Positions 1 through 64,000 of a stretch of 64,000 nt of DNA are shown in pieces. Each line of letters opens with the position of its first letter. The stretch's first letter is position 1. The DNA is taken from positions 1-64,000 of the forward strand of contig NZ_JAQTQD010000003.1 in assembly GCF_028712425.1 (NCBI RefSeq), in the 5' to 3' direction. A program made the translations under genes and the position numbers. The notes beneath the pieces are model-generated. The model was not told the DNA's origin. It made no database searches and worked only from the letters and a program-made list of their open reading frames with translations. Source of the stretch: Methanoregula sp. (GTDB lineage: Archaea; Halobacteriota; Methanomicrobia; Methanomicrobiales; Methanospirillaceae).

Positions 1-98
1 CAGATTCGGAGCGGATCTGAAAGCTCGGTTATACCAAATGCAGAGGAAGGAAATCTCTTGCAAGATTATCCTTGCTAACCTTGACAGATTCATTCAAT

Positions 99-260
99 TT
101 ATCTTAATTGAGGATTTCTACAGAGCACAAAATTTAAAGTATCCGATGAGATTTCCGGATTTGAATTCTTATCCGTGACATCCATATTCACATCTCCAGC
201 TACTGGAAGTATGACGATCCCCGATAAACAGAAAATTAAGACTATACAAATTTTATTCAT
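99..260 (-). CDS. Short secreted peptide or truncated 5' end of a surface-protein gene
   Basis: This 53-codon frame starts with ATG at 260, or with an in-frame ATG at 275 that adds five residues. The N-terminus is a classical signal peptide: Lys3, a run of I/V/L/F, then a PVAG cleavage-like site near residue 22. About 30 polar residues follow before a TAA. The export signal with almost no mature protein suggests either a tiny secreted peptide or the remnant of a larger surface-protein gene. I do not recognise a family. Nothing else is visible in bases 1-98. Confidence 0.3.
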   Translation of the reverse strand: MNKICIVLIFCLSGIVILPVAGDVNMDVTDKNSNPEISSDTLNFVLCRNPQLR

Positions 261-328
261 AATAGAAATTGACATATCTTATTGTTTTTTTAATTATTGT
301 ATAAAAGAAGATCGTTTTAATTTTTGAC

Positions 329-350
329 ATCAAAATTTTAATATTTTGAT
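329..350. promoter_or_regulatory. 22-bp inverted repeat upstream of the 375 gene
   Basis: Perfect 8-bp arms ATCAAAAT and ATTTTGAT flank a 6-bp AT spacer (TTTAAT), ending 24 bp before the start codon at 375. The repeat covers the AT-rich promoter, so a dimeric regulator bound there could block transcription. The same 8-6-8 geometry occurs at 36628-36649. Confidence 0.45.
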
Positions 351-374
351 AGTGTATCAGATTGTACGATTCTC

Positions 375-1001
375 ATGCGTTATCAAAAAAGGGAAAAAAT
401 CCTGATCCTTTTACTGATATTCAGTTCGATCTCATCCATAATCTGTTGTTGCTGGGCACTTGAACAACCACAGAATTCATCCGTTCTCGAACCTGTTAAA
501 ATCAAAACCCCGTCTCGACCTATACCGGATATTACTTCTCTTCAGGACGCCGATCAGAACACTTTTGTTTATTTACCAAAAACAGATTATGATTCAGGAG
601 AACCAATCGAAATCTCCGGATCGACCACACTACCTGCGGGCACACATCTGTATATTGAAATTCACCGGGACTGGCATCAAAAAACAGTACCAGAAGGAAA
701 AGCAATAGGTTGGCAACTCGATACAATAGTCCGGAATCGAACCGATGGAACTGATCGCAATTTTTTCGTCAGTTTTAATTCAACTATGCTGCTTCCCGGT
801 GATTATTATATCAGTGTATGGAATCTCGATGCAGGCCCTGATGAGGAAGTATTACTCAATCGGACATCATTTCCTCTCACTATAGACAGATCTCTCAAAC
901 CTACGCAATCGGGAGTTCAGTTGCTTTCATTTTTTTTATCCCTGTCAGCAGCTATTGGTGTTGTAACAATCCTGAAAAAAGCCGGAGAAAAACCTGAATA
1001 A
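375..1001 (+). CDS. Exported, membrane-anchored surface protein of unknown function
   Basis: The 208-residue product has an N-terminal signal segment (residues about 8-28, rich in I, L, S and C) and a C-terminal hydrophobic helix (about 182-200) followed by KKAGEKPE, so it is probably anchored with the body outside the cell. The middle is beta-rich, with a stretch running from EISGSTTLPAGTHLYIEI to a LLPGDYYISVWN strand. A similar layout (SGTTSLPAGSLL ... LLNTGKYLVIV) occurs in the lipoprotein at 34106-35407, so this looks like a recurring surface module of this lineage. Asn-x-Ser/Thr sequons (NRT twice, NST) may be glycosylated. Its promoter region is AT-rich and carries a 22-bp inverted repeat. 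Function unknown. Confidence 0.7.
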   Translation: MRYQKREKILILLLIFSSISSIICCCWALEQPQNSSVLEPVKIKTPSRPIPDITSLQDADQNTFVYLPKTDYDSGEPIEISGSTTLPAGTHLYIEIHRDWHQKTVPEGKAIGWQLDTIVRNRTDGTDRNFFVSFNSTMLLPGDYYISVWNLDAGPDEEVLLNRTSFPLTIDRSLKPTQSGVQLLSFFLSLSAAIGVVTILKKAGEKPE

Positions 1002-1120
1002 TGGTATTGTGATATAAGCTTTGATTGATTTTCACTTCTGCATCATTTTTCAGTAATTATTTGCATTTACCTGATAATCGGCTCAAGTGGCAACGCTCTC
1101 TCCACCGGCGCCTCAGAATC

Positions 1121-1219
1121 TGCTACCCGCTCCCGATCGAGGGCGAGCAGGCGAAGACCTGCAACGTGGATTTCGTGGACGCGACGTACCAGACCAAGCT
1201 CGGGAGCTATGAGGCGTAA
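1121..1219 (+). pseudogene. 3' remnant of an unidentified gene
   Basis: For 33 codons ending in TAA at 1217-1219 one frame reads CYPLPIEGEQAK then a stretch ending TKLGSYEA. Third positions are almost all G or C, as in intact genes here and unlike the AT-rich DNA at 1002-1080. No start codon in this frame gives a plausible protein and the upstream sequence loses coding character. I take it as the tail of a gene whose 5' part was deleted; the family is not recognised. Confidence 0.4.
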
Positions 1220-1568
1220 GATAGCCCCCATTCCCTGTTTGTCCAGTCTTTTTTTTGACGTAAAATCACCACCCCCCGGAAAACCGCCTTATCCTGCCCC
1301 GGTGCCCTGCCGGGAACAGTTTTGACTAAAGGAGCGGGCTCCAAATGGGGGCATTTGCGGGCAGCTGTTTTGCAGGTTTGGAAATCCGCTAAAATGCCCC
1401 GTTTCCAGAAAGACGGCTGTTATGGGATTTTTCCTGGGGCGGTGGACAAAAATTCTGTGGATCCGGAAAACCGAATCGCCGGATTGGCAAACGGGGCCCG
1501 TTTTGGGCTTATCTGAGAGATCCTTTTTCAGGTCCTTTCCGGAGCCGGCCGCATCACCATATGATCCG
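1220..1568. other. Gene-free GC-rich spacer
   Basis: No frame on either strand has convincing codon bias. The tract holds short words shared with the spacer near 48020 (TAAAATGCCC at 1390-1399 and CCGGATTGGCAAA at 1479-1491), which may mark a degenerate dispersed repeat. A T-run at 1249-1256 could end transcription from the left. Confidence 0.4.
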
Positions 1569-2318
1569 TCAGCGTATCCCCAGTCGCGGCAGAATATATT
1601 CCGATATCACGATCCCGCCAAGGACGAGACAGAGTATCACTGCCAGGATCGAGATGACGTTGGGCAGGACTTTATCAGGCTGACCCGGCGGGGAAGGAGG
1701 GAGACCCTCAAACTGCCACACCAGGAATTCCGAATGGAGCGCCGATGTAATCAGATCGCTCTGGACGGATGAGTTATCATCAGGACGATCAATTCCTGTC
1801 CGGCCGTAATATATGATGTACATGTAACCGGGTAACGTGACGAGATATCCGGATGTCGTATTGCTCCGGTATCCGATGGCAGGAATCGTATGAACCACGA
1901 TATCCGCTGAGGAATTGGACCCGTTTGAAAAAAGACAGAGCGAAGTATTCGAAATTTCTCCATGAGATGCCAGATACGATGTGATCCGGGCAGACTGGTC
2001 TGAAAATTCCTTTCCTTCCGTAAAGTACCAGACTTCCGTAACATAATGGTCTCCGGTCTTCGTGTACAGGATATTCTGGTACGCGTGATACTTCGAGAGA
2101 TCCGGGAATTCCGGCACCGGCTCCCGGGTTACGATAAAGTCACCGCGGATGGAGGCGTTGAGACTCTCGGGGCGGGGCAGCATGTAACCGGCCCGGTATT
2201 CCGGCGGCGGGATACCTGCGGAGGCTGGTACTGCGATGATTTGGGAGAGGAACATGCAGAAAACAAGGAGAGTACCGATTTGGATTATCCGGTAAAGATC
2301 CCGGTTTTCCGCTGCCAT
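1569..2318 (-). CDS. Exported membrane-anchored protein, tandem paralogue A
   Basis: The 249-residue product has an N-terminal hydrophobic signal segment ending near PASAG, an extracellular body with IPPPEYRAGYMLP, the core EPVPEFPDLSKY, TGDHY, EVWYFT and a NTTSGYLVTLPGY stretch, and one C-terminal membrane helix. Each landmark recurs in the next gene (2443-3222), so the two arose by duplication. The start at 2318 was chosen because the paralogue begins at the equivalent ATGGC, and both are preceded by an AAAAGAGAGT element; ATGs at 2327 and 2345 are alternatives. No known domain is recognised and the role at the cell surface is unknown. Confidence 0.65.
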   Translation of the reverse strand: MAAENRDLYRIIQIGTLLVFCMFLSQIIAVPASAGIPPPEYRAGYMLPRPESLNASIRGDFIVTREPVPEFPDLSKYHAYQNILYTKTGDHYVTEVWYFTEGKEFSDQSARITSYLASHGEISNTSLCLFSNGSNSSADIVVHTIPAIGYRSNTTSGYLVTLPGYMYIIYYGRTGIDRPDDNSSVQSDLITSALHSEFLVWQFEGLPPSPPGQPDKVLPNVISILAVILCLVLGGIVISEYILPRLGIR

Positions 2319-2442
2319 GTGTCTCATGGTGTACTCTCTTTTCATGGGTAATTGTATTTTGATGTGCCTGATAATCCCGACAACCGGCCCTGCCCGCCTC
2401 GTCCTGCCGTGACATCCTCTCATCGGAATCCGGCCTCCCCGG

Positions 2443-3222
2443 TCATGGTAATCTCATTCCCGGTAACAGGTACCCGAACACCACTATCCCGAAACCAAAG
2501 AGGAGGAGCACCAGCAGCCAGTCCAGCGGGGAGAGGGACGGGGACGCGGAAGAATGTTCCGGCATATGAGGTAACGAGTGGCCGAATTCCCCGCCCAGAT
2601 TCGGGGGAACGGAACTTGCCATGAGGATCTTCTGGAAGGAAAAATTTTCACCGGCCCGGTACGAGCCTGCCCTGCCATAGTATGCGATGTACGAATGGTT
2701 GGGCAGGACAATGAGGTATCCCGAAGTGGCGTTGCTCCGGAATTCAGTCACCGGGATCTTCAGAACCGAATAATTCAGCCCGAGATAATACCCGGCGTAC
2801 CAGGGATTTTTTGAGTATTGTTCCAGTTCCGGGAGAAGATCGATGGTGGTATCCGACAGCTCCCCCCGCGAGGCCATCCAGGATTTGATGGATGCTGACC
2901 CGGCGGACAGCTCGTGGCGATCGGTGAAATACCATGCCTCGCAAGCGTAGTGGTCTCCCGTTCTGGTATCCAGGAACGTCCGGCTGACGTTATACCGGGA
3001 GAGATCCGGGAATTCAGGTAACGGCTCGCGGGTCTCGCTTACATTGATCCGGACGGACTGGTTGACCCCATCAAGATACGGCAGCATAACGCTGGCCCGG
3101 TATTCCGGCGGCGGGACCCCGGCGGGGACCGGCACGGTGATGCATGGCATGAGGAGCAGGCAGAAAACAAGGAGAGACCCGATCCGAAGTGCCCGGGAAG
3201 GATGCCCGTGTTCCGGTGCCAT
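2443..3222 (-). CDS. Exported membrane-anchored protein, tandem paralogue B
   Basis: This 259-residue protein has the same plan as its downstream neighbour: a signal segment (about residues 12-34), then VPPPEYRASVMLPY, REPLPEFPDLSRY, TGDHY, EAWYFTD and NATSGYLIVLPNH, and a C-terminal helix (about 232-252). It carries a longer central insert (ELEQYSKNPWYAGYYLG) than paralogue A. The pair is co-directional with 124 bp between the genes, and each keeps its own upstream AAAAGAGAGT element, so they may be transcribed separately. Several NxS/T sequons suggest a glycosylated surface protein. No enzymatic motif is visible. Confidence 0.65.
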   Translation of the reverse strand: MAPEHGHPSRALRIGSLLVFCLLLMPCITVPVPAGVPPPEYRASVMLPYLDGVNQSVRINVSETREPLPEFPDLSRYNVSRTFLDTRTGDHYACEAWYFTDRHELSAGSASIKSWMASRGELSDTTIDLLPELEQYSKNPWYAGYYLGLNYSVLKIPVTEFRSNATSGYLIVLPNHSYIAYYGRAGSYRAGENFSFQKILMASSVPPNLGGEFGHSLPHMPEHSSASPSLSPLDWLLVLLLFGFGIVVFGYLLPGMRLP

Positions 3223-3533
3223 GCGTGTCGTATTCCACTCTCTTTTTTCCGGGTATTATGCCTGAGGGTTGCGTGAATCCCGGTTCAGGCAGGGCCCTTT
3301 TCAGAGCGGTTTGATGAAAATTTTGAGATCTGGTATACCGAAATCGGGTGACGGTCTTCATTTTCCCCGATGTTCCGGGATCTCAGAAACCGGGGGGTAC
3401 CGAAGAACCCTGCGTGGCCGGTCGAAGACCAGTGGTCTTCTCCTGGCCCGGGTGTGAAGATTCTCGTCATCAGAAAAGCATAAACAATTTCAGGTTCCAC
3501 ATCCGGCATAAACAACACGACACCCGGTGATCC
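3223..3533. other. Divergent intergenic region with a hairpin
   Basis: The spacer between paralogue B (leftward) and the REC-PAS gene (rightward) shows no coding signal. It contains a perfect hairpin, GAAGACC (3424-3430), AGT loop, GGTCTTC (3434-3440). The last 70 bases are AT-richer (AAAAGCATAAACAATTT near 3474) and probably hold the rightward promoter. Confidence 0.35.
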
Positions 3534-4319
3534 ATGCCCCCCTCTGCCACCCGCATCCTCATTGTCGAAGACGACACCATCATCACGCACCTCCTTGCGA
3601 CCATGCTCCAGAAGAAGGGCTACTCGGTGGCGGGAGTCGTGACGACCGGTGAAGAGGCGGTCATAAAATCGGCGGAGCTTGACCCCGACCTCATCATCAT
3701 GGATGTGGGCCTTGCAGGGAAGATGGACGGTCTTGAGGCAGCGCATTACATCTTCCAGCTCTTCTCCTACCCCATCCTTTTCGTGACAGGTTGTACTGAT
3801 GAGGGCAAGATTAGTAAAGCAAAGTTCTCGCAGCCGTACGGAGTGATCTTCAAGCCGTTCACCCCCATTGAGATCGCGACCAACGTGGAGCTTGCGATCT
3901 ACAACCACAGCCAGCGGTCGAAGTCCGCGAGCCAGTATCCCGCGGGAGAACCCGGCAAGATCAAGGAGATGCTCGACGCGGTCATCATGACCGACAAGCG
4001 GGGCCGGATTATCTACTTCAACCCGACAGCGCTCTGGTACATCGATCTTCCTGCAAAGGACATCTACCTCAGGCACTGGCGCGAGGTCATGATGTTCATC
4101 AACGACAAGACCGATGAGCAGCTCAAGGATCCGATCGCCGAGTCTGCCACCCACATGACCGGGGTCATCCATGAGTCCAATACCGCGATGGTGACGACAA
4201 CGTCCAAGCGCCGGAAAGTCCGGCTCAATATCCGGCCAATCCTGGACAACCGCGGGCAGTTCCTTGCGGTTCTCGTTTCAATCCGGGAGAAGACCCCGAA
4301 GCCCGGGATGCCCCAGTAA
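3534..4319 (+). CDS. Response regulator with receiver and PAS domains
   Basis: Residues 5-125 form a receiver domain: the acidic cluster is VEDD (12-14), the phosphoacceptor is Asp57 in IIMDVGL, the conserved Thr lies in FVTG and the Lys in FKPF. Residues about 140-255 resemble a PAS domain (MLDAVIMTDKRGRIIYFNPTA ... LVSIREKT). There is no DNA-binding or kinase domain, so it is a sensory relay protein, likely serving one of the many PAS kinases of this lineage. The methyltransferase starts 21 bp downstream and may be co-transcribed. Normal length for a REC-PAS protein; the ligand and partner are unknown. Confidence 0.85.
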   Translation: MPPSATRILIVEDDTIITHLLATMLQKKGYSVAGVVTTGEEAVIKSAELDPDLIIMDVGLAGKMDGLEAAHYIFQLFSYPILFVTGCTDEGKISKAKFSQPYGVIFKPFTPIEIATNVELAIYNHSQRSKSASQYPAGEPGKIKEMLDAVIMTDKRGRIIYFNPTALWYIDLPAKDIYLRHWREVMMFINDKTDEQLKDPIAESATHMTGVIHESNTAMVTTTSKRRKVRLNIRPILDNRGQFLAVLVSIREKTPKPGMPQ

Positions 4320-4340
4320 CGTAAGAGGAGGCGGGAGGAT

Positions 4341-5027
4341 ATGGATCATATCCGGCACGCGTTCAACCGGTTCGCGCAGCACTATGACCGGCAGCGGGAG
4401 TATATCATCCCGGAGCTCCGGCAGTTTTACGGAACCGCAGTCTGGGCTGCGGAATCGGAAAAAGCCGAACCGGAGATCCTTGACATCGGTGCCGGCACCG
4501 GCCTCTTCTCCATGTTCCTGCTGGAGAAGTTCCAGGGTGCGCACCTGACGCTCATCGATATCGCCGAGAACATGCTGGAGATGGCCCGCCAGCGGTTCGA
4601 CGGCCGTGAGCACACAGAATACATCGTGCGCGACTACTCCACGGGCGAACTTGGCGGGCCGTTCGATATTGTCTGCTTGGCCCTCTCCATTCACCATCTT
4701 GAACCGGCGGATAAACGTCAGCTCTTTCGCCGGGTTTACGATGCTCTCCGGACCGGGGGGATCTTTGTCAACGCTGACCAGGCTGACGGGGAGACGCTCT
4801 ACTTCCAGAAACGGTACTTAGAGTACTGGAACGATTTTTTGAAGACCGGCCCGATGAATGCGGAGCAGCATGAAGAGATCCTGAAGCGTCGCGATTCACT
4901 GGACAAGAACGAGAAACTCTCCGACCAGCTCGCGTGGCTGAAGGAAGCCGGCTTCTCGGATGTGGACGTGGTGTACCGGAACCGGACATTCATGGTAACC
5001 GTTGCACGGAAGGGCGGGGCCCTGTAA
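4341..5027 (+). CDS. Class I SAM-dependent methyltransferase
   Basis: The 228-residue protein carries the SAM-binding motif I ILDIGAGTG (46-54), an acidic motif II (LIDIAENML, about 75-83), and the post-motif LALSIHHLEP (about 112-121), typical of small Rossmann-fold methyltransferases. The start follows a strong GGAGGCGGGAGG ribosome site. It lies 21 bp after the REC-PAS regulator on the same strand. No substrate-specific domain is present, so whether it acts on a metabolite, tRNA or quinone-like compound cannot be told. Confidence 0.85.
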   Translation: MDHIRHAFNRFAQHYDRQREYIIPELRQFYGTAVWAAESEKAEPEILDIGAGTGLFSMFLLEKFQGAHLTLIDIAENMLEMARQRFDGREHTEYIVRDYSTGELGGPFDIVCLALSIHHLEPADKRQLFRRVYDALRTGGIFVNADQADGETLYFQKRYLEYWNDFLKTGPMNAEQHEEILKRRDSLDKNEKLSDQLAWLKEAGFSDVDVVYRNRTFMVTVARKGGAL

Positions 5028-5105
5028 GGATTCTGTTGGGGACCCGGTGGTTTCAGACCACAGGACTATGTAGTCCCGCGTTGTACCTCTCATCAGTGAT
5101 TCTCC

Positions 5106-5912
5106 ATGAGAGTGCCTGCCAGACTCTTTGTTGCCATTCTTTTCTCGCTCTGCCTGCTGATTGCCGCTGCTTCTGCAGCCCCGACCGTTGCCGGTGTCTC
5201 ATCTGCTGCAGCCGATACGTCGGGTACGCCCCCTCAGGACGCCGCGGTATATATTGCCGAAGCACAGGCAGCAGTCACGGAGTCGAACTGGACACGTGCG
5301 CTTACGGTCACGACACGCGGCCTTGCGTGGTACCCGGACAACCCGGGCCTTCTCTGTCTCCAAGGCTACACGTTCCGGAAGATGGGGCAGTACCAGAAAT
5401 CTGTTGACCTCGTCTCACGGGCTATCCCTCTCGACCCAAAAGCAGTGCGGTACGCGAACCGGGGGTACGGTTATCTTGCCCTCGGTAACTATTCTGCGGC
5501 CCTGAACGATGCGAAGACCGGCATCTCCCTGGATCCAACGTACACCACAAACTATGGCGTGAAAGCACTGGCCCAGAGCGGGCTTGGACAGAATGCCCTG
5601 GCACTTGCAGCTGTTGATACGGCCCTTGAACAAGATCCCGGGAGCGCCCATTACTGGCACATCAAAGGCATGGTCCTTGCCGCCAGCGGAGACTGCTCCG
5701 GTGCGGTGGCTGCACTGGAACACTCGATCGCGATTGACCGGGAATATGTGCTACCCTGGCCGGGCTTTGGCACTGCAGAAGAGAAACTTGCTGCCGTGAA
5801 AACAGGCTGCAGCCCCGCTCCTGCAGGGACAACGCCGGCAAAATCCCCGCTGGGATGGATCGCAGTTGTCGGGCTCGCTGGTGCAGTCATCGCCCTTGGA
5901 TCGAGAAAGTAA
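5106..5912 (+). CDS. Secreted TPR-repeat protein with C-terminal anchor
   Basis: A signal peptide covers residues 1-24 (RVPARLFVAILF ... AAASA). Residues about 48-220 form at least four tetratricopeptide repeats, with W/Y-P-D-N-P, G-Y-xF-xxMGxY and ALNDAKTGISLDP-type helix pairs. A low-complexity Pro/Thr linker leads to a C-terminal helix (LGWIAVVGLAGAVIALG) ending GSRK, typical of archaeal surface anchors. It probably mediates protein contacts outside the membrane. The gene ends 32 bp before the convergent tRNA gene. Confidence 0.8.
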   Translation: MRVPARLFVAILFSLCLLIAAASAAPTVAGVSSAAADTSGTPPQDAAVYIAEAQAAVTESNWTRALTVTTRGLAWYPDNPGLLCLQGYTFRKMGQYQKSVDLVSRAIPLDPKAVRYANRGYGYLALGNYSAALNDAKTGISLDPTYTTNYGVKALAQSGLGQNALALAAVDTALEQDPGSAHYWHIKGMVLAASGDCSGAVAALEHSIAIDREYVLPWPGFGTAEEKLAAVKTGCSPAPAGTTPAKSPLGWIAVVGLAGAVIALGSRK

Positions 5913-5944
5913 TCTTCCGCAATCAGGTTTTTAAAACAGATCAG

Positions 5945-6019
5945 TAGCGAGGGATGGATTTGAACCATCGATCTACGGGTTATGAGCCCGTCGGGATATC
6001 CTGACTACCCTACCTCGCT
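5945..6019 (-). tRNA. Initiator tRNA-Met (CAT)
   Basis: On the minus strand the cloverleaf is complete: acceptor AGCGAGG/CCTCGCT, D-stem GGG/CCC, anticodon stem ACGGG/CCCGT with loop CTCATAA (anticodon CAT), T-stem GATGG/CCATC with loop TTCAAAT, discriminator A. The A1-U72 pair and the three consecutive G-C pairs of the anticodon stem are hallmarks of archaeal initiator tRNA. CCA is not encoded. A TATA-like stretch lies just upstream at about 6039-6049. Confidence 0.93.
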
Positions 6020-6141
6020 TCCTTAATAATCAGGGTTATAATATAGTCAGGCGGCGCTGATATACTTTACTCAGTATTCCCGTCCCGGTCTCTCCTGTTG
6101 CCTCCGCTAGGATTATATCGGGACAACGGTATAGTGAAACC

Positions 6142-6543
6142 ATGGATGATGAGCTTGCCCGTATACGGGAGAAGCGGATGCAGGAGTTGACCGGGAAAAT
6201 GCAGGGCGCACAAAAAGGCGGAGTACAGCACGTCGATGAGATGCACTTCCAGCAGTTCGTGACCACGAACCAGTTTGCCGTCATCGATTTCTGGGCGGAG
6301 TGGTGCGGGCCCTGCCAGAGGATCGCGCCGGTGATGGACGAGCTCTCCATTGAATTTTCCGGGAAGGTTGCCTTTGGCAAGTGCAATACCGATGACAACC
6401 GGCGCATTGCCCTACAGTTCAACATCGATGCCATTCCGGCGATCATGCTCTTCTCCCGGGGCCAGCTGGTGGACCGGATCATCGGGGCGTATCCCAGGGA
6501 AGCGATCCGGGAGAAGATCATCCGCAGGTTCGGGCTTGATTAA
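6142..6543 (+). CDS. Thioredoxin
   Basis: The 133-residue protein has a thioredoxin fold at about 30-130 with the redox motif WCGPC (Cys55, Cys58), the cis-proline segment IDAIPAIMLF, and the usual FWAEWCGPC strand-helix. It would reduce protein disulfides in the cytoplasm, fed by a thioredoxin reductase outside the window. The N-terminus adds about 25 charged residues (DDELARIREKRMQEL) beyond a minimal thioredoxin; these resemble the start of PDCD5-type DNA-binding proteins, but this may be no more than a helical cap. The gene stands alone between the tRNA and kup. Confidence 0.93.
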   Translation: MDDELARIREKRMQELTGKMQGAQKGGVQHVDEMHFQQFVTTNQFAVIDFWAEWCGPCQRIAPVMDELSIEFSGKVAFGKCNTDDNRRIALQFNIDAIPAIMLFSRGQLVDRIIGAYPREAIREKIIRRFGLD

Positions 6544-6618
6544 CCTCTTGTTCAGGTCTTCCCTCCCGGCGCAGGAAATGAAAAGGTTTACCCGATATCA
6601 ATCCTAACCAATGAGATA

Positions 6619-8433
6619 ATGGGCGATCCGGGAACACCTTTATCGAAGATCGTCAAGTCTCTCGGGCTCGTTTTCGGGGATATCGGGACGAGCCCGATCT
6701 ATACGATGGGTGCGGTCATGCTCTTCATGATCCCGTCCTCGTTCAACATCTTCGGCCTCCTCTCCCTTGTCACCTGGACGCTCCTTATCGTCATCTCGGT
6801 CCAGTACATCTGGCTTGCAATGTCCCTCTCCGACAAGGGCGAGGGCGGGACAATCGTTTTGAAAAATATCGTTGATACGCTCCTGCAGCCCGGGATTGCC
6901 GCGTCCGCGGTCTCGGTCCTCACCATCATCGGGATTGCCCTCTTCATCGGCGACGGTGTGATCACCCCGGCGATCAGTATCCTCTCGGCGGTCGAGGGGA
7001 TTGCCCTGATACCCGGGTTTGCGGGGATCCCCCGGTTCACGCTCCTCCTCATTGCAGCCGTGATTGCCATCGGGCTCTTCCTCTTCCAGAAGCGCGGGAC
7101 TGACCGCATTGCCTGGACGTTCGGGCCCGTCATGGTGGTCTGGTTCGCTGTCCTTGCCCTCTCCGGGATTATCTCGATCATCGCTGCCCCGCAGGTCCTC
7201 TTTGCCTTAAGCCCGACCTATGCCATTGATTTCATTATCGACAACGGCTGGGCATCGCTGATGGTCATGTCGGCAGTTATCCTCTGTGTCACGGGTGGCG
7301 AGGCGCTGTATGCCGACATGGGGCACCTGGGCCGGGAACCGATTGTCAAGGGCTGGGCGGTGGTCTTCCCGGCTCTCGTCCTCAGCTACCTCGGGCAGGG
7401 GGCGTATGTCATGCAGACGGACAATACCCACAATGTCCTCTTTGCGATGATCAACCACATCAATCCCCTGCTCCTGGTCCCGTTTCTCATCCTCTCCATC
7501 TGCGCCACGGTCATTGCCTCGCAGGCGATGATCTCCGGAATGTTCTCGATCATGTACCAGGGAATGATGAAAAAAATCATCCCCAAGATGAAGGTCGAAT
7601 ACACCTCCCCCGAGCTCCGGTCCCAGATCTACATCGACGCGGTCAACTGGATGCTCCTCTTTGGCGTCCTCCTTGTCATCTTCGAGTTCCAGTCCTCGGA
7701 GAACCTCTCGGCGGCGTACGGCCTCGCCGTCTCGGGCTCGATGATGATCTCCGCCATCCTGATGACGATCATCTTCTTCAAGAGGGACCAGAAGATAAAG
7801 ATGCTCATTGCCGGCACCCTGATCGCCCTCGACGCGATCTTCTTCATTTCCACGCTCTTCAAGATCCCCCATGGTGCATACTGGTCGTTCTTCATCGCCA
7901 CCATCCCGCTCATCGTTATCGTCACGTTCATCCTCGGCCAGGACCGGCTCCACGCGATCCTCCGCCCGGTTCCCATCGAGGAGTTCCTCCCGAAGTACAA
8001 GGAGAGCTACGCGAACCTGCACAAGATCCGCGGGACAGCTCTTTATTTCGTCGGGGATGTCCACCGGCTCTCTCCCTACCTCCCCCAGGTCATCTTCAAA
8101 AACGAGATTTTGTACGAGAATAATATCCTTGTCTCCATCCAGATCACGGAGAAGCCATTTGGCATTACAACGGACTTTGACACCGCAATTGCACCCGGCC
8201 TCCACATCTTCCGGGTGGAATGCGGGTACATGGAGATCGTGGACGTGGTGAAGCTGCTGCAGGAGAAGGGGATCGACGAGAAGACGATCTTCTACGGCAT
8301 CGAGAGCGTGGTCTCCGATACGCTCATCTGGAAGATCTACGGCATCATCAAGAAGAACACCCCGCCGTTCATCCAGTTCTATGCCCTTCCCCCGGAGAAG
8401 ATCCACGGTGTCGTGACCCGGGTCGTGATGTGA
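6619..8433 (+). CDS. kup: Potassium uptake protein, Kup/HAK/KUP family
   Basis: The 604-residue protein has the Kup signature GLVFGDIGTSPIYT (about 14-27), followed by about twelve hydrophobic helices up to residue 430 and a soluble C-terminal domain of about 170 residues (from RLHAILRPVPIEEFLPKYKE). Conserved Kup elements include GEGGTIVLKN, GDGVITPAISILSAVEG, GGEALYADMGHLG and YLGQGAY. The family performs H+-coupled K+ import across the cytoplasmic membrane, which fits osmotic balance in a freshwater methanogen. Length is normal for the family. It starts 75 bp after the thioredoxin gene. Confidence 0.95.
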   Translation: MGDPGTPLSKIVKSLGLVFGDIGTSPIYTMGAVMLFMIPSSFNIFGLLSLVTWTLLIVISVQYIWLAMSLSDKGEGGTIVLKNIVDTLLQPGIAASAVSVLTIIGIALFIGDGVITPAISILSAVEGIALIPGFAGIPRFTLLLIAAVIAIGLFLFQKRGTDRIAWTFGPVMVVWFAVLALSGIISIIAAPQVLFALSPTYAIDFIIDNGWASLMVMSAVILCVTGGEALYADMGHLGREPIVKGWAVVFPALVLSYLGQGAYVMQTDNTHNVLFAMINHINPLLLVPFLILSICATVIASQAMISGMFSIMYQGMMKKIIPKMKVEYTSPELRSQIYIDAVNWMLLFGVLLVIFEFQSSENLSAAYGLAVSGSMMISAILMTIIFFKRDQKIKMLIAGTLIALDAIFFISTLFKIPHGAYWSFFIATIPLIVIVTFILGQDRLHAILRPVPIEEFLPKYKESYANLHKIRGTALYFVGDVHRLSPYLPQVIFKNEILYENNILVSIQITEKPFGITTDFDTAIAPGLHIFRVECGYMEIVDVVKLLQEKGIDEKTIFYGIESVVSDTLIWKIYGIIKKNTPPFIQFYALPPEKIHGVVTRVVM

Positions 8434-8563
8434 CCCGGGGAGTGCAATGCGGGTGTGCCGGGCAGCCGCCATCCCTGCCGGCCCGGCGCTTTTCGGGCGC
8501 GACACTGCAACATTGATGACAGGATACAGTCAACAGAGTAACCAGTAACACCGGGGTAACGCT

Positions 8564-9205
8564 ATGGATTTCGGGCTCGTCATCCAGGGAATCATTGTCG
8601 GCCTCATCCTTGCCGTACCAGTCGGGCCGCTGTCCCTCATCTGCATCCAGCGGACCCTCTCTTCCGGCAGGCTCCATGGCCTCTTCTCCGGGTTTGGCAT
8701 AACGGTTGCTGATTCCGTCTATGCTGTCATTGCATTCCTCGGGCTTGCCGCCATTTCAGGGTTTATCCTCTCCTTTGAAGTCCCGCTCAGGATCTTTGCC
8801 GGGCTGGTCCTCATTGTTGTCGGTGTGAGGATCATCGGTTTTGTCCCCGACCGCAGGCAGGACACGACCGGCCAGGACAGGTATTCGAAAGACTTTCTCT
8901 CGATGCTCGCCCTTGCCCTGGCAAACCCGATGACGCTGGTCTTTCTCATGGTGACCCTGCCGGGCTATGGGTTTGTCTTTGGCGGGACTTCGCTGTTGTC
9001 GGCAGGATGGTTTGTCTCCGGTTTCATTGCCGGTTCGGCTCTGTGGTGGATCATCCTGTGCTGGATGGTCGGGTCGTTCCGGGCCCGGCTCACGGAACGG
9101 AACCTGACGCTCATCAACCGTGCATCCGGTATCTTCATTGCCGGTGTCGGGGCGGTGATGATCCTCACGCCGGTCCTCGCACTGGCGGGGATAACCGGTA
9201 TGTAA
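8564..9205 (+). CDS. LysE/RhtB-family exporter
   Basis: The 213-residue protein is almost wholly hydrophobic with about six helices. The LysE-family start is clear: a first helix with GLILAVPVGPLSLICIQRTLSSG (residues about 10-32), then FSGFGITVADSVYA and the later ALANPMTLVFLM. Such proteins export amino acids or related small molecules across the cytoplasmic membrane. A GGGGTAA ribosome site precedes the ATG. It stands alone, 130 bp after kup, so substrate specificity cannot be inferred. Confidence 0.85.
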   Translation: MDFGLVIQGIIVGLILAVPVGPLSLICIQRTLSSGRLHGLFSGFGITVADSVYAVIAFLGLAAISGFILSFEVPLRIFAGLVLIVVGVRIIGFVPDRRQDTTGQDRYSKDFLSMLALALANPMTLVFLMVTLPGYGFVFGGTSLLSAGWFVSGFIAGSALWWIILCWMVGSFRARLTERNLTLINRASGIFIAGVGAVMILTPVLALAGITGM

Positions 9206-9305
9206 ACCGGTGCACCCCGGCCCCCGTAAGAATAACTATATTTTCCCAAACACCAATAATTAAGCACGTACCAGCCGTCTTTACGGGATCAAGGGAGAGG
9301 TTCCA

Positions 9306-9614
9306 CTGACAGAGAAGAAACCGGCAGCACCCCCGGGCGATGAGGTCATCAGGGTCAGGCTGCCCCAGAAACGCAACCGGGAGATGTTCGGCAGTGCCGA
9401 GCTCATGATGGGTGCAAACCATATCCGCATCCGCTGCTTTGACGGCGTGACCCGGATGGGAAGGATCAAGGGAAAGATCAAGAAGAAAGTCTGGATCCGG
9501 GAAGGCGATATCCTGATTATCATCCCGTGGAACTTCCAGGACGAGAAATGCGATATCGTGTACCGCTACACCGGCCCGCAGGTTGAGTGGCTGAGGCGGA
9601 ATAATTATCTGTAA
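9306..9614 (+). CDS. eif1A: Translation initiation factor aIF1A, CTG start
   Basis: The 102-residue product is the archaeal IF1A: a basic N-terminus, VIRVRLPQKRNREMFG, then an S1-like OB fold (GANHIRIRCFDGVTRMGRIKGKIKKKVWIREGD) and the acidic/aromatic C-terminus. It binds the small-subunit A site during initiation. The first in-frame ATG (9384) would cut off the conserved N-terminal part. Between the in-frame stop at 9261 and residue MFG there is no other ATG, GTG or TTG; the only near-cognate codon is CTG at 9306, placed 5 nt after GGGAGAGG. A CTG start is therefore the best reading. Confidence 0.9.
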   Translation: MTEKKPAAPPGDEVIRVRLPQKRNREMFGSAELMMGANHIRIRCFDGVTRMGRIKGKIKKKVWIREGDILIIIPWNFQDEKCDIVYRYTGPQVEWLRRNNYL

Positions 9615-9626
9615 TCTCTCTTTTTC
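9615..9626 (+). terminator. T-rich terminator after aIF1A
   Basis: The bases AATCTCTCTTTTTC follow the stop codon directly, and such pyrimidine/T runs end archaeal transcripts. The next gene is convergent and ends at 9738. Confidence 0.4.
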
Positions 9627-9737
9627 GATAATTCAAGAATCTTATAAATTTTATAGTGAAAACAGGGTAACCGGGGAGTCACTTTTTCCTCGCACCTATC
9701 TGAAAACAAATTCCATGGACTCCTGCTCAAAAAGAGA

Positions 9738-10517
9738 TCAGAGTGACCGGATAATCACTTCGTATTGTTTGATTACCAGTCGGCTTGTCGGGGGAAATTT
9801 ATACGTCCGCAGCGGTTCGGTTGCAGGTATTTGTGTCATCCCCAGGGTATTTCGGAAATAATTATCCCAAGCGGTCGAGTAATCCCGGTCAGGATCGTAT
9901 GTATAATCGATATATATATCATTCAACGGCACGTGGTCATCGAACCGGGTCTCGCCCAATGCCATCTGCACCGTGCCGATACCATGCTTTGCCATCAGGC
10001 CGTTGCTTGTCAGGTTCACAAGGTTGATAACCATGGTTTTCGTCTGCCCGTCATAGAACCACCGCGGCTCTGCGAGCATCACGGAACCCAGATTCTGGCG
10101 TTTCACAACAGCGCCGTTCTGGAGAGATACTTCTGTATTTGTTGATGCGGAATCGTACGTCAGGTCCCCGGACTTAAAGTCCTCAACAATAGCGCCTGAT
10201 CCATCACGGATAGTAATTGTTGACGACGGGGGAGTATGGAGTGAATTATAGACTGTCAGGACCCCTCCCCCAATCTTCAGCGAGGTCTCCTTATAGGGGA
10301 CGGTCTTGTAGGCCAGGCTTTTAACATCATTCTGGAGCACGATCATGTTTTTCTCCATGATCTGTTCGTCCGCGCTCGTCTGCTGCTGCATCAGCATCGG
10401 GTACCCGTACAGGGTGACAAGGCCGATGCCAGCCATCATCAGCGTGAAGATGAGGAGAAACCCGATGGACTCCGACACACCGTCACTACCCGATGCCTGG
10501 AATATTCTCTTCGTCAT
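9738..10517 (-). CDS. Pilin-like surface protein (DUF7289-like)
   Basis: Last gene of a six-gene leftward operon, overlapping the previous one by 4 bp. The 259-residue product begins with a short basic segment, then SDGVSESIGFLLIFTLMMAG, the pattern of archaeal class III (prepilin) signal peptides: polar residues, Gly, then a long hydrophobic helix. The rest is a beta-rich extracellular domain. This resembles the halobacterial/methanogen DUF7289 family found with type IV pilus loci. It would be processed by a PibD-type peptidase and joined to a pilus or pseudopilus; no assembly ATPase is present in the window. Confidence 0.7.
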   Translation of the reverse strand: MTKRIFQASGSDGVSESIGFLLIFTLMMAGIGLVTLYGYPMLMQQQTSADEQIMEKNMIVLQNDVKSLAYKTVPYKETSLKIGGGVLTVYNSLHTPPSSTITIRDGSGAIVEDFKSGDLTYDSASTNTEVSLQNGAVVKRQNLGSVMLAEPRWFYDGQTKTMVINLVNLTSNGLMAKHGIGTVQMALGETRFDDHVPLNDIYIDYTYDPDRDYSTAWDNYFRNTLGMTQIPATEPLRTYKFPPTSRLVIKQYEVIIRSL

Positions 10518-10987
10518 ACAAATCCTCCGGAATTGTAACTGATCCTGTTCATACCACTGCCCGTGGTATTCCCGCCGGCCCTCCGGGTAGATCCTATCCC
10601 GGCGATTGCCACATTGGCAGTAACAGAATTTCCGCTGATGCGCACAGTCTGGGCAGAGAGGTCTTCGTCATAGAGATTCCCGACCTCAACCAGATATCCT
10701 CGCCCGGCAACCTCATCCGGGATGTCGAACTTCGAGGTGATATCGCCGTTTACCGGTGCGATGGAATAGATATCAACAATCCTTGTGGAGACCCCGTTGC
10801 TGATGTCCGTATATGCCGAGTACGTGATGGTTCTTGCGGGCATTTCCATGAAATGCGTATTCGTGAGAAGGAGTACAACAACGAACAGGCCGGTAAGGAC
10901 GCCGGAGATCAGGATATACTCGATAAGGGTTGCAACCCCGCCATCAGTTTCGCCCGGGTATTGTTTATTCTGATCTCCACGTCTCAT
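10514..10987 (-). CDS. Pilin-like protein (DUF7266-like)
   Basis: A 157-residue protein starting MRRGDQNKQYPGETDGGVATLIEYILI, in which a charged leader with GG is followed by a long hydrophobic helix: a class III signal peptide. The mature part is short and beta-rich (RTITYSAYTDISNGVSTRIVDIYSIAP) and ends with a Gly/Ser/Asn-rich tail. It overlaps the previous gene by 23 bp and the next by 4 bp, so translation is probably coupled. The size and leader fit a minor pilin; DUF7266 is my best match from memory, not a computed one. Confidence 0.65.
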   Translation of the reverse strand: MRRGDQNKQYPGETDGGVATLIEYILISGVLTGLFVVVLLLTNTHFMEMPARTITYSAYTDISNGVSTRIVDIYSIAPVNGDITSKFDIPDEVAGRGYLVEVGNLYDEDLSAQTVRISGNSVTANVAIAGIGSTRRAGGNTTGSGMNRISYNSGGFV

Positions 10988-11336
10988 TATATGCTGTCAC
11001 CCCGTTGTTGTAGTGAATTTCAATATACGTGTAGGGATCCAATCCTCCCGGCCGGTTTGAGGAGAAATTTACCACGGCATTATGCCTGCTTAAGGAAAGG
11101 TTCCGGATCTCCCTCTGCACGGTGGTTTTATCGTTCTCATCACTAAGGAATTCCGACCGGATGATCATACCCCGTACCTCACGGATATCCGTTTTGGGGA
11201 ATTCCGACACCGCCTCGGCGGTGGTCTGCCCTACAACCGTTGACTGGTTGATCAGGATCGCGATAAAGAACAGGGCAAAACTCACGACAAATCCCATAAG
11301 CACAATCCACTGTGCATCATCGTTCAGTCGCGCCAT
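10965..11336 (-). CDS. Pilin-like protein (DUF7261-like)
   Basis: The 123-residue product starts MARLNDDAQWIVLMGFVVSFALFF, an N-terminal helix with a short polar leader as in archaeal minor pilins, then about 90 extracellular residues (VREVRGMII-type helix, then a TYIEIHYNNGVTAYNETW strand pair). It is the fourth gene of the operon, overlapping its neighbours by 13 and 23 bp. The small single-domain form suggests a minor subunit rather than the main fibre pilin. No catalytic motif is visible. Confidence 0.65.
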   Translation of the reverse strand: MARLNDDAQWIVLMGFVVSFALFFIAILINQSTVVGQTTAEAVSEFPKTDIREVRGMIIRSEFLSDENDKTTVQREIRNLSLSRHNAVVNFSSNRPGGLDPYTYIEIHYNNGVTAYNETWRSE

Positions 11337-11824
11337 ACTAATGCCTCCACTAAAACGGCATGTTTACCGGATGAGGGATCCGTACAGTCAGAACTGTCAA
11401 CAATGACCCACTCGGATACCCGCACAGCATGTTCTCCTCCCGCAAACATATGGGAAGACTCACTTAAAGGTACACTGCTGACAACTCCGTCCCGTTCGCA
11501 GGTAACGTTTGCCATGAACTGGATACGATCCCGGTCTGTGCCGGTCTTTGCATTCACGATAGTATCAAACATCGTCCGGAACTGCGCAGAATCGCCTGTC
11601 TCAACAATGGTTTGCAGGGAGGTTTTGTCAACCGAGCTGTTGGGCGCAGTGTTCATCATCTTCAGGGCATCGTCCCCCACAACTTCAAGCTGCATATCGC
11701 TGATGTGGGTGTCCCCCGCTGTGTATACGGATGTGGAGTTCACTACCATGTACGCGGTCAGGAGGAGGATGAGCGCTGCTGCGACCCCCTCAATGGTATA
11801 CAACTGGCCGTCATCATTTACCAT
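11324..11824 (-). CDS. Pilin-like protein (DUF7288-like)
   Basis: The 166-residue product begins MVNDDGQLYTIEGVAAALILLLTAYMVV, a leader of the form NDDGQ-x-xTIEG-hydrophobic that closely recalls archaeal class III signal peptides (Gly, then Glu about five residues into the mature helix). The extracellular part contains two Cys (ANVTCERDG and DSSDCTDPSS) that could form a disulfide. It is the third gene of the operon. The position between B-type and D-type pilin-like genes matches clusters of DUF72xx genes seen in other Euryarchaeota. Confidence 0.65.
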   Translation of the reverse strand: MVNDDGQLYTIEGVAAALILLLTAYMVVNSTSVYTAGDTHISDMQLEVVGDDALKMMNTAPNSSVDKTSLQTIVETGDSAQFRTMFDTIVNAKTGTDRDRIQFMANVTCERDGVVSSVPLSESSHMFAGGEHAVRVSEWVIVDSSDCTDPSSGKHAVLVEALVWRD

Positions 11825-12924
11825 ATCGCCACCTCTATCACTGCATCGGTCAGTTCAGGCTGGGTTACGTTCACCGGGTTGTAATCGTACGGAAACGGTT
11901 CGGTGTGGGTGTTGTTCAGGAACTGCTGCTTTTGATTTACCGTAAATGTCAGGTAGATGAAGATCGTATCGTCGGTACCTATATCGCCAATTGTATTGAA
12001 AAAGCCCGGTTCAAATACCATCGATATGCCATTTGAAAAAGCCGCCGGGAACGCAGGAACTGCTGTCGTTTCCCCATCCATATAGAGGAATCCACTGGGG
12101 GACACAGCCGGTAACGGGTCGAGCGTGGACTTCCCATAGGATCTCGTATAAAACTGGACGTTTGATACTGACTTGGTGGTTCCTGGCTTTAACGGTTCCG
12201 GCATTTTATCAAAATCCGTGATATTGATGATGATCCTGTCCCTCATGGGGTTGAGGCGGTACGCTGCATCCCCGGTCGGACTCTTCAGCATTCCTACATC
12301 ATCGAATAACAGGGACGATGTATTGATCATGATGGAGAACCGGTGATTAAACACTTCTTCGGTATTGTTATAGTGGTATGTCTTGATCATTGTCTCACCG
12401 ATCGTTGTATTGCTCCCGCTCCGGATTTTTACGTCCCTGCGTATGTAGCCATACGGGTAACTGACGGGAATTATGTCACCGACTGACCTGATGGTATCTT
12501 TTCCTTCCTCTTTCAGGGAAATATTGAACCGGTAAGGGAAATCCCCGAATATCGCCCATTTCTGGTAGTCCGTGGGATAGACAAACTCCGTGGTGTTGAA
12601 AAACCGGTCTACCTTGGTTTCATCGAGAATTCCCGGGGTGTCTTTTGAGACGGCAAGACCGAACCGGGCAATTTTGTCCGGGTACTGGCTCGGATTCGAC
12701 TGCAGCTCCCAGGGAATGCCGGCTGTTGCCAAAGAACCGACATCTCCGGGATCCTCTGCAAGGATGACTCCTGTCCGGTACGCAACGGCATCGAAATCGA
12801 TTGTGTGGGACTGGATCCCGATGAACAGTCCGGGAATCATGGTTGCTACCCAGATGAATGCAAGCATGAATATGGTGAATCCGATCAGAAAGTCAATCGA
12901 CATTGCACCGGTATCGTCAGTCAT
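11818..12924 (-). CDS. Large pilin-like surface protein (DUF7287-like N-terminus)
   Basis: At 368 residues this is the largest member of the operon. It starts MTDDTGAMSIDFLIGFTIFMLAFIWVATMIPG, a class III-type leader with a long helix; the extracellular domain of about 330 residues is beta-rich with several sequons (NTT, NNT, NIT, NHT-type). Its length and place behind the first gene suggest a tip or scaffold subunit. It overlaps its neighbours by 8 and 7 bp. Function is inferred from the leader and the company it keeps only. Confidence 0.65.
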   Translation of the reverse strand: MTDDTGAMSIDFLIGFTIFMLAFIWVATMIPGLFIGIQSHTIDFDAVAYRTGVILAEDPGDVGSLATAGIPWELQSNPSQYPDKIARFGLAVSKDTPGILDETKVDRFFNTTEFVYPTDYQKWAIFGDFPYRFNISLKEEGKDTIRSVGDIIPVSYPYGYIRRDVKIRSGSNTTIGETMIKTYHYNNTEEVFNHRFSIMINTSSLLFDDVGMLKSPTGDAAYRLNPMRDRIIINITDFDKMPEPLKPGTTKSVSNVQFYTRSYGKSTLDPLPAVSPSGFLYMDGETTAVPAFPAAFSNGISMVFEPGFFNTIGDIGTDDTIFIYLTFTVNQKQQFLNNTHTEPFPYDYNPVNVTQPELTDAVIEVAIW

Positions 12925-13519
12925 TGGTGGAAGTCAGCGCTCCTGTTATTGCATCGAATCTGAGATCCCGTTGCCGTCCTGTGCTGGTGATGGTAAGGAA
13001 GTAAGTACTCCCTGCGAGAGCCAGTTCCCGCGACTCGTTTGCGGCCGAGTCCGGTTGCAGGAAGATCCTGTCCCTGTTTTTCAGGAACAGATCCCGCGGC
13101 GTTATCATATGGCCGAGGTTAATATCCTGTTCCGGGCATGTGCCTGACCAGTTATACGCTCTCTCTCCATGGTGGTTATAGGTCACCAGGATTGTCTGCC
13201 CAGATTGGCAGATAATGACATCCCAACTGCTGGCATTGCCCGTGGGATCGAGACCATATCCTTGGATCATCCGGATACTGGGTGTTGCAGTAGCGTTTTC
13301 TTCCATACCAGACATGCTGACCGGTATGCGGGATGCCACATCATCAAAACTGATCCCGGTGAACGGATCAGACTTGTTGAGCATAATGAAACTCGTATTG
13401 GCTTTTGGCTCCGCGGTATCAGGAAAGACTGTGAGTGATGGCAGGGAAATAATGGCAAGTACTCCAAGAACAGCGACTGCTATCACGATAAAAAAAAGAA
13501 GATATTTCATTCTTTTCAT
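12917..13519 (-). CDS. N-terminally anchored extracytoplasmic protein heading the pilin-like operon
   Basis: First gene of the operon. Starting at the ATG at 13519 (MKRMKYLLFFIVIAVAVLG) it encodes 200 residues: a basic N-terminus and one membrane helix (about 5-27), then a soluble outer domain ending in TYFLTITSTGRQRDLRFDA, which looks like a PepSY-like or lipoprotein-like strand pair. A GTG at 13633 would add 38 residues over AT-rich promoter DNA and is unlikely. One Cys pair (IICQSG, TCPEQ) may form a disulfide. It has no prepilin leader, so it may be an accessory or regulator of the pilus-like structure. Confidence 0.6.
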   Translation of the reverse strand: MKRMKYLLFFIVIAVAVLGVLAIISLPSLTVFPDTAEPKANTSFIMLNKSDPFTGISFDDVASRIPVSMSGMEENATATPSIRMIQGYGLDPTGNASSWDVIICQSGQTILVTYNHHGERAYNWSGTCPEQDINLGHMITPRDLFLKNRDRIFLQPDSAANESRELALAGSTYFLTITSTGRQRDLRFDAITGALTSTND

Positions 13520-13887
13520 GAGATTGCCCAATGGTTTATAAGAGAGATCAGGGATATAAACATTCGTTAATTGCGGTAGGTTGAATTTTCCATTTATTAT
13601 CCTGATTAAGAACAACCGGGTGGATTTTTTCACAAAACCGCTTACTCATGTATACCTGAAGAAAAGATACCGGCAATCCCTCCCGTTAGCCCTTTTCCTG
13701 TCAGAAAACAAATCGAGAAAAATTCCACTCTTATAAAATTAACTTGTTCCCTGGAAGAGCCCGGCCAGCATTCTGGTTCTTGTGTCCCAAACGGTCAGAA
13801 ATAGTGCGGTATAATATCAATAAATGTGAAAATTTTTGTTTTTTCACGAATCTAACAATAAATTGGCCAAAATTTTAAATAAAAAGT

Positions 13888-13896
13888 TATATATAC
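13888..13896 (+). promoter_or_regulatory. TATA box for the Ig/VWA surface protein
   Basis: TTATATATA lies 40 bp before the GTG start at 13936, preceded by an A-rich stretch that may act as the BRE. The whole 13520-13935 divergent spacer is very AT-rich and must also carry the leftward promoter of the pilin-like operon; no further motif is evident. Confidence 0.55.
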
Positions 13897-13935
13897 TATT
13901 GCGTGGAGAAACTTGCTCAGAACGGAGGCAGGATA

Positions 13936-16900
13936 GTGAAACAAACAATTCTGGTTCTATTCGGACTTCTCCTCCTGAGCAGTTCTGCAGTAGCAGCACT
14001 GGATCTTTCCTTATCGACGATAAGTACCCCGGGATGGATCACTGCAAACGGTGCGGACAGTTCCATCATCACCGTGACGGTAGTGGATACGGCGACTGCG
14101 CCTGTCGCGAATGCGGATGTAACCTTCACCCTCGATGCTGCCTCGCAGGTTCTGGGGACGATCTCTCCGACAACACCTGTCAAAACCGATGTGAATGGAG
14201 TGGCAACAGCAGTATTTTCTGTTAAAACGATCAGCGGCAATGCTACCATTCATGCAACGGTGTCCGTCAACGATGGCCAGACACTTCCCGTTACGCTCAC
14301 GACATTCCAGCGGATCGATCACGGCATCCCTGAAAAAGCGAGTTTTGATGCGTATCCGACAGAGTTACCCGTTGGTTCGGAGATCCGGGTAAATCTTACT
14401 GTTTACGATTACTGGAATAACCGCGTTGATAGTAAGAATGCCCCTGAGGCTGTCCAGATCACCGTTACCGGAGAGGATGGTGTCGGATTAAAGGATGGTA
14501 CAAATTTCGTAACCGAAAAAACGTATTATACAGATACAGAGGGTAATGTATCCATTGACTTAAGGCTCTCCACCGTTGCAGGAGAGAACAAGCTCTGGAT
14601 GTATCGTATCGGCAATATGGTGATAATGCCCTCCAAAACGGTTATCGGGATTGCAGAGGAGACGCCCTCGTATATCGAGCAGACCCGCGCCATCAACATG
14701 GAAGGAACGAAATCACCCCTCCCGGCAGACGGTCTCCCGGTCAACGATGTGACCATTACCTACACGCTCACCGACAAATTCGGCAACCCGATTCATAGTG
14801 CGCCTGTGCTCTGCACATCCACCGACGGGCAGAGTGCAACACAGTATACCAATCTCAACGGCAAGGTCACGGTCATCTTCCCGGCACAGGATGAAGCGAG
14901 GGTGTTTACGCTCAATGCCTCTTCCCCCGCTAATCCGGCCGCTGTCTGCAGGGATCCAACCAATGTCGGATACTGCAGCCAGCAACTTGAATATTACAAT
15001 ACCGACCCGGTTGATCTCCTGTTTACTGCAAATCCGCAGTCCATGGCAAGCCTCGACGTGGACAGTGCGACCCGGGCCATTCTCCAGGCACGGGTTGTCG
15101 ATGCGAAGGGCAACCCGGTGAAAAACGAGAAGGTGTATTTCTCGCTCGGTACCACAACCTATGATGCCGTGTATATTGGGGCAACCGATCCGGTGCTTGC
15201 AGTCGGGCCGACCGAGGCAGTCCTGGTTGGTGACGACGGGTATGCAACCACAGAATTCAGCCCCGGGGCATTTGCAGCTGAAGGACAGCCCGGATTCGAT
15301 CCGACGGCCACCGGCCAGGTGGTCGTGACAGCACGGTGGACGAACACGGCAGGTACTATCACCAAATCGCGGGATATCCTTCTTGTCTGGAAGAACTACC
15401 CTTATCTCAGTACCTATTCGTCCATGAAATGCGACAATGCTCATGTCGGGGATGAACTGAACCTTACTATCCAGCTCAAAGGCGATGGCATAGCGCTCAA
15501 ACCGAATCCCATCGATGTGGTCCTCACCACCGATCGTTCCGGAAGTATGATGAAGGGTAACCCGGACAGGATGGTCAACGTTATGGCAGCATCTTCGGCA
15601 TTTGTCGACGAGATGGGAACGAACGACAAAATCGGGGTTGTCTCGTTTGGAAACAAAGGTGATTACACTTCCGCCACAACCTATTCTGGTCTGGGCCCCG
15701 GAATTGATCTGGATACACATGACGACCAATCGTATAGAGATGAACATTATAAGTCCTCTCCGACATCCTATCTCTACTATGCAACAGTAGACCAGGAACT
15801 GACTTCTGTTCCGGCAGATGCCAAGAAGGCGATCAATTCCATGGTTCCCTACTCGGGTACCCCCCTGAGGGATGGTCTCCGGAAAGCGGTCCAGGAACTG
15901 AAATCAGCGAGGGCTCGATCCAATGCGATCAAGGCCATTATCGTCCTCTCCGATGGGGATTATAATTACTATGGCGACCCGCTTGCACGGGGGCGCGGCT
16001 ATACATCGTGGCGTCCTACGGACTTTGGGGATTTGACGGAATCATATATGTCCTATTCCGATACCGACGGATACCAGAACATGGCTGCATACGCAAGCCA
16101 CAACGGGATAAAAATATACTCTATCGCATTCGGCGACAGCATTTCCAGCGGCGGGAAGACAACACTTGAAACTCTTGCCACAGCCACCGGTGGAAGGTAC
16201 TTTGAAGCTTCTTCGGCAAATATCGAAGACGTGTATATTGCGATTGCCGGCGATCTTCAGGAAACCGCTGGAGGTGACACGGAAGTGTCCCTCGATTTCG
16301 GGACCGTGACAATCGACGACAATACGGGAGGCGACATCACCCAGTATATGGACTACGTGTATGAGATGAAGACGCCTGTTGCTGACAGTTCGACCTATAT
16401 CAACAAGACCAATATCACCAAGCACGGTATCTTTCACCAGCTCTTCAGTACAGTCCAAGACGACACAGCAGGATGGAGTGCCCGCCAGATAAACTACAAT
16501 GTTGGAACAATCAAGCTCAACGAGACCTGGAGTGCAACGTTACGCCTCAGACTGATCCAGGCGGGGTCGTTCGATCTCTTCGGCCCTGACAGCACCTCCT
16601 CTATTACATTCACCGACATGAGTGATACCACGAATCCGGTGACACAGACAGCGTTCATCCCGGAAATGCAGTGCAAGGTGTATCCGGTGGGAGAAAATCC
16701 CGGGTTTGGTACAAAAACACTCCAGGTCAGCGATCTCACGGTCACTACATCCGATCCAACCGTGTGGAAGCTGGCATGGAAGACCTCCTATGACGGCGAT
16801 AAAACCGTTACAGAAACGCTGCAGTCCCGGGTGGCGGATAGTGCTGCGGCATGGCAGACAATCCCCGGCGGCATAACGATGATCAGCAGTCAGGTGGTCA

Positions 16901-17073
16901 ATTCACCCTCGTACTATACACTATCCCTGTCGGATACGTCGCTCTGGGTAAAAGGGAAATGTTACGAGTTCCGGGTCGTTGCCCAGGCAGAGGATACCGA
17001 TGATTCGGTAACACAATCCGGTTCAACCTGCATCAGTGCATCGGAAGGAACGATCTATATCAAACTCGAATAA
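13936..17073 (+). CDS. Large secreted protein with Ig-like and von Willebrand A domains
   Basis: The 1045-residue product has a signal peptide (KQTILVLFGLLLLSSSAVAA). Several bacterial Ig-like (invasin/BIG) repeats follow at about 22-500, recognisable by ADG/ANGADSS-I-TVTV ... V-N-A-DVTFTL ... T-D-x-NGVATA. A VWA domain follows at about 520-750 with the metal-site motif DRSGSM (Asp533, Ser535, Ser537), GTPLRDGL and LSDGD. The C-terminal 290 residues are beta-rich with no membrane anchor. The GTG at 13936 is chosen because GGAGG sits 8 nt upstream and the signal peptide then starts at once; a GTG at 13903 adds 11 odd residues. It is probably an adhesin, divergent from the pilin-like operon. 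Confidence 0.85.
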   Translation: MKQTILVLFGLLLLSSSAVAALDLSLSTISTPGWITANGADSSIITVTVVDTATAPVANADVTFTLDAASQVLGTISPTTPVKTDVNGVATAVFSVKTISGNATIHATVSVNDGQTLPVTLTTFQRIDHGIPEKASFDAYPTELPVGSEIRVNLTVYDYWNNRVDSKNAPEAVQITVTGEDGVGLKDGTNFVTEKTYYTDTEGNVSIDLRLSTVAGENKLWMYRIGNMVIMPSKTVIGIAEETPSYIEQTRAINMEGTKSPLPADGLPVNDVTITYTLTDKFGNPIHSAPVLCTSTDGQSATQYTNLNGKVTVIFPAQDEARVFTLNASSPANPAAVCRDPTNVGYCSQQLEYYNTDPVDLLFTANPQSMASLDVDSATRAILQARVVDAKGNPVKNEKVYFSLGTTTYDAVYIGATDPVLAVGPTEAVLVGDDGYATTEFSPGAFAAEGQPGFDPTATGQVVVTARWTNTAGTITKSRDILLVWKNYPYLSTYSSMKCDNAHVGDELNLTIQLKGDGIALKPNPIDVVLTTDRSGSMMKGNPDRMVNVMAASSAFVDEMGTNDKIGVVSFGNKGDYTSATTYSGLGPGIDLDTHDDQSYRDEHYKSSPTSYLYYATVDQELTSVPADAKKAINSMVPYSGTPLRDGLRKAVQELKSARARSNAIKAIIVLSDGDYNYYGDPLARGRGYTSWRPTDFGDLTESYMSYSDTDGYQNMAAYASHNGIKIYSIAFGDSISSGGKTTLETLATATGGRYFEASSANIEDVYIAIAGDLQETAGGDTEVSLDFGTVTIDDNTGGDITQYMDYVYEMKTPVADSSTYINKTNITKHGIFHQLFSTVQDDTAGWSARQINYNVGTIKLNETWSATLRLRLIQAGSFDLFGPDSTSSITFTDMSDTTNPVTQTAFIPEMQCKVYPVGENPGFGTKTLQVSDLTVTTSDPTVWKLAWKTSYDGDKTVTETLQSRVADSAAAWQTIPGGITMISSQVVNSPSYYTLSLSDTSLWVKGKCYEFRVVAQAEDTDDSVTQSGSTCISASEGTIYIKLE

Positions 17074-17102
17074 TTGATTGACAGGGCATCCGGAAAAACG
17101 AC

Positions 17103-17108
17103 TTTTTT
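17103..17108 (+). terminator. T6 terminator after the VWA gene
   Basis: A T-run 30 bp after the stop codon, following ATCCGGAAAAACG, is a plausible intrinsic terminator. Convergent hisG ends at 17243. Confidence 0.35.
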
Positions 17109-17242
17109 CACACCTTACCGGAGTGCGAATCATCGTGCATCAGAATACATACCCGTATTGTGTGCTGCACCCGTTACTGGTAACCATAAACGGAAAAATA
17201 GCACGTAAAAAGAAATAATGGAAACTTTTTTCCGTGCCTGCA

Positions 17243-18115
17243 TCACGCCACAATCTTCGTTATCGGTATCTCCAGAATATCCTCGGCACCGCACTTCTTA
17301 AGCTTCGGGATAAGCCCGTTGACTGATCCCTTCGGCACAACAGTCTGGATGCTGTAGTAGTCGATCCCGTGGAGCCGGCTCACCGTAGGTTTCTTCATCG
17401 CCGGCAGTGCCGCAACAATCTTCTCCATGGATGCTGTCGGGACGTTCATGGTCAAAAGGACCTTATGCCGGGCATCGATAACACCGAACAGGAGCGTCTT
17501 GATCTCCTCGATCTCGCGCCGCTTCTCCGGGTCTGCCCAGCTTGCCTTGTTTGCGATGATCGCCGTGTGGGACTCCATGATCTGGCCGATGATCTTGAGG
17601 CCATTCTTCCGGAGCGTTGTCCCGGTCTCGGTAAGGTCGACGACCACATCCATCAGGTCGGGGACTTTTGCCTCCGATGCACCAAACGAGTGGAAGAGCT
17701 GGACCGGGATCTTTAAGTTCTCGAAGAACTTCTTCGTGAGCTCGGGGTATTCGGTCGTGACCCGGCTGTTTGGCCGGATCTGGCTGACGTTCTCAATGGG
17801 CTCGTCACGGTGCACCGCAACAACGATCTTGACATTTCCCTCACCGGTTTTACTGTAGGAGAGGTCTGCCACCTCAACCACGTCGGCGCCGGTCTCGGTG
17901 ATCCAGTCAAGGCCCGAGATGCCAAGGTCGAAGTATCCCTTGTCCACGTACGTCGGGATCTCCTGCGGGCGGAGGATCTTGACCTTCCCGATCCGGGGGT
18001 CATCAATACGGGGGTTGTAGTCGCGGTCCGTGCGCCGGACCTCGAGGTCTGCCTCCTTGAACAGCTGGAGGGTCTGCGCCTCAAGGCTGCCCTTCGGGAG
18101 TGCGATGGTGATCAT
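17243..18115 (-). CDS. hisG: ATP phosphoribosyltransferase, long form
   Basis: Catalyses the first step of histidine synthesis, joining ATP and PRPP to phosphoribosyl-ATP. The ATG at 18115 gives 290 residues, the usual long-form length, and starts MITIALPKGSLEAQTLQLF as expected; upstream ATGs at 18127 and 18193 add non-conserved residues. The catalytic bilobed domain (1-210) has GISGLDWI and the PRPP-binding DLTETGTTLRKNGL; the C-terminal domain (about 212-290) with LLFGVIDA and TVVPKGSVNGLI is the HisG_C regulatory module for histidine feedback. It lies 58 bp after the DUF1015 gene on the same strand. Confidence 0.95.
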   Translation of the reverse strand: MITIALPKGSLEAQTLQLFKEADLEVRRTDRDYNPRIDDPRIGKVKILRPQEIPTYVDKGYFDLGISGLDWITETGADVVEVADLSYSKTGEGNVKIVVAVHRDEPIENVSQIRPNSRVTTEYPELTKKFFENLKIPVQLFHSFGASEAKVPDLMDVVVDLTETGTTLRKNGLKIIGQIMESHTAIIANKASWADPEKRREIEEIKTLLFGVIDARHKVLLTMNVPTASMEKIVAALPAMKKPTVSRLHGIDYYSIQTVVPKGSVNGLIPKLKKCGAEDILEIPITKIVA

Positions 18116-18173
18116 ACCATACACCATCGTTTTAAAAAACAATAAAGGATCGGATAAAAAGCGGATGAGGGCT

Positions 18174-19439
18174 TCAATCAAACGAATGGACAACGAGGCC
18201 GCTCAGCAGCTTGGGTTCGAACCACGTGGACTTCGGCGGCATGATGCCTCCGGCGTCGGCAATGGAGAGGACGGTCTCCACCTTCACCGGCTGCATTGCG
18301 AACGCGAGCTGGTAGGTCCCTTCATCAACGAGTTTTTCAAGGTCGGAGACCGGGCGGGCCCCGCCCAGGTACTGGAGGCGTGCATCGCCCCGGGGATCGG
18401 TGATGCCCAGCATCCCTTCCAGCACGTGCTTCTGGAGCACGGCGACATCAAGCGTGTCGGGAGTCTCAGCACCGGACTCCCGCAGGCGCGTGCACTCGTA
18501 CCAGGTTCCCCTGAGATAGAGGTGGACAATGTGATACTTTTCCGGATCGGCAATCGCGGGGGGAATGTTGTACACGCTGCCATCGACTGCCGCGTATGGC
18601 CGGACCGTGTAGTGCTTTCCGAGCTCTTTGAGGAAGGTGTCGGGAGTAAAGGGACCAAGGTCGGTAAGGAGCCGGCTGTACCCGTGGATCTTCACCCGGT
18701 TGTGGGCGAACAGGACTCCCATGAACCTGCAGACCTCTGTTCCCGGCTGGTTACCGGATGCAAGGATCTTGTCAACAAGGTTCACCGATGCCTTGGCGCG
18801 GTGGTGGCCATCGGCAATGTAAAGTGCCGGGATTTCAGCGAAGCGCCGTTCGAGTTCAGCGAGGACCGTGGGATCCGTGATCCGGAAGATCTGGTGGACT
18901 GCCCCCTGCCCTATCTGCACCTCTGCAACCGGCGGTTCTGTGCGGGCAACCTGTGATTCGATGAAGGAGAAGAGGTCTGCACCGTCGCGATAGAGGAGGA
19001 CCACCGGCCCATTGTGCGCACGGACGGCTTCGATGTGCCTTGTCCGGTCCTCCTCCTTGTCGTACCGTGTCAGTTCATGGCGACGGATCTTGTTTTTCCG
19101 GTAATCATCCACGTCAAGGCAGCAGCAGAGGCCAAGGAACACGTCCCCGTCCTGCTGTGCCCGGTACAGGTATATGCCGGGTTCCTGGTCCTTCTTCATG
19201 AGCCCTTCCTGCTCAAGGTGGAGGAACATCTCCCGCGCCCGTTGGTACACGCGGTCATCATGGGGGGGAATGCCCGGGAGTTCGGCATCGGGCCTGCTCA
19301 CGCGCAGGAAACTCTTCGGGTTCTGTGCAATGATCGCCTTTGCCTCGTCAGCAGTCACCACATCATACGGCACTGCCGCGATCTCCGGCGCAGCCTCCCG
19401 GACCGGCCGCACCCCTGAAAAACGATATATCCTCACCAT
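18174..19439 (-). CDS. DUF1015 family protein
   Basis: The 421-residue protein matches the DUF1015 family throughout: the start VRIYRFSGVRPV, the PYDVVTADEAKAI motif near residue 26, NPKSFLRVSRPDAE, the central YIADGHHRAKAS motif, and a C-terminal domain ending in PPKSTWFEPKLLSGLV. DUF1015 proteins are widespread in anaerobes and archaea; some relatives are proposed to act in amino acid or nucleotide metabolism but the reaction is unsettled. The ADGHHR motif, with two His and an Arg next to Asp, suggests a metal or phosphate site. It is upstream of and co-directional with hisG. Confidence 0.85.
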   Translation of the reverse strand: MVRIYRFSGVRPVREAAPEIAAVPYDVVTADEAKAIIAQNPKSFLRVSRPDAELPGIPPHDDRVYQRAREMFLHLEQEGLMKKDQEPGIYLYRAQQDGDVFLGLCCCLDVDDYRKNKIRRHELTRYDKEEDRTRHIEAVRAHNGPVVLLYRDGADLFSFIESQVARTEPPVAEVQIGQGAVHQIFRITDPTVLAELERRFAEIPALYIADGHHRAKASVNLVDKILASGNQPGTEVCRFMGVLFAHNRVKIHGYSRLLTDLGPFTPDTFLKELGKHYTVRPYAAVDGSVYNIPPAIADPEKYHIVHLYLRGTWYECTRLRESGAETPDTLDVAVLQKHVLEGMLGITDPRGDARLQYLGGARPVSDLEKLVDEGTYQLAFAMQPVKVETVLSIADAGGIMPPKSTWFEPKLLSGLVVHSFD

Positions 19440-19616
19440 GCAAGACCCCGCGCATTGACAGTACGTTTACGTGCTCTCATTATTGTGTGTGATCCCATAT
19501 AACGCAGACTCACCCCGTCATGCCGGGCGTTCTGCACACGCCCGCAGGACAAATGCTATGAATACCAAGCACTCAGGATGTTTACCCAGATCCGCCAGGC
19601 ACCAGGAGAATGTCCC

Positions 19617-20102
19617 ATGATCCGGCCCCATGACCTCGCTCTCTTCCCGCTGCCCCAGATCCGCCGGGCAACACCCGCCGATATCGCGGCGATAGTTGCC
19701 ATCGAGAAGGAGTCGTTTATCGATCCCTGGGAGCAGGCAGTCTTTCTCGAAGCGCTGACGTACTATCCCACCACCTATTTTGTCGCAGAGTGCGATGGCG
19801 CCGTTGTCGGGTTCGTTGTAGGCGGGCTTGAGGACACCGGGGAAAACATCTACGGCCATCTCTGCAATCTCGGGGTCAGCCCGCGGTACCGCAGGCGGGG
19901 GATAGCAAAGCTGCTCGTGAACCGGGTCGAACACCAGTTCGCACTGGAACTGGCCACGGGCGTCCAGCTGGAAGTCCGGGTTTCCAATACCGCAGCCCAG
20001 CGCTTTTACCGCAGGATGCGGTACCGCGAAGTCTTCGGGATTGAGCATTATTACGCAAATGGCGAGGACGCCATTGTCATGATGAAGTGGTTCCGGTTCT
20101 GA
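19617..20102 (+). CDS. rimI: GNAT N-acetyltransferase, RimI-like
   Basis: The 161-residue protein has the GNAT fold: PQIRRATPADIAAIVAIEKESF (strand 1-helix 1), CDGAVVGFVVGG, the acetyl-CoA motif RYRRRGIAKLLV (about 88-99) and VRVSNTAAQRFYRRMRY near the C-terminus, which is characteristic of the RimI/Ard1 N-terminal acetyltransferases. It likely acetylates protein N-termini. The ATG at 19617 is preferred as GGAGA precedes it by 8 nt; an upstream ATG at 19578 would add 13 residues. It is divergent from the DUF1015 gene. Confidence 0.85.
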   Translation: MIRPHDLALFPLPQIRRATPADIAAIVAIEKESFIDPWEQAVFLEALTYYPTTYFVAECDGAVVGFVVGGLEDTGENIYGHLCNLGVSPRYRRRGIAKLLVNRVEHQFALELATGVQLEVRVSNTAAQRFYRRMRYREVFGIEHYYANGEDAIVMMKWFRF

Positions 20103-20116
20103 CGGTACGGGCCACG

Positions 20117-20123
20117 TTTTTTT
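20117..20123 (+). terminator. T7 terminator after rimI
   Basis: Seven T residues 14 bp after the stop codon, preceded by GGGCCACG. This would separate rimI from the permease gene. Confidence 0.4.
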
Positions 20124-20167
20124 GTTCCCGTCCCGTCCGGATCAAATGAAAATAATTTATTTCACAA

Positions 20168-21811
20168 ATGCATCATGTATGGTCTGCTGATCGTGCAACG
20201 AGTGAGTACCGCTTGATCCAGACCAGCCCGCCACCAGAACCTGCCGGTAACAACGACAAACCGGTTTTTCCCTTCCCGGACGCCGATCAAACGAAGGAAG
20301 AGATCGAAGAGAGCAAAACGCACCACCACCGTCCCCGCGACCCGCTGCCGCCCATGGGCGAGTTCGGGCTGAAACGCGGAATCCGCCCGTGGATGGCCAA
20401 CCTGATCGCCATCGGGGGCATCATCGGTTCCTGCTATTTCCTCGGCACCGGGTACCTCATCTCCGAGATGGGCCCAAGCGTCATTTTGCTCTACGCCATC
20501 GGCGGCCTCATCATCTATACCGTGATGCAGTCGTTTGCCGAGCTGCTGGTCAATGTCCCGCGGCAGGGGAATTTCATCAGCTATTCGGCGGAGTTCATCT
20601 CCCCGACATGGGCCGTTGGTACCGGCTGGAGTTACTGGTTCAACTGGTGCGCGTATATCCCCTCCGAGGCTGTAGCAGGGGGCATCATCATGCACGTGTT
20701 CGTCCCCACGGTGCCGGTGGTGTTGTGGGCCATTGCATTTCTCCTGATGATCACGATCCTGAACCTGATCCAGGTCGGGGGGTTTGGCCTGGTGGAGAGT
20801 TCGCTTGCGATCATCAAGATCGCGCACAACGTCATCTTCTGCGCAGTTGCGGCCCTGATTGTCCTGGGCCTCATCGGGACGGCAGGGTTCATCGGGACAA
20901 GCGTGGTCCTCCCTCCGGACGTGAACCTGTATGACGCCATCTTTCCGGCCGGGGCCTTCATCCTTGTCGTCAACATGGCCCTGATCCTCGTCAACTTCCA
21001 GGTCTCGGAGATCGTGGGCCTGGCCGCTGCCGAGACCCAGAACCCGAAGCAGACAGTTCCAAAAGCCTGCCGGCAGGTGGTGCACCGGATCATATGCGTT
21101 GACATCCTCCCGATCTTCTTTCTCATTCTCATCATCCCGTTTGCCGAGGCAGGGCTCACGGACAGCGTCTTCTCGACCGCACTTGCCAGGTACGGGTTCC
21201 AGGAGGCGGCAGCCGTCCTCTCCTTTATTGTCCTGACGGCCGCGTTCTCCTGCGCGAACAGCGGGTTCTACGGCGCTGTCCGTGCCCTCTACGGGCTGTC
21301 GGTTGAGGAGGGCATGGCGCCCCGGTTCCTCTCGCGGCTGAACCGCAACTGCGTCCCCATGGTCGGGACACTCGTCACCCTTGCGTGCTGCTGGCTCGTC
21401 CTCTCCCTCTGGTGGTTCACGAACGGCGAAGGCCAGCTCTACATCTGGCTCCTCTCCGTGTCGGCGTTCACTGGTGCCATCTGCTGGATCTCCATCTGCT
21501 GGGCGCAGGTGGTCTTCCGCAAGCGCATCCATGAACGCGGGTATACCAATGCGGATATTATCGCCCCGGCCCCACTCTCGCCGTGGATGCCGGTAATTGT
21601 CGGTGTAGTGCTGGAAGTAATCGCCCTTGTCGTGCTCGCGTTCAACCCCGACCTTTCCGGGTCCCTCTACCTCTCGGTTCCGGTCCTGTTCGTCCCGATG
21701 ATCCTCTACTGGGTCGGGAGGCGCACCGGAAGGCTCAAGCCCTTCAGGTACCTGAATCCCGATGAAAAAACCTTTGACGAGCTCTTCCCGGACAAGCGGG
21801 TAAAACAGTAA
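20168..21811 (+). CDS. APC-superfamily amino acid permease
   Basis: The 547-residue protein has about twelve membrane helices from residue 75 to 520. The APC signature is in helix 1 (ANLIAIGGIIGSCYFLGTGYLI, an unwound GxG substrate site) and the AAETQNPKQTVPKA segment between helices 6 and 8 is typical of amino acid transporters. The N-terminus carries about 62 hydrophilic, Pro/His-rich residues before the family core MGEFGLKRGI, an unusual extension; starting at the internal ATG (20354) would remove it, but the ATG at 20168 follows an AT-rich promoter and may be leaderless. Substrate not predictable. Confidence 0.85.
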   Translation: MHHVWSADRATSEYRLIQTSPPPEPAGNNDKPVFPFPDADQTKEEIEESKTHHHRPRDPLPPMGEFGLKRGIRPWMANLIAIGGIIGSCYFLGTGYLISEMGPSVILLYAIGGLIIYTVMQSFAELLVNVPRQGNFISYSAEFISPTWAVGTGWSYWFNWCAYIPSEAVAGGIIMHVFVPTVPVVLWAIAFLLMITILNLIQVGGFGLVESSLAIIKIAHNVIFCAVAALIVLGLIGTAGFIGTSVVLPPDVNLYDAIFPAGAFILVVNMALILVNFQVSEIVGLAAAETQNPKQTVPKACRQVVHRIICVDILPIFFLILIIPFAEAGLTDSVFSTALARYGFQEAAAVLSFIVLTAAFSCANSGFYGAVRALYGLSVEEGMAPRFLSRLNRNCVPMVGTLVTLACCWLVLSLWWFTNGEGQLYIWLLSVSAFTGAICWISICWAQVVFRKRIHERGYTNADIIAPAPLSPWMPVIVGVVLEVIALVVLAFNPDLSGSLYLSVPVLFVPMILYWVGRRTGRLKPFRYLNPDEKTFDELFPDKRVKQ

Positions 21812-21819
21812 CCAGTCCC

Positions 21820-21824
21820 TTTTT
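21820..21824 (+). terminator. T-run after the permease
   Basis: A short T5 run 9 bp after the permease stop, in the 47-bp convergent gap with hmgA. Weak by itself. Confidence 0.25.
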
Positions 21825-21858
21825 GATCGGAAAGAAAAGGAAGGGGAAGGGCGGGAAT

Positions 21859-23139
21859 TTATCCCCGGCCGAGCTGCTGGTGGGCGCGGGCCAGGTGCTG
21901 GGCGGCAAGGGCGCCGAGGAGCGAGAGTTCACCCGCAAGGACGCCTGCGCCGATGATCTCCGCGAGTTTCTTCGCGTTCGTGCCCGGTGGCGTTCCGCTT
22001 CCCGCGACACCGAGAAGTTTTAAGCATTCCTGCTGGGTGTCAACTCCTGTGCCCCCGCCAACGGTGCCGACCGGAAGAGAGGGCAGCGTAACGGAAACGT
22101 ACACCCCTTGTTCTGTCTGGTCGACCGTGGTGATGCAGGTACTTCCGTCGATCGCGTGGGCCGCGTCCTGGCCGCAGGCAATGAACATGGCCGCAACGAT
22201 GTTTGCCGCGTGCGCATTGAACCCCATGGCACCGGCGCGGGCAGATCCAACCAGGTTCTTCCGGTAGTTCACCTCGAAAAGGGACTGTGCGTCGGTTTTG
22301 AAGATCGTTTTAACCTGTTCATGGGTGAGGGCGACCCCGGCAACAACGCTCCGGCCCCGGCCCATGATAGCGTTGATGGCGGCTGGCTTCTTGTCGGTGC
22401 ACATGTTGCCCGAGAGGGCGATGAGCCGCGCACCGGTGCCCTGCGCGATCATGTCGGCGACCTTCGCGCTTGCGATGGTGACCATGTTCATGCCCATCGC
22501 GTCCTTGGTGTCGAACTCCATCCTCACGTAGACGCTGGTGCCGGTCACGAATGTGACAATGTCGGTCAGTTTCCCGTGCGAGGTCGTGCTCTCAGCAGCA
22601 GCCCTCAGCTCATCGCGGTGGGCTTTCACCCAGTCACAAACCTGTACCGCGTGCGCAACGCTCTCCGTTGCAAAGACGGGCGCCCGGGTCATGCCGTCAT
22701 GGAGGATCCGGACTTCTGCACCGCCGGCCTTCGTGATCGCGTTGCAGCCGCGGTTGACCGAGGCGACAAGTGCCCCCTCCGTTGTCGCAAGCGGCAGCCA
22801 ATACTTCCCACTGGCACAGCCCCCGTTGACGAGGACCGGCCCGGCAACGCCGACCGGCACCTGCACGGTCCCGATCATGTTCTCGCAGTTGCGCTTTGTC
22901 ACGCGGTCAACGTCGATACTGAAGATACCGATGTTATCGAGTTTTGCCCCTGTCTCCTGCTCGATGAATCCGCGCCGGACCCGGATGGCGTCGATGGGCA
23001 TGAGCTCCTTTTCCAGTTCGTAGATCTTCAGTGTCCCGTCTTTCAGTTTTGCGTGAATAACGGCATCCCTTTCCTTGTCCTGACCTGATTGTGCGCCGCC
23101 GGCCTGCCCCTCAGAGCGGCGCTGTGCATCATCAGCCAT
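21859..23139 (-). CDS. hmgA: HMG-CoA reductase (class I, NADPH type)
   Basis: Reduces HMG-CoA to mevalonate for archaeal isoprenoid lipids. The 426-residue sequence has all class I hallmarks: the ENMIGTVQVPVG CoA site (86-97), Glu121 in TTEGALVAS, the DAMGMNM dinucleotide motif (213-219), the Lys250/251 pair, Asp325 in GQDAAHAIDG, GTVGGGT (358-364), and catalytic His415 in AAQHLARAH. The N-terminus has about 25 extra polar residues before the usual KLKDGTLKIYELEKE, but no other start codon is available. Its ATG lies only 5 bp from the ATG of divergent trm5b, so their promoters must overlap the opposite coding sequences. Genes for the preceding pathway steps are at 27-29 kb. Confidence 0.97.
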   Translation of the reverse strand: MADDAQRRSEGQAGGAQSGQDKERDAVIHAKLKDGTLKIYELEKELMPIDAIRVRRGFIEQETGAKLDNIGIFSIDVDRVTKRNCENMIGTVQVPVGVAGPVLVNGGCASGKYWLPLATTEGALVASVNRGCNAITKAGGAEVRILHDGMTRAPVFATESVAHAVQVCDWVKAHRDELRAAAESTTSHGKLTDIVTFVTGTSVYVRMEFDTKDAMGMNMVTIASAKVADMIAQGTGARLIALSGNMCTDKKPAAINAIMGRGRSVVAGVALTHEQVKTIFKTDAQSLFEVNYRKNLVGSARAGAMGFNAHAANIVAAMFIACGQDAAHAIDGSTCITTVDQTEQGVYVSVTLPSLPVGTVGGGTGVDTQQECLKLLGVAGSGTPPGTNAKKLAEIIGAGVLAGELSLLGALAAQHLARAHQQLGRG

Positions 23140-23144
23140 GATTA

Positions 23145-24095
23145 ATGGTTAGCACCTATACTCTTATGATACACGTGGTCGGGAAGACGGCAGGTCGGTG
23201 GGGGCTCCGCGTCCCAGCACGGCAGGGGGAGGAGGTGCGGCAGGCGCTCATACGGGAGGGCGCGCTCGATCCCTCCCTCAAAGTCCTGCGCGAGGGTTCC
23301 GACCTCATCCTGCCGCTCCGTGAAGAGCGCGAGGGTGCATCATTGTTCGAATTCGAGGCGCACCCGGGGAGGGAGCCGCTGCCCCGGCACGAACTGGTAG
23401 GCGGGATTGCCATCATGCAGGAGAACGATCCCTCCGGTGCGCAGCAGTTGCTGGCATCCCGCCCCTCGCTCCACACGGTTGTCTTTGCACAGGGCGAGGT
23501 CCACGGCGAGTACCGGATCCGGGAGTTCTCCCACCTTGCCGGGGAATCGACGACCCGCACGCTCGTGACCGAGCATGGGCACACCTTTGTTGTGGATCTT
23601 GCAGGTGCTTACTTCTCGGCCCGGCTCTCTACCGAGCGCCAGCGCATCCTTTCCCAGGTGCGGGAGGGGGAACTCGTGCTCGACATGTTTGCCGGGGTCG
23701 GCCCGTTCGCGATCACGCTGGCGAAACGGGCATCGCTTGTCGTCGCCGTGGATCTCAACCCAAAAGCGGTTGCCCTGATGTTCGAGAACCTGCACCGGAA
23801 CCGGACAGAAAATGTCCTCCCGCTGCTCGCGGATGCCCGACACCTCGCCCGGATCCTCCCGTGGCGATTCGACCGGGTGGTCATGAACCTGCCCCTTGCC
23901 GACACGGAATTCCTGTCGGAGGCATTCCGGCTCGTCCGGCCGGGCGGAATGATCCATTTCTACTCGCTCGTCTCCGCTGAAGGAGAACACGCGGACCGGA
24001 TCCGGGAACTGGGTGGGGCCATTGCCGCGGAACGGGTCGTGCGGTCGTACTCGCCGGCGCAGTGGCATGCGGTGTACGATATCCGTGTGAGATAG
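23145..24095 (+). CDS. trm5b: tRNA (guanine37-N1)-methyltransferase Trm5b
   Basis: Makes m1G37 in tRNA, which prevents frameshifting. The 316-residue protein has the Trm5b N-terminal D1-like domain (GLRVPARQGEEVRQALIREG, about 20-60), the middle domain with YRIREFSHLAG and DLAGAYFSARLSTERQRI, and the class I SAM domain with VLDMFAGVGPF (178-188), AVDLNPKAV and the VVMNLP motif (NLP 248-250). A related enzyme, Taw2 for wyosine synthesis, shares the core, but the D1 domain favours Trm5. A second ATG at 23166 is possible as the true start and would widen the tiny gap to hmgA. Confidence 0.88.
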   Translation: MVSTYTLMIHVVGKTAGRWGLRVPARQGEEVRQALIREGALDPSLKVLREGSDLILPLREEREGASLFEFEAHPGREPLPRHELVGGIAIMQENDPSGAQQLLASRPSLHTVVFAQGEVHGEYRIREFSHLAGESTTRTLVTEHGHTFVVDLAGAYFSARLSTERQRILSQVREGELVLDMFAGVGPFAITLAKRASLVVAVDLNPKAVALMFENLHRNRTENVLPLLADARHLARILPWRFDRVVMNLPLADTEFLSEAFRLVRPGGMIHFYSLVSAEGEHADRIRELGGAIAAERVVRSYSPAQWHAVYDIRVR

Positions 24096-24553
24096 CGGTG
24101 GCTGGGGTTGCAGGGCAGGCCCCTGGAAAATCCGGTATCCCCGTAGATCTCCATAACCCTCCTATCCCCGTTTCCCGGCCCCCGCCCCCCAGAACCAGAA
24201 ACCAGCCCCCGTTCCCTGACCTCCGCTGGAACTGCACTGTACAGGCCGGTTATTCTGAGCGTAAAACCGGCAGCCAGCCGATCCGGGCCTTTATATCGGT
24301 TTCCCGGAAAACCATCCCAGAAAACAGCCAAAACAGGCCGGCCGGGCAGGTCCGAAAGAAGGCAATCGGAGCCCATTACGACCCCGGATTGGATATTTTA
24401 CCCGAAACGGGGGGTGAGACCCCCCATGGTCGAAAAGCGATCCCTTCCCCTGCCCCCGTCGGGGACAGGGATCCTGCGGGGAACCGTGTATCCTGCCATG
24501 ACGCAGAGCAGCACGGTCCGGACTTCGCATCGGGAAGGACAATGCTGCGTACC
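24096..24553. other. 458-bp gene-free convergent spacer
   Basis: No frame shows the codon bias of real genes here; open frames are low-complexity Pro/Arg-rich. The tract has C-rich runs and CCCGGATTGGATATTTTACCC-like sequence (24383-24403 region) that shares words with spacers near 1390 and 48020. It separates trm5b from a convergent gene and may be a degenerate repeat. Confidence 0.4.
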
Positions 24554-25156
24554 TCAGTGATGGTTATTGCTGCCTGTGCCTTTCCAGTGAATCTCGGGTT
24601 TCACCATCTTGCTCATGCCATTGTCATAGCGGAAGATGAGCCTGCGGTTTTCAAGGTTCTGCAATGTCCTTGAGAGTGTGGACTTGGGTATGCCGGTCCT
24701 TGCAGAGAGATCCGCCTGGTTCATCTCGCCGTGGTTCATGAGCGCTTCCATAACGGATCTCTCGTTGCCTTTCAACAGGTTCAGCACAATGCCGGGGCTT
24801 TCTTCAGGGACCGTTTCCGGGCCCGGTCCAGCGATTTGATGAAGGGTGGAATGATCAGGACTTTGCAGGATTTCCGGTACCGGCTCCCCTTTCTGAAGAG
24901 AGACGATCGTTGCGTCATCCGCCGAGTGGGAATAGATCCGGTAAAGAACCATCATACTGATGCCCAGCAGGAATGCTGTGACAGCAATGATAACACAATC
25001 AAGGAGGGTGTATACACCGGGAATACTTGCTACCGCCGGGTCGCCACCGTTGAATACCACGTTGATGGTCAGGGGACGGAGGAACGTCAGGGCAAGAAGA
25101 AAGGCCGATGCTGTGGATATACCCATGGCGAACGCGGCTTTTTTATTCAGGTGCAT
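24554..25156 (-). CDS. Membrane-bound winged-helix transcriptional regulator
   Basis: The 200-residue protein has two membrane helices (about 8-32 and 45-72) with a short outside loop, a charged linker, and a C-terminal winged helix (about 128-190): GNERSVMEALMNHGEMNQADLSART, then GIPKSTLSRTLQNLENRRLI, the recognition helix, and a basic wing. This TM-plus-wHTH architecture (DUF7343-like) is frequent in methanogens and suggests a one-component regulator sensing something at the membrane. It is leftward, 64 bp after the gene at 25221-25889, and may act on neighbouring exported-protein genes. Confidence 0.8.
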   Translation of the reverse strand: MHLNKKAAFAMGISTASAFLLALTFLRPLTINVVFNGGDPAVASIPGVYTLLDCVIIAVTAFLLGISMMVLYRIYSHSADDATIVSLQKGEPVPEILQSPDHSTLHQIAGPGPETVPEESPGIVLNLLKGNERSVMEALMNHGEMNQADLSARTGIPKSTLSRTLQNLENRRLIFRYDNGMSKMVKPEIHWKGTGSNNHH

Positions 25157-25220
25157 TGTATCGAGTATCCGGTAATATTAAAATAGATTTTTTAGAAGAA
25201 TAACTTTCAGGTTTTTGTCG

Positions 25221-25889
25221 TCACTCACTCACAGGGATTGGTGGGCTCACACGCACGACGTTTTCCTTGTCGAGATCGACATGGACGATGAATGTCGTCT
25301 CGTTCCTCGCCGTAGTCGTATTGACGGTCGTAAAGACGATGGAAACGCCGGTCCCGCGCAGAGGAATCTCTTCGGAATTTTTCACCTGGATGCAATCGAA
25401 CGACTGGATATTTATGGTATACATCCCGGCTCCAATGATTTCCCGGACTCTTGCATCCGCAAGGGCGATGTCTTCTGCAAGGTTCCGCTGTTCCGGCGTT
25501 AAGGTGCCGGTTTTGGTCTCAGGATTATTCCTATCGATTAACAGTAGCCTCCCCAGTTTTCCATCGGGATACAATATCAGTGTCGCGCTCTGGTTATGGG
25601 CGATGGTCTCTAATTTTATCGTAGTCTTACTGGCATTTGACCAGTTTGTTGTTACAACGGGCCGGGGCGGGGTCTCATTCTCCGGCATAGTTTTTAAAAC
25701 ACTATCCAGTCCCTTTTCTGAAGGGTGACCGGGTGCCTGTGCCGATTGCGTGTTCCGGATAAGCCAGATATCTTCAGCCCGCCCGTTCTCGCCGCCAGCA
25801 ATAAACGCAACAGCGAATGCCAGTGCCAGTCCCGCCAGGACCAGCATTCCCATCATTGCGATAATTCTTCGATCCATCAGTAATCCCAT
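25221..25889 (-). CDS. Membrane-anchored extracytoplasmic protein of unknown function
   Basis: The 222-residue product has one N-terminal hydrophobic helix (residues about 8-30, IIAMMGMLVLAGLALAFAVAF) and an outer domain with LTPEQRNLAEDIALADARVREIIGAG and a C-terminal strand pair (VSIVFTTVNTTTARNETTFIVHVDLDKENVVRV). The part around residues 130-220 resembles PepSY-type domains in pattern, but this is weak. It sits just upstream of the membrane wHTH gene, same strand, so it may be the sensed or controlled partner. Confidence 0.6.
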   Translation of the reverse strand: MGLLMDRRIIAMMGMLVLAGLALAFAVAFIAGGENGRAEDIWLIRNTQSAQAPGHPSEKGLDSVLKTMPENETPPRPVVTTNWSNASKTTIKLETIAHNQSATLILYPDGKLGRLLLIDRNNPETKTGTLTPEQRNLAEDIALADARVREIIGAGMYTINIQSFDCIQVKNSEEIPLRGTGVSIVFTTVNTTTARNETTFIVHVDLDKENVVRVSPPIPVSE

Positions 25890-25980
25890 TCACATGCAAT
25901 CACGATAAACTCCCCAGTCTGAAAAAAAGAGGAATTTGATGTACAATATCAAATCCATTCAGAGGGTAATTACCGAGCAC

Positions 25981-26553
25981 TCAGGTAAGGACGTAATTCA
26001 CCGTTGCAGGATTTGTTGCCGGATTCCTGATGGCAAATGTCCACTGGCTGCTCGTGTAGGGAACGAACGCTGAATAGGTTCCCGATCCGCCGGTCTTCCA
26101 CTCCGTGTATGCCCATGATGGATTTGCTCTATCATAGATGCCTAGGTAAACACCCTCGCTCGTAGGAGTCCACGTGGCAGAAACGCTCACTGGATCTCCG
26201 GCATTCCATGAGAAGGGACCCCAGAGATCGGCATATCCTGGAGCTACGGATCCGGATCCGCCTTTTGAGGTGGGATTGTGGATAACACCGATCTTAATAC
26301 GATCGGGACTTGGTACAGGATCAGGCCCTGGATCGCGACCTGCCATAGCGAAGTTGTCTCCAACTTGTGTCTCATTATCCACTTTGATAGTTATCTTTTT
26401 GATAATCTGTCCATCACTTGTCTTTGCTGTATCAGGTCCGATTTGCGTGATGGTTATTTCTTCAGGCTTCTCGTTCGATGCTAGGGCGCTTACGACCCCG
26501 GTCATCAGCAGCGCAACAATAAACATCGCCGCTGCAATTCCGATTCGTCTCAT
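25981..26553 (-). CDS. Exported beta-rich protein of unknown function
   Basis: The 190-residue product has a clear signal peptide (MRRIGIAAAMFIVALLMTGVVSALA). The mature protein is beta-rich and aromatic, with WTPTSEGVYLGIYDRANPSWAYTEW and SSQWTFAIRNPATNPATVNYVLT, reminiscent of small jelly-roll or C-terminal pre-peptidase-like domains that cover exposed surfaces. No anchor is seen, so it may be released or bound to the cell wall. It is the first of three leftward genes for membrane or exported proteins. The 248-bp spacer at 26554-26801 is AT-rich and shows no gene. Confidence 0.6.
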   Translation of the reverse strand: MRRIGIAAAMFIVALLMTGVVSALASNEKPEEITITQIGPDTAKTSDGQIIKKITIKVDNETQVGDNFAMAGRDPGPDPVPSPDRIKIGVIHNPTSKGGSGSVAPGYADLWGPFSWNAGDPVSVSATWTPTSEGVYLGIYDRANPSWAYTEWKTGGSGTYSAFVPYTSSQWTFAIRNPATNPATVNYVLT

Positions 26554-26801
26554 GCTTTTTTCACTCCTCGATGTCCGGTATTATCCGCCGGGCACCATAT
26601 TTCCCGTATGATGAAACGCCATGAGAATATCACGTGGAATGCAATGTTCCAAAAAATGGGACTTGCGTTCCGGATACCGGAATATCTTTTAAAATATTCT
26701 GTTGGCAATCCGCTCAGGATTTAATAAATGACTATCGTGTCCGAAAACAATCGTACGTAAAGGGGATTCCCGATTTTGAATATTCTTGAAAAAAGAAAAA
26801 T

Positions 26802-27194
26802 TTACTCCACCGGCACGAACTTCGTGCCATAGTGGATGATACCGCTCTCGCCATCGGTGGCGATCTTGCGGAAGACACTTTTTACCCGCATGCCGATCTT
26901 CGCCTCTTTCGGGTCGCAGATAACCTGCGAGGTCATCTGCGGGCCCTCGTCGAGTTTGATGATGGCAAGCACGTATGGTCCGGGGGATGCGAACTGGTCG
27001 GGCTCGGTCATGATGACCGTGTAAGTCACCACCGTGCCGAGGCCGGCGAATTTGTGGTCCACGATCTTGCCGTTCCGGCGGCAGTCCGGGCAGAACGTCC
27101 GCGGGGGGAAGAAATGCCGGCCGCAGGTCGTGCATTTCGTGCCGATCAGGTTGTAGCGCTGGGGGATCTTTCTCCAGAATCGTGCAACGGTCAT
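26802..27194 (-). CDS. DUF35 OB-fold/zinc-ribbon protein of the thiolase-HMG-CoA synthase complex
   Basis: The 130-residue protein has a rubredoxin-like zinc ribbon (Cys21, Cys24, Cys35, Cys38) and an OB fold (GLGTVVTYTVI ... GPYVLAIIKLDEG). In archaea DUF35 proteins bridge acetoacetyl-CoA thiolase and HMG-CoA synthase so that acetoacetyl-CoA is channelled between them. The ATG at 27194 follows the thiolase stop by one base and has GGGAGGG upstream inside the thiolase gene, which decides the start; upstream in-frame codons are within the thiolase gene. It is the last gene of the mevalonate operon. Confidence 0.93.
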   Translation of the reverse strand: MTVARFWRKIPQRYNLIGTKCTTCGRHFFPPRTFCPDCRRNGKIVDHKFAGLGTVVTYTVIMTEPDQFASPGPYVLAIIKLDEGPQMTSQVICDPKEAKIGMRVKSVFRKIATDGESGIIHYGTKFVPVE

Positions 27195-27195
27195 C

Positions 27196-28362
27196 TTAGA
27201 CCCTCCCGAGGATGTGCACGGCAACGGTTGCACCGGTGCCGCCCACGTTGTGTGTCATGCCGACCTTTGCGTTGTCTACCTGCCGCTTCCCGGCTTCGCC
27301 GCGGAGCTGCTGGACGATCTCGCAGACCTGCTTGATGCCGGTTGCCCCGACCGGGTGGCCGCAGGACTTTAACCCCCCGCTTGTGTTGACCGGGATCTTT
27401 CCGCCGAGCGCGGTCTCGCCGTCAGCGGTGAATTTGCCGGCCGTGCCCTTTTTGCAGAACCCGAGGTCCTCGATGGCGCAGATCTCCGCAATCGAGAAAC
27501 AGTCGTGGACTTCGACCATGTTGATGTCCTTCTGGGTGAGCTTGGCCATCTTGAAGGCCCGCTGCCCTGCGGCAACGGATGCGTCCAGGGTCGAGATATC
27601 GCGCCGGTCATGCAGGGCGATCGAGTCGCTGGCCTGTGCCGTTGCCAGTACCTTGATGGGCGTGTCCGTGAACTCCTTTGCCCGCTCGAGCGGGGCGACT
27701 ATGACCGCCGCCGCACCGTCCGTGATGGGTGAGCAGTCAAAGAGCCGGAGGGGGTCGGCCACCATGGTTGACTTCAGCACGGTATCGAGCGTGATCTCCG
27801 AGGGGAACTGGGCGATGGGATTCCGTGCCCCGTTGTAGTGGTTCTTCACCGCAACGTGCGCCAGCTGCTCGCGGGTCATGCCGTACTTGTGCATGTAGTC
27901 CTGGGCAATCATCGCGTACAGGCCGGGGAATGTCGCGCCGACAAATCCTTCCCATTCGCGGTCCGCTGCACCCGTCAGGGCGTCGGTGCTCGCACCGGGT
28001 GCTACGTCGGTCATCTTCTCGACACCCGCTGCGACAACGATGTCTTCCATGCCGCTCGCAACGGCGATGACTGCCTGCCGGAAGGCAAGGCCGCCCGATG
28101 CGCAGGCTGCCTCGACACGGGTCGAAGGGATGTGGCGGGATGCCATGCCCGCGTAGTCCGCGATCAGGGCACCGATGTGCTCCTGCTCCACGAACCGGCC
28201 GGCGCTCATGTTGCCGACATACATTGCATCGATCTTCTCCCCCGACATCTTCGCATCTTCGAGCGCAAGCGAGCCTGCCTCGACAAAGAGGTCGCGGAAC
28301 GAGCGGTTCCAGTGCTCGCCGAACTTCGTGCACCCGATACCGATTACTGCAACGTCTCTCAT
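27196..28362 (-). CDS. Acetyl-CoA C-acetyltransferase (archaeal thiolase)
   Basis: The 388-residue thiolase condenses two acetyl-CoA to acetoacetyl-CoA, the first step of the mevalonate pathway. The nucleophile is Cys87 in [11 protein letters not shown], and the C-terminal active-site segments are [17 protein letters not shown] with its His and Cys. It is the SCP-x-like archaeal type (start [17 protein letters not shown]) that works with DUF35 and HMG-CoA synthase. It overlaps the HMG-CoA synthase gene by 4 bp (ATGA), so the proteins are made together. Confidence 0.95.
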
Positions 28363-29408
28363 GCCTGCATCACCAGTTTCCCCTTGTGTTTCGCATAACG
28401 TGCATAGTCCAGGTAGATCGGATTCTGCAGCAGCTTCTCAACGGAAGGTGCCGCTGCACGGTTGATCTGGTCCTTGATCGCATCGGTCACCGTGATGTCG
28501 AAGGCATCACTGCCGGCACCGGAGCCGAACGAGCAGACAAAGATGTGGTCGCCCGGCTTGGCGATATCCAGCGTTGCGGCCAGGCCGATCGGGGATGCGC
28601 CCGAGTAGGTGTTGCCAAGGCGCGGGACGGCAAGGCCCGGCTTGATCTGTTCTGCGGTGAACCCGAGGTCCTTTGCAACCTTCTGCGGGAACTTCGCGTT
28701 GGGCTGGTGGAAGACCGCGTAGGTGTAGTCCTTCGGCGTGGTCTTCATCTGTTCGAGCATGAGCCGGCTTGCGCCCTTGACATGTTTGAAGTAACCCGGG
28801 TCGCCCGTAAACCGGCCGCCGTGGCGGGGATAGTCCTGCCCTTCGCGGCGCCAGAAGTCGGGTGTGTCCGTGGTGAACGAGCAGGTGTGGTTGAGGGTTG
28901 CGATCGGATCATCGTTCCCGATGATGTACGCTGCCCCTCCTGCTGCCGCAGTGTATTCGAGCGCATCGCCCGGTGCTCCCTGTGACACATCGGAGCCGAT
29001 GGCGAGGCCATATTTGACCATACCACTCTTGACCAGGCCCATACAGGTCTGGATCGCGGCGGTTCCCGCCTTGCAGGCAAACTCGTAGTCAGCAGCGGTC
29101 ATGACCGGTGTTGCACCGATCGCCTCTCCAACTGTACACGCGGTTGGTTTCACCGCGTACGGGTGGGACTCGCTGCCCACGTACACGGCCCCGATCTCCT
29201 CCGGGTTCACGGCCCTGCGGCGCAGGGCGTTCCGTGCTGCTTCAACGGCAAACGTTGCCGCGTCCTCGTCCATGTCCGGTACCGATTTCTCGAATACGCC
29301 CAGGCCCCCGGTAATATCAGATGCGTTCGCACCCCAGACCCGGGCAATCTCCTCGACCTTGATACGGTATCTCGGTATGTATACACCGTACGTGATGATG
29401 CCTACCAT
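28359..29408 (-). CDS. Hydroxymethylglutaryl-CoA synthase
   Basis: Joins acetoacetyl-CoA and acetyl-CoA to HMG-CoA. The 349-residue archaeal form starts [15 protein letters not shown], has acidic VPDMDEDA (44-51), the acylated Cys112 in [13 protein letters not shown], the active His in [11 protein letters not shown], and [17 protein letters not shown]. It is the middle of the regulator-synthase-thiolase-DUF35 operon and overlaps the regulator gene by 7 bp. Product passes to HMG-CoA reductase (21859-23139), encoded 4 kb away on the same strand. Confidence 0.96.
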
Positions 29409-30124
29409 TTCTGTTCCCTCAGGGTACTCACGATTTTGTCAATATCCATGCCCGTGCAGAAGACGGTGATTCTGTCCTTCTCCGCCATCTTTGTCACGAT
29501 CGGGTGTACATCAGGGGCATCGATCCCCTGCAGCACCACACACCGCGGCTTGAACGGCGTAACGCGGATCGCAACCATCGGCGATTTGCCGGTCGAGACA
29601 TTGGTGAAGACCACCGCCCGCTCGGTGCTCCAGCCGTAGATGCGGTTGAATTCGTTCGATGAGAGCTGCATGATCGCGTTCAGGCTGTTGACCACCGTGT
29701 AGCCGAAGATGGCCTGGTCGGCCGACCCGCAGAGCAGCGAGCACCCGATCACGTCTGCGAATTCCTGCAGGGCAACCGGGTTCTCGTACTCGTGGAGGTC
29801 GTAGATCACGTCATCCTCGACATTCGAAAAGAGCATGGTTGAGTATTTCTGGATGTGTTTTCCGCCGTCCTCCTCGTCAATGGCAAGGATGGTGTCGACG
29901 ATCTTGCCGACAACGGCAGTTCCGGGGCTTTTCCGCCGGCCGCTCTCGTAATCGGAGATGACCGATGGAGAGACGCCCAGGCGTTCTGAAAGGACGCCCG
30001 GGGCGATCTCGAAGTTCATGCGCCATTTCTTCAGCGCGTGTCCCGGTGAGTCCGACAGCGTAATTTCGCCTGCCATCTTCTCGGCAAGCTGGTTCCGCAA
30101 ACCGGATTTCATGCTCATAACCAT
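29402..30124 (-). CDS. HTH (Xre-type) regulator heading the mevalonate operon
   Basis: The 240-residue protein has a helix-turn-helix at about 30-75 ([39 protein letters not shown]) and a C-terminal ligand-type domain of about 140 residues ([17 protein letters not shown] ... [18 protein letters not shown]). This archaeal family often precedes HMG-CoA synthase, so control of isoprenoid synthesis is a reasonable inference, with autoregulation likely. The ATG at 30124 is taken; ATGs at 30118 and 30112 are equally possible. A TATA-like TAATTATTTA at about 30136-30145 suggests a very short leader. Confidence 0.85.
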
Positions 30125-30236
30125 TGAGCCCGGGTGTTAAATAATTAACGAACGTAATTTCGACAAGAAACGAATCCCGACAGGGAACAACGCCAAGAGC
30201 AACTCATAAATAATAAGCATCTCAATTTTGATAAGC

Positions 30237-30902
30237 ATGATAGCAGCGGAGGATCTCCAGTGTCTCAAGGCGCTCGCGGTACGGGGCGGGTGCCACGGGC
30301 CCATCTTTGTATCAACGCAGAGCATCGGCGAGATGCTCGGGATCAGCCAGCAGACCGCGTCCCGGCGGCTGAAGGGGCTTGAGACAGCCGGGCTCATCAC
30401 CCGGGCGCTCTCGGCCGATGGCCAGCACGTAACCGTGACAAAGGCCGGCGAGGAGGTGCTCCGGCGGGAGTACCAGGAATACTGCCGGATCTTCGCGGAA
30501 GGTGGCAAGTCCTACCAGCTCTCCGGCGCCGTCGTGAGCGGAATTGGTGAGGGCAAGTATTACATGAGCCTCAAGCCGTATAAGGAGCAGTTCGCACAAG
30601 CACTCGGCTTCGAGCCGTACCCCGGCACGCTCAACATCAAGCTAGCCCCATCGAGCGTAACGGTCCGGAAGAAGATCGATGCACTCGACTGGACCCGGAT
30701 CAAGGGTTTCTCCACGGACGGCCGTACGTTCGGCGACGCCCGCTGCATCCCCTGCCAGATCGGCACGATCAAGTGCGGCATCGTGGTGCCGGGCCGGACT
30801 CATTATCCCGAAGACCTCATCGAAGTTATCGCCCCGATTGCCCTCCGGCGCAAGCTGGGTGTCGAGGACAACGACAGCATCAACGTCGAGGTGGGGCCGT
30901 GA
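30237..30902 (+). CDS. ribK: CTP-dependent riboflavin kinase with N-terminal HTH
   Basis: Archaeal RibK phosphorylates riboflavin to FMN using CTP. The 221-residue protein has a winged helix (about 10-80, STQSIGEMLGISQQTASRRLKGLE) and a cradle-loop kinase domain (about 90-221) with SGIGEGKYYMSLKPY, the GFEPYPGTLNIKL motif and CRQ-like IPCQIGTIKCGIVVPGRTHYP. The fused HTH suggests self-regulation by flavin, as in other methanogens. ATG at 30237 sits about 25 bp after CATAAATAAT (30205-30214), fitting a leaderless mRNA. Its stop overlaps the ribB GTG. Confidence 0.95.
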   Translation: MIAAEDLQCLKALAVRGGCHGPIFVSTQSIGEMLGISQQTASRRLKGLETAGLITRALSADGQHVTVTKAGEEVLRREYQEYCRIFAEGGKSYQLSGAVVSGIGEGKYYMSLKPYKEQFAQALGFEPYPGTLNIKLAPSSVTVRKKIDALDWTRIKGFSTDGRTFGDARCIPCQIGTIKCGIVVPGRTHYPEDLIEVIAPIALRRKLGVEDNDSINVEVGP

Positions 30903-31582
30903 TAGACAAGGCCCTTGCGGCGCTCCGTGACGGGAAGTTCATCCTGCTCTACGATTTCGATGACCGCGAGGGCGAGACAGACTTTGCGATCCGGTCCGAT
31001 GCCGTAACCCCGAAGGATATCGTGAGGATGCGGAAAGACGGCGGGGGACTCATCTGCACGGCCGTCCACCCGGTTGCCGCCCAGAAACTCGGCCTCCCGT
31101 TCGCGAGCGACGCCCTGCGGGCGATTGCGGTTGCCGAGCGCGAGGGGGACATCCCCTACGACCGGAAAAACCACTCCTCCTTCTCGCTCTGGGTGAACCA
31201 CCGCAACACCTTCACCGGCATCACCGACCGCGACCGGACCCTGACCGTGAACGCGATCGCCGAGCAGGTGAAGCGGGCGATGAATGGCGGCAATGTGAAT
31301 TTCCACGAGACCTTCCGCACCCCGGGTCATATGGCCCTCCTCCGGGCCGCTGACGGGCTTCTCGACGTCCGCCGTGGTCAGACCGAGCTCTCCATCGCGA
31401 TGGCACAGATGGCCGGTATCACCCCGTCAATAACGATCTGCGAGATGCTGGACGACGAGTCCGGTTACGCACTCTCGAAAGAGGACGCAAAACTCTACGC
31501 CCGCAAGCACAAACTCGAGTTTGTCGAGGGCCCGGAAGTGCTGGAGCGCTGGGAACTGGATAAGAAGAATAATAAAGAATAA
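30899..31582 (+). CDS. ribB: 3,4-dihydroxy-2-butanone 4-phosphate synthase
   Basis: Makes the four-carbon riboflavin precursor from ribulose 5-phosphate. The 227-residue protein has LYDFDDREGETDFAI (catalytic acidic loop), the RKDGGGLICTAV strand, FTGITDRDRTLTVNAI and FRTPGHMALLRA, all conserved. GTG at 30899 overlaps the ribK TGA (GTGA), which sets the start and implies coupled translation; frames extending upstream lie inside ribK. The pairing of ribK with ribB is a common archaeal riboflavin operon. A C/T-rich run at 31584-31605 likely ends the transcript. Confidence 0.95.
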   Translation: MIDKALAALRDGKFILLYDFDDREGETDFAIRSDAVTPKDIVRMRKDGGGLICTAVHPVAAQKLGLPFASDALRAIAVAEREGDIPYDRKNHSSFSLWVNHRNTFTGITDRDRTLTVNAIAEQVKRAMNGGNVNFHETFRTPGHMALLRAADGLLDVRRGQTELSIAMAQMAGITPSITICEMLDDESGYALSKEDAKLYARKHKLEFVEGPEVLERWELDKKNNKE

Positions 31583-31669
31583 TCTCCCCCTTGTTTTTCT
31601 CCGGCACTGGTGCACTGCCGGCCCCGTTTCATCAATTTTATCGTTCTCTCGGCCCCACTCATTTACTGC

Positions 31670-32854
31670 ATGAACGTCCCGCTTACCGAACTGAATGACC
31701 GCATGAACCGTTTCCGGGAACGGATGGACACGACAGAACCCGGCTGGGAGATGGCCGGCATCACGGCAAAGGTCCCCCTCTACTACTTCACCGGCACCAT
31801 GCAGGACGGCCTCCTCCTGATCGCCCGCGATGGCGATGCAACCTTCTGGGTGCGGATGAGCTACGAGCGGGCACAGGAAGAGTCATTCTTCCCCGACATC
31901 CGGAAGATGCGGAGCTACCGGGACATTGCTGCCGTAACAAAGGATCTTCCCAAAACAATCCACCTCGAGACCGAGCATGTGTCATTTGCCCAGTTCCAGC
32001 GGATGCAGAAGCACCTCCGTTTTACAAATGTGCGCCCTGTTGACGACCAGGTCGGGGCGGTCCGGGCGAGAAAGAGCCAGTACGAGCTTGCCCTCATGGA
32101 GCGGGCCGGGGAGATCCACCGGCACGTGCTCGAGGACCTCGTGCCAGGGATGCTTGCGGAAGGCATGGATGAGGTCTCCCTTGCCTGCGACCTCTATTCG
32201 GTGATGGTGAAGGAAGGGCACCAGGGGATCATCCGCTTCGGTATGTTCAACGAGATGGTCATGGGTCAGATCGGGTTTGGCACCAGTTCGCTCTCCCCGA
32301 TCTGCGTGGATACCCCCGGTGGCGTTGCCGGCATGCACCCGTCGGTCCCCCAGATGGGCTGCCGGGAACGCAAACTGAAGCCTGGCGACCTTGTCATCAT
32401 TGATATCGGGTGCGGGGTCAACGGGTACCAGACTGACAAGACCCTCTCGTACATGTTCAGAAAACCCATCCCGGATGCAGCAATCCGGGACCATGAGCGC
32501 TGCGTGGAGATCCAGGACATGGCAGCGGCTATGCTCAAACCCGGTGCGGTGCCGTCTGATATTTATCGGACCGTCATGAGCAGCATCGAGCCGGCGTTTC
32601 AGGAGAACTTCATGGGGTACGGCGGGAAGCAGGTGAAGTTCCTCGGTCATGGGATCGGGCTCTGGATCGATGAACTGCCGGTGATTGCGGAAGGATTTGA
32701 CGAACCGCTCGAAGAGGGAATGGTCATTGCGCTCGAACCCAAGAAAGGGGTTGCGGGCGTGGGGCTTGTTGGCATCGAGAACACGTTTGTCGTGACGCCA
32801 CAGGGTGGCCGGTCCCTGACCGGGAAGAGCAAAGGCCTGCTCGAAGTGTACTAA
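31670..32854 (+). CDS. Xaa-Pro dipeptidase/aminopeptidase, M24 family
   Basis: The 394-residue protein has an N-terminal creatinase-like domain (1-150) and a pita-bread M24 domain. The dinuclear metal ligands are visible: Asp in LVIIDIGCG, Asp in GYQTDKTLSY, His in FLGHGIGLWIDE, Glu in VIALEPK and Glu in GIENTFVV. It would cut Xaa-Pro bonds in cytoplasmic peptides. The ATG at 31670 is chosen; an upstream ATG at 31610 adds a non-conserved hydrophobic stretch. Transcription is likely independent of ribB. Confidence 0.9.
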   Translation: MNVPLTELNDRMNRFRERMDTTEPGWEMAGITAKVPLYYFTGTMQDGLLLIARDGDATFWVRMSYERAQEESFFPDIRKMRSYRDIAAVTKDLPKTIHLETEHVSFAQFQRMQKHLRFTNVRPVDDQVGAVRARKSQYELALMERAGEIHRHVLEDLVPGMLAEGMDEVSLACDLYSVMVKEGHQGIIRFGMFNEMVMGQIGFGTSSLSPICVDTPGGVAGMHPSVPQMGCRERKLKPGDLVIIDIGCGVNGYQTDKTLSYMFRKPIPDAAIRDHERCVEIQDMAAAMLKPGAVPSDIYRTVMSSIEPAFQENFMGYGGKQVKFLGHGIGLWIDELPVIAEGFDEPLEEGMVIALEPKKGVAGVGLVGIENTFVVTPQGGRSLTGKSKGLLEVY

Positions 32855-32878
32855 ACGGCTCGTACAGTAGGGGGCGGA

Positions 32879-32892
32879 TTTTTCCTTTTTTT
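32879..32892 (+). terminator. T-rich terminator after the M24 peptidase
   Basis: GATTTTTCC followed by a T7 run starts about 25 bp after the stop codon; it also borders the end of the small minus-strand gene. Confidence 0.4.
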
Positions 32893-32926
32893 CGAGAAGA
32901 GAAACGAAGAGACGCAGGCTGCCCGG

Positions 32927-33088
32927 TCACTTGTGAGCCAGTTTCTTCACCGTGGCTTCCGGCAGCATCTTTGCGATCTGGAGCTTGGTCGGGCAGCGCC
33001 CGAGCTTCAGCCCCAGCTTCTTTGCCTCTTCCCTGAGCACCTTTGTGTCAACGTCCTTGATGAGGGCACTCAGTTCCTTTTGCTCCAT
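32927..33088 (-). CDS. 53-aa SAP/HeH-like small protein
   Basis: ATG at 33088 to TGA at 32927 encodes 53 residues with strong GC3 codon bias. The sequence [13 protein letters not shown] then [18 protein letters not shown] and [18 protein letters not shown] has the helix-extended loop-helix pattern of SAP/HeH domains ([11 protein letters not shown] ... TKLQIAKML), which bind nucleic acids or proteins. A single Cys is present. It is too short for a standard gene cut-off but well supported by codon use. It lies between the M24 peptidase and a methyltransferase gene on the same strand as the latter. Confidence 0.7.
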
Positions 33089-33233
33089 GATGGATCAGTG
33101 GATGATGGGAATGCGGGGGGATAAGATTTTCTTCCCGGTCACCATCGCCCGAATCGAAATGCTATACAGTGATGGAAGCTCCCGGGCGGACACACCCGTG
33201 CGTGGAGATGACCGGGGAGGGGCCGGTGACGGG

Positions 33234-34061
33234 TTACGCCTTTGTTCCCCGGACAAGATACCCGGTATAGCCGGCCCGGAAGCCTCCTTTCCGCTCCGTG
33301 CGGATGAGTTCTTCCCAGATGACGGCGGTCTCGCCCGGTTCAAGCTCACCGGCCCGGACCATCCGCTCCAGCAGGTCCGGCAGGTCGAAGACCTGTTTTG
33401 CCACGGCAAGGTCGGTGAGCACCAGTTCGCGGGGCTCGGCACGGATTGCAACGATCCCGCAGGTCTCGAACAGCGAGAAAAGGTCCCGGCCGATCCTCCC
33501 CGAGGCAAAGCTTTCGAGCCATGCCCGGCCGATCCGGGAAGCCAGATCCTGGTCGCCAAGGCTGATCGAGAATGTATCCCAGTCATTGTCGAACGCAACC
33601 AGTACCCCGCCCGGCCGCATGACCCGGGCAAGTTCGCGTATCACGGTCACCGGCTGGCGGATATGCTGGAGCACCCGGTCAATCCGGCATGCGTCGAAGA
33701 CTTCTGCTCTGCAGGGAATCGCTGCCAGGTCTCCCCGGACCAGCGAAGACTGTCCTGCAATCCCCTTCGTCCGCTCTGCTGCCCGGGCAAGCAGCGACTC
33801 ACTTGCATCTATCCCGACAATGCCAGAGCCCGCTGGAAGGCGCGACACAAGAGAGACGAGGTCCGTTCCCACGCCACAGCCGGCATCGAGCACCAACGAG
33901 GGATTCGTGTCCGCAAGGATCCGGAAGCTCTCTTCTTTGACGTTCTGGAAGAACGGGATGCCGGTGATCAGGTCAAGGCAGCGGTGGCATGCGCTGGTAT
34001 CGCCGGAGCTGTCTACATCGCGGAAACCGGTGGCAAGGGACTGGCGGGAGGGTTCTGGCAT
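33234..34061 (-). CDS. SAM-dependent methyltransferase (type 11)
   Basis: The 275-residue protein has motif I LVLDAGCGVGTDL (about 56-68), VGIDASESLLARA (motif II), the DACRIDRVLQHI post-motif, and VMRPGGVLVAFDNDWDTF. This is the UbiE/type 11 class, usually acting on small molecules. The N-terminal 45 residues and C-terminal 80 residues are specific. The DNDWDT segment resembles enzymes with a bulky lipid or amino acid substrate, but no specific call is justified. It precedes the 53-aa gene by 145 bp. Confidence 0.85.
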   Translation of the reverse strand: MPEPSRQSLATGFRDVDSSGDTSACHRCLDLITGIPFFQNVKEESFRILADTNPSLVLDAGCGVGTDLVSLVSRLPAGSGIVGIDASESLLARAAERTKGIAGQSSLVRGDLAAIPCRAEVFDACRIDRVLQHIRQPVTVIRELARVMRPGGVLVAFDNDWDTFSISLGDQDLASRIGRAWLESFASGRIGRDLFSLFETCGIVAIRAEPRELVLTDLAVAKQVFDLPDLLERMVRAGELEPGETAVIWEELIRTERKGGFRAGYTGYLVRGTKA

Positions 34062-34105
34062 GCAAAAAACCTGCTGATGTCATAGATATTGGCGGTTGAG
34101 GGTTT

Positions 34106-35407
34106 TTATTCTCCCTGTTCATTGATTTTTGTCAGGATGATCTCCCCGTTGAGGCTGATCCTGGTGACATTCCCGATGGTCCCGTCATCCCCGGCTGCCC
34201 CGTTCGGCACCTCCATCATGTGCGCCTCGTTCGAGTTGTATACTGCAAGGAACTGGACCCCGGACTGGTCGAATACCCTGCAGATCCCGTCGGGTGCGCA
34301 GTCAATGATCGAACCGTATGGCACGTGATTGTTTGTCTTCCCGGTCCCGGGAGGCACGATCTTCCATTCGCCCTCCAGCATTACCGGCTGCATCGTCTCA
34401 TTCACTGCAAGGGGGGGCAGTGCAAGGCGGGACCAGTCGATATAATTCCCGGTTTTCGGATGTGCAGGCGGTAGTGCGATAATCTCGGCAGTACTGTCGG
34501 CAGTAGCCTGCAGGGCATCATCGCGGGATTCGACAATGACCAGGTATTTGCCGGTATTGAGAAGTGCAGTATCGATGATGCCAGAGAACGTGTTGATCCC
34601 ATTGCTACCGGGAACGACCATCACACTCCCCTCCGCAATTTCATGAGACCAGTCATAATTTTTCGTTGAGGGATGGAAAAATGCCGTTACAACCGATATG
34701 GACAGGAGCGATCCTGCCGGCAGGCTCGTGGTGCCGGACACGGTCATGGTTCCCGGGGGCACAGGGTTGATGGGATCAATAGCGATCCACGCGTCGATCC
34801 CGTTCATGAAATAGAACTCACATGAATTCCCGGCGCCATATCTGGTTATGGCCTGGTCAAGGTAATCAGCGAGCATTGTGGGATAATTCTTCTTGCTGTT
34901 CAGCTCTGCAAGGATTCTTTCCGGCGTTGTACCGGTTCCGGTGACGTTTCCGGATACCGCATCATGGTTTACGGTAAACTGATTGGGTGGTGAAGGGTAC
35001 TGGATGATAATCGCCGAGGTAAACTTCCGGGACAGCTTGTTGGTCTCTTCCGGGCTCAGGCTGATCTGGAAGGATCCATCTTCCTGCACCGGTACGTGCC
35101 AAGTGCTGATGGTGTCATTCAACATCCAGACCTGCACTTCGGTGATCGACCGGTCTTTCACCGACCCGTTGATCGTGAATGGTTCTCGCCGTAGTACATT
35201 CACGGTTTTTCGCACCGGCATCTCCGGCTCCCTGGCAACAGCCGTCGTCACCACCGTTGCCGGGGCCGGCACTGGTGAAGCAGCATATTCCACGGGAACT
35301 TCCTGAGTATCCGGAAGGCCCGGTGTCCCGGTTGCCTGCTGGCGGAGGTCTGTGCATCCTGAAAGGAGGACCAGAAGAATCAGAAAACTTAAAAGAACAA
35401 TGCGCAT
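34106..35407 (-). CDS. Lipoprotein-like surface protein related to DUF3821 proteins
   Basis: From the ATG at 35407 the product is 433 residues with a lipoprotein signal (MRIVLLSFLILLVLLSGC, Cys as lipobox). After a Pro/Thr-rich linker comes FTINGSVKDRSITEVQVWMLND ... SAIIIQYPSP, which matches the corresponding stretch of the adjacent frameshifted gene (FTVTGIAEGDPTEVQVWIIGG ... AFLIVQHP). A second module has VSGTTSLPAGSLLSIS and LLNTGKYLVIVESRD, as in the 375-1001 protein. The last 90 residues (WKIVPPGTGKTN ... QFLAVYNSNEAHMM) are beta-rich. Function unknown; surface-exposed. Confidence 0.7.
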   Translation of the reverse strand: MRIVLLSFLILLVLLSGCTDLRQQATGTPGLPDTQEVPVEYAASPVPAPATVVTTAVAREPEMPVRKTVNVLRREPFTINGSVKDRSITEVQVWMLNDTISTWHVPVQEDGSFQISLSPEETNKLSRKFTSAIIIQYPSPPNQFTVNHDAVSGNVTGTGTTPERILAELNSKKNYPTMLADYLDQAITRYGAGNSCEFYFMNGIDAWIAIDPINPVPPGTMTVSGTTSLPAGSLLSISVVTAFFHPSTKNYDWSHEIAEGSVMVVPGSNGINTFSGIIDTALLNTGKYLVIVESRDDALQATADSTAEIIALPPAHPKTGNYIDWSRLALPPLAVNETMQPVMLEGEWKIVPPGTGKTNNHVPYGSIIDCAPDGICRVFDQSGVQFLAVYNSNEAHMMEVPNGAAGDDGTIGNVTRISLNGEIILTKINEQGE

Positions 35408-35578
35408 GCCGGAACAGACCATGGTAACCACCCGATAACAGGATCAGGTTGCACCGGCATGTGGATAAACATTCTTGAATAAATGTATGGGGATGAAAAA
35501 GTAAACTGGGAGATGGGCGTGTATACGCATCAAATCCGGGATAAAACCGGTAACCCCAAATCCAAAAAAACTGGCGCC

Positions 35579-36626
35579 CTAATGCCGACGCCACGCAGCA
35601 ATTCCCACGATCAGGACAAGTGCTCCGATGGGCGCAAACTGAAGCGGGGATGGTTTGGTCTGAGGCCGGATCGGGGTGGGCGCTCCTTCTTGTACCTGCG
35701 GTGCTGAAATGCCCGTATCATCGACAATGAGCGGGATCGCTGTATAGGTGTCATCGACATTGGAGTCGCTGATACCGGCAATGAGCGCCTGTACCGTGTC
35801 GAGACCCTGCAGGCTTCCTGCTCCGCTGATCTTGAAGATGTTTATGCCGCCCGTTAAATTCCCGCCGCTGAGTAGGAGGTTATTGACATATTCCCCGCTC
35901 ACAACGATCTCGTGCCGGTTGTTCTGCATCGGGTGCTGGACGATGAGAAAAGCCGGCCCTGTGGGAATATTTGCTGCGATTTGCGTATCGGCATTAAAAG
36001 TATATGATGCGTCAGGATTCACCGGAACCATTGCATTATATACGTATTTACCGCCGATAATCCATACCTGGACCTCCGTTGGATCCCCTTCCGCAATGCC
36101 GGTGACCGTGAACGGCTGTCCTCTCGGGACTGGTGACGGTGAGACTGCGGCAGATATGAACGGTTTTCTGATGATTATACTGGTCGTACCATATGTTGTT
36201 AGATCGTTGAACCCATCTTTCGCTTGTGGCTGGCTTACGGCATGAATGGTGTACGATCCAGGATCAAGCGGAAGATTGTAGGTATAAAGGGTATACTCCC
36301 AGGAGTGATCCGGTTTTGTTGCTGCCATGTCGAATGAACCCGGATCTCCCGTGACAACATTTCTGGTGAGGTGCAGTGAGTTTCCCGCCACTCGCGGAGA
36401 TGCCCGGCCCGGTGATGAAGAGGTAGGTGGAATCGGAATCAGAATTCGTCCCGCGGAAGACCACTTCTTCCCCCAGAAAATATGATCCATCCCCTTCCGC
36501 GACGATCACCATCACCGGTTTTTCCGCAGATACGGGAGACAGCCCCAATACTACTGTGCCTGCTATGATGAGCAGCAGGATCATCATCGATAATCTGTAC
36601 CGGTGGTTTGAGGTTGACTGGAACAT
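35579..36626 (-). pseudogene. DUF3821-type surface protein, interrupted by a 1-base frameshift
   Basis: Two overlapping frames together give one DUF3821 protein. The 5' frame (start 36626) has a signal peptide (about 12-34) and DGSYFLGEEVVFRGTNSDSDSTYLFITGP through SGGKLTAPHQ. The 3' frame continues NVVTGDPGSFDMAATKPDHSWEY and runs to a C-terminal helix (FAPIGALVLIVGIAAW-RRH). Removing one A from the AAA at 36360-36362 (TTT on plus) joins them exactly, H-Q-N-V-V-T-G-D-P. All other parts look intact, so this is either a recent lesion or a base-call error. The reading frame outside is that of a membrane-anchored surface protein beside a related lipoprotein gene. Confidence 0.8.
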
Positions 36627-36627
36627 A

Positions 36628-36649
36628 TGTAAATGTATTTACATTTACA
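36628..36649. promoter_or_regulatory. 22-bp inverted repeat between TATA box and start codon
   Basis: Perfect arms TGTAAATG and CATTTACA flank the spacer TATTTA. On the minus strand an ATTTTATA box (36651-36658) lies next to it and the ATG begins at 36626, so the repeat covers the transcription start site, the place for a repressor operator. Its 8-6-8 form equals that at 329-350. Confidence 0.55.
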
Positions 36650-36770
36650 ATATAAAATCTGTTTCATTCTCATTTTTATCCGGTAATCTTCTTACAATGT
36701 GATTAAGTGCCCATTTTTAAAAAAATTTGAGCAGTATCATAGCCATCTATCAGACGGGACACATCCTATA

Positions 36771-37370
36771 TCAGATCTTGATCTGCGCCAGCGCATCGTA
36801 CGCGATCTTCCGGAAGAGCGACGGGTCTATCGTGGGGTACTGCTCTTTTGCCTTCAGGATGTCAGGTGTCGGCTCCTTTGCGAATGCATCCACCCGGTCA
36901 AGCGTGTGCTTTGCCGCATCCAGCACCCAGATATCGCGGGTGTCCATGTCCACGACCGTGATCGACTCGACTCTTACGGATACGAGCCATGATCCGTCGG
37001 GCTTCTGGTACAGGTTCGGCTTCCCGATCACTGCAACGAACTGCGGCGGCTCGATCTTGGCGAGTTGCTGCATTGCCTCGGGCTGGTAACTGCCGGCCAT
37101 GACAAAGAACGTCCCGGTGGGATCGACTACACGGCCCCGGTAGAACATGTTCTGCTCGCCCTGCCGGGTCTTCTCGGTCAGGGTACCGACAATGAAGATC
37201 CTGTTTGAGCGCTCGCCGCTCGGCAGCAGGACAAACGTCGGGCTCTTCTCGTCCTCCCCGTCCTTGAACTGGTACCGGCATTCCCGAAGTTCGGCGGCAA
37301 AGACCCGGCGTGCGGGCTCGCGCTCGAAAGCCCCCTCGCGGCGGGGCATGTCATGGGGGTTCGTGCTCAT
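36771..37370 (-). CDS. RPA-associated OB-fold protein (COG3390-type)
   Basis: The 199-residue protein starts at ATG 37370, overlapping the RPA stop by ATGA, which fixes the start over upstream frames inside the RPA gene. It has RRVFAAELRECRYQFKDGEDEKSPTFVLLPSGERSNRIFIVGTL, an OB-fold with RGRVVDPTGTFFVMAGSYQPEA, and a C-terminal helix pair (SLFRKIAYDALAQI). These match the small OB-fold partners of euryarchaeal RPA, which bind single-stranded DNA together with it. Co-translation with RPA supports a shared complex for replication and repair. Confidence 0.88.
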   Translation of the reverse strand: MSTNPHDMPRREGAFEREPARRVFAAELRECRYQFKDGEDEKSPTFVLLPSGERSNRIFIVGTLTEKTRQGEQNMFYRGRVVDPTGTFFVMAGSYQPEAMQQLAKIEPPQFVAVIGKPNLYQKPDGSWLVSVRVESITVVDMDTRDIWVLDAAKHTLDRVDAFAKEPTPDILKAKEQYPTIDPSLFRKIAYDALAQIKI

Positions 37371-38629
37371 GAGGGTGCCCCCCCGGCACGGTTCAGCAAC
37401 GCAGTATGATCCGATGATGCGAACGCCACCTTGTCGCACTTGTTGACCAGCAGGCGGCCGTCAATCTCCCGGCCATGGCAGGTGATGTACCGCCCGAGCA
37501 CCGCATCCCGCATCTGGAGAAAGACCTCGTCCATCCCGAGCGGGTTGTTCTCCGCAATCTCCTGCGCCTGTGCAAGGGAGATCCCGGTCAGCGCCTCGAC
37601 CACGTCGCGCTGGATCAGGATGTTATGGGTCTTCTCACCATCGTCAAGCCATCCCTTGATCCGGAGGTCGTATACGAACTTTGGCTGGATCTCGTGGACC
37701 GGGCAGTAGTTCTGCCTTGAGAGGGCACGGTTGCAGCCCTCCACCGGGCAGCGCTTGATGATACCGGAGCCCGGTGCGATATGGACGATGGCGCCGGTGA
37801 ACGTGCTCTCCCCGCCGCTTACCGCGATCTCGCCCTCCTCCTGCAGGATGGTTGCCGCGTTCAGGTTCAGCGAGAGCCGGCCATTGAACTCGTCCACCTG
37901 TGCATAGAAGATACTGTACACGGCACCAGGCACGAGTCTCTCTTTTCCCGGCTCTTTCCAGATCACGAACTTGATGGTGCCGCTCTCATCGCCCAGCAGA
38001 CCGGACTGGAGCATCCGCTCGTGGTTTGCCTCCCACTCCTGCACGAACTTGACCCGGACACTGCCGATGCCGGGACGAAGGTCCCTTATCGGGGCCGGTG
38101 CCGGGATGAGAGACCTGTCCTCCGTAATCTCCTTAATGGTTGTACCGGAGTGGACCTTCAGGTTGGCAACACCCTTGTACTCATCGACCACCGCGGACTC
38201 GATGCGGTACCACGACCCCTCGGCCATGGCCGGGGCATTGGACTTTGCCCAGACAACGAACCGGATCGCACCGGACTCGTCGGCAATGATCCCGCTCTGG
38301 GCAATGGATGGTGATGCCGGTGCAGAGAGTGCCACGATCTTTCCTTCGATCGTCACCCACTCGCCGGGCACACCCTCGGCAATCTTCTTCTCCTGCGTAC
38401 CGCCGCCCGATCCACCGGCACCGGAACTTCCGCCGGAACCCGGTGCCGGGAGGTTGTACTCCTTTGAAAGCTCGCTTATCACGCTGCGTTCCGCCTCGGA
38501 GGGCTGGACACCGAACTCGTCCACGAGCCGCCTGAGTTTGCCTTCGATCTTCTTTACATCAGGCGTCTGTCCGCCCTGGGCAAATTTTCGGGAGATTCTG
38601 TTTGCTGCTTCGGAATAATCCATTTTCAT
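37367..38629 (-). CDS. Replication protein A, multi-OB-fold ssDNA-binding protein
   Basis: The 420-residue protein binds single-stranded DNA in replication and repair. It contains three OB folds (about 75-165, 175-270 and a C-terminal one), each with the WVTIEGKIVAL/GIIADESGAIRFVVW-type strands (QSGIIADESGAIRF; QSGLLGDESGTIKF), plus a zinc finger with CPVEGC and CPVH in the C-terminal region. A Gly/Ser linker separates the N-terminal helix domain from the first OB fold. The ATG at 38629 has GGAG 5 nt upstream; an ATG two codons later (38623) is an alternative. It is followed by its OB-fold partner. Confidence 0.93.
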   Translation of the reverse strand: MKMDYSEAANRISRKFAQGGQTPDVKKIEGKLRRLVDEFGVQPSEAERSVISELSKEYNLPAPGSGGSSGAGGSGGGTQEKKIAEGVPGEWVTIEGKIVALSAPASPSIAQSGIIADESGAIRFVVWAKSNAPAMAEGSWYRIESAVVDEYKGVANLKVHSGTTIKEITEDRSLIPAPAPIRDLRPGIGSVRVKFVQEWEANHERMLQSGLLGDESGTIKFVIWKEPGKERLVPGAVYSIFYAQVDEFNGRLSLNLNAATILQEEGEIAVSGGESTFTGAIVHIAPGSGIIKRCPVEGCNRALSRQNYCPVHEIQPKFVYDLRIKGWLDDGEKTHNILIQRDVVEALTGISLAQAQEIAENNPLGMDEVFLQMRDAVLGRYITCHGREIDGRLLVNKCDKVAFASSDHTALLNRAGGAPS

Positions 38630-38780
38630 ACATCTCCAGCAATAAAATTCGAAATACTCTTGATATAAGTGTGTCACCATGCGTAGTGAAAGTGTTGCTT
38701 TGGATCCCGCTTTCCCCCGGTAATGGTGTCGGGTACTATCGCGAGATTTATCTCACGAAAGAGCTGAACTAAGAGATACT

Positions 38781-38975
38781 ATGTCTGAGATAACCGCTGA
38801 CAGCACGATTTACGAGCTCCTCAAGGCAAAGCCCGAGGCAACCGAGGCCCTCTTCAAGTTCGGCATGGGTTGTGTCGGGTGCGCCATTGCCCGCGGCGAG
38901 ACCATCCGCCAGGCAGCCGAGGCACACGGTATCCCGCTCCCCGAGCTCCTCAACGCGCTTGGAATCAAGGAATAA
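38781..38975 (+). CDS. DUF1858 domain protein
   Basis: A 64-residue protein consisting only of a DUF1858 domain: ITADSTIYELLKAKPEATEALFKFGMGCVGC then AIARGETIRQAAEAHGI and a C-terminal helix. The CVGC pair (Cys31, Cys34 by count) resembles the N-terminal domain of ScdA/RIC iron-centre repair proteins and hybrid-cluster neighbours. In anaerobes it is thought to bind a metal or act in Fe-S or NO responses (family knowledge, not shown here). It stands alone; the 3' region carries the hairpin array. Confidence 0.9.
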   Translation: MSEITADSTIYELLKAKPEATEALFKFGMGCVGCAIARGETIRQAAEAHGIPLPELLNALGIKE

Positions 38976-38987
38976 ATTCCTCTCCAT

Positions 38988-39204
38988 GAACTCCTGACGG
39001 AGTTCAATATCAAAGAGTGATTGAAATCACTCTTCTCCTCGGGCAATAAAATTACCCAAGCATAAAAGAGTGAGCCCACTCTTTTAGTCGGGCAATAAAA
39101 TTACCCAAGCCTAAAAGAGTGAGATCAATCATAAATCGGGCAAGACGATTGCCCGAGCCTCAGGAGATAAAAACAGTTTTTCCTTTTCAGCAGATCTGAA
39201 AAGG
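38988..39204. repeat. Tandem stem-loop array, about 49-bp period
   Basis: Between two convergent genes lie seven hairpins: GAACTCC/GGAGTTC (38988-39005), AAGAGTGA/TCACTCTT (39013-39034), GGGCAAT/ATTACCC (39041-39057), a 10-bp TAAAAGAGTG/CACTCTTTTA stem (39063-39086), GGGCAAT/ATTACCC again (39090-39106), TCGGGCAA/TTGCCCGA (39136-39156) and CCTTTTCAG/CTGAAAAGG (39182-39204). The GGGCAAT units begin at 39041, 39090 and 39138. The C-A mismatch of two stems on plus is a G-U pair on minus, hinting that the minus transcript (3' end of the cbiZ gene) folds. Confidence 0.7.
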
Positions 39205-39208
39205 CGGA

Positions 39209-40099
39209 TCATTTTTTCAGTTTCAGTTTTTCGGAGTATTGCATCAGTTCTTCCCGCGAAGCATTCGGGAATTTCCTGAAATAAGATGCAACGGCCGGCT
39301 CGTGCAGGAGCGTACAGGCTGCACAGTTCCAGACCTTCCCTCCGTTCGAACCTTTCACCCACTGCCCGAGATTCTCGTCCTTGCATGGGTAGAAGGGACA
39401 GTAGCAGAAGTCGCAGGCCTGTCCTTCGAAATGGCAGTGATAATAGGGGCACTCCTTCCCGGGCTTCCACTCTGCCCAGTGCGCACCCTGGAACCGGCTG
39501 TAGATGAAGAACGCCGGGCGGCCGGAGGGCGTACCGGCATCGTGCCGGCGGAGCGCCTCGGGAACCCCGTGGAGGACCGCCTCGCGGACCCGCATGCCGG
39601 CCGGTGTGATGCGGCCGGCATACCGGTGTTTCTCCTTTCCCTCCGAGGCAGCGATCACGGCATCGGTGGGTGTTCCGGTTGCCGGGAGGTCGAGCCCGAG
39701 CAGCGCCTCGGCCTTTGCCTCGGTCGCTACCATGATGGTCTCGAGAAGGGCCGCGTCCTCCATCCCTTCAGCGCTGCAGACAATAATGTTGATAGTGCCG
39801 GCGGTTGCCGGGGGTTCGCGGCGGAATCCGGCCGTGACAAAGACCGTGATGAAGTCGTACTGGAGGATGCAGGCCTGCTGCATGGGGACCGCGGTCAAAA
39901 GGCCGAAGAGATCGGGGCTGATCCCTTCTGCGGCAGCGACCCGCTCGATCTCCTTTTCCGGGGCATCGTGGCGCCAGTCAGGGGGGACGGTATGGCAAAG
40001 AAGGGAAGAGACCGACCGGATGCCCCCGAGGACCCCGGTGCTGGCGGCGCGGAACGACCCGCGGATAAAAAGCGTGGAGTTGTCGAGGTAATATCTCAT
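39209..40099 (-). CDS. cbiZ: Adenosylcobinamide amidohydrolase CbiZ with C-terminal Cys-rich domain
   Basis: The 296-residue protein cleaves adenosyl-pseudocobalamin or cobinamide amides, allowing archaea to salvage and remodel cobamides. The CbiZ core (1-200) begins RYYLDNSTLFIRGSFRAASTGVLGG and includes HTVPPDW, FVTAGF and EGMEDAALLETIM. A C-terminal Cys-rich domain of about 70 residues (CPYYHCHFEGQACDFCYCPFYPC, WNCAACTLLHE) is a zinc or Fe-S site, seen fused to CbiZ in some methanogens. ATG 40099 overlaps the stop of the upstream gene by ATGA, excluding longer starts. Confidence 0.92.
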   Translation of the reverse strand: MRYYLDNSTLFIRGSFRAASTGVLGGIRSVSSLLCHTVPPDWRHDAPEKEIERVAAAEGISPDLFGLLTAVPMQQACILQYDFITVFVTAGFRREPPATAGTINIIVCSAEGMEDAALLETIMVATEAKAEALLGLDLPATGTPTDAVIAASEGKEKHRYAGRITPAGMRVREAVLHGVPEALRRHDAGTPSGRPAFFIYSRFQGAHWAEWKPGKECPYYHCHFEGQACDFCYCPFYPCKDENLGQWVKGSNGGKVWNCAACTLLHEPAVASYFRKFPNASREELMQYSEKLKLKK

Positions 40100-40458
40100 G
40101 CAACAGAATAGCGGGTGCGGTCCTTGAGCTCCTGCTGCTTGCCGGCATTCCAGCCGGAGACGTCCTGCAGGTATCCCGTGACCCTGCTGATCTGGGTGAC
40201 GTCGTGGGAGCCGCATTCGGGGCAGACCGCCTGGCCGCAGAGCGGGCAGTACTCGATGCCCGCAATCACTTCATGGGTGCAGTTGCAGTGGTCAAGGGGG
40301 CACATGACCTCGAGGTGTGTCTCGCCGCAGTTCGGACACGGATTCTCCTCGACAATGAGGTGGCAGGTGTGGCACTTGTACTTCCGGTCATGCTCGGGAA
40401 TGTCGGATAGTGTCTTGTAGTGCTCTGCCAGTTTGCGTTGTTCTGCGGTCCAATCCAT
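40096..40458 (-). CDS. Stand-alone NrdD-like C-terminal (glycyl radical) domain with zinc ribbons
   Basis: The 120-residue protein ends in CPECGSHDVTQISRVTGYLQ ... GWNAGKQQELKDRTRY, which corresponds to the C-terminus of anaerobic ribonucleotide reductase NrdD, including the zinc-binding CxxC and the Gly-radical loop (RVTGYL; Gly is the radical carrier in NrdD). The upstream 75 residues have further CxxC pairs (CHTC, CPNC, CPLDHCNC, CPLC), giving a zinc-rich module instead of the ATP-cone/barrel. It has no catalytic barrel, so it is either a spare radical domain (as GrcA/YfiD is for Pfl) or a partner of a split reductase. It overlaps cbiZ by 4 bp. Confidence 0.8.
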   Translation of the reverse strand: MDWTAEQRKLAEHYKTLSDIPEHDRKYKCHTCHLIVEENPCPNCGETHLEVMCPLDHCNCTHEVIAGIEYCPLCGQAVCPECGSHDVTQISRVTGYLQDVSGWNAGKQQELKDRTRYSVA

Positions 40459-40475
40459 AGTATAACATCTCACAG

Positions 40476-40497
40476 GTTCTTAATAAATATTTAGAAC
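40476..40497. promoter_or_regulatory. Imperfect 22-bp palindrome in the promoter of the NrdD-like gene
   Basis: Arms GTTCT and AGAAC with further AT pairs inside give 9 of 11 possible pairs. It lies 18 bp before the ATG at 40458 and contains the AT-rich promoter core (AAATATTTATT on minus), so it may be an operator for the nrdD-like/cbiZ pair. Confidence 0.4.
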
Positions 40498-40582
40498 GAT
40501 CTGGTCAGGCCATTGGCCGATCCCCGCTTTATATAGCGTTCATATCCGGATTCGTGAAAATTTTGAGGGTATTAATAAATCT

Positions 40583-41221
40583 TTACGCGTTCCTGACCGC
40601 GGAAAATTCCATTATCGCGGTTACCGGGTCTTTTGCCTCATAAATCGCCCGCCCCACGATGATGCCGTCAACGAGCTTCGCGATGGTGGCTGCGTCCCCC
40701 CCCTGGGCACCCACGCCCGGGGAGAGTATCTTCCGTTTGCCAACGATTTCGCGCAGGATTTTTGTGCGCTCCGGGCGCGTTGCCGGGGCGATGATCCCAT
40801 CCGCGCCACACTCTACGGCAAGCGCGGCGATCTTCTCGGCGGTCCCGCCATGGAAGAACGCAGTCGCGCCCGGGTGGCTCATCTCCGCAACCACGAAACA
40901 CGCGCCCCCGTAGTCCGCGGCAACACCTACGCACGCCTGGATTGCGTCGGCGCCGGTGAACCCGTGGCAGATGATGGACGAGAAGCCGGCATCGAAGACC
41001 TGCTCCGCGATGAGCCGGTTCGTGTTGGGGATATCGGCGACCTTGAAGTCCGCGATGAGAGGCTTGTCCAGCTCCTCGAGCTCTGCTGCAATCGAGAGGC
41101 CGCTTGCGAGGATGAGGGGGTACCCGAGCTTGATGGCGTCGAGATGCGGGGCGCAGGCATTTGCGATCTTGATCGCCTGTTTCTTTTCGGTTACGTCCAG
41201 CGCAAGGATCAGTTCGGTCAT
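40583..41221 (-). CDS. pyrF: Orotidine 5'-phosphate decarboxylase
   Basis: Converts OMP to UMP, the last step of pyrimidine synthesis. The 212-residue TIM barrel starts ELILALDVTEKKQA, has the catalytic DFKVADIPNT (about 58-67; Asp-x-Lys-x-x-Asp), the SHPGATAF loop, and GVGAQGG with phosphate-binding IIVGRAIYEA near the end. Length is normal. Its ATG overlaps the dys stop by 4 bp, so pyrimidine synthesis and hypusine formation are transcribed together. Confidence 0.96.
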   Translation of the reverse strand: MTELILALDVTEKKQAIKIANACAPHLDAIKLGYPLILASGLSIAAELEELDKPLIADFKVADIPNTNRLIAEQVFDAGFSSIICHGFTGADAIQACVGVAADYGGACFVVAEMSHPGATAFFHGGTAEKIAALAVECGADGIIAPATRPERTKILREIVGKRKILSPGVGAQGGDAATIAKLVDGIIVGRAIYEAKDPVTAIMEFSAVRNA

Positions 41222-42153
41222 TTCGCGAGCCTCTCCATCACCGCGGCCGTCAGCACCGGGAGGGTGATCGTTGCGTCGCCGTACACGGTCACGGCCTGGG
41301 CGTCTTCCGTGATCTTGCCCCAGGACCGGGCTTCGTCCAGCGTTGCGCCCGAGAGCCCGCCGAGGTCAGGCCGGTCGCCCGTAAGCTGGATCGCGTAGCG
41401 GAAACCGTTCGGGGTCATCAGCATGCTCTGGAGGATGAAGTTCTTGGGCACACCGCCGCCCACGAGCATGGCGCCGGCCTTTGTTGCCGTAAAGCACCGG
41501 TCCATCAGCGACTGCATGTCGGCAAAGGCGTCCACGGTGATTTTGTTGGTCTGCGAGAATAGCCAGTACTGGAGGCCGATCATCGAGTCCTGCACCGCAG
41601 GGTTGTACACCGGGACCTTGTTCCTCGCTGCCGTGTGGAGGATACCGGATTTTGTATGGTTCCCGATGTGTTCCAGCAGGCCCGAGATGGAGATGGTGGA
41701 TTTTGGTTCGAGTTCGGAGAAGACACCCTGCATGAACTCCTCGAAGTGTTCGAACGCGTCGTTGGGGAGGTAGACATCGTAGATCCGGTTGATCTCGTCG
41801 TGCCGGAGCTCGATGTCGTTACAGAACGCAGTGCCGTGGAAGTGGTGGCAGCCGATGGCCTCGATGATGTCGTGCGTGAGGTTGGCGCCGGTCGAGACAA
41901 GCACGTCGATATGACCGGCCCTGATGAGATCGGAGACGATCCCGCCCATGCCCGCGGGGACCATTGCCCCGGCAAGCCCGAAGAACTTCGTGGCCTCCCG
42001 GTCTCTCAGCATCTGCTCCCAGATATCCGCGGCGCGGGCAAGCGATCCGCCGTTGTAGGCGCCGGCTTCTCCCATCGCCATCACCAGTTCGTTCACCGTC
42101 ATCTTCGGTTTCACGTGGAGCTGGTTTACCGGCATCTCGCAGGGTTGTGTCAT
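41218..42153 (-). CDS. dys: Deoxyhypusine synthase
   Basis: Transfers an aminobutyl group from spermidine to a lysine of translation factor aIF5A. The 311-residue protein has SGANLTHD (about 91-98, NAD-binding), HFHGTAFCND, YWLFSQTNKI and the catalytic-lysine motif GGGVPKNFILQS (about 238-249). Length is typical for archaea. It begins the dys-pyrF operon, leftward from a spacer (42154-42284) that also holds the promoter for the divergent coiled-coil operon. Confidence 0.95.
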   Translation of the reverse strand: MTQPCEMPVNQLHVKPKMTVNELVMAMGEAGAYNGGSLARAADIWEQMLRDREATKFFGLAGAMVPAGMGGIVSDLIRAGHIDVLVSTGANLTHDIIEAIGCHHFHGTAFCNDIELRHDEINRIYDVYLPNDAFEHFEEFMQGVFSELEPKSTISISGLLEHIGNHTKSGILHTAARNKVPVYNPAVQDSMIGLQYWLFSQTNKITVDAFADMQSLMDRCFTATKAGAMLVGGGVPKNFILQSMLMTPNGFRYAIQLTGDRPDLGGLSGATLDEARSWGKITEDAQAVTVYGDATITLPVLTAAVMERLAK

Positions 42154-42284
42154 GGTATTTTTGCACTTCCGCTTGTTGCCGGATATTTGGCGTTCCGCAC
42201 AGATAACTGTGTTTCAGGACCGTGCGGCGGGGATAAGCCGGGCTTTGGGGAAGGTATTTACCCTTTCACTGTCGTTTTTCCTCT

Positions 42285-42758
42285 ATGCAGGAGATCCGGT
42301 TATCCTTACGAAAACGGGCGTTCCCGAGCGAAGGCCGGGCGCGCCTCAATGCAGCCCACCTCCCGGAGCTGGGAATCACCGAAGGGGGACAGGTGGACCT
42401 TGTCAACGAGGCGACCGGTGCCAGCGTGACCGTCACGATCGTTGCCGACACTCTCGTCCTCGAGGGGCAGGTGCGCGTGAGCGCAGAAGACCTCACGGTG
42501 CTCGGCCTCTCCGAGAACGAAGCCGTCCTTGTCAGGAAGTCCCCCCCGCTGGACGAGAAGATCAAAAAAGCCGCGGGGGAAGCTGGTGAGGTTGCCCGGA
42601 AAGGCGTTGACTCGCTGGACCGTGCGCTGACAAAGGCTGCCGGCGATGTGAAGGCGGGAGCCGGAAAGGCTACAGAAACGATCGGCACCGCGGCGAAGAA
42701 GACCGCAGACGGTGTCAGGGACGTTGCCCGGAAAGTTTCCGGCAAGGACGATCTCTGA
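42285..42758 (+). CDS. Beta-barrel N-domain plus amphipathic repeat protein
   Basis: First of six co-directional genes. Of 157 residues, 1-90 resemble half of the CDC48/VAT-type or AbrB-like double-psi barrel: SEGRARLNAAHLPELGITEGGQVDLVNEATGASVTVTIVADTLV. Residues 90-157 are a Lys/Ala/Gly-rich amphipathic tract (KKAAGEAGEVARKG, DRALTKAAGDVKAG, KATETIGTAAKKTADGV), similar to apolipoprotein/YtxH-like or LEA repeats that lie on membranes or nucleic acids. No catalytic motif. The gene ends 37 bp before the next; function unknown. Confidence 0.65.
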   Translation: MQEIRLSLRKRAFPSEGRARLNAAHLPELGITEGGQVDLVNEATGASVTVTIVADTLVLEGQVRVSAEDLTVLGLSENEAVLVRKSPPLDEKIKKAAGEAGEVARKGVDSLDRALTKAAGDVKAGAGKATETIGTAAKKTADGVRDVARKVSGKDDL

Positions 42759-42795
42759 ATCCCCCATCATCGCATCATAAAAATCTGGTGAAACC

Positions 42796-43179
42796 ATGGC
42801 ATCCGAAATGATCATCAACGACACGATGCTTGCAGGACTGATCGTTGTCCTCGGCATGGTGGTTGTCTACCTTATCATCCGCGAGATACGGATCATGAAG
42901 ACCTCCAACCGGGCGCTGGAACTGGACCTGGAGAAGGACAAGCTTGCGCTCCTCCAGCAGCACGAGGCAAAGAAGGCGTTCCCGTTCACCCGGCTCTCCC
43001 CGGAACAAACGGCGCAGATCCGGCAGGTGCAGGAGGACAATGCCGCAATCGAGACAACGGTCTTTGCAAAAGAGAAACTGCTCGAGGCCCGGCTGGCGCG
43101 GCTGGAGAACATCGTGAAGGCAAAGAAGCTCGACACCCTCCTCACCAATGCGGAGGAGCAGGAGAAGAAGGTGAAGTGA
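42796..43179 (+). CDS. N-terminally anchored coiled-coil protein
   Basis: The 127-residue protein has one membrane helix (about 10-32, TMLAGLIVVLGMVVVYLII) and then a highly charged helix to the end, with heptad-like LELDLEKDKLALLQQHEAKKA and LLEARLARLENIVKAKKL. The cytoplasmic side is likely, with the coiled coil projecting. The next gene starts 1 bp after its stop. It is the membrane anchor of the putative system; no known family recognised. Confidence 0.65.
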   Translation: MASEMIINDTMLAGLIVVLGMVVVYLIIREIRIMKTSNRALELDLEKDKLALLQQHEAKKAFPFTRLSPEQTAQIRQVQEDNAAIETTVFAKEKLLEARLARLENIVKAKKLDTLLTNAEEQEKKVK

Positions 43180-43180
43180 G

Positions 43181-43498
43181 ATGAACCCGACCGTATACCA
43201 CGCACCGGAACAGGACCTGACGAGCGGATCGTTCTGGGACGAGCTTTCGCAGGTCCCTGCAACCATCGGCTCCCGGCTCCCGACGCTTGACCGGTCGCTT
43301 GACGCCTACTTCGACCGGCACTTTGCAGCCATCATCGAGGAATGGGACCTCGTGACCGGAAGCGATCTCAAAAACCTCGAAAACCGGCTGGAGCGGGTGA
43401 GCAGCGAGATCACCCGGTTATACGAAGGAAAGATGGCCCTTGAGGCGCGGGCACAGGATCTCGACCGCCTCATATCATCCCTGGAGCGGTCGAAATGA
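43181..43498 (+). CDS. Small coiled-coil protein with DR-xx-EEWDL module (copy 1)
   Basis: The 105-residue protein has about 35 N-terminal residues, then LDRSLDAYFDRHFAAIIEEWDLVTGSDL and a coiled coil (LENRLERVSSEITRLYEGKMALEARAQDLDRLISSLERSK). The YxDRxF-x-EEWxL-x-L-coil pattern recurs in the next two genes, so it is a shared domain of this operon. Stop overlaps the next start by 4 bp (ATGA). The role is unknown; regular spacing and identical architecture point to a hetero-oligomeric helical assembly. Confidence 0.65.
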   Translation: MNPTVYHAPEQDLTSGSFWDELSQVPATIGSRLPTLDRSLDAYFDRHFAAIIEEWDLVTGSDLKNLENRLERVSSEITRLYEGKMALEARAQDLDRLISSLERSK

Positions 43499-43716
43499 TC
43501 GGGATGGATTCCTACCTCAACGCCTACGTGGACCGGCGGATGAAGTACCTTGTCGAAGAGTACGACCTCACCACGCAGGGCGAGCTTGCGGATTTCACGG
43601 TCCGGCTGGCGTCAATCGAGCGGGAGATCCCAAAACTCGCATCCTTTGAAAAGGAAGCAGCAGACAAACTTTCGGCGCTCGAAGCCCGGGCAGCAGCGCT
43701 GAAGGGGAGGCGGTGA
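43495..43716 (+). CDS. Small coiled-coil protein with DR-xx-EEYDL module (copy 2)
   Basis: 73 residues: MDSYLNAYVDRRMKYLVEEYDLTTQGELADF followed by a coiled coil (TVRLASIEREIPKLASFEKEAADKLSALEARAAALKG). It is the minimal version of the module in the flanking genes: helix with YxDRRM, Glu-Glu-aromatic-Asp-Leu, then Leu at regular spacing. ATG at 43495 overlaps the previous stop by 4 bp. Product is soluble and probably pairs with its paralogues. Confidence 0.65.
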   Translation: MIGMDSYLNAYVDRRMKYLVEEYDLTTQGELADFTVRLASIEREIPKLASFEKEAADKLSALEARAAALKGRR

Positions 43717-43717
43717 C

Positions 43718-44071
43718 ATGGACCTTTTGACGTTCCTTATCCTCGTTCTCATCCTTGTCGTGGTCCTCTTCCTCGTGTACTGGTTCTTCCACGGAGCAAA
43801 GGGCAACATCGCGCTCACCCGCCCGGTGGAGAGCCGGGTGGACGAGTACCTGGACCGGAGGTTCCATGAGATGATCGCGGAATGGGAACTGGTCCCCGGC
43901 CCGCAGCTCCGGCGGTTCACGGAGGAGCGTTCCCGCGATCTTGCACAGGAGGAGGCCCGGCTCGGTGAGCTGAAACAGTTCGAATCCGGTATGCGGACAA
44001 CGCTCTCATCCCTGGAGGCACGGCTTGACACTCTGGAAAAAGAACTCGAAGGCAGCGCAGCAAAAAAGTAG
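43718..44071 (+). CDS. Membrane-anchored coiled-coil protein with DR-xx-EW module (copy 3)
   Basis: The 117-residue protein combines an N-terminal membrane helix (DLLTFLILVLILVVVLFLVYWFF, about 2-24) with the shared module RVDEYLDRRFHEMIAEWELVPGPQLRRF and a coiled coil (SRDLAQEEARLGELKQFESGMRTTLSSLEARLDTLEKELE). It thus merges features of the anchor gene and the DR-EEW proteins. It starts 1 bp after the previous stop and overlaps the following gene by 47 bp. Confidence 0.65.
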   Translation: MDLLTFLILVLILVVVLFLVYWFFHGAKGNIALTRPVESRVDEYLDRRFHEMIAEWELVPGPQLRRFTEERSRDLAQEEARLGELKQFESGMRTTLSSLEARLDTLEKELEGSAAKK

Positions 44072-44330
44072 CGCACCCTCCGAAAAATTCCGCGAGCTGA
44101 AAAAAGAGATCGCGGTGATGCGCAAGCAGGGGGAGCCCCAGGCAAAGGACCCCCGCACGTTCTCCCAGTACCTCTGCGATCTCTGTGCAACGCCGCACCC
44201 GGTCTCGGGCCTCCGGCAGTGCGTGCTCTGCGGGCGCTGGGCTTGTGATGCCTGCTGGAAAGACGAGTACTATACCTGCAAGTCCTGCGCCGGCCTGATC
44301 AGGATCCATTCGCTGATGGGAAAGGAATAA
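44025..44330 (+). CDS. Zinc-finger protein ending the coiled-coil operon
   Basis: 101 residues from a TTG start at 44025 that has GGAGG about 7 nt upstream inside the preceding gene; ATG at 44118 is a shorter alternative. After a basic, Lys-rich N-terminus the C-terminal half carries a FYVE/B-box-like cysteine pattern: CDLC, CVLC, CDAC, CKSC with HP and W in between (LCDLCATPHPVSGLRQCVLCGRW), a two-zinc treble-clef-like domain. It could bind protein partners or lipids and probably works with the coiled-coil products. Not recognised as a named family. Confidence 0.6.
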   Translation: MTLWKKNSKAAQQKSSAPSEKFRELKKEIAVMRKQGEPQAKDPRTFSQYLCDLCATPHPVSGLRQCVLCGRWACDACWKDEYYTCKSCAGLIRIHSLMGKE

Positions 44331-44523
44331 TTTTTTCGCGCAGTCTTACGATGCTTCCGGTCTGACGCTGATACCTGCGTATCGTACGGGATTTTTCGCA
44401 TCGGGCGGGATAACCGTCTCTTCCCGCAGTTCCGGTATCGTGCCCGTACCCGGGGAAACAATAAAAGCCTCAGTCAGGAGAAAACGGGGGTAAAGTCGCA
44501 AACAGGAAAAACGGCGAGGAGAA

Positions 44524-45246
44524 TTATGCCGCCTCGATATCCTCGATGAGCTTCCGGATATCGAGCCAGATGATCAGTTCCCTGGTCTCCTTGTCGCCGA
44601 TCCTGACCTTCTTCTTGATGATGCCGAGGATGGCCTCATCCTCGTTGTTCATGGCCCCCGATGCATAGTCCACCTGCGCAGTCCCGAACGTGGAGACGGA
44701 TGTGACATCGTTGACATGGATGCCGGTCTTTGTGCGGGTGACCGCGTTATCAAGCACGATGATCCGCGAGTTCTCCCCGGGCTCTTCGGAACTTTCGCCG
44801 AGGCTGAGCCGTTTCCGCAGGTCGATGATGGTCGTGATCTCGCCGCGGAGGTCCATGATCCCCCTGATGTAGGACGGGACATTGGGGAGCTTGGTGATGG
44901 TCGTGTACTCGACCACTTCCCTGATATCGAAGAGATCGATCGCGAACTGTTCGTTTCCGAGGGTAAAGACAACAACCTCGAACGTTTTTGCCGGGCTTGT
45001 GGCCGACCCTGCCCCCCTGCCCGCTGCTTCATTTTTTGCCGGGGCCGCCACAGGTGCAGATTCCGGTTGTGCCGGGACAACCGGCGTTTCGGCTGGGGCC
45101 GGTGCACTCACGGGTCCCGGCGCAGCAGGAATCCCCGGCACGTCCACCGTTTCCGTTGCTTTTTGCGGCTCCGGTGGTAGTGGTGTTTCCTGCACAGGTG
45201 CCGCACTCCTGCTTTCCTTCTTTCTCGCTGATCTCTTTACTGCCAT
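44524..45246 (-). CDS. cheW: Chemotaxis coupling protein CheW with long N-terminal linker
   Basis: The CheW domain (about 90-240) has FEVVVFTLGNEQFAIDLFDIREVVEY, the GIMDLRGEITTIIDLRKRLSL receptor/kinase-binding loop, SRIIVLDN and GIIKKKVR. It links chemoreceptors to CheA. ATG at 45246 follows GGAGGAGAGGTC and gives 240 residues; a longer frame exists but is less likely. The first 85 residues are Pro/Ala/Glu-rich, unusually long for CheW and perhaps a flexible tether. No other che gene is near, so it acts with components elsewhere. Confidence 0.92.
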   Translation of the reverse strand: MAVKRSARKKESRSAAPVQETPLPPEPQKATETVDVPGIPAAPGPVSAPAPAETPVVPAQPESAPVAAPAKNEAAGRGAGSATSPAKTFEVVVFTLGNEQFAIDLFDIREVVEYTTITKLPNVPSYIRGIMDLRGEITTIIDLRKRLSLGESSEEPGENSRIIVLDNAVTRTKTGIHVNDVTSVSTFGTAQVDYASGAMNNEDEAILGIIKKKVRIGDKETRELIIWLDIRKLIEDIEAA

Positions 45247-45455
45247 GACCTCTCCTCCGATCCGGTGACTATACAATTACGGTGATCCCCTTGTTGTCAT
45301 GGAAGCTCTTTAACTGTTGCGTCGCGGAAACGTATCAGCGGGGAAGAACAAAGGTGGAGTGACGACCTGCTCACGGAACCAAAGCACGTTCATCCACCCG
45401 GTTCCTCCACGCTCCGCCACACTCTTATCGCCATCCAGATCTATTATTTACTAAA

Positions 45456-47795
45456 ATGGCTGAACTGGCGGCATCGGACAGAACGGTACAGGCCCCCCTC
45501 TCCCCTGCCGGGGCAGCACTGCTCTTGGCCCTTGAGTCCTCCCGCGATCGCATTGCCCGCCGGCTTGTCAGCGACGTGCACGCTATCACCGATCAGGATC
45601 TTAACTACCTCACCGTCTCGTCCCTCGCGCAGCAACTCTTCCTGAAAGCCGGCCAGGCGTGCGGGTTTATTGAGCAGGGCACGCTTACGGCTCTCGCGGG
45701 ATGCGACAGGATCGCGCAACGCATGGGACGTGCGTGTTCCGATGCCGGGCTTGACCCGGAACAATTCTTTGAAACCGGGCCTGCGGGCTCCCGTGCGCTG
45801 CCCGCGGTCCATGACGAACCGCTCCGGTTCGCGATCGAAATGCTGGACAGTGCGGATCTCCCTGCACCGGTAACGGGACTCCCGCTGGAAGATCTTGCAG
45901 CGGTTCTCGACCATTTTGTTGCCACGCGCCTGCAGGCAGGAGAGGGGTATCGTGTTGCCCGGGCCGGGAAATCCGCGCTGCTCTATACCGGGACAGTCGA
46001 TGTTCCCCGGCAGGAAGTTATTGAACAGGTTGTAGCAATTGCCGTCCGCGAAGGAAGCGGGAGCGCCCCGGCAGAGATGCGGGAGGTCCGGGTCCTTGAT
46101 ATGGCCTGCGGGGCCGGGCTCTTCCTTCTTGCATTGTTTCGCTGTCTTGTACGGAAACAACAGGGCCGGAAAAACCGGGCGCTGACAGGGCCGGAGCTGC
46201 TGGAGGTCCTCTGCACATCCGTCTTCGGCACGGATATCGACCCGGAGTCCGTGAGTGCAGCCCGCCTTGTTCTCCTGCTTGCGTTCATTGAGGAATGCCG
46301 GAAGTCCGGCCCTGCGGCTCCTGGCCCGGATCAGGTCGCGGCAGCCTGCACTGCTCTCACGCAAACAATCCGGTGCGGCAATGCCCTGATTGCGCCGGAT
46401 TATTTTACCGGCAAGCCGGTATTCCCGTTCAATGCGGAAGAACGCCGGCGCGTGAACGCGTTTGACTGGCAGGCAGCCTTCCCGGTGATTATGACCGATG
46501 GCAGGTTTGATGCGGTGATCGGTGCCCCGCCTCCGTACCGGCCGTTCGCTGTGAAGGCACGCGAGGAATACTTCCAGACGCACTACGACTCGTACGCGGT
46601 TTCCGCCGGCCTGTACGGGTACTTTATCGAACGCGGGCTCTCGCTCCTCCGGCCCGGAGGCACGGTTGCCTTCCTTGTGCCCGGGACATTTTTTCGCTCG
46701 GAACCTGCACGGCCGCTCCGGCGCCTGCTTCTCTCGCGGCAGATCGAACGGATAGCCTTCACTGGCAGGACGCGGGCATTACCGGAAGGTGACATCCCCG
46801 TGTATCTCCTTACGCTGAAAAACCAGCCGGTATTTGAGCCTTTTGTGGTCTCTCCGGATTTTTTTTCGGGCCGGAACGATTTTTCGCTCGACCAGCGTTC
46901 GCTGGATGACGGCGGCTGGAGGCTGGAGGACACCCGCACGGAAAAGATCCTTGACAAGATCCGGGCACAGGGTACGCTGCTTGAAGAGTATGTCATGGGA
47001 GAGATCGGGACGGGGACGCATGCTGTAGAGAACAATCCTCTGGTCGTGGACCGGGAAACACGGAACCGGCTGACAAAAAATGCATGGTGGGCCCGGCGGT
47101 TTTTCATACCGCTGCTCTGCCCGGCTGATATCCGGCGCTATGTTCCGGAAAAACCGTCGCGGTTCGTGATCACCGGGACGGGCAGCAGGAAGATCCGGAA
47201 CTGCCGGGCACTGGCAGAGTATCTTAAGAGGGGCCAGGATCGTGCGGAGACAGACTCCAGTCGGGGAACTCCCCATGATGGGGAAGGACGTGCAGGGGAA
47301 AATATTCAGGAACATTTCCTTCCGGAAAAACCGATGCGAAAAATTATTTTTGCGCTTCATCAGCACAGCCCGGCATTCAGTCTCGATCAGAACGGTACGT
47401 ACGCCATGGCAAGTACGGTCTCTGCAATTCTCCGGAATGATCCGTATCTTTTGGCTATCCTGAACTCAACACCCGGCCGGTTCATCATCCGGCACATCTG
47501 CCCGTACACGGATCGCGGGTACCACCTGAGCCCGGCAGCGCTCGGAAAATTTCCGGTCATCGTGCCGGACTTTGAAAAATTTTATGAGAAAAAATTTTTT
47601 GAAAAGATCACGCTGCTGGTCTCGCAAATGATCTCGCTATGTGAGTATCTCCCGCAAACGAAGACCGACCAGGAGCGCCGGCTCGTGCAGCAGGAGATCG
47701 ATGCAACGGACATCCGGATCGATGCGCTGGTGTACGAGCTGTACGGGCTGACACCGGAGGAGATCCAGGTAATTGAGGGGAGTTCACCGTCGTAA
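45456..47795 (+). CDS. N6-adenine-type DNA methylase (Eco57I-like) with altered motif IV
   Basis: The 779-residue protein has motif I VLDMACGAGLF (213-223), GTDIDPESVSAARL (257-270), DAVIGAPPPY (352-361), a long target-recognition part and a C-terminal TaqI-like domain (LLAILNSTPGRFIIRH, KFPVIVPDFEKFYEKKF). Catalytic motif IV in this class is NPPY; here the Asn is replaced (GAPPPY), so catalysis is doubtful. The arrangement recalls Type IIG/Eco57I or BREX PglX proteins but no nuclease domain is seen and the length is only 779. Preceded by an AT-rich promoter; stands alone. Confidence 0.8.
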   Translation: MAELAASDRTVQAPLSPAGAALLLALESSRDRIARRLVSDVHAITDQDLNYLTVSSLAQQLFLKAGQACGFIEQGTLTALAGCDRIAQRMGRACSDAGLDPEQFFETGPAGSRALPAVHDEPLRFAIEMLDSADLPAPVTGLPLEDLAAVLDHFVATRLQAGEGYRVARAGKSALLYTGTVDVPRQEVIEQVVAIAVREGSGSAPAEMREVRVLDMACGAGLFLLALFRCLVRKQQGRKNRALTGPELLEVLCTSVFGTDIDPESVSAARLVLLLAFIEECRKSGPAAPGPDQVAAACTALTQTIRCGNALIAPDYFTGKPVFPFNAEERRRVNAFDWQAAFPVIMTDGRFDAVIGAPPPYRPFAVKAREEYFQTHYDSYAVSAGLYGYFIERGLSLLRPGGTVAFLVPGTFFRSEPARPLRRLLLSRQIERIAFTGRTRALPEGDIPVYLLTLKNQPVFEPFVVSPDFFSGRNDFSLDQRSLDDGGWRLEDTRTEKILDKIRAQGTLLEEYVMGEIGTGTHAVENNPLVVDRETRNRLTKNAWWARRFFIPLLCPADIRRYVPEKPSRFVITGTGSRKIRNCRALAEYLKRGQDRAETDSSRGTPHDGEGRAGENIQEHFLPEKPMRKIIFALHQHSPAFSLDQNGTYAMASTVSAILRNDPYLLAILNSTPGRFIIRHICPYTDRGYHLSPAALGKFPVIVPDFEKFYEKKFFEKITLLVSQMISLCEYLPQTKTDQERRLVQQEIDATDIRIDALVYELYGLTPEEIQVIEGSSPS

Positions 47796-48034
47796 AATCT
47801 CCGTCGGTAAAAAAAACCGTCATATTCGCGTTCAGGCAGGGTTTTTTCTGCGTGATGGCTGTAATACCCCCCTCTTTTTCCCGCTGCCGGACGCCCGCCA
47901 ATTTGCAGGTTGAAGTGGGATTAAAATCGCTGCATTTTGAGAAAGAACCCCAAAAAGCGCCTATCTCCATCGGCGTGGACCATATTTCCCCTCCACAAAA
48001 AAGTGCCCTTCGTCCTTTTGCCAATCCGGGCATT
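47796..48034. other. Convergent spacer with degenerate repeat-like sequence
   Basis: No gene. It contains, on the minus strand, TAAAATGCCC joined directly to CGGATTGGCAAA (48017-48037), the same words found separately at 1390 and 1479. Confidence 0.3.
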
Positions 48035-48550
48035 TTACGGGCTTTTTCGAGAGACTCTTTTCCGGGATCCCTTTTCCGGGGGAGTTGTGCCAGGGGCGAT
48101 CAGGGGATTGGGGATATCCGGCAGGGGGATGTCCACCCGGTACGGCGCCTTCTTCCAGTACGCCTCCCGGTAATGAGGGTTCCGGTACCCGTCCCGGGTG
48201 TTCTCCTCGATCTCTGCGGTTACGGCCGGCATAATGAGGAACCGCCGGTACATCCGCTCGTTCTGCGTTCGGAGCCAGAGCTCGCGGAACAGGTACGGGG
48301 GAAGGGGGAGCGACCGGACCTCTGCAACTTCATCCGGGTACTTGTCTTCGATCCTGCAATCGTCCGCGATGCCGTACCGGACCTTCATCATTTTCACGGC
48401 AATCGTCACCATCTCCCGCCACATGAATCCCGCAAACGGCAGCGATGTGCTGGTGTTCTCCGCCCAGTAGTATCCCATCCGCTCTGCAAGATCTTTCCCT
48501 TCGCCTCTCAGGTCCGGTGCCCTGCGTCCTTTCACGGTATCAGTCTCCAT
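48035..48550 (-). CDS. Conserved-looking hypothetical protein
   Basis: A 171-residue cytoplasmic protein with the codon bias of genuine genes. It is rich in aromatic and charged residues (LAERMGYYWAENTSTSLPFAGFMWREM, PPYLFRELWLRTQNERMYRRFLI, YRNPHYREAYWKKAPY) with no transmembrane helix, cysteine cluster or recognised motif. ATG at 48550 follows an AT-rich promoter-like stretch (CATACATATATTTC). It is convergent with the methylase and may or may not be linked to it. Confidence 0.55.
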   Translation of the reverse strand: METDTVKGRRAPDLRGEGKDLAERMGYYWAENTSTSLPFAGFMWREMVTIAVKMMKVRYGIADDCRIEDKYPDEVAEVRSLPLPPYLFRELWLRTQNERMYRRFLIMPAVTAEIEENTRDGYRNPHYREAYWKKAPYRVDIPLPDIPNPLIAPGTTPPEKGSRKRVSRKSP

Positions 48551-48685
48551 TCATAGCACAAAAAAATTTTTCATACATATATTTCTCTAAGTGAATGAAC
48601 CAAAAGCTAATACCTTTTCCGGTCTGGTTATTCCGGTCTTACCGGCCGATCCCATGAACAGGGCCGGACCGGAGTCGTGCAGTAC

Positions 48686-51600
48686 TTATTTTGCGCCCGG
48701 GAAGATCCGCCAGTTCTCCCGTGGCACCGTGATCTCGAACCGGGCCCCGACGCCCACGTAGCCGGTTTCGCGGATCGTGATGCCGGTGGTTGCCAGAATC
48801 TCCCGGGCAAGGAAAAGACCAAAGCCGGTGTGCTTACCGAACCCTTTCTCAAAAATTTTTTCCTTCTCTTCCGGTACAACACCAATCCCGTCGTCTTCAA
48901 CATAGATGACAAGGCCGTCCGGCGCCCGCTCGCACCGGACCCCGATCGTTGTCACGTGTTCCCCGTGCCGGATCGCGTTGTCGAACAGGTTAAAGAAGAC
49001 ACGCTCGATCATCGGGTCGGCGAAGACCTCGATGGCATGGCAGGTCTTGGAGAAGGAGACCTCGGGCCGTGCGGTCCTCTCGACAATCTCTTCGAGCCGG
49101 AACCACGCGGGGGTCTTCTCACCCAGTTCCTGGTAGGCCTTCGTGAACTCGATCTGGCCGGTAATCGTGTCAGTGGCGGTCTCGATCTTCTGCAGGAAAT
49201 CGAGGACAACCGGGTCCGGGTTGCTCAGTTCGGCCAGCTGGGCGTATCCCCGCAACGCAGTCAGCTGGTTTGCGACATCGTGGCGCGTGATGCTGTTCAA
49301 GAGACTGAGCTTCTTGTTCGTGTTCTCGATGGCCTGCTCCATGGCCTTGCGTTCCGTGACGTCCCGGATGAGCCCCTCGGTACCGATAAGTCGTCCATCC
49401 TCTCCCCGTATTGCCTGCAAATTGATCGATGCCCAGAATGTTGTGCTGTCCATGCGCAGCATCATCTCAACAAAATCGGTTACCTTTCCGTCCTTCCCGA
49501 GTCTTGTCAGGAGCTCCTGGCGCTTTTCAGGATTGGTATAGACGACACTGGCCGGGATCCCGCGCATTTCATCAGGAGACGAATACCCGAACATGCGGGC
49601 TGCCGACGGGTTCACCATCGCGATCTTCCCCTCGCTGTCCGTACGGAGGTAGGCATCCTGCATGGTGTCGAGGATCCGGCGGTACTCCGTCTCGCTCTCG
49701 CGACGCGCCCGTTCTGCCTTTTTCCGGTCGGAAATATCCCAGACGAAAACCAGTGCCGCGTTCTTTCCCTGGTACTCGAAGGGGACCGCGGAGACCTCGA
49801 CTTCGATCTCTGCCCCGTCAAGCCTGACATAGACCTCCTCGAGTGTTGATGCTGTAACATGGTCGTCATAGAGGTCATTCACCCGGTTTTTTATGGCATC
49901 ATGGAATTTTTTGTGGACCCGGTCGAGGAACGGTGTGCCAACGAGCTGGTCGCCAGAGGTTGCGCCAAAGAGTTGGATCGCAGCCGGGTTCAGGTACTGG
50001 AACTTCCAGTCTGCACTGATGTAGATTGCTTCCGGCGCCCCCTCGATGACACGGCGGAATGTCTCCTCGCTCTCCTTTAAGGCAGCCTCCGCTAACTTCC
50101 GATCCGTGATGTCGGTCATCAGGCTGAGTATGCCCGGCTTTCCCTGCCAGGAGATTCCCGTTGTGGAGTTCGAGACCCAGACAGGCCGGCCTCCGGCACC
50201 GGTGATCCGGAAATCGTACGTCTGCGGTGCGGACTCGCCGGCAATCCGTTTCGCGTGGAGGTCTCTGAGGAGATCCCGGTCTTCGGGCCAGATGAAGTCG
50301 ATGAACATCTGGCCTTCGATTGCCGATACCGGCTTTCCCAGCATTTCAGCACCTCTCCGGTTGACAAAGACGATCTTCCAGTCCTGCACAATCGCGATGG
50401 ACTCGTGGGCATTCTCGACGAGGGTTCGGTATTTCTCCTCGCTCTCGCGAAGTTCCTGCTCTGCCATCATCCTGCGCGTGATATCGCGGTCCGCTCCCCG
50501 GAATCCGGTCAGGGTGCCGTCACTGCTAAAGACCGGGATGCTGTTACTCTCCAGGTAGTGCCAGGACCCGTTCTTATCCCGCCACCTCACCACGACATTG
50601 TGCCACCCTTTCTTGTCGCGGATCGATGACCGGAGCAGGTCAGTTACCATCTCCTGATCGTCAGGGTGCATAAGATCAAACAGGTTCATCTGCCGGATCT
50701 CCTCCATGGAATAGCCTATGATCGTGGTAATTACAGGATTCGAAAAGGTATGGTGCCCTTCAAGGTCCATCTCCCAGATCCATTCGGTCGTGGTCTCCAC
50801 AATGTTCCGGAACCGTTCTTCGCTCTCTCGGAGAGCCTCCTGGCTTCGCTTGTACTCGGTGATGTCCTCGTACGTTCCGAGAACGCCGACAACGTTACCT
50901 TCCCGGTCGCGGAGCGGGACTTTACTTGTCCGCAGCCAGGCTTTGCTGCCATCCGGCCTGACCAGGGGCTCTTCGTAATTGATCCACCCCTGCCCGCTCT
51001 CCATCACCTGGCGGTCATCAGCACGGTAGAGCTCCGCGATCTCTGCTGAGGTATAATCAAAATCAGTTTTCCCCACTATGTCAGCCGGGTTCGAAAAGCC
51101 GGCATCGCGGGCATTCTGCCGGTTGCACCCAAGGAAAACCGAGTTTTTATCTTTCCAGAAAACGCGCTGGGGGATGGTGTCAAGGACGGTCTGGAGCATC
51201 TGCTGGGAATTAAAGAGCGCCTCCTCAGTTCTCTTCCGCTGGGTGATATCCCGCATGAGTACCATGACTGACGGGTAGCCCTGGAAGCTGATCGGCTTTA
51301 CCGCAATCTCCACGGTCAGTTCCTCGCCGTCAACTGCGATAATGCCCTGCTCCTGGCGGTGGAAGCGTATCCCTTCCTCAGCCATCTTCCTGACAGATTC
51401 CACGGTCCGTTCATGATACTCCGGGTTGACAAACGTGAGGATGTCTTTCCCGATAATATCTCCCGGCACTTTTGCCTTAATCATCCGGACGGCTTCCGGG
51501 TTTGCGTACACGTTCTTCCCGTTGCGATGAACGACAATGGCAACCGGGGCAAGCTCGATGAGCGACCGGTAGTTTTCCTCGCTCTCCCTGAGTGCTTCTT

Positions 51601-52213
51601 CTGCCTTCTTCTGGATGGATATGTCCCGGAATGTGACGTACGTTGCGGGTCTTCCCTGCCACGTGCAGGGTGTTGTCGCAACATCGACATGCATGATGCT
51701 GCCGTCAGCCCGCACGAACCGTTCGTGGATGTGTTCCAGTGACTGCTGTGGAGAGACACGGATCCGCTCCTCAATCAGCGCACGGTCATCGGGATGGATA
51801 ACTTCAATCGCCGGTTTTCCGATGAGACCTTCCGGATTGGACAGCCCCATCATCCGGACTCCGGTCTGGTTGACAAAGACAAGCTTCCCGTCCTGGTGGA
51901 TGGCAATCCCGTCGAACGATGAATCTACCAGCGTGCGGTACCGCTCCTCGCTCTCGGCCAGGGTCTGCTCGGTGCGTTTGCGGTCGGAGATGTCCCTGAC
52001 CGAGACAAGCACGGTCAGCTGCCCCTCGAGATCGAATACCGAGATCAGCGTATCGGCAGGGAAGGTGCTGCCGTCTTTTCTCTTGTGGATCCACTCGAAG
52101 TGTTCGCTCCCTGTCTTTTGGATCCCGCGGAACAGCTCGACTGCGGCTTCCTGTGAGTTGCGCCCGTCCGGCTGGGTTGGGGGAAAGATGTCCTTTGGCT
52201 GAAGGCCGACCAT
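48686..52213 (-). CDS. Multi-PAS histidine kinase, 3' part of an interrupted gene
   Basis: From the first ATG after the stop at 52508 the product is 1175 residues: about eight PAS domains in tandem, each ending in a DIT/DIS-x-RK-coil ([45 protein letters not shown], and so on), then a HisKA-like dimer helix with TRHDVANQL (His is the phosphorylation site) and a HATPase_c domain ([28 protein letters not shown]). Upstream in the same frame, bases 52214-52507 are open and encode a PAS/coiled-coil link, so this is continuous with the gene at 52508-53344 apart from one TAG. It senses unknown signals. Confidence 0.85.
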
Positions 52214-52507
52214 CTCCTCTTTTCCGGCGTACCCGAACAGGCTGACCGCCTGCTGGTTGCAGTCAATGCACTTCCAGTCTGTAAAGACAATATTGGCATC
52301 GTGGCTCTTCTCAAAGATGCCCCGGAACTTCGTCTCGCTCTCGCGGATCCGTTTCTCCCCCAGGGCCAGTTCCTCGTACTTCCTCCGGAGTTGCTCCTCC
52401 GATGCCGTGAGCTGTTCGTATGACTGCCTGAGTTCCCGGTTCTTTTGTGCGATCTCCTCTTCAGCCTTTACCCGGTCGGTGATGTCGCGCCCGTGGAAGA
52501 GAAGTCC

Positions 52508-52510
52508 CTA
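52508..52510 (-). other. In-frame TAG within a REC-PAS-kinase gene
   Basis: Plus-strand CTA is the minus-strand codon TAG. Reading on in the same frame gives [18 protein letters not shown], the expected end of the PAS domain begun before the stop. In related proteins the position usually holds Gln or another common residue (CAG to TAG needs one change). It is either a nonsense mutation, a recoded UAG or a base-call error. Confidence 0.8.
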
Positions 52511-53344
52511 TATCCCCTTCATGTCCGGCAGGTACGTGACGGTCCCCTCGATGAAGACAATAGATCCGTGGACATCCCGTACACGGAACGGTGGCACCGG
52601 CACCGGCTCACCGGGTTTTTTTAAGGCGCTCCTCCCGCTCCCAAGGATCATCTCTGTATCCTCAGGGACGATCCCAAAAAGGGCGCTCCTCCCGTCGTAC
52701 TTCTGACCCACAAGGGAATCCGGGCCCTGCCCGGTGATCCGCCGGATCGACGGGCTGATGTACAGGTAATTCCCGTCCACGTCAGAGATGGTCGTAAGGT
52801 CGGGGATATTTTCCGTGAACGCCCGGAACTTCTCCTCCGAGATCTTGAGCGCTTCCTGTTTTGCTGTCAGCTCGTCAAGCTGCTGGCGGAGCTCCTCCTC
52901 GTTTGCCGCGATCTGTTCGTACGAGGAACTGAGTTCGTCGCTCTTTATCTGCAGTTCCTTCTCAGCCCGCCGGTGGTTGACCGCGTACCGGATCTTGTTG
53001 GCAACCTCGGCGAACTGGGCTTTCGGGGCCCCGCCTTTCTGGATGTAGAAGTCTGCCCCGTTGTTGAGCGCCTCGATGACGATCTCTTCACGGCCCCGGC
53101 CGGTGAAGAGAATGAACGGGAGACCGGCTGACCGCTTCCGGATCTCCTTGAGAAAGGTAATCCCGTCCATGCCCGGCATCTGGTAATCGGAGAGGATGAC
53201 ATCGAACGAGAGGATCTCCGTGCTGCAAAGGGCATCTTCTGCCGAAACCGAGGTCCGGACCTGAAACTCTCCTGACTGCTCCAGGAAGATCCTTGCCAGT
53301 TCCAGGAGATCCGGCTCGTCGTCGACATAGAGGATAGAGATCAT
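52508..53344 (-). CDS. Receiver-PAS protein, 5' part of the interrupted kinase gene
   Basis: Before the TAG the frame encodes 278 residues: a receiver domain (ISILYVDDEPDLLELARIF; phosphoacceptor Asp in FDVILSDYQMPGMDG; Lys in IQKGG), a coiled-coil linker (RAEKELQIKSDELSSSYEQI) and most of a PAS domain (SEEKFRAFTENIPDLTTISD) that breaks off after YLPDMKGI. The intact 1275-residue paralogue at 54605-58432 shows REC plus PAS repeats plus kinase in one chain, so this was one gene. As it stands, a free REC-PAS product would be made. Confidence 0.85.
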   Translation of the reverse strand: MISILYVDDEPDLLELARIFLEQSGEFQVRTSVSAEDALCSTEILSFDVILSDYQMPGMDGITFLKEIRKRSAGLPFILFTGRGREEIVIEALNNGADFYIQKGGAPKAQFAEVANKIRYAVNHRRAEKELQIKSDELSSSYEQIAANEEELRQQLDELTAKQEALKISEEKFRAFTENIPDLTTISDVDGNYLYISPSIRRITGQGPDSLVGQKYDGRSALFGIVPEDTEMILGSGRSALKKPGEPVPVPPFRVRDVHGSIVFIEGTVTYLPDMKGI

Positions 53345-53498
53345 ATGTGCAGGTACGGGTCTATTGGTAATTTAGAGAAGAGTATTATACTATAAATATG
53401 ATCGTGTCTGCCCGACAGATGGGGAATCGGGATTACCCTGCTGCACTTGCCGGGAATTATATGCAAAACACTATAGTTTTCCGCACCCCCGGACTGCT

Positions 53499-54584
53499 AT
53501 GAAGAAGTGCCCGGAGTGCGGGGCGAACATACCTTACCGTGATAATTACTGTTATGCCTGTGACCGCACGTTCGGGGATCCCGGACCAGAGAATGGAGAC
53601 ACTCCCTGCCTCGACCTCTCGAAGGAAGAGTGGAGAAAGCCGTGGGCGGCAGCAGCCCTCTCCGCAGCAGGGATCGGCCTCGGGCAGTTCTATAACGGGG
53701 AGACGGCCAAGGGGGCCCTCTTTCTCATCATCGTCCTCGGGGCACCGTTCGTGCTTCCCCTCTTTACCCCTTTCAACCCGGTCTTTGTCATGGCAGTGGT
53801 CTGGGCAGCAGCCGTGGCAGATGCCTGGCTCTCCGCGGGAAAGATCAACCAGCTGCAGAAAACATTTGAAAAAAAGAGTCCCCTTTTCTGGTCGGAAGTT
53901 GCCTGCCTGGTCCTCGCGTGCGGCATGCTTTTTTTAGTTGCCCTTGCGCCCAACACGGCAGCCCACGGCCTGATCCTCTCGGGTGCAGCAGTTGCGGACA
54001 CAAAGTACCCGGAATCTGCCACGCCACTCTACGACTCCGCCGTTGCGCTTGCCCCGGACGATATCGACATCCGGATGAGCAGGGCCCGGTTCCTGTATGC
54101 CACCGGGAGGGATACTGAGGCCAACGCCGAGCTGTCAGCCCTCATCACAACAATGCCTGATGAGAGTGCGCCGCTGGTGATGACCGGGAACATCCTGTAC
54201 GAGAACGGGGAGTACGAGGCATCGCTCCGGTATTTCGAGAAGGCGCTTGATCTCGACCGGGAGAGTGCGGCGATCTGGGTGAGGAAGGGAGACGCGAACC
54301 TCGCGATCGCGATTGCCGACATGCAGAAAATGCGCCGGCAGTACCGGACGCTCACCGCGGGCAGCCAGAAGGACACAACGGAGTACCCGGCAACGGAGAT
54401 GGATGCATTCAAATCCACGCAGTCGTACCGTGATGCGATGGAGGCCTACAACCAGGCTATCAAGCTCGATCCGCTCATGAGCGTTGAGATCTCTGCGCAT
54501 GTCCTGGCAGCAACGCAGTCGCTCGTTGAGATGTATGACGGGATCCTGGATGACATCGGGATGCCGGTGTCACCCCCCGCGTAA
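53499..54584 (+). CDS. Zinc-ribbon, membrane and TPR protein
   Basis: The 361-residue protein starts with a zinc ribbon (Cys4, Cys7, Cys18, Cys21), followed by a TM2-like segment with GIGLGQFYNGETAKG and two or three membrane helices (about 55-115), another helix at 130-152, and a C-terminal TPR region (about 155-345; NILYENGEYEASLRYFEKALDLDRES). This resembles proteins that gather partners at the cytoplasmic membrane. It diverges from the interrupted kinase gene (154-bp spacer) and converges with the second kinase gene, 20 bp away. Confidence 0.75.
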   Translation: MKKCPECGANIPYRDNYCYACDRTFGDPGPENGDTPCLDLSKEEWRKPWAAAALSAAGIGLGQFYNGETAKGALFLIIVLGAPFVLPLFTPFNPVFVMAVVWAAAVADAWLSAGKINQLQKTFEKKSPLFWSEVACLVLACGMLFLVALAPNTAAHGLILSGAAVADTKYPESATPLYDSAVALAPDDIDIRMSRARFLYATGRDTEANAELSALITTMPDESAPLVMTGNILYENGEYEASLRYFEKALDLDRESAAIWVRKGDANLAIAIADMQKMRRQYRTLTAGSQKDTTEYPATEMDAFKSTQSYRDAMEAYNQAIKLDPLMSVEISAHVLAATQSLVEMYDGILDDIGMPVSPPA

Positions 54585-54604
54585 GCTGGTGGGCCGGTCT
54601 GCCG

Positions 54605-57600
54605 TTATCCCTCTTCCTGCTCCTGGTCACGGTTCCGGTATGCACCTTTTGGTACTGTTATCTCGAACCGTGCGCCTTTCCCTTGCACGCCGGTCTCACG
54701 GATCTGGATGTTTGTCAGGGAGAGGATCTCCCGTGCAAGGAACATCCCCAGGCCGGTGTTTTTCCCAAAGCTGCGCTTGAAAATATGTTCTTTGTCCTCC
54801 GCATCAATACCCGCCCCGTTGTCCTCCCAGAGGATCACAAGGTCGTCTCCTGACTTTCGGGCGGTGACATGGATCTCCGTCACGTGTTCCCCGTGGTGGA
54901 TGGAATTGTCGATTAAGTTGAAGAAGACCTTCTCCAGCATCGGGTCGGCCATTATCTCGATATCCTGCACGCCCGTCTTCATGGTTACCGATGGCGGGAC
55001 ATGCGGGCGGGGCATGACGGAGTCGAGCGCGATCCACTGTGGGTCGTGGGTACCGAGGTTCTGGTAGACCCGGGTGAATTCTATCTGGGACTTGATTGCG
55101 CTTGTGGCATACCGTATCTTTTTAAGGTGCTCCTCTTCCTCCGGGGACGCACACCCCCTCTCTACCAGCTTGAGGTTCCCGAGAATGACCGTGATCTTGT
55201 TTAAGAGGTCGTGCCGGGTAATGCTGCCCAGCAGGTTGAGCTGCCGGTTCGCCCGCTTGAGGGCCTCTTCGGCCTTCTTCCTCCTCGTGGTGTCATAGGC
55301 AACACCCCGGAACCCGATCACGGTGCCTTCGATGCCGAGAACCCGGGACGGCCGGATCTCGAGGACCAGGTCGTGACCGTCCCGGTGGCGGGCAATGATC
55401 TCGAAGGGGAGCAGTGGCCCGGAGGACGTCGAGGCCATGGTGGCTAACGCGCGCTGAAAGATCGGCCAGAACTGTTTCAGGATGAGGGTTTTGAAGTTCT
55501 CTCCCACGAGCCCCTCCGGTTCGTGCCCCAGGATCTCCTTCACCATGGGGCTGATGTAGTGGATTTTTCCCGATATGTCGATCTCCCAGATCATACCGGG
55601 AGACGTCTCGACAAGGGAGCGGAACTTCTCCTCGCTCTCCATGAGCGCGTTCTCGACTTGTTTTCTCTGGGTGATGTCGCGGATGACCCCGACAACACCA
55701 ATGGGCTTTTTGTTCTCATCATGGGCAAGGGTGACGACGGTCTCGGTCCAGACCGTGGAACCATCCTTCCGGAAAAACTCCAGTTCCATGGTGCTGGAAG
55801 GAAGAACCGGGGCCGCCACCCTGATGCGTTCGATTCCCGTATCGCGCGAACGCGTCAGGACTTCCAGGGATGCTGGTGTCAGGGCATTGTGCAGGGACTC
55901 TGTTATCGCCTCGTCCGCGGTAAAGCCCCTCAGGGCCATCACCGAGGGGGAGATGTACGTAAGGTTCATATCCATGTCGGCTGTGAAGATCACGTCATGG
56001 ACATTCTCCGCAAGGAGCCGGTATTTTGCCTCGCTCTGCCAGACCGCTTCCTCGGCCTTCCGGGTATCTGTGATATCCTGGTTTGCCCCGTGGGTCCTGA
56101 CCGTCTTTCCGTCCGCGTCCTTATCGAGCCGGATCCTCACGACAATATGCCGGACTGCCCCGTCCCTCCTGATAATCCGGTGCTCGATCTCGGCGAAGTA
56201 CTTCGGATCGGTTGTTGTCAGTGCCCGCTGGACTTCTTCTCCTACCATGTGGCGGTCGTCCGGGTGAACGAACTCACGGGCATAGGTCTCTGAGGACATC
56301 CGGGTGCCCCCCTCCCGCTCCGCGGTCGTTCCGTACAGGGCATAGAACCGGTCGTTAAACGTAAAAAGGTCAGATGCAACATCGTATTCCCAGTTCACCA
56401 GGCGGGCAAGGTCCATTGCCTCTGCGAGCATCTGCTGGCTCCGGTGCAAGGCGTCCTCCGCCTTCTTGCGCTCGGTGATGTCTTCAACCGTGGAGAGAAT
56501 GTGGGATTTTCCCGCCATCACGATGGTGCGGGCAGAGAAGAGACAGGCCTTGACCTCACCGGATCTTCCCCGGCAGGTAACCAGCATTCCGGAGATATCC
56601 TGCCCGCTCCGGAAAAGCGGGATGAGCTTCTCCCGCTCACCTCTATCCGGAAAGAGTTGCAGTTGATCCGTCGTTTTACCGATTGCCTCTTCACGCGAGT
56701 AGCCGGTATCGCGGGCGAAGGCATCATTGACATCGATGATGATCCCATCCGTTGCCGAAACAAGGGTATGATCCACGGGGCTGTACTTGAAGACCGTGGC
56801 GAACTTGTTCTCCGATTCACGGATCTCTTCCTCGGCTTTCTTTCGTTCGGTCACATCACGGACGATACCAAGAATGAGGTATTCTCCCCGTATCAGGATA
56901 CGGTTGAGGCTGACCTCGGCGTGGAATGTGGTCTGATCGCTTTTTTTATGGATCCATTCAAAGAACTGTGGTGTCCCGGAAAGGGCCGCTTCAATCTTCT
57001 CCCTGGCTGTTGCACCGGACAACCGGCCGTCCGGCTGGCGTTCTGGTGAAAGATCGATGAGGGAAGCATTGACGATCTGTTCGCGGGTGCAACCGAACAG
57101 CGTTTCTGCGGCATGGTTGCAGTTGATGATGGAGCTGCGGCCTCCAATGATGATAGCGTTGGTTGCACTCTCAAACAGTGTCCTGTACTGCTCTTCGCTT
57201 TCGGCAACCTCCCGCCGGCTTTTGGAGATCTCATCATACTGCCCGCGAAGCTCCTCCTGTGCGGCGGCCAGCTGCTCGTACGCTGACCGGAGTTCATCCT
57301 GCGTCCTCCGCAGGCTCGTGATATCATGGGCGAGCAGCTGGACTCCCTCAAAGATGCCCTCTTTCTGGATCGGGACGCCATGGAATTCTAAAATGATCGA
57401 TCCCTGGCCCGGTGTGGGAAACGTGATCTCCAGCGGCCCGGTGGTCTTTAAGGCCTGGTTTTCCCGGAACGCAGCGCGGACCTTCTCCTGGTCCTCAGGC
57501 TTCAGCGGATTGAGCGGAAGAGGGATACCCAGCAGTTCTTTCTCGCTCTTTCCGGTCAGTCTCGTGAACGAGGGAGAGACGTATGTCAGGTTAAAGTCCT

Positions 57601-58432
57601 TGTCAACCAGGAGAACCATATCCGAGATCCGCTCCGCCATCCCGCGGAATTTTCCCTCGCTCTCGCGCAGGGCTTTTTCAGCCAGTTTGCGGTCGGTGAT
57701 ATCCACGGCCTGGGAGAAGAGAAGGTCCCGGTCGCCGATCCGTATCCGCTGCCCGGTGAACTCCAGCGTCCGGATCTCCCCGGATTTGGTCCGTATCCGG
57801 CTCTCGATATGCCGGACAATCCCCTCTTTTACCAGCACTTCGGCCATCCGTTCCCGGTCTGCATAGTCAACGAATATGCCAAGCTCCCGGTTTGTCTTCC
57901 CGATGAGTTCCTCCCTCGTGTATCCGGTTGTCTGGATGTAGGTATCGTTGACATCGATCAGGGCTCCGGTGTCCAGTTCCGAGATCGCTTCCAGGCTCGG
58001 GTTGGCCATGAACAATTTTAAGAACATCTCTTCCGACTGGAGCCGTCCAGCTTCAGACCTTTTCCGGCGCATGGTGCGGCGGATCCGGTGCGCCAGTTCC
58101 GCAAACTGCGTCTCAGGATCCCCACCCTTTTGCAGGTAGGAATCAGCACCGTTGTTGATCGCCTCGATGACGACCTCCTCCCGGCCCTTCCCGGTAAAAA
58201 GGAGGAACGGGATATCTTCGGTCTGTTGCCGGACCGCCTTCAAAAACGCGATCCCGTCCATATCCGGCATCAGGTAATCGGAGATGATGGTATCAAAGGA
58301 ACCGATATCCATGGCAAGGGCGTTCTGTGCTGATGTGACGCCAGTGACCCGGATGTCCCCGGCCCGTTCGAGAAAGAGCTGGACAAGCTCGATAAGGTCT
58401 GGTTCGTCGTCAACATAGAGAACTGAAATCAT
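54605..58432 (-). CDS. Hybrid sensor: N-terminal receiver, seven PAS domains, histidine kinase
   Basis: ATG at 58432 gives 1275 residues; longer starts are unlikely as MISVLYVDDEPDL begins the receiver. Domain order: REC (1-120; Asp in FDTIISDYLMPDMDG), PAS repeats beginning at MFLKLFMANPSLEAIS, KFRGMAERISDMVLLVD, YRTLFESATNAIIIGG, KFATVFKYSPVD, MLAEAMDLARLVNWEYD, YRLLAENVHDVIFTAD and KFRSLVETSPGMIWEID, then TRHDLLNKI (phospho-His), NLIDNSIHHG, DNGAGID and GLGMFLAREIL of the ATPase domain. A receiver at the N-terminus of a kinase is typical of methanogen sensors. Ligands unknown. Confidence 0.92.
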   Translation of the reverse strand: MISVLYVDDEPDLIELVQLFLERAGDIRVTGVTSAQNALAMDIGSFDTIISDYLMPDMDGIAFLKAVRQQTEDIPFLLFTGKGREEVVIEAINNGADSYLQKGGDPETQFAELAHRIRRTMRRKRSEAGRLQSEEMFLKLFMANPSLEAISELDTGALIDVNDTYIQTTGYTREELIGKTNRELGIFVDYADRERMAEVLVKEGIVRHIESRIRTKSGEIRTLEFTGQRIRIGDRDLLFSQAVDITDRKLAEKALRESEGKFRGMAERISDMVLLVDKDFNLTYVSPSFTRLTGKSEKELLGIPLPLNPLKPEDQEKVRAAFRENQALKTTGPLEITFPTPGQGSIILEFHGVPIQKEGIFEGVQLLAHDITSLRRTQDELRSAYEQLAAAQEELRGQYDEISKSRREVAESEEQYRTLFESATNAIIIGGRSSIINCNHAAETLFGCTREQIVNASLIDLSPERQPDGRLSGATAREKIEAALSGTPQFFEWIHKKSDQTTFHAEVSLNRILIRGEYLILGIVRDVTERKKAEEEIRESENKFATVFKYSPVDHTLVSATDGIIIDVNDAFARDTGYSREEAIGKTTDQLQLFPDRGEREKLIPLFRSGQDISGMLVTCRGRSGEVKACLFSARTIVMAGKSHILSTVEDITERKKAEDALHRSQQMLAEAMDLARLVNWEYDVASDLFTFNDRFYALYGTTAEREGGTRMSSETYAREFVHPDDRHMVGEEVQRALTTTDPKYFAEIEHRIIRRDGAVRHIVVRIRLDKDADGKTVRTHGANQDITDTRKAEEAVWQSEAKYRLLAENVHDVIFTADMDMNLTYISPSVMALRGFTADEAITESLHNALTPASLEVLTRSRDTGIERIRVAAPVLPSSTMELEFFRKDGSTVWTETVVTLAHDENKKPIGVVGVIRDITQRKQVENALMESEEKFRSLVETSPGMIWEIDISGKIHYISPMVKEILGHEPEGLVGENFKTLILKQFWPIFQRALATMASTSSGPLLPFEIIARHRDGHDLVLEIRPSRVLGIEGTVIGFRGVAYDTTRRKKAEEALKRANRQLNLLGSITRHDLLNKITVILGNLKLVERGCASPEEEEHLKKIRYATSAIKSQIEFTRVYQNLGTHDPQWIALDSVMPRPHVPPSVTMKTGVQDIEIMADPMLEKVFFNLIDNSIHHGEHVTEIHVTARKSGDDLVILWEDNGAGIDAEDKEHIFKRSFGKNTGLGMFLAREILSLTNIQIRETGVQGKGARFEITVPKGAYRNRDQEQEEG

Positions 58433-58550
58433 GAATAGTTCCGGAGATGTCGATGATGTAAAGAAGACTACGTAGATACAAAAAGATTCCGTGGCCGGCC
58501 CTTTTAAAATGCCGCGGGATTTGGGGGATCTGCCTGCCCGTATGACCGGT

Positions 58551-59774
58551 TTAGGCCTCAGGTTCAGGACGGCACAGGGGCCGGGCAAGGTGCCTTCGTG
58601 CCGTTGGCGGCACTTCATACCATCCGGTCTTCAGCGTGCGGGGGACCTGCTGGACCTCCGGCTCATCTGCCCGTGCCCCGCATTTTTTGCATTTCCAGCC
58701 TTTCCCCCTGCCATCGCTGGTCATCCGCTTGCTGCATGCCGTGCAGAGCGGGGGGCGGACAGAAGTTCCCGTCTCCAGCCCGATCACGTTGATCTTTTCC
58801 AGGTTGATGCTCCCTTTCTTGAAGCTCCCGCATGCAAGGATCTCGTCGCCGGGCCGGAGCTCCCGGATAACCTGCCGGAAATTCTTGGTGGGTTCATACG
58901 CCATGCACCGCACCCGGTGACCTTCGTCGCCCATCGTGAACGAGACATGCCCGCCAGTCCCGGTCTTCGGGCTATCCTCAACCGTGCCACGGACACGGTA
59001 CGAGAGGCCTTCCTGGAAGTCAGTGATGTCCGCATCCAGCAGGTGGGCGTCGGTGCCCTGGTTTGTCACCCAGATTTGCTCAAGGGCCGGTGGTTCTGAC
59101 CGGACCACCTGCCGGGCGGCCCTCACCCACTGCGGGCTCTCCCCCCGGATCCCGAAGAGGACCGGATCAGGCGTGTGCGGAACGCAGACAACGACATCAT
59201 TCACGGTATCGACCGTGTCCCAGGTATGTGGGAATGTCGCGGCCTCGGCCGCAAACAGGCTCTGCCGGTCGACAAAACGGGGCGTGCCGAACCGCTCTTC
59301 CTGCCGGTACACCAGGATCTCGGAGGTCCGGTCCGGGAGCTCGCTTGCCACGGCTGCCGTTGCCCCGATGAGCCCGCGCCGGTTTTTCCAGCCGCGGTAC
59401 CGTGCGCCGGTGGCCTCAAGGAGAGCGACTGCGTCTTCAAGAGTGCAGAAATCCGTCACGGCGTTCTGGTAGAAGGCCACATTGGGCTTGCATTCAGTGA
59501 CAACAAGACCGGGATTGGTGTTCTCGCAGGACTGGTCGGCAAGCTCTTCAACAAGATCGCAGGCAATCCAAAACGCAGTTTCGGGATCCCCTTTCACGTC
59601 AAGCATGACCGCGGCATTGCCCCGGGTCTTGAACGTGACATTCGGGTTGAGCCGGACGAGACGGGCCTCGCGTACCTGCATGTGTTCCCAAATCAGCCTG
59701 CGGGCGAGCACGGCCCCGAGGTATGTCGTGCACATCCCCTGCGGTGAGTCCGTGTCATCAATCCCGATCAGCAT
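58551..59774 (-). CDS. tiaS: tRNA(Ile2) 2-agmatinylcytidine synthetase TiaS
   Basis: TiaS attaches agmatine to C34 of tRNA-Ile2 (CAT anticodon) so it reads AUA; essential in archaea. The 407-residue protein starts LIGIDDTDSPQGMCTTYL, the family signature, with further MLDVKGDPETAFWIA and YRGWKNRRGLIGATAAV, an OB-fold (YRVRGTVEDSPKTGTGGHVSFTMG) and a C-terminal zinc ribbon (CTACSKRM, CKKCG). It is divergent from the HTH regulator with 43 bp between starts, sharing AT-rich ATTAATATAGG. Confidence 0.95.
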   Translation of the reverse strand: MLIGIDDTDSPQGMCTTYLGAVLARRLIWEHMQVREARLVRLNPNVTFKTRGNAAVMLDVKGDPETAFWIACDLVEELADQSCENTNPGLVVTECKPNVAFYQNAVTDFCTLEDAVALLEATGARYRGWKNRRGLIGATAAVASELPDRTSEILVYRQEERFGTPRFVDRQSLFAAEAATFPHTWDTVDTVNDVVVCVPHTPDPVLFGIRGESPQWVRAARQVVRSEPPALEQIWVTNQGTDAHLLDADITDFQEGLSYRVRGTVEDSPKTGTGGHVSFTMGDEGHRVRCMAYEPTKNFRQVIRELRPGDEILACGSFKKGSINLEKINVIGLETGTSVRPPLCTACSKRMTSDGRGKGWKCKKCGARADEPEVQQVPRTLKTGWYEVPPTARRHLARPLCRPEPEA

Positions 59775-59817
59775 GTCTCTATTAATATAGGGGAGCGCTC
59801 AATCCATTTGTATCCAC

Positions 59818-60747
59818 ATGTCCCAGGACCGCCAGCTCCAGCTGGTCACCAGCGTAATGATCACGGCAGGCTTCGATGTCTCGGAGCGGTTTACGCTCCG
59901 TCCAAGGAGTTTCGACCTTATTGCGCGCAACGACGGGACGCTGCTGGTCATCAAGGTGGTCTCCCACATCGATTCCGTGAGCGAGGAGGTGGCCTTTGAT
60001 CTCGATCTCATCTCCCGGCTCCTGGGCGGGATACCGCTCATTGTCGGTGAGCGTGCCCGCGATGCCGAGCTGGAACGGGGGGCGGTCTATGTGCGGTACG
60101 GGATTTACGCAATCAGCCCCGCAACGCTGTACGATTACTTCGTGGAGAAGATCCCGCCCCTTGTCTATGCATCGCCCGGGGGCCTGTATGTCAACATCAA
60201 CGGCGATGCGCTCAAAGACCTCCGCGAGAAGCGGAACATGTCGCTTGGCGACCTCGGCACCGTGCTCGGGGTTTCCCGGCGCACCATCAGCAAATACGAG
60301 AGCGGGATGGGAACTACCCTCGATATCGCGATCCGGATCGAGGAGTTCTTTGACACGGGCGTAGTCGAAGCAATCGACCTGGTCCGGCATGAACCGCCGC
60401 CCAAGGCAATGGAGTCGGAGAAGAAAGAGCCCGAAGATCACATCCAGAGCCCGATGGAGTTCCTGCAGCAGATAGGAATCTCGCTCCATACGCTGCACGG
60501 TGCGCCCTTCCAGGCGCTCCTCACCTTTGACAAGCACACGATCCTCACCGGCTATGGTCCGGCACAGAAGGTGGTCAAGCGGGCTGCCCTGATCGGCAAC
60601 CTCTCGCAGATTGCAAAGAAGCACGCGATGTGCGTCATCACCGACTCCGCAAAGGAGAAGAAGATCGGCCGGACGCTCGTGATCAGCGAAAAACGCCTCC
60701 ACCGGGTAGAGGACGGCTTCGAGCTCCTCGACCTGCTTGGCGAATGA
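59818..60747 (+). CDS. Archaeal HTH-type transcriptional regulator (MJ0568-like family)
   Basis: The 309-residue protein has an N-terminal domain (1-120; LLVIKVVSHIDSVSEEVAFDLDLISRLLGG) like the restriction-endonuclease-fold regulatory family, an Xre-type HTH at about 126-185 (LKDLREKRNMSLGDLGTVLGVSRRTISKYESG), and a C-terminal domain with KHTILTGYGPAQKVVKRAALIGN. It is a predicted conserved euryarchaeal regulator. Start at 59818 follows an AT-rich TATA-like box at 59784-59794; targets unknown. Confidence 0.88.
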   Translation: MSQDRQLQLVTSVMITAGFDVSERFTLRPRSFDLIARNDGTLLVIKVVSHIDSVSEEVAFDLDLISRLLGGIPLIVGERARDAELERGAVYVRYGIYAISPATLYDYFVEKIPPLVYASPGGLYVNINGDALKDLREKRNMSLGDLGTVLGVSRRTISKYESGMGTTLDIAIRIEEFFDTGVVEAIDLVRHEPPPKAMESEKKEPEDHIQSPMEFLQQIGISLHTLHGAPFQALLTFDKHTILTGYGPAQKVVKRAALIGNLSQIAKKHAMCVITDSAKEKKIGRTLVISEKRLHRVEDGFELLDLLGE

Positions 60748-60913
60748 GAGTTTGAGGGGGTGATATGTTCCCGGCGGATCAACCGCGTGAACGGTTGGTG
60801 ATATGGTGCGGTTGATATCACACAATCAGGTAAAAGCTGATAATGGAGAACAGCGATTAACCCACCAGAAGGCAACCTCTCCTGTAGAAGAAGACCGGGA
60901 AATGAGGGGATTA

Positions 60914-62182
60914 TCAGCAATCCTCACCAGATGAGTTTGTGCCCGGGAAAATCTCTTTCAGTCTCTTTTCTGCAATCGTGCAGTATTTCTGCGATACATC
61001 AATCCCGATGTATTTTCTGTTGAATCGTTTTGCAGCAACACAGGTTGTTCCTGTTCCGTTAAAGGGATCTAAAATGATATCCCCCTCATAACTGAACAGT
61101 TTCAATGCTCTCTCGACCAGTTCTTCCGGGAACATTGCCGGATGATCGTAGTGTACCATCTTCCTCTCCGGAGCAATAGACCACTTCGCAACAACCCATT
61201 TTTTGAATTCATCGGCAGTTATGTCGATATTTTTCGGATCCCCGTCTTTTTTCAGATCGCCTTTCGCGAATATCTCTAAAAATTCCCAGGTATATTTCAG
61301 GTAGGGACTGCCCGGGCTCTTCCAGCTTCCCCATGCAGTATATTTGCAGTTATAATTGTTCTTCTCCCAGAGGATTTCCCCTTTCCAGATCATTTTTTTC
61401 TCTATAAAATGGTTTGAAATAATGTGATGACTTGGGATATAATCCGAGAATAACGGCTGAATATTCACAATAATGCGGCCACCGTATTTCAGTACCCGGA
61501 TACACTCGTCAAAGATGGCAAACAGCGTATGGAAATAGTTCTCCCAGTTTACGCCGTCCTTTGAAGTATCATATCCCAACCCGAAGTTATACGGGGGCGA
61601 GGTAATTATCAGGTCAATGCAATTGTCCGGTAATCGTTGTAAGGCATGCCTGCTGTCATCACAGATGACAACATTCTCCAGTTTTTTTGGAGCCGTATTG
61701 TTTTTCTTCGGGAATTTGTTATCCTGCGCATAGTAATACTGACCCCGGCGGGTGACTTTTGATTGCCGGTCCTCGACTTTTCGCTCATCATTATATGCTG
61801 CGAAGACTCGCTTTCCCCCCTTGACCCCATAACTCCGTATTCGTGATATTTTTTCAACAAGTTCAAGAATGAGGGTTTTGTTAACTTTTTTATCGTCAGT
61901 TGTGCTTAACAGACCGTGAATGCAGGTTTTGAATGCTTCAAGGTCTATTGAGTGAAGGTAAAGAATGATCTTATCGTCTGTTATTTCGATCTGGAAATCA
62001 TTCTTTGAAAACTTCTTTTGAATTTTGTCAAGGATTTTCCTCTCTGATGCGGTGAGCGGGGCTTCGGGTTCCAGTATGAGTTTTTTGCAGGGAAATTCCG
62101 GAGATTTCTCTTTGGTTTTTTCCGGGTTTATCATTTTTGAGTCCGGCTTAAAGTGTGTTTCAACGATGATATTATCCGGCAT
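60914..62182 (-). CDS. Beta-class DNA methyltransferase (N4-cytosine or N6-adenine)
   Basis: The 422-residue protein has the permuted order of the beta class: catalytic motif TSPPYNFG (194-201) before the SAM motif DPFNGTGTT (372-380), with a variable middle. The SPPY type suggests N4-cytosine or N6-adenine methylation. The first 165 residues form an archaeal-type basic region without known domain. Codons are AT-rich compared with the chromosome, and a transposon protein gene and transposase remnant lie next to it, so it was likely acquired horizontally. No restriction enzyme gene is adjacent. Confidence 0.9.
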   Translation of the reverse strand: MPDNIIVETHFKPDSKMINPEKTKEKSPEFPCKKLILEPEAPLTASERKILDKIQKKFSKNDFQIEITDDKIILYLHSIDLEAFKTCIHGLLSTTDDKKVNKTLILELVEKISRIRSYGVKGGKRVFAAYNDERKVEDRQSKVTRRGQYYYAQDNKFPKKNNTAPKKLENVVICDDSRHALQRLPDNCIDLIITSPPYNFGLGYDTSKDGVNWENYFHTLFAIFDECIRVLKYGGRIIVNIQPLFSDYIPSHHIISNHFIEKKMIWKGEILWEKNNYNCKYTAWGSWKSPGSPYLKYTWEFLEIFAKGDLKKDGDPKNIDITADEFKKWVVAKWSIAPERKMVHYDHPAMFPEELVERALKLFSYEGDIILDPFNGTGTTCVAAKRFNRKYIGIDVSQKYCTIAEKRLKEIFPGTNSSGEDC

Positions 62183-62223
62183 TGTACGCCACCGCTTTGA
62201 TTTCTCCTGGAACCGGACATTGT

Positions 62224-62385
62224 CTACCCCTCAGCAATCTGCTCAACGGGTTCCAGAAAAACGATTTTCACCTTTTTACCAACCCAGTCAACAGGGACGT
62301 ATACCCTTCCGGAATTTCCTGATGGTTTGACGGTTTTTTCAATTATTTCATATCCGGAGACTTCTGCTTTCATTACATGGCTCAT
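62224..62385 (-). CDS. DUF2080 transposon-encoded protein
   Basis: ATG at 62385 to TAG at 62224 encodes 53 residues with the DUF2080 consensus: KAEVSGYEIIEKTVKPSGNSG followed by RVYVPVDWVGKKVKIVFLEP. These small proteins look like beta-rich DNA-binding (AbrB-like) proteins and occur with archaeal IS200/IS605-like or other transposons; this family is seen mainly in methanogens. Here no intact transposase remains on the same strand. It shares a promoter region with the transposase fragment, with a 12-bp palindrome upstream. Confidence 0.85.
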   Translation of the reverse strand: MSHVMKAEVSGYEIIEKTVKPSGNSGRVYVPVDWVGKKVKIVFLEPVEQIAEG

Positions 62386-62395
62386 AAGCGATGAA

Positions 62396-62407
62396 TTGTA
62401 ATTACAA
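62396..62407. promoter_or_regulatory. 12-bp palindrome and direct repeat upstream of DUF2080 gene
   Basis: TTGTAATTACAA is a perfect palindrome 10 bp upstream of the DUF2080 ATG. TGTAATTA also recurs 11 bp later (62408-62415), making a possible two-site operator. Confidence 0.35.
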
Positions 62408-62466
62408 TGTAATTATTTTGTCAGTTATTAATTGCTATAAATTTCTCAAAAATTACACCTCACGAC

Positions 62467-62822
62467 CACAATTCCGATTACACTCTGGCCGCACGATAAA
62501 CGAATACCACGGTTTGAGCGTAAGCGTCTATCATCCACACATCCGGCTGAAAGACATCACGACAAAACCGAACAACAACATCCTTGAGAGGTTAAACGGC
62601 ACGTTCCGAGAGAGGACAAAGGTAATGCGCAGCCTTGACAGCTCAATGGGTGCGCAGGAGTTCGCAACCGGCTTGCAGACCTGTTACAATTGCATCCGAT
62701 CCCATATGGGCATCAACGGATTAACACCGGCACAGATGGCAGGTATCCCCATCAACCTTACAGGAAACCGATGGGAGACGATGATTGGGTTGGCAAGTGG
62801 AAAATTAAAACTCATATATTAG
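62467..62822 (+). pseudogene. 3' fragment of a DDE transposase (IS6/IS240-like)
   Basis: The frame ending at 62822 reads VYHPHIRLKDITTKPNNN, then ILERLNGTFRERTKVMRS, YNCIRSHMGINGLTPAQMAGI, the C-terminus of integrase-fold transposases of the IS6/IS240 type; the E of ILERLNGT matches the last acid of the DDE triad. The N-terminal HTH and the two Asp are missing, and the upstream residues are not homologous. It is a decayed insertion sequence. No terminal inverted repeats are visible. Confidence 0.75.
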
Positions 62823-63049
62823 TCAATTTTTAATTCCGGCTAAAATTTGAACTTATTTTTTATCCTATATATACATTTGTGCCGCAAGAAGAATGAATAG
62901 AGAGAACTTAAACGGTAATTAGTACAGTTTTTCGCGCGGTCGAGGCAATTCTTGGTATTTTTCTGGTTTATTTAGCACAATAATCCGATTTAATCAAGAT
63001 TCAGGCAAATCAGATTCTTACATGTTTATAAACTTCATTTTCCAATTCT

Positions 63050-63343
63050 ATGCATACAAAAGGGTGTGCGTACTTAATGCCATTGTTCCATGGTCAGGAT
63101 TGCCCCAAACGAGTAATGGGATTTGCAATTGGTTTGATACTTCTAGTTAGCATCATTGCAACCATTACGTTTACGGTTATCGGGGTGTATTTTGGCATCG
63201 CAGTAATTGCACTTTCTACAGTTGTTTTGTGGTATATTTTAGATCAATGTGCCGATAAATTATTCACAGATCCAAAATATCGCATGTCAAAAGAAGAGAT
63301 GGAACGTTTTGGGAAAACAACAATTCCGCAAATTTCAAAATAG
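63050..63343 (+). CDS. Small membrane protein, unknown
   Basis: 97 residues with two adjacent hydrophobic helices (about 23-42 and 46-65), then a cytoplasmic tail with KYRMSKEEMERFGKT. ATG at 63077 is an alternative start. The DNA is AT-rich, unlike the chromosomal backbone, and it lies 6 bp before the next gene on the same strand. TATA-like CTATATATAC lies upstream near 62864-62873. No family is recognised; likely accessory. Confidence 0.5.
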   Translation: MHTKGCAYLMPLFHGQDCPKRVMGFAIGLILLVSIIATITFTVIGVYFGIAVIALSTVVLWYILDQCADKLFTDPKYRMSKEEMERFGKTTIPQISK

Positions 63344-63349
63344 AAAACG

Positions 63350-63817
63350 TTGGTGCGAATTTTGCACAACAATCTTTTTAAATTTTATTCGGATAAAGCA
63401 AGAGATGTACTAAATAACAGAAATTTTTTTGAAAGTGTCTATCTTACTTCACTAATAACTTTATTGGCTCCTATCCTCTCTTTTCAAAGTGCTTCGGATG
63501 GAACTTTATTAGCAGTTCTTTTAGGAAATTATCTAGCGACATTCATTTTTTTAATTTGTTTGTCTGGAATTCCAATATTAGCGTATATTTTCTTTGAGTT
63601 AAAATATCGAGAATACCGATTCAACTACATGCGAATTGTAATTGGCCATTTATACAATACTGATATCAAAAAAAGAGAGGGGGCTCCAACAACATATTTC
63701 GAATTATGTGATATTCTTATTGAAATGACATTATTTTCGAGAGATCATATAATGATAATTCTACGAGATCTCGCTCTTTATCAAGAACCAGATTCGCCAC
63801 CACAAGCAATCGCATAA
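63350..63817 (+). CDS. Membrane protein of unknown function, AT-rich
   Basis: The 155-residue protein starts with TTG at 63350 (or GTG at 63353) and has two membrane helices (about 28-48 and 60-82), followed by a cytosolic domain with YREYRFNYMRIVIGHLYNTDIKKREG and ILIEMTLFSRDHIMIILRDLAL. It follows its small neighbour by 6 bp, so the two may be a pair. Composition suggests acquisition with the mobile island. Function unknown. Confidence 0.5.
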   Translation: MVRILHNNLFKFYSDKARDVLNNRNFFESVYLTSLITLLAPILSFQSASDGTLLAVLLGNYLATFIFLICLSGIPILAYIFFELKYREYRFNYMRIVIGHLYNTDIKKREGAPTTYFELCDILIEMTLFSRDHIMIILRDLALYQEPDSPPQAIA

Positions 63818-63902
63818 ATTTTATTCTTCACCAACCTCAGCGCAACACCAATCGGTGCTGCTGTGGATCAACCATTAAAGCAACAGAACAATTTCAACAA
63901 AC

Positions 63903-63910
63903 TTTATATA
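63903..63910 (+). promoter_or_regulatory. TATA box of the thermosome gene
   Basis: TTTATATA lies about 53 bp before the ATG at 63963, giving a predicted start of transcription near 63935 and a leader of about 28 nt. GGTGA 5-6 nt before the ATG is the ribosome site. Confidence 0.55.
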
Positions 63911-63962
63911 GAACCACAAACCAATTTTAGTGCTAAATCTAGTGCAAAACGTGGTGATTTTA

Positions 63963-64000
63963 ATGTCACAGCAACTTGGAGGACAACAGATTCTTATTCT
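63963..64000 (+). CDS. Thermosome (group II chaperonin) subunit, 5' end only
   Basis: The last 38 bases encode MSQQLGGQQILIL, which fits the N-terminus of methanogen thermosome subunits (normally MSAQLGGQPIIILPEG-like). The gene runs off the right edge. Promoter elements and a ribosome site precede it. The match rests on 13 residues plus context, so the call is made on family knowledge. The full product would be a 60-kDa chaperonin subunit that refolds cytosolic proteins. Confidence 0.65.
   Translation, partial: MSQQLGGQQILI

Follow-up and report, generated by a model that had tools for sequence, protein, structure and literature searches.

The window, a stretch of 64,000 nucleotides from a contig of Methanoregula sp. 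(NZ_JAQTQD010000003.1), contains a compact group of six open reading frames at positions 42285-44330, all on the plus strand (Table 1). The sequence-only reading of this DNA had described them as an operon with gaps of 37, 1, -4, 1 and -47 bases between consecutive genes, and this layout is borne out.

Table 1. Genes of the operon and its candidate promoter (positions within the window).
Feature	Position	Strand	Description
Promoter	42250..42260	+	Candidate archaeal promoter of the BRE/TATA type, gaaggTATTTA; TATA element at positions -30 to -25 relative to the ATG of gene 1
Gene 1	42285..42758	+	157 aa; predicted double-psi beta-barrel of the Cdc48-N type at residues 1-88, then an amphipathic tail rich in Lys and Ala
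Gene 2	42796..43179	+	127 aa; one predicted membrane helix near the N-terminus (charge bias N-out/C-in), then a coiled coil on the cytoplasmic side
Gene 3	43181..43498	+	105 aa; predicted soluble; D-x-YFDR-(x)n-EEW-x-L module followed by coiled coil
Gene 4	43495..43716	+	73 aa; minimal module alone, YxDRRM-(x)n-EEY-x-L and coiled coil; overlaps gene 3 by ATGA
Gene 5	43718..44071	+	117 aa; predicted N-terminal membrane helix, RPVESRVDEYLDRRF-(x)n-EW-x-L module and coiled coil
Gene 6	44025..44330	+	101 aa from the probable start TTG 44025; LWKK N-terminus and predicted eight-Cys binuclear treble-clef domain, PF14445 Prok-RING_2

In an ungapped profile of 59 upstream regions, nearly every locus has a TATA box at about -31 to -25 relative to the start of gene 1; purines precede it, and the position of the ATG is fixed. 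The presence of the promoter at gene 1 indicates that the six genes are one transcription unit starting there. The spacing of the TATA box implies a transcript that would begin at, or very near, the gene-1 ATG and thus be leaderless or nearly leaderless. No locus has more than 10 bases between consecutive genes from gene 2 to gene 5, and the commonest spacing is a 4-base overlap both between genes 3 and 4 (40 of 60) and between genes 4 and 5 (47 of 65). Such tight spacing in all loci is the pattern expected for subunits of one assembly. Gene 6 probably starts at TTG 44025, as the sequence-only reading had it, because both the LWK N-terminus and the overlap with gene 5, which is mostly 32, 47 or 50 bases long, are conserved in relatives. 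ATG 44118 was dropped as a candidate start, since the TTG start, the N-terminus of the form [ML]-T/R-LWK and the fixed overlap recur in relatives. The ratio dN/dS is 0.07-0.32 across the six genes in comparisons with three relatives (for gene 6, one relative gave no value), which corresponds to purifying selection.

The genes adjoining the operon differ from genus to genus. In the window, the deoxyhypusine synthase gene (41218-42153, minus strand; PF01916, E 2.5e-101) lies upstream and is divergent from the operon, an arrangement seen only in close relatives. Two adjacent genes were considered as operon members and rejected: the deoxyhypusine synthase gene is conserved upstream only among these close relatives, the downstream cheW gene is convergent, and the flanks are different elsewhere. 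Just downstream, at 45456-47795 on the plus strand, there is a gene for a restriction-modification protein of 779 aa, which contains a methylase domain of the Eco57I type (E 5e-23) and matches TaqI_C weakly; a related protein is encoded near the operon in four relatives (loci L077, L082, L083 and L086). Further on, the 1175 aa product of 48686-52213 (minus strand) appears by eye to contain many PAS-type repeats and a histidine-kinase-like end.

The distribution of the operon was analyzed using the profiles of its last two genes. PF14445, the family of gene 6, is present in 90 of 232 genomes of the class, and the gene 5 profile matches 88 of 231. Both genes occur in 87 genomes, gene 6 alone in three, of which at least one is cut by a contig end, and gene 5 alone in one. 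In the neighbourhoods that were read, the order of genes 1-6 is constant wherever the contig is long enough, with the exception of a few second copies. The complete set was found in Methanoregula, Methanolinea, Methanospirillum, Methanogenium and other Methanomicrobiales. Gene 5 is confined to this order among the 394 genomes of the phylum searched, and outside it gene 6 has only weak matches. A peptide-pattern scan of 84,980 species yielded matches only in Methanomicrobiales, with one strict pattern that distant relatives could escape. The sequence-only reading had made its case depend on synteny, and the genes are indeed conserved as a set across Methanomicrobiales. Within the order the operon is patchy: many relatives lack it, among them some members of the genus Methanoregula itself.

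The patchy presence within genera would fit a mobile defence or virus-derived cluster. However, PADLOC produced no matches for any of the six proteins, PHROGs produced none that were meaningful, and no match was found in 2.9 million viral contigs. Moreover, proteins of one genus mostly cluster together in the tree, and housekeeping genes are among the flanks in each genus. An origin of this kind is extremely unlikely.

Genes 1-5 occur without gene 6 in four loci. Three of these, L129, L130 and L135, are related and form a single branch in the protein tree; the fourth is L123. L130 shares an assembly, JAAYWH01, with the complete six-gene locus L136. In view of such second copies, gene 6 is an accessory to a five-gene core, and it cannot be essential to every version of the system.

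The sequence-only reading had noted a DR-EEW/EEY module shared by genes 3, 4 and 5, and had proposed that the helical subunits are paralogous. The similarity of the three genes is beyond chance. Profile-profile comparison of the ortholog sets gave a probability of 98.6% and E 5e-16 for genes 3 and 4, 98.4% and E 8e-15 for genes 4 and 5, and 97.8% and E 1e-12 for genes 3 and 5, and these can be considered true paralogues. However, gene 2 does not belong here, as its match to the module set reaches only 55.7% over 21 coiled-coil columns, and its candidacy as a fourth paralogue was ruled out. Genes 1 and 6 did not match the module set in the same comparison. The DR-EEW module has no match above the cut-off in Pfam or NCBIfam, and none in PHROGs or PADLOC. 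Gene 6, which already belongs to a named Pfam family, is not wholly uncharacterised. Pfam matches of genes 2-5 to phasin, BLOC1_2, Borealin and TRPM are all below the cut-off, look like coiled-coil noise and were discarded. A search of PDB profiles with gene 5 returned coiled-coil matches only.

The N-terminal membrane helices reported for genes 2 and 5 are present as one strong hydrophobic segment in all orthologs tested. Lysine and arginine are almost absent on the N-terminal side of the helix, and number about 4 (gene 2) and about 3 (gene 5) on average on the C-terminal side. Given this skew, the C-terminal parts should be cytoplasmic, and both proteins should be single-span membrane anchors in the N-out/C-in orientation.

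The barrel-like N-terminal domain ascribed to gene 1 is seen both in the AlphaFold2 model and in profiles. Residues 1-88 are modelled confidently, whereas the pLDDT of the tail is below 50. The confident part shows the order E-E-H-E twice at high pLDDT, that is, a two-fold beta-beta-alpha-beta double-psi barrel. In a Foldseek search (probability 1.00, with about 1.3 A over 83 residues for most matches), this model matched a plant CDC48 N-domain with E 4.5e-8. Many p97/Cdc48 N-domains and designed DPBB proteins matched with E of about 1e-6 or better and deviations of about 1.1-2.0 A, and most Cdc48/p97 N-domains superimposed with 1.2-1.5 A over 83-89 residues. The scores against PF02359 (CDC48_N) are 17.4 bits for the protein of the window and 32.7 for the best ortholog scanned, both below the cut-off of 35.1. 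On the strength of the model, residues 1-88 are assigned to Cdc48-N-type double-psi barrels. The tail gives weak apolipoprotein-like matches, which would be consistent with a surface helix folding on membranes.

A barrel of this type, together with the zinc domain of gene 6, could act as a membrane protein quality-control adaptor that passes membrane substrates to a Cdc48/VAT-type unfoldase and the proteasome without ubiquitin. Indeed, Cdc48/p97 N-domains are among the very best structural matches of gene 1, and the genome has two genes for CDC48_N proteins that are full-length, at about 800 aa. However, gene 1 has the barrel half of the N-domain only; the other subdomain, which shapes the adaptor groove, is absent. 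Besides, double-psi barrels have many other roles, and no protease or ATPase recurs among the neighbours in the loci that were read. Thus we consider the adaptor function unlikely.

In Methanospirillum and several lineages of Methanoregulaceae, gene 1 has an additional C-terminal domain, TrkA_C (RCK_C, PF02080), which scores above the cut-off with E down to 4e-12. The sequence-only reading had therefore under-read this gene in two respects: its barrel is of the Cdc48-N type, and a TrkA_C domain is added in sister genera. The domain was confirmed by Pfam in loci L044, L048, L054, L055, L056, L091, L094, L099, L118 and L123. Gene 1 is long (235-275 aa) in the last five of these and in L106, L096, L097, L104, L119 and L121, where length and alignment suggest that TrkA_C is present as well. 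In gene 1 of the window the Pfam scan found no TrkA_C. Lineages with TrkA_C and the TrkA_C-less Methanoregula fall on the same side of the tree, which makes it plausible that the domain was gained and then lost in the genus of the window. Natural variants thus occur with and without the zinc gene, and with and without the TrkA_C domain.

The Cys-rich zinc domain noted in gene 6 is supported by both model and profiles. The protein matches PF14445 (Prok-RING_2) with E 7.3e-38 and 129 bits, against a cut-off of 22.4, over positions 1-56 of the 56-position profile. Eight near-invariant cysteines form four CxxC pairs with the spacing CxxC-x11-CxxC-x4-CxxC-x7-CxxC. The model has a pLDDT of 88.8; in Foldseek it matches PHD, FYVE and RING domains, all weakly (best E 0.17), the top ones by TM-score being FYVE domains (up to 0.54, also weak). 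A search of PDB profiles with gene 6 gave no significant match. As modelled, the domain is no closer to the RING of ubiquitin ligases than to the treble clefs of FYVE and PHD domains. The Prok-RING_2 family probably goes back to the work of Burroughs, Iyer and Aravind (2011, Mol Biosyst 7:2261); our literature search found no mention of PF14445.

The Pfam name of the family (E 7e-38) raises the possibility of a ubiquitin-like ligase complex, in which gene 6 would serve as the RING E3 and cooperate with an E2 at the membrane, as an archaeal counterpart of ERAD. Gene 6 has a leucine second after the first cysteine (CDLC) and a tryptophan near the third cysteine pair, and both fit an E2 contact surface. 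However, in the ortholog alignment the last cysteine is followed by Ala, Asn, Ser or a similar residue and then an invariant Gly, and the linchpin Arg or Lys past the last zinc ligand was not found. The E2 family UQ_con matched none of 150 genomes of the order, which is suggestive rather than proof, as no control genome gave a match either. In addition, the best structural matches by TM-score, all of them weak, are FYVE domains and not RINGs, and gene 6 is absent from some second copies. A ligase is very unlikely on these grounds. Given the weak structural matches, the lack of an E2 match and the missing linchpin, we treat gene 6 as a putative binding domain rather than a ligase.

Several families of membrane proteins recur near the operon. 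The commonest is a DUF308/HdeD-type membrane protein found at 18 loci, mostly downstream and on the same strand, in more than one family and several genera; it is missing in the window and in many lineages. In the 10 genomes tested there are 3-20 DUF308 matches per genome, often several per protein. With so few copies, the recurrence near the operon looks above chance, although related loci are not independent. FUSC-type membrane proteins adjoin the operon in some lineages, and a ClC-like channel was observed by eye near it in some. The occurrence of these three types near the operon is the reason to think of a role in membrane or ion stress. However, this basis is thin, and the connection of HdeD itself with stress is a loose one, which counts against such a role; it is a guess from neighbours.

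One known ligand of RCK_C domains elsewhere is c-di-AMP. In favour of the stress role, 147 of 150 genomes from the order have a member of the c-di-AMP synthase family. Since it is nearly universal whether the operon is present or not, a link between c-di-AMP and the TrkA_C domain is possible, but it is not specifically indicated. The DAC-domain (c-di-AMP synthase) frames are often about 560-630 aa long in genera of the window's family, and 270-300 aa in other families.

The best-supported explanation is the one given by the sequence-only reading, once corrected: an assembly of helical proteins associated with the membrane, together with a zinc-domain protein. The conserved set, the paralogy of genes 3-5, the two anchors and the zinc-domain partner agree with it. 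The corrections are that the paralogues number three and exclude gene 2, that a Cdc48-type barrel is a second head, that the zinc domain has a named family, and that gene 6 can be missing. In particular, the products of the operon may form a heteromeric complex that sits at the membrane and faces the cytoplasm. A single complex is suggested by the near-perfect co-occurrence of genes 5 and 6 (87 shared of 88 and 90), the shared promoter and the changing flanks. Genes 2 and 5 would anchor it through their single membrane helices. Genes 3 and 4, as paralogues of gene 5, would join through the DEYLDRRF-EEW-L helix and the coiled coil, producing a mixed helical bundle. Gene 1 would contribute its Cdc48-N-type double-psi barrel, kept near the membrane by the amphipathic tail, and in some genera its TrkA_C domain might bind a small ligand. 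Finally, gene 6 would contribute the RING/FYVE-like zinc head. Such a complex could be a regulatory scaffold with two heads for recruitment or sensing, which recruits partners to the membrane upon membrane or ion stress. This proposal as a whole is tentative, and we give it somewhat less than an even chance, the stress response being its weakest part.

Another possibility is that the proteins constitute a structural scaffold of the cell envelope or cytoskeleton, involved in positioning, sheath or pole organisation and not in stress sensing. Small coiled-coil paralogues that carry membrane anchors are a typical feature of scaffolds, and confinement to one archaeal order would suit a lineage-specific trait of cell biology. 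However, the operon occurs both in Methanospirillum, which is sheathed, and in unsheathed genera, and many relatives lack it, even within the genus of the window. A ligand-type domain on gene 1 also suggests regulation. A purely structural role is improbable. The FtsZ-like membrane-remodelling operons (PMC2875224) were also considered, and no link to the genes of the operon was seen.

The regulatory scaffold could also be read more broadly, as a new membrane machine specific to Methanomicrobiales. It would combine the Cdc48-type barrel, the ligand-binding TrkA_C in some genera and the RING/FYVE-like zinc head on paralogous membrane-anchored helices, and would parallel or foreshadow, without ubiquitin, the platforms that recruit proteins to membranes in eukaryotes. 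This broader reading is doubtful. The operon itself is a real and largely undescribed cellular system, to judge from its components and the constancy with which they are linked. In the organism of the window, only one of the six genes reaches the cut-off of a named family, yet several families of methanogens have kept the set whole. If the products do form one complex, it would be a case of RING-like and Cdc48-N-type domains cooperating at the membrane of an archaeon in which no ubiquitin system is evident. Such a pairing, if true, bears on the use of both domains before eukaryotes. The operon is well suited for experiment, since its six proteins are small, its boundaries clear and its promoter defined, and natural variants exist.

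Individual parts of the operon have counterparts in known families. Gene 6 is a full-length member of the prokaryotic RING family Prok-RING_2, an entry that covers one gene of six. Gene 1 shares with the N-domain of Cdc48, p97 and VAT (PF02359), and with other double-psi beta-barrels, the two-repeat barrel and the region of the G-R-x-R signature. Unlike Cdc48, p97 and VAT, it lacks the ATPase domain and the second N subdomain, and has instead an amphipathic helical tail and, in some genera, TrkA_C. The latter differs from the TrkA_C/RCK_C regulators in that it is attached neither to a transporter nor to a Rossmann RCK_N domain. As for the whole system, the Psp and Lia membrane-stress systems combine small membrane-anchored coiled-coil partners with an amphipathic protein at the membrane surface. 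Pfam and NCBIfam scans of all six proteins gave no PspA-, PspB- or PspC-type match, and no sequence family in common was found. Nevertheless, by analogy, the operon may follow a working plan similar to that of Psp and Lia.
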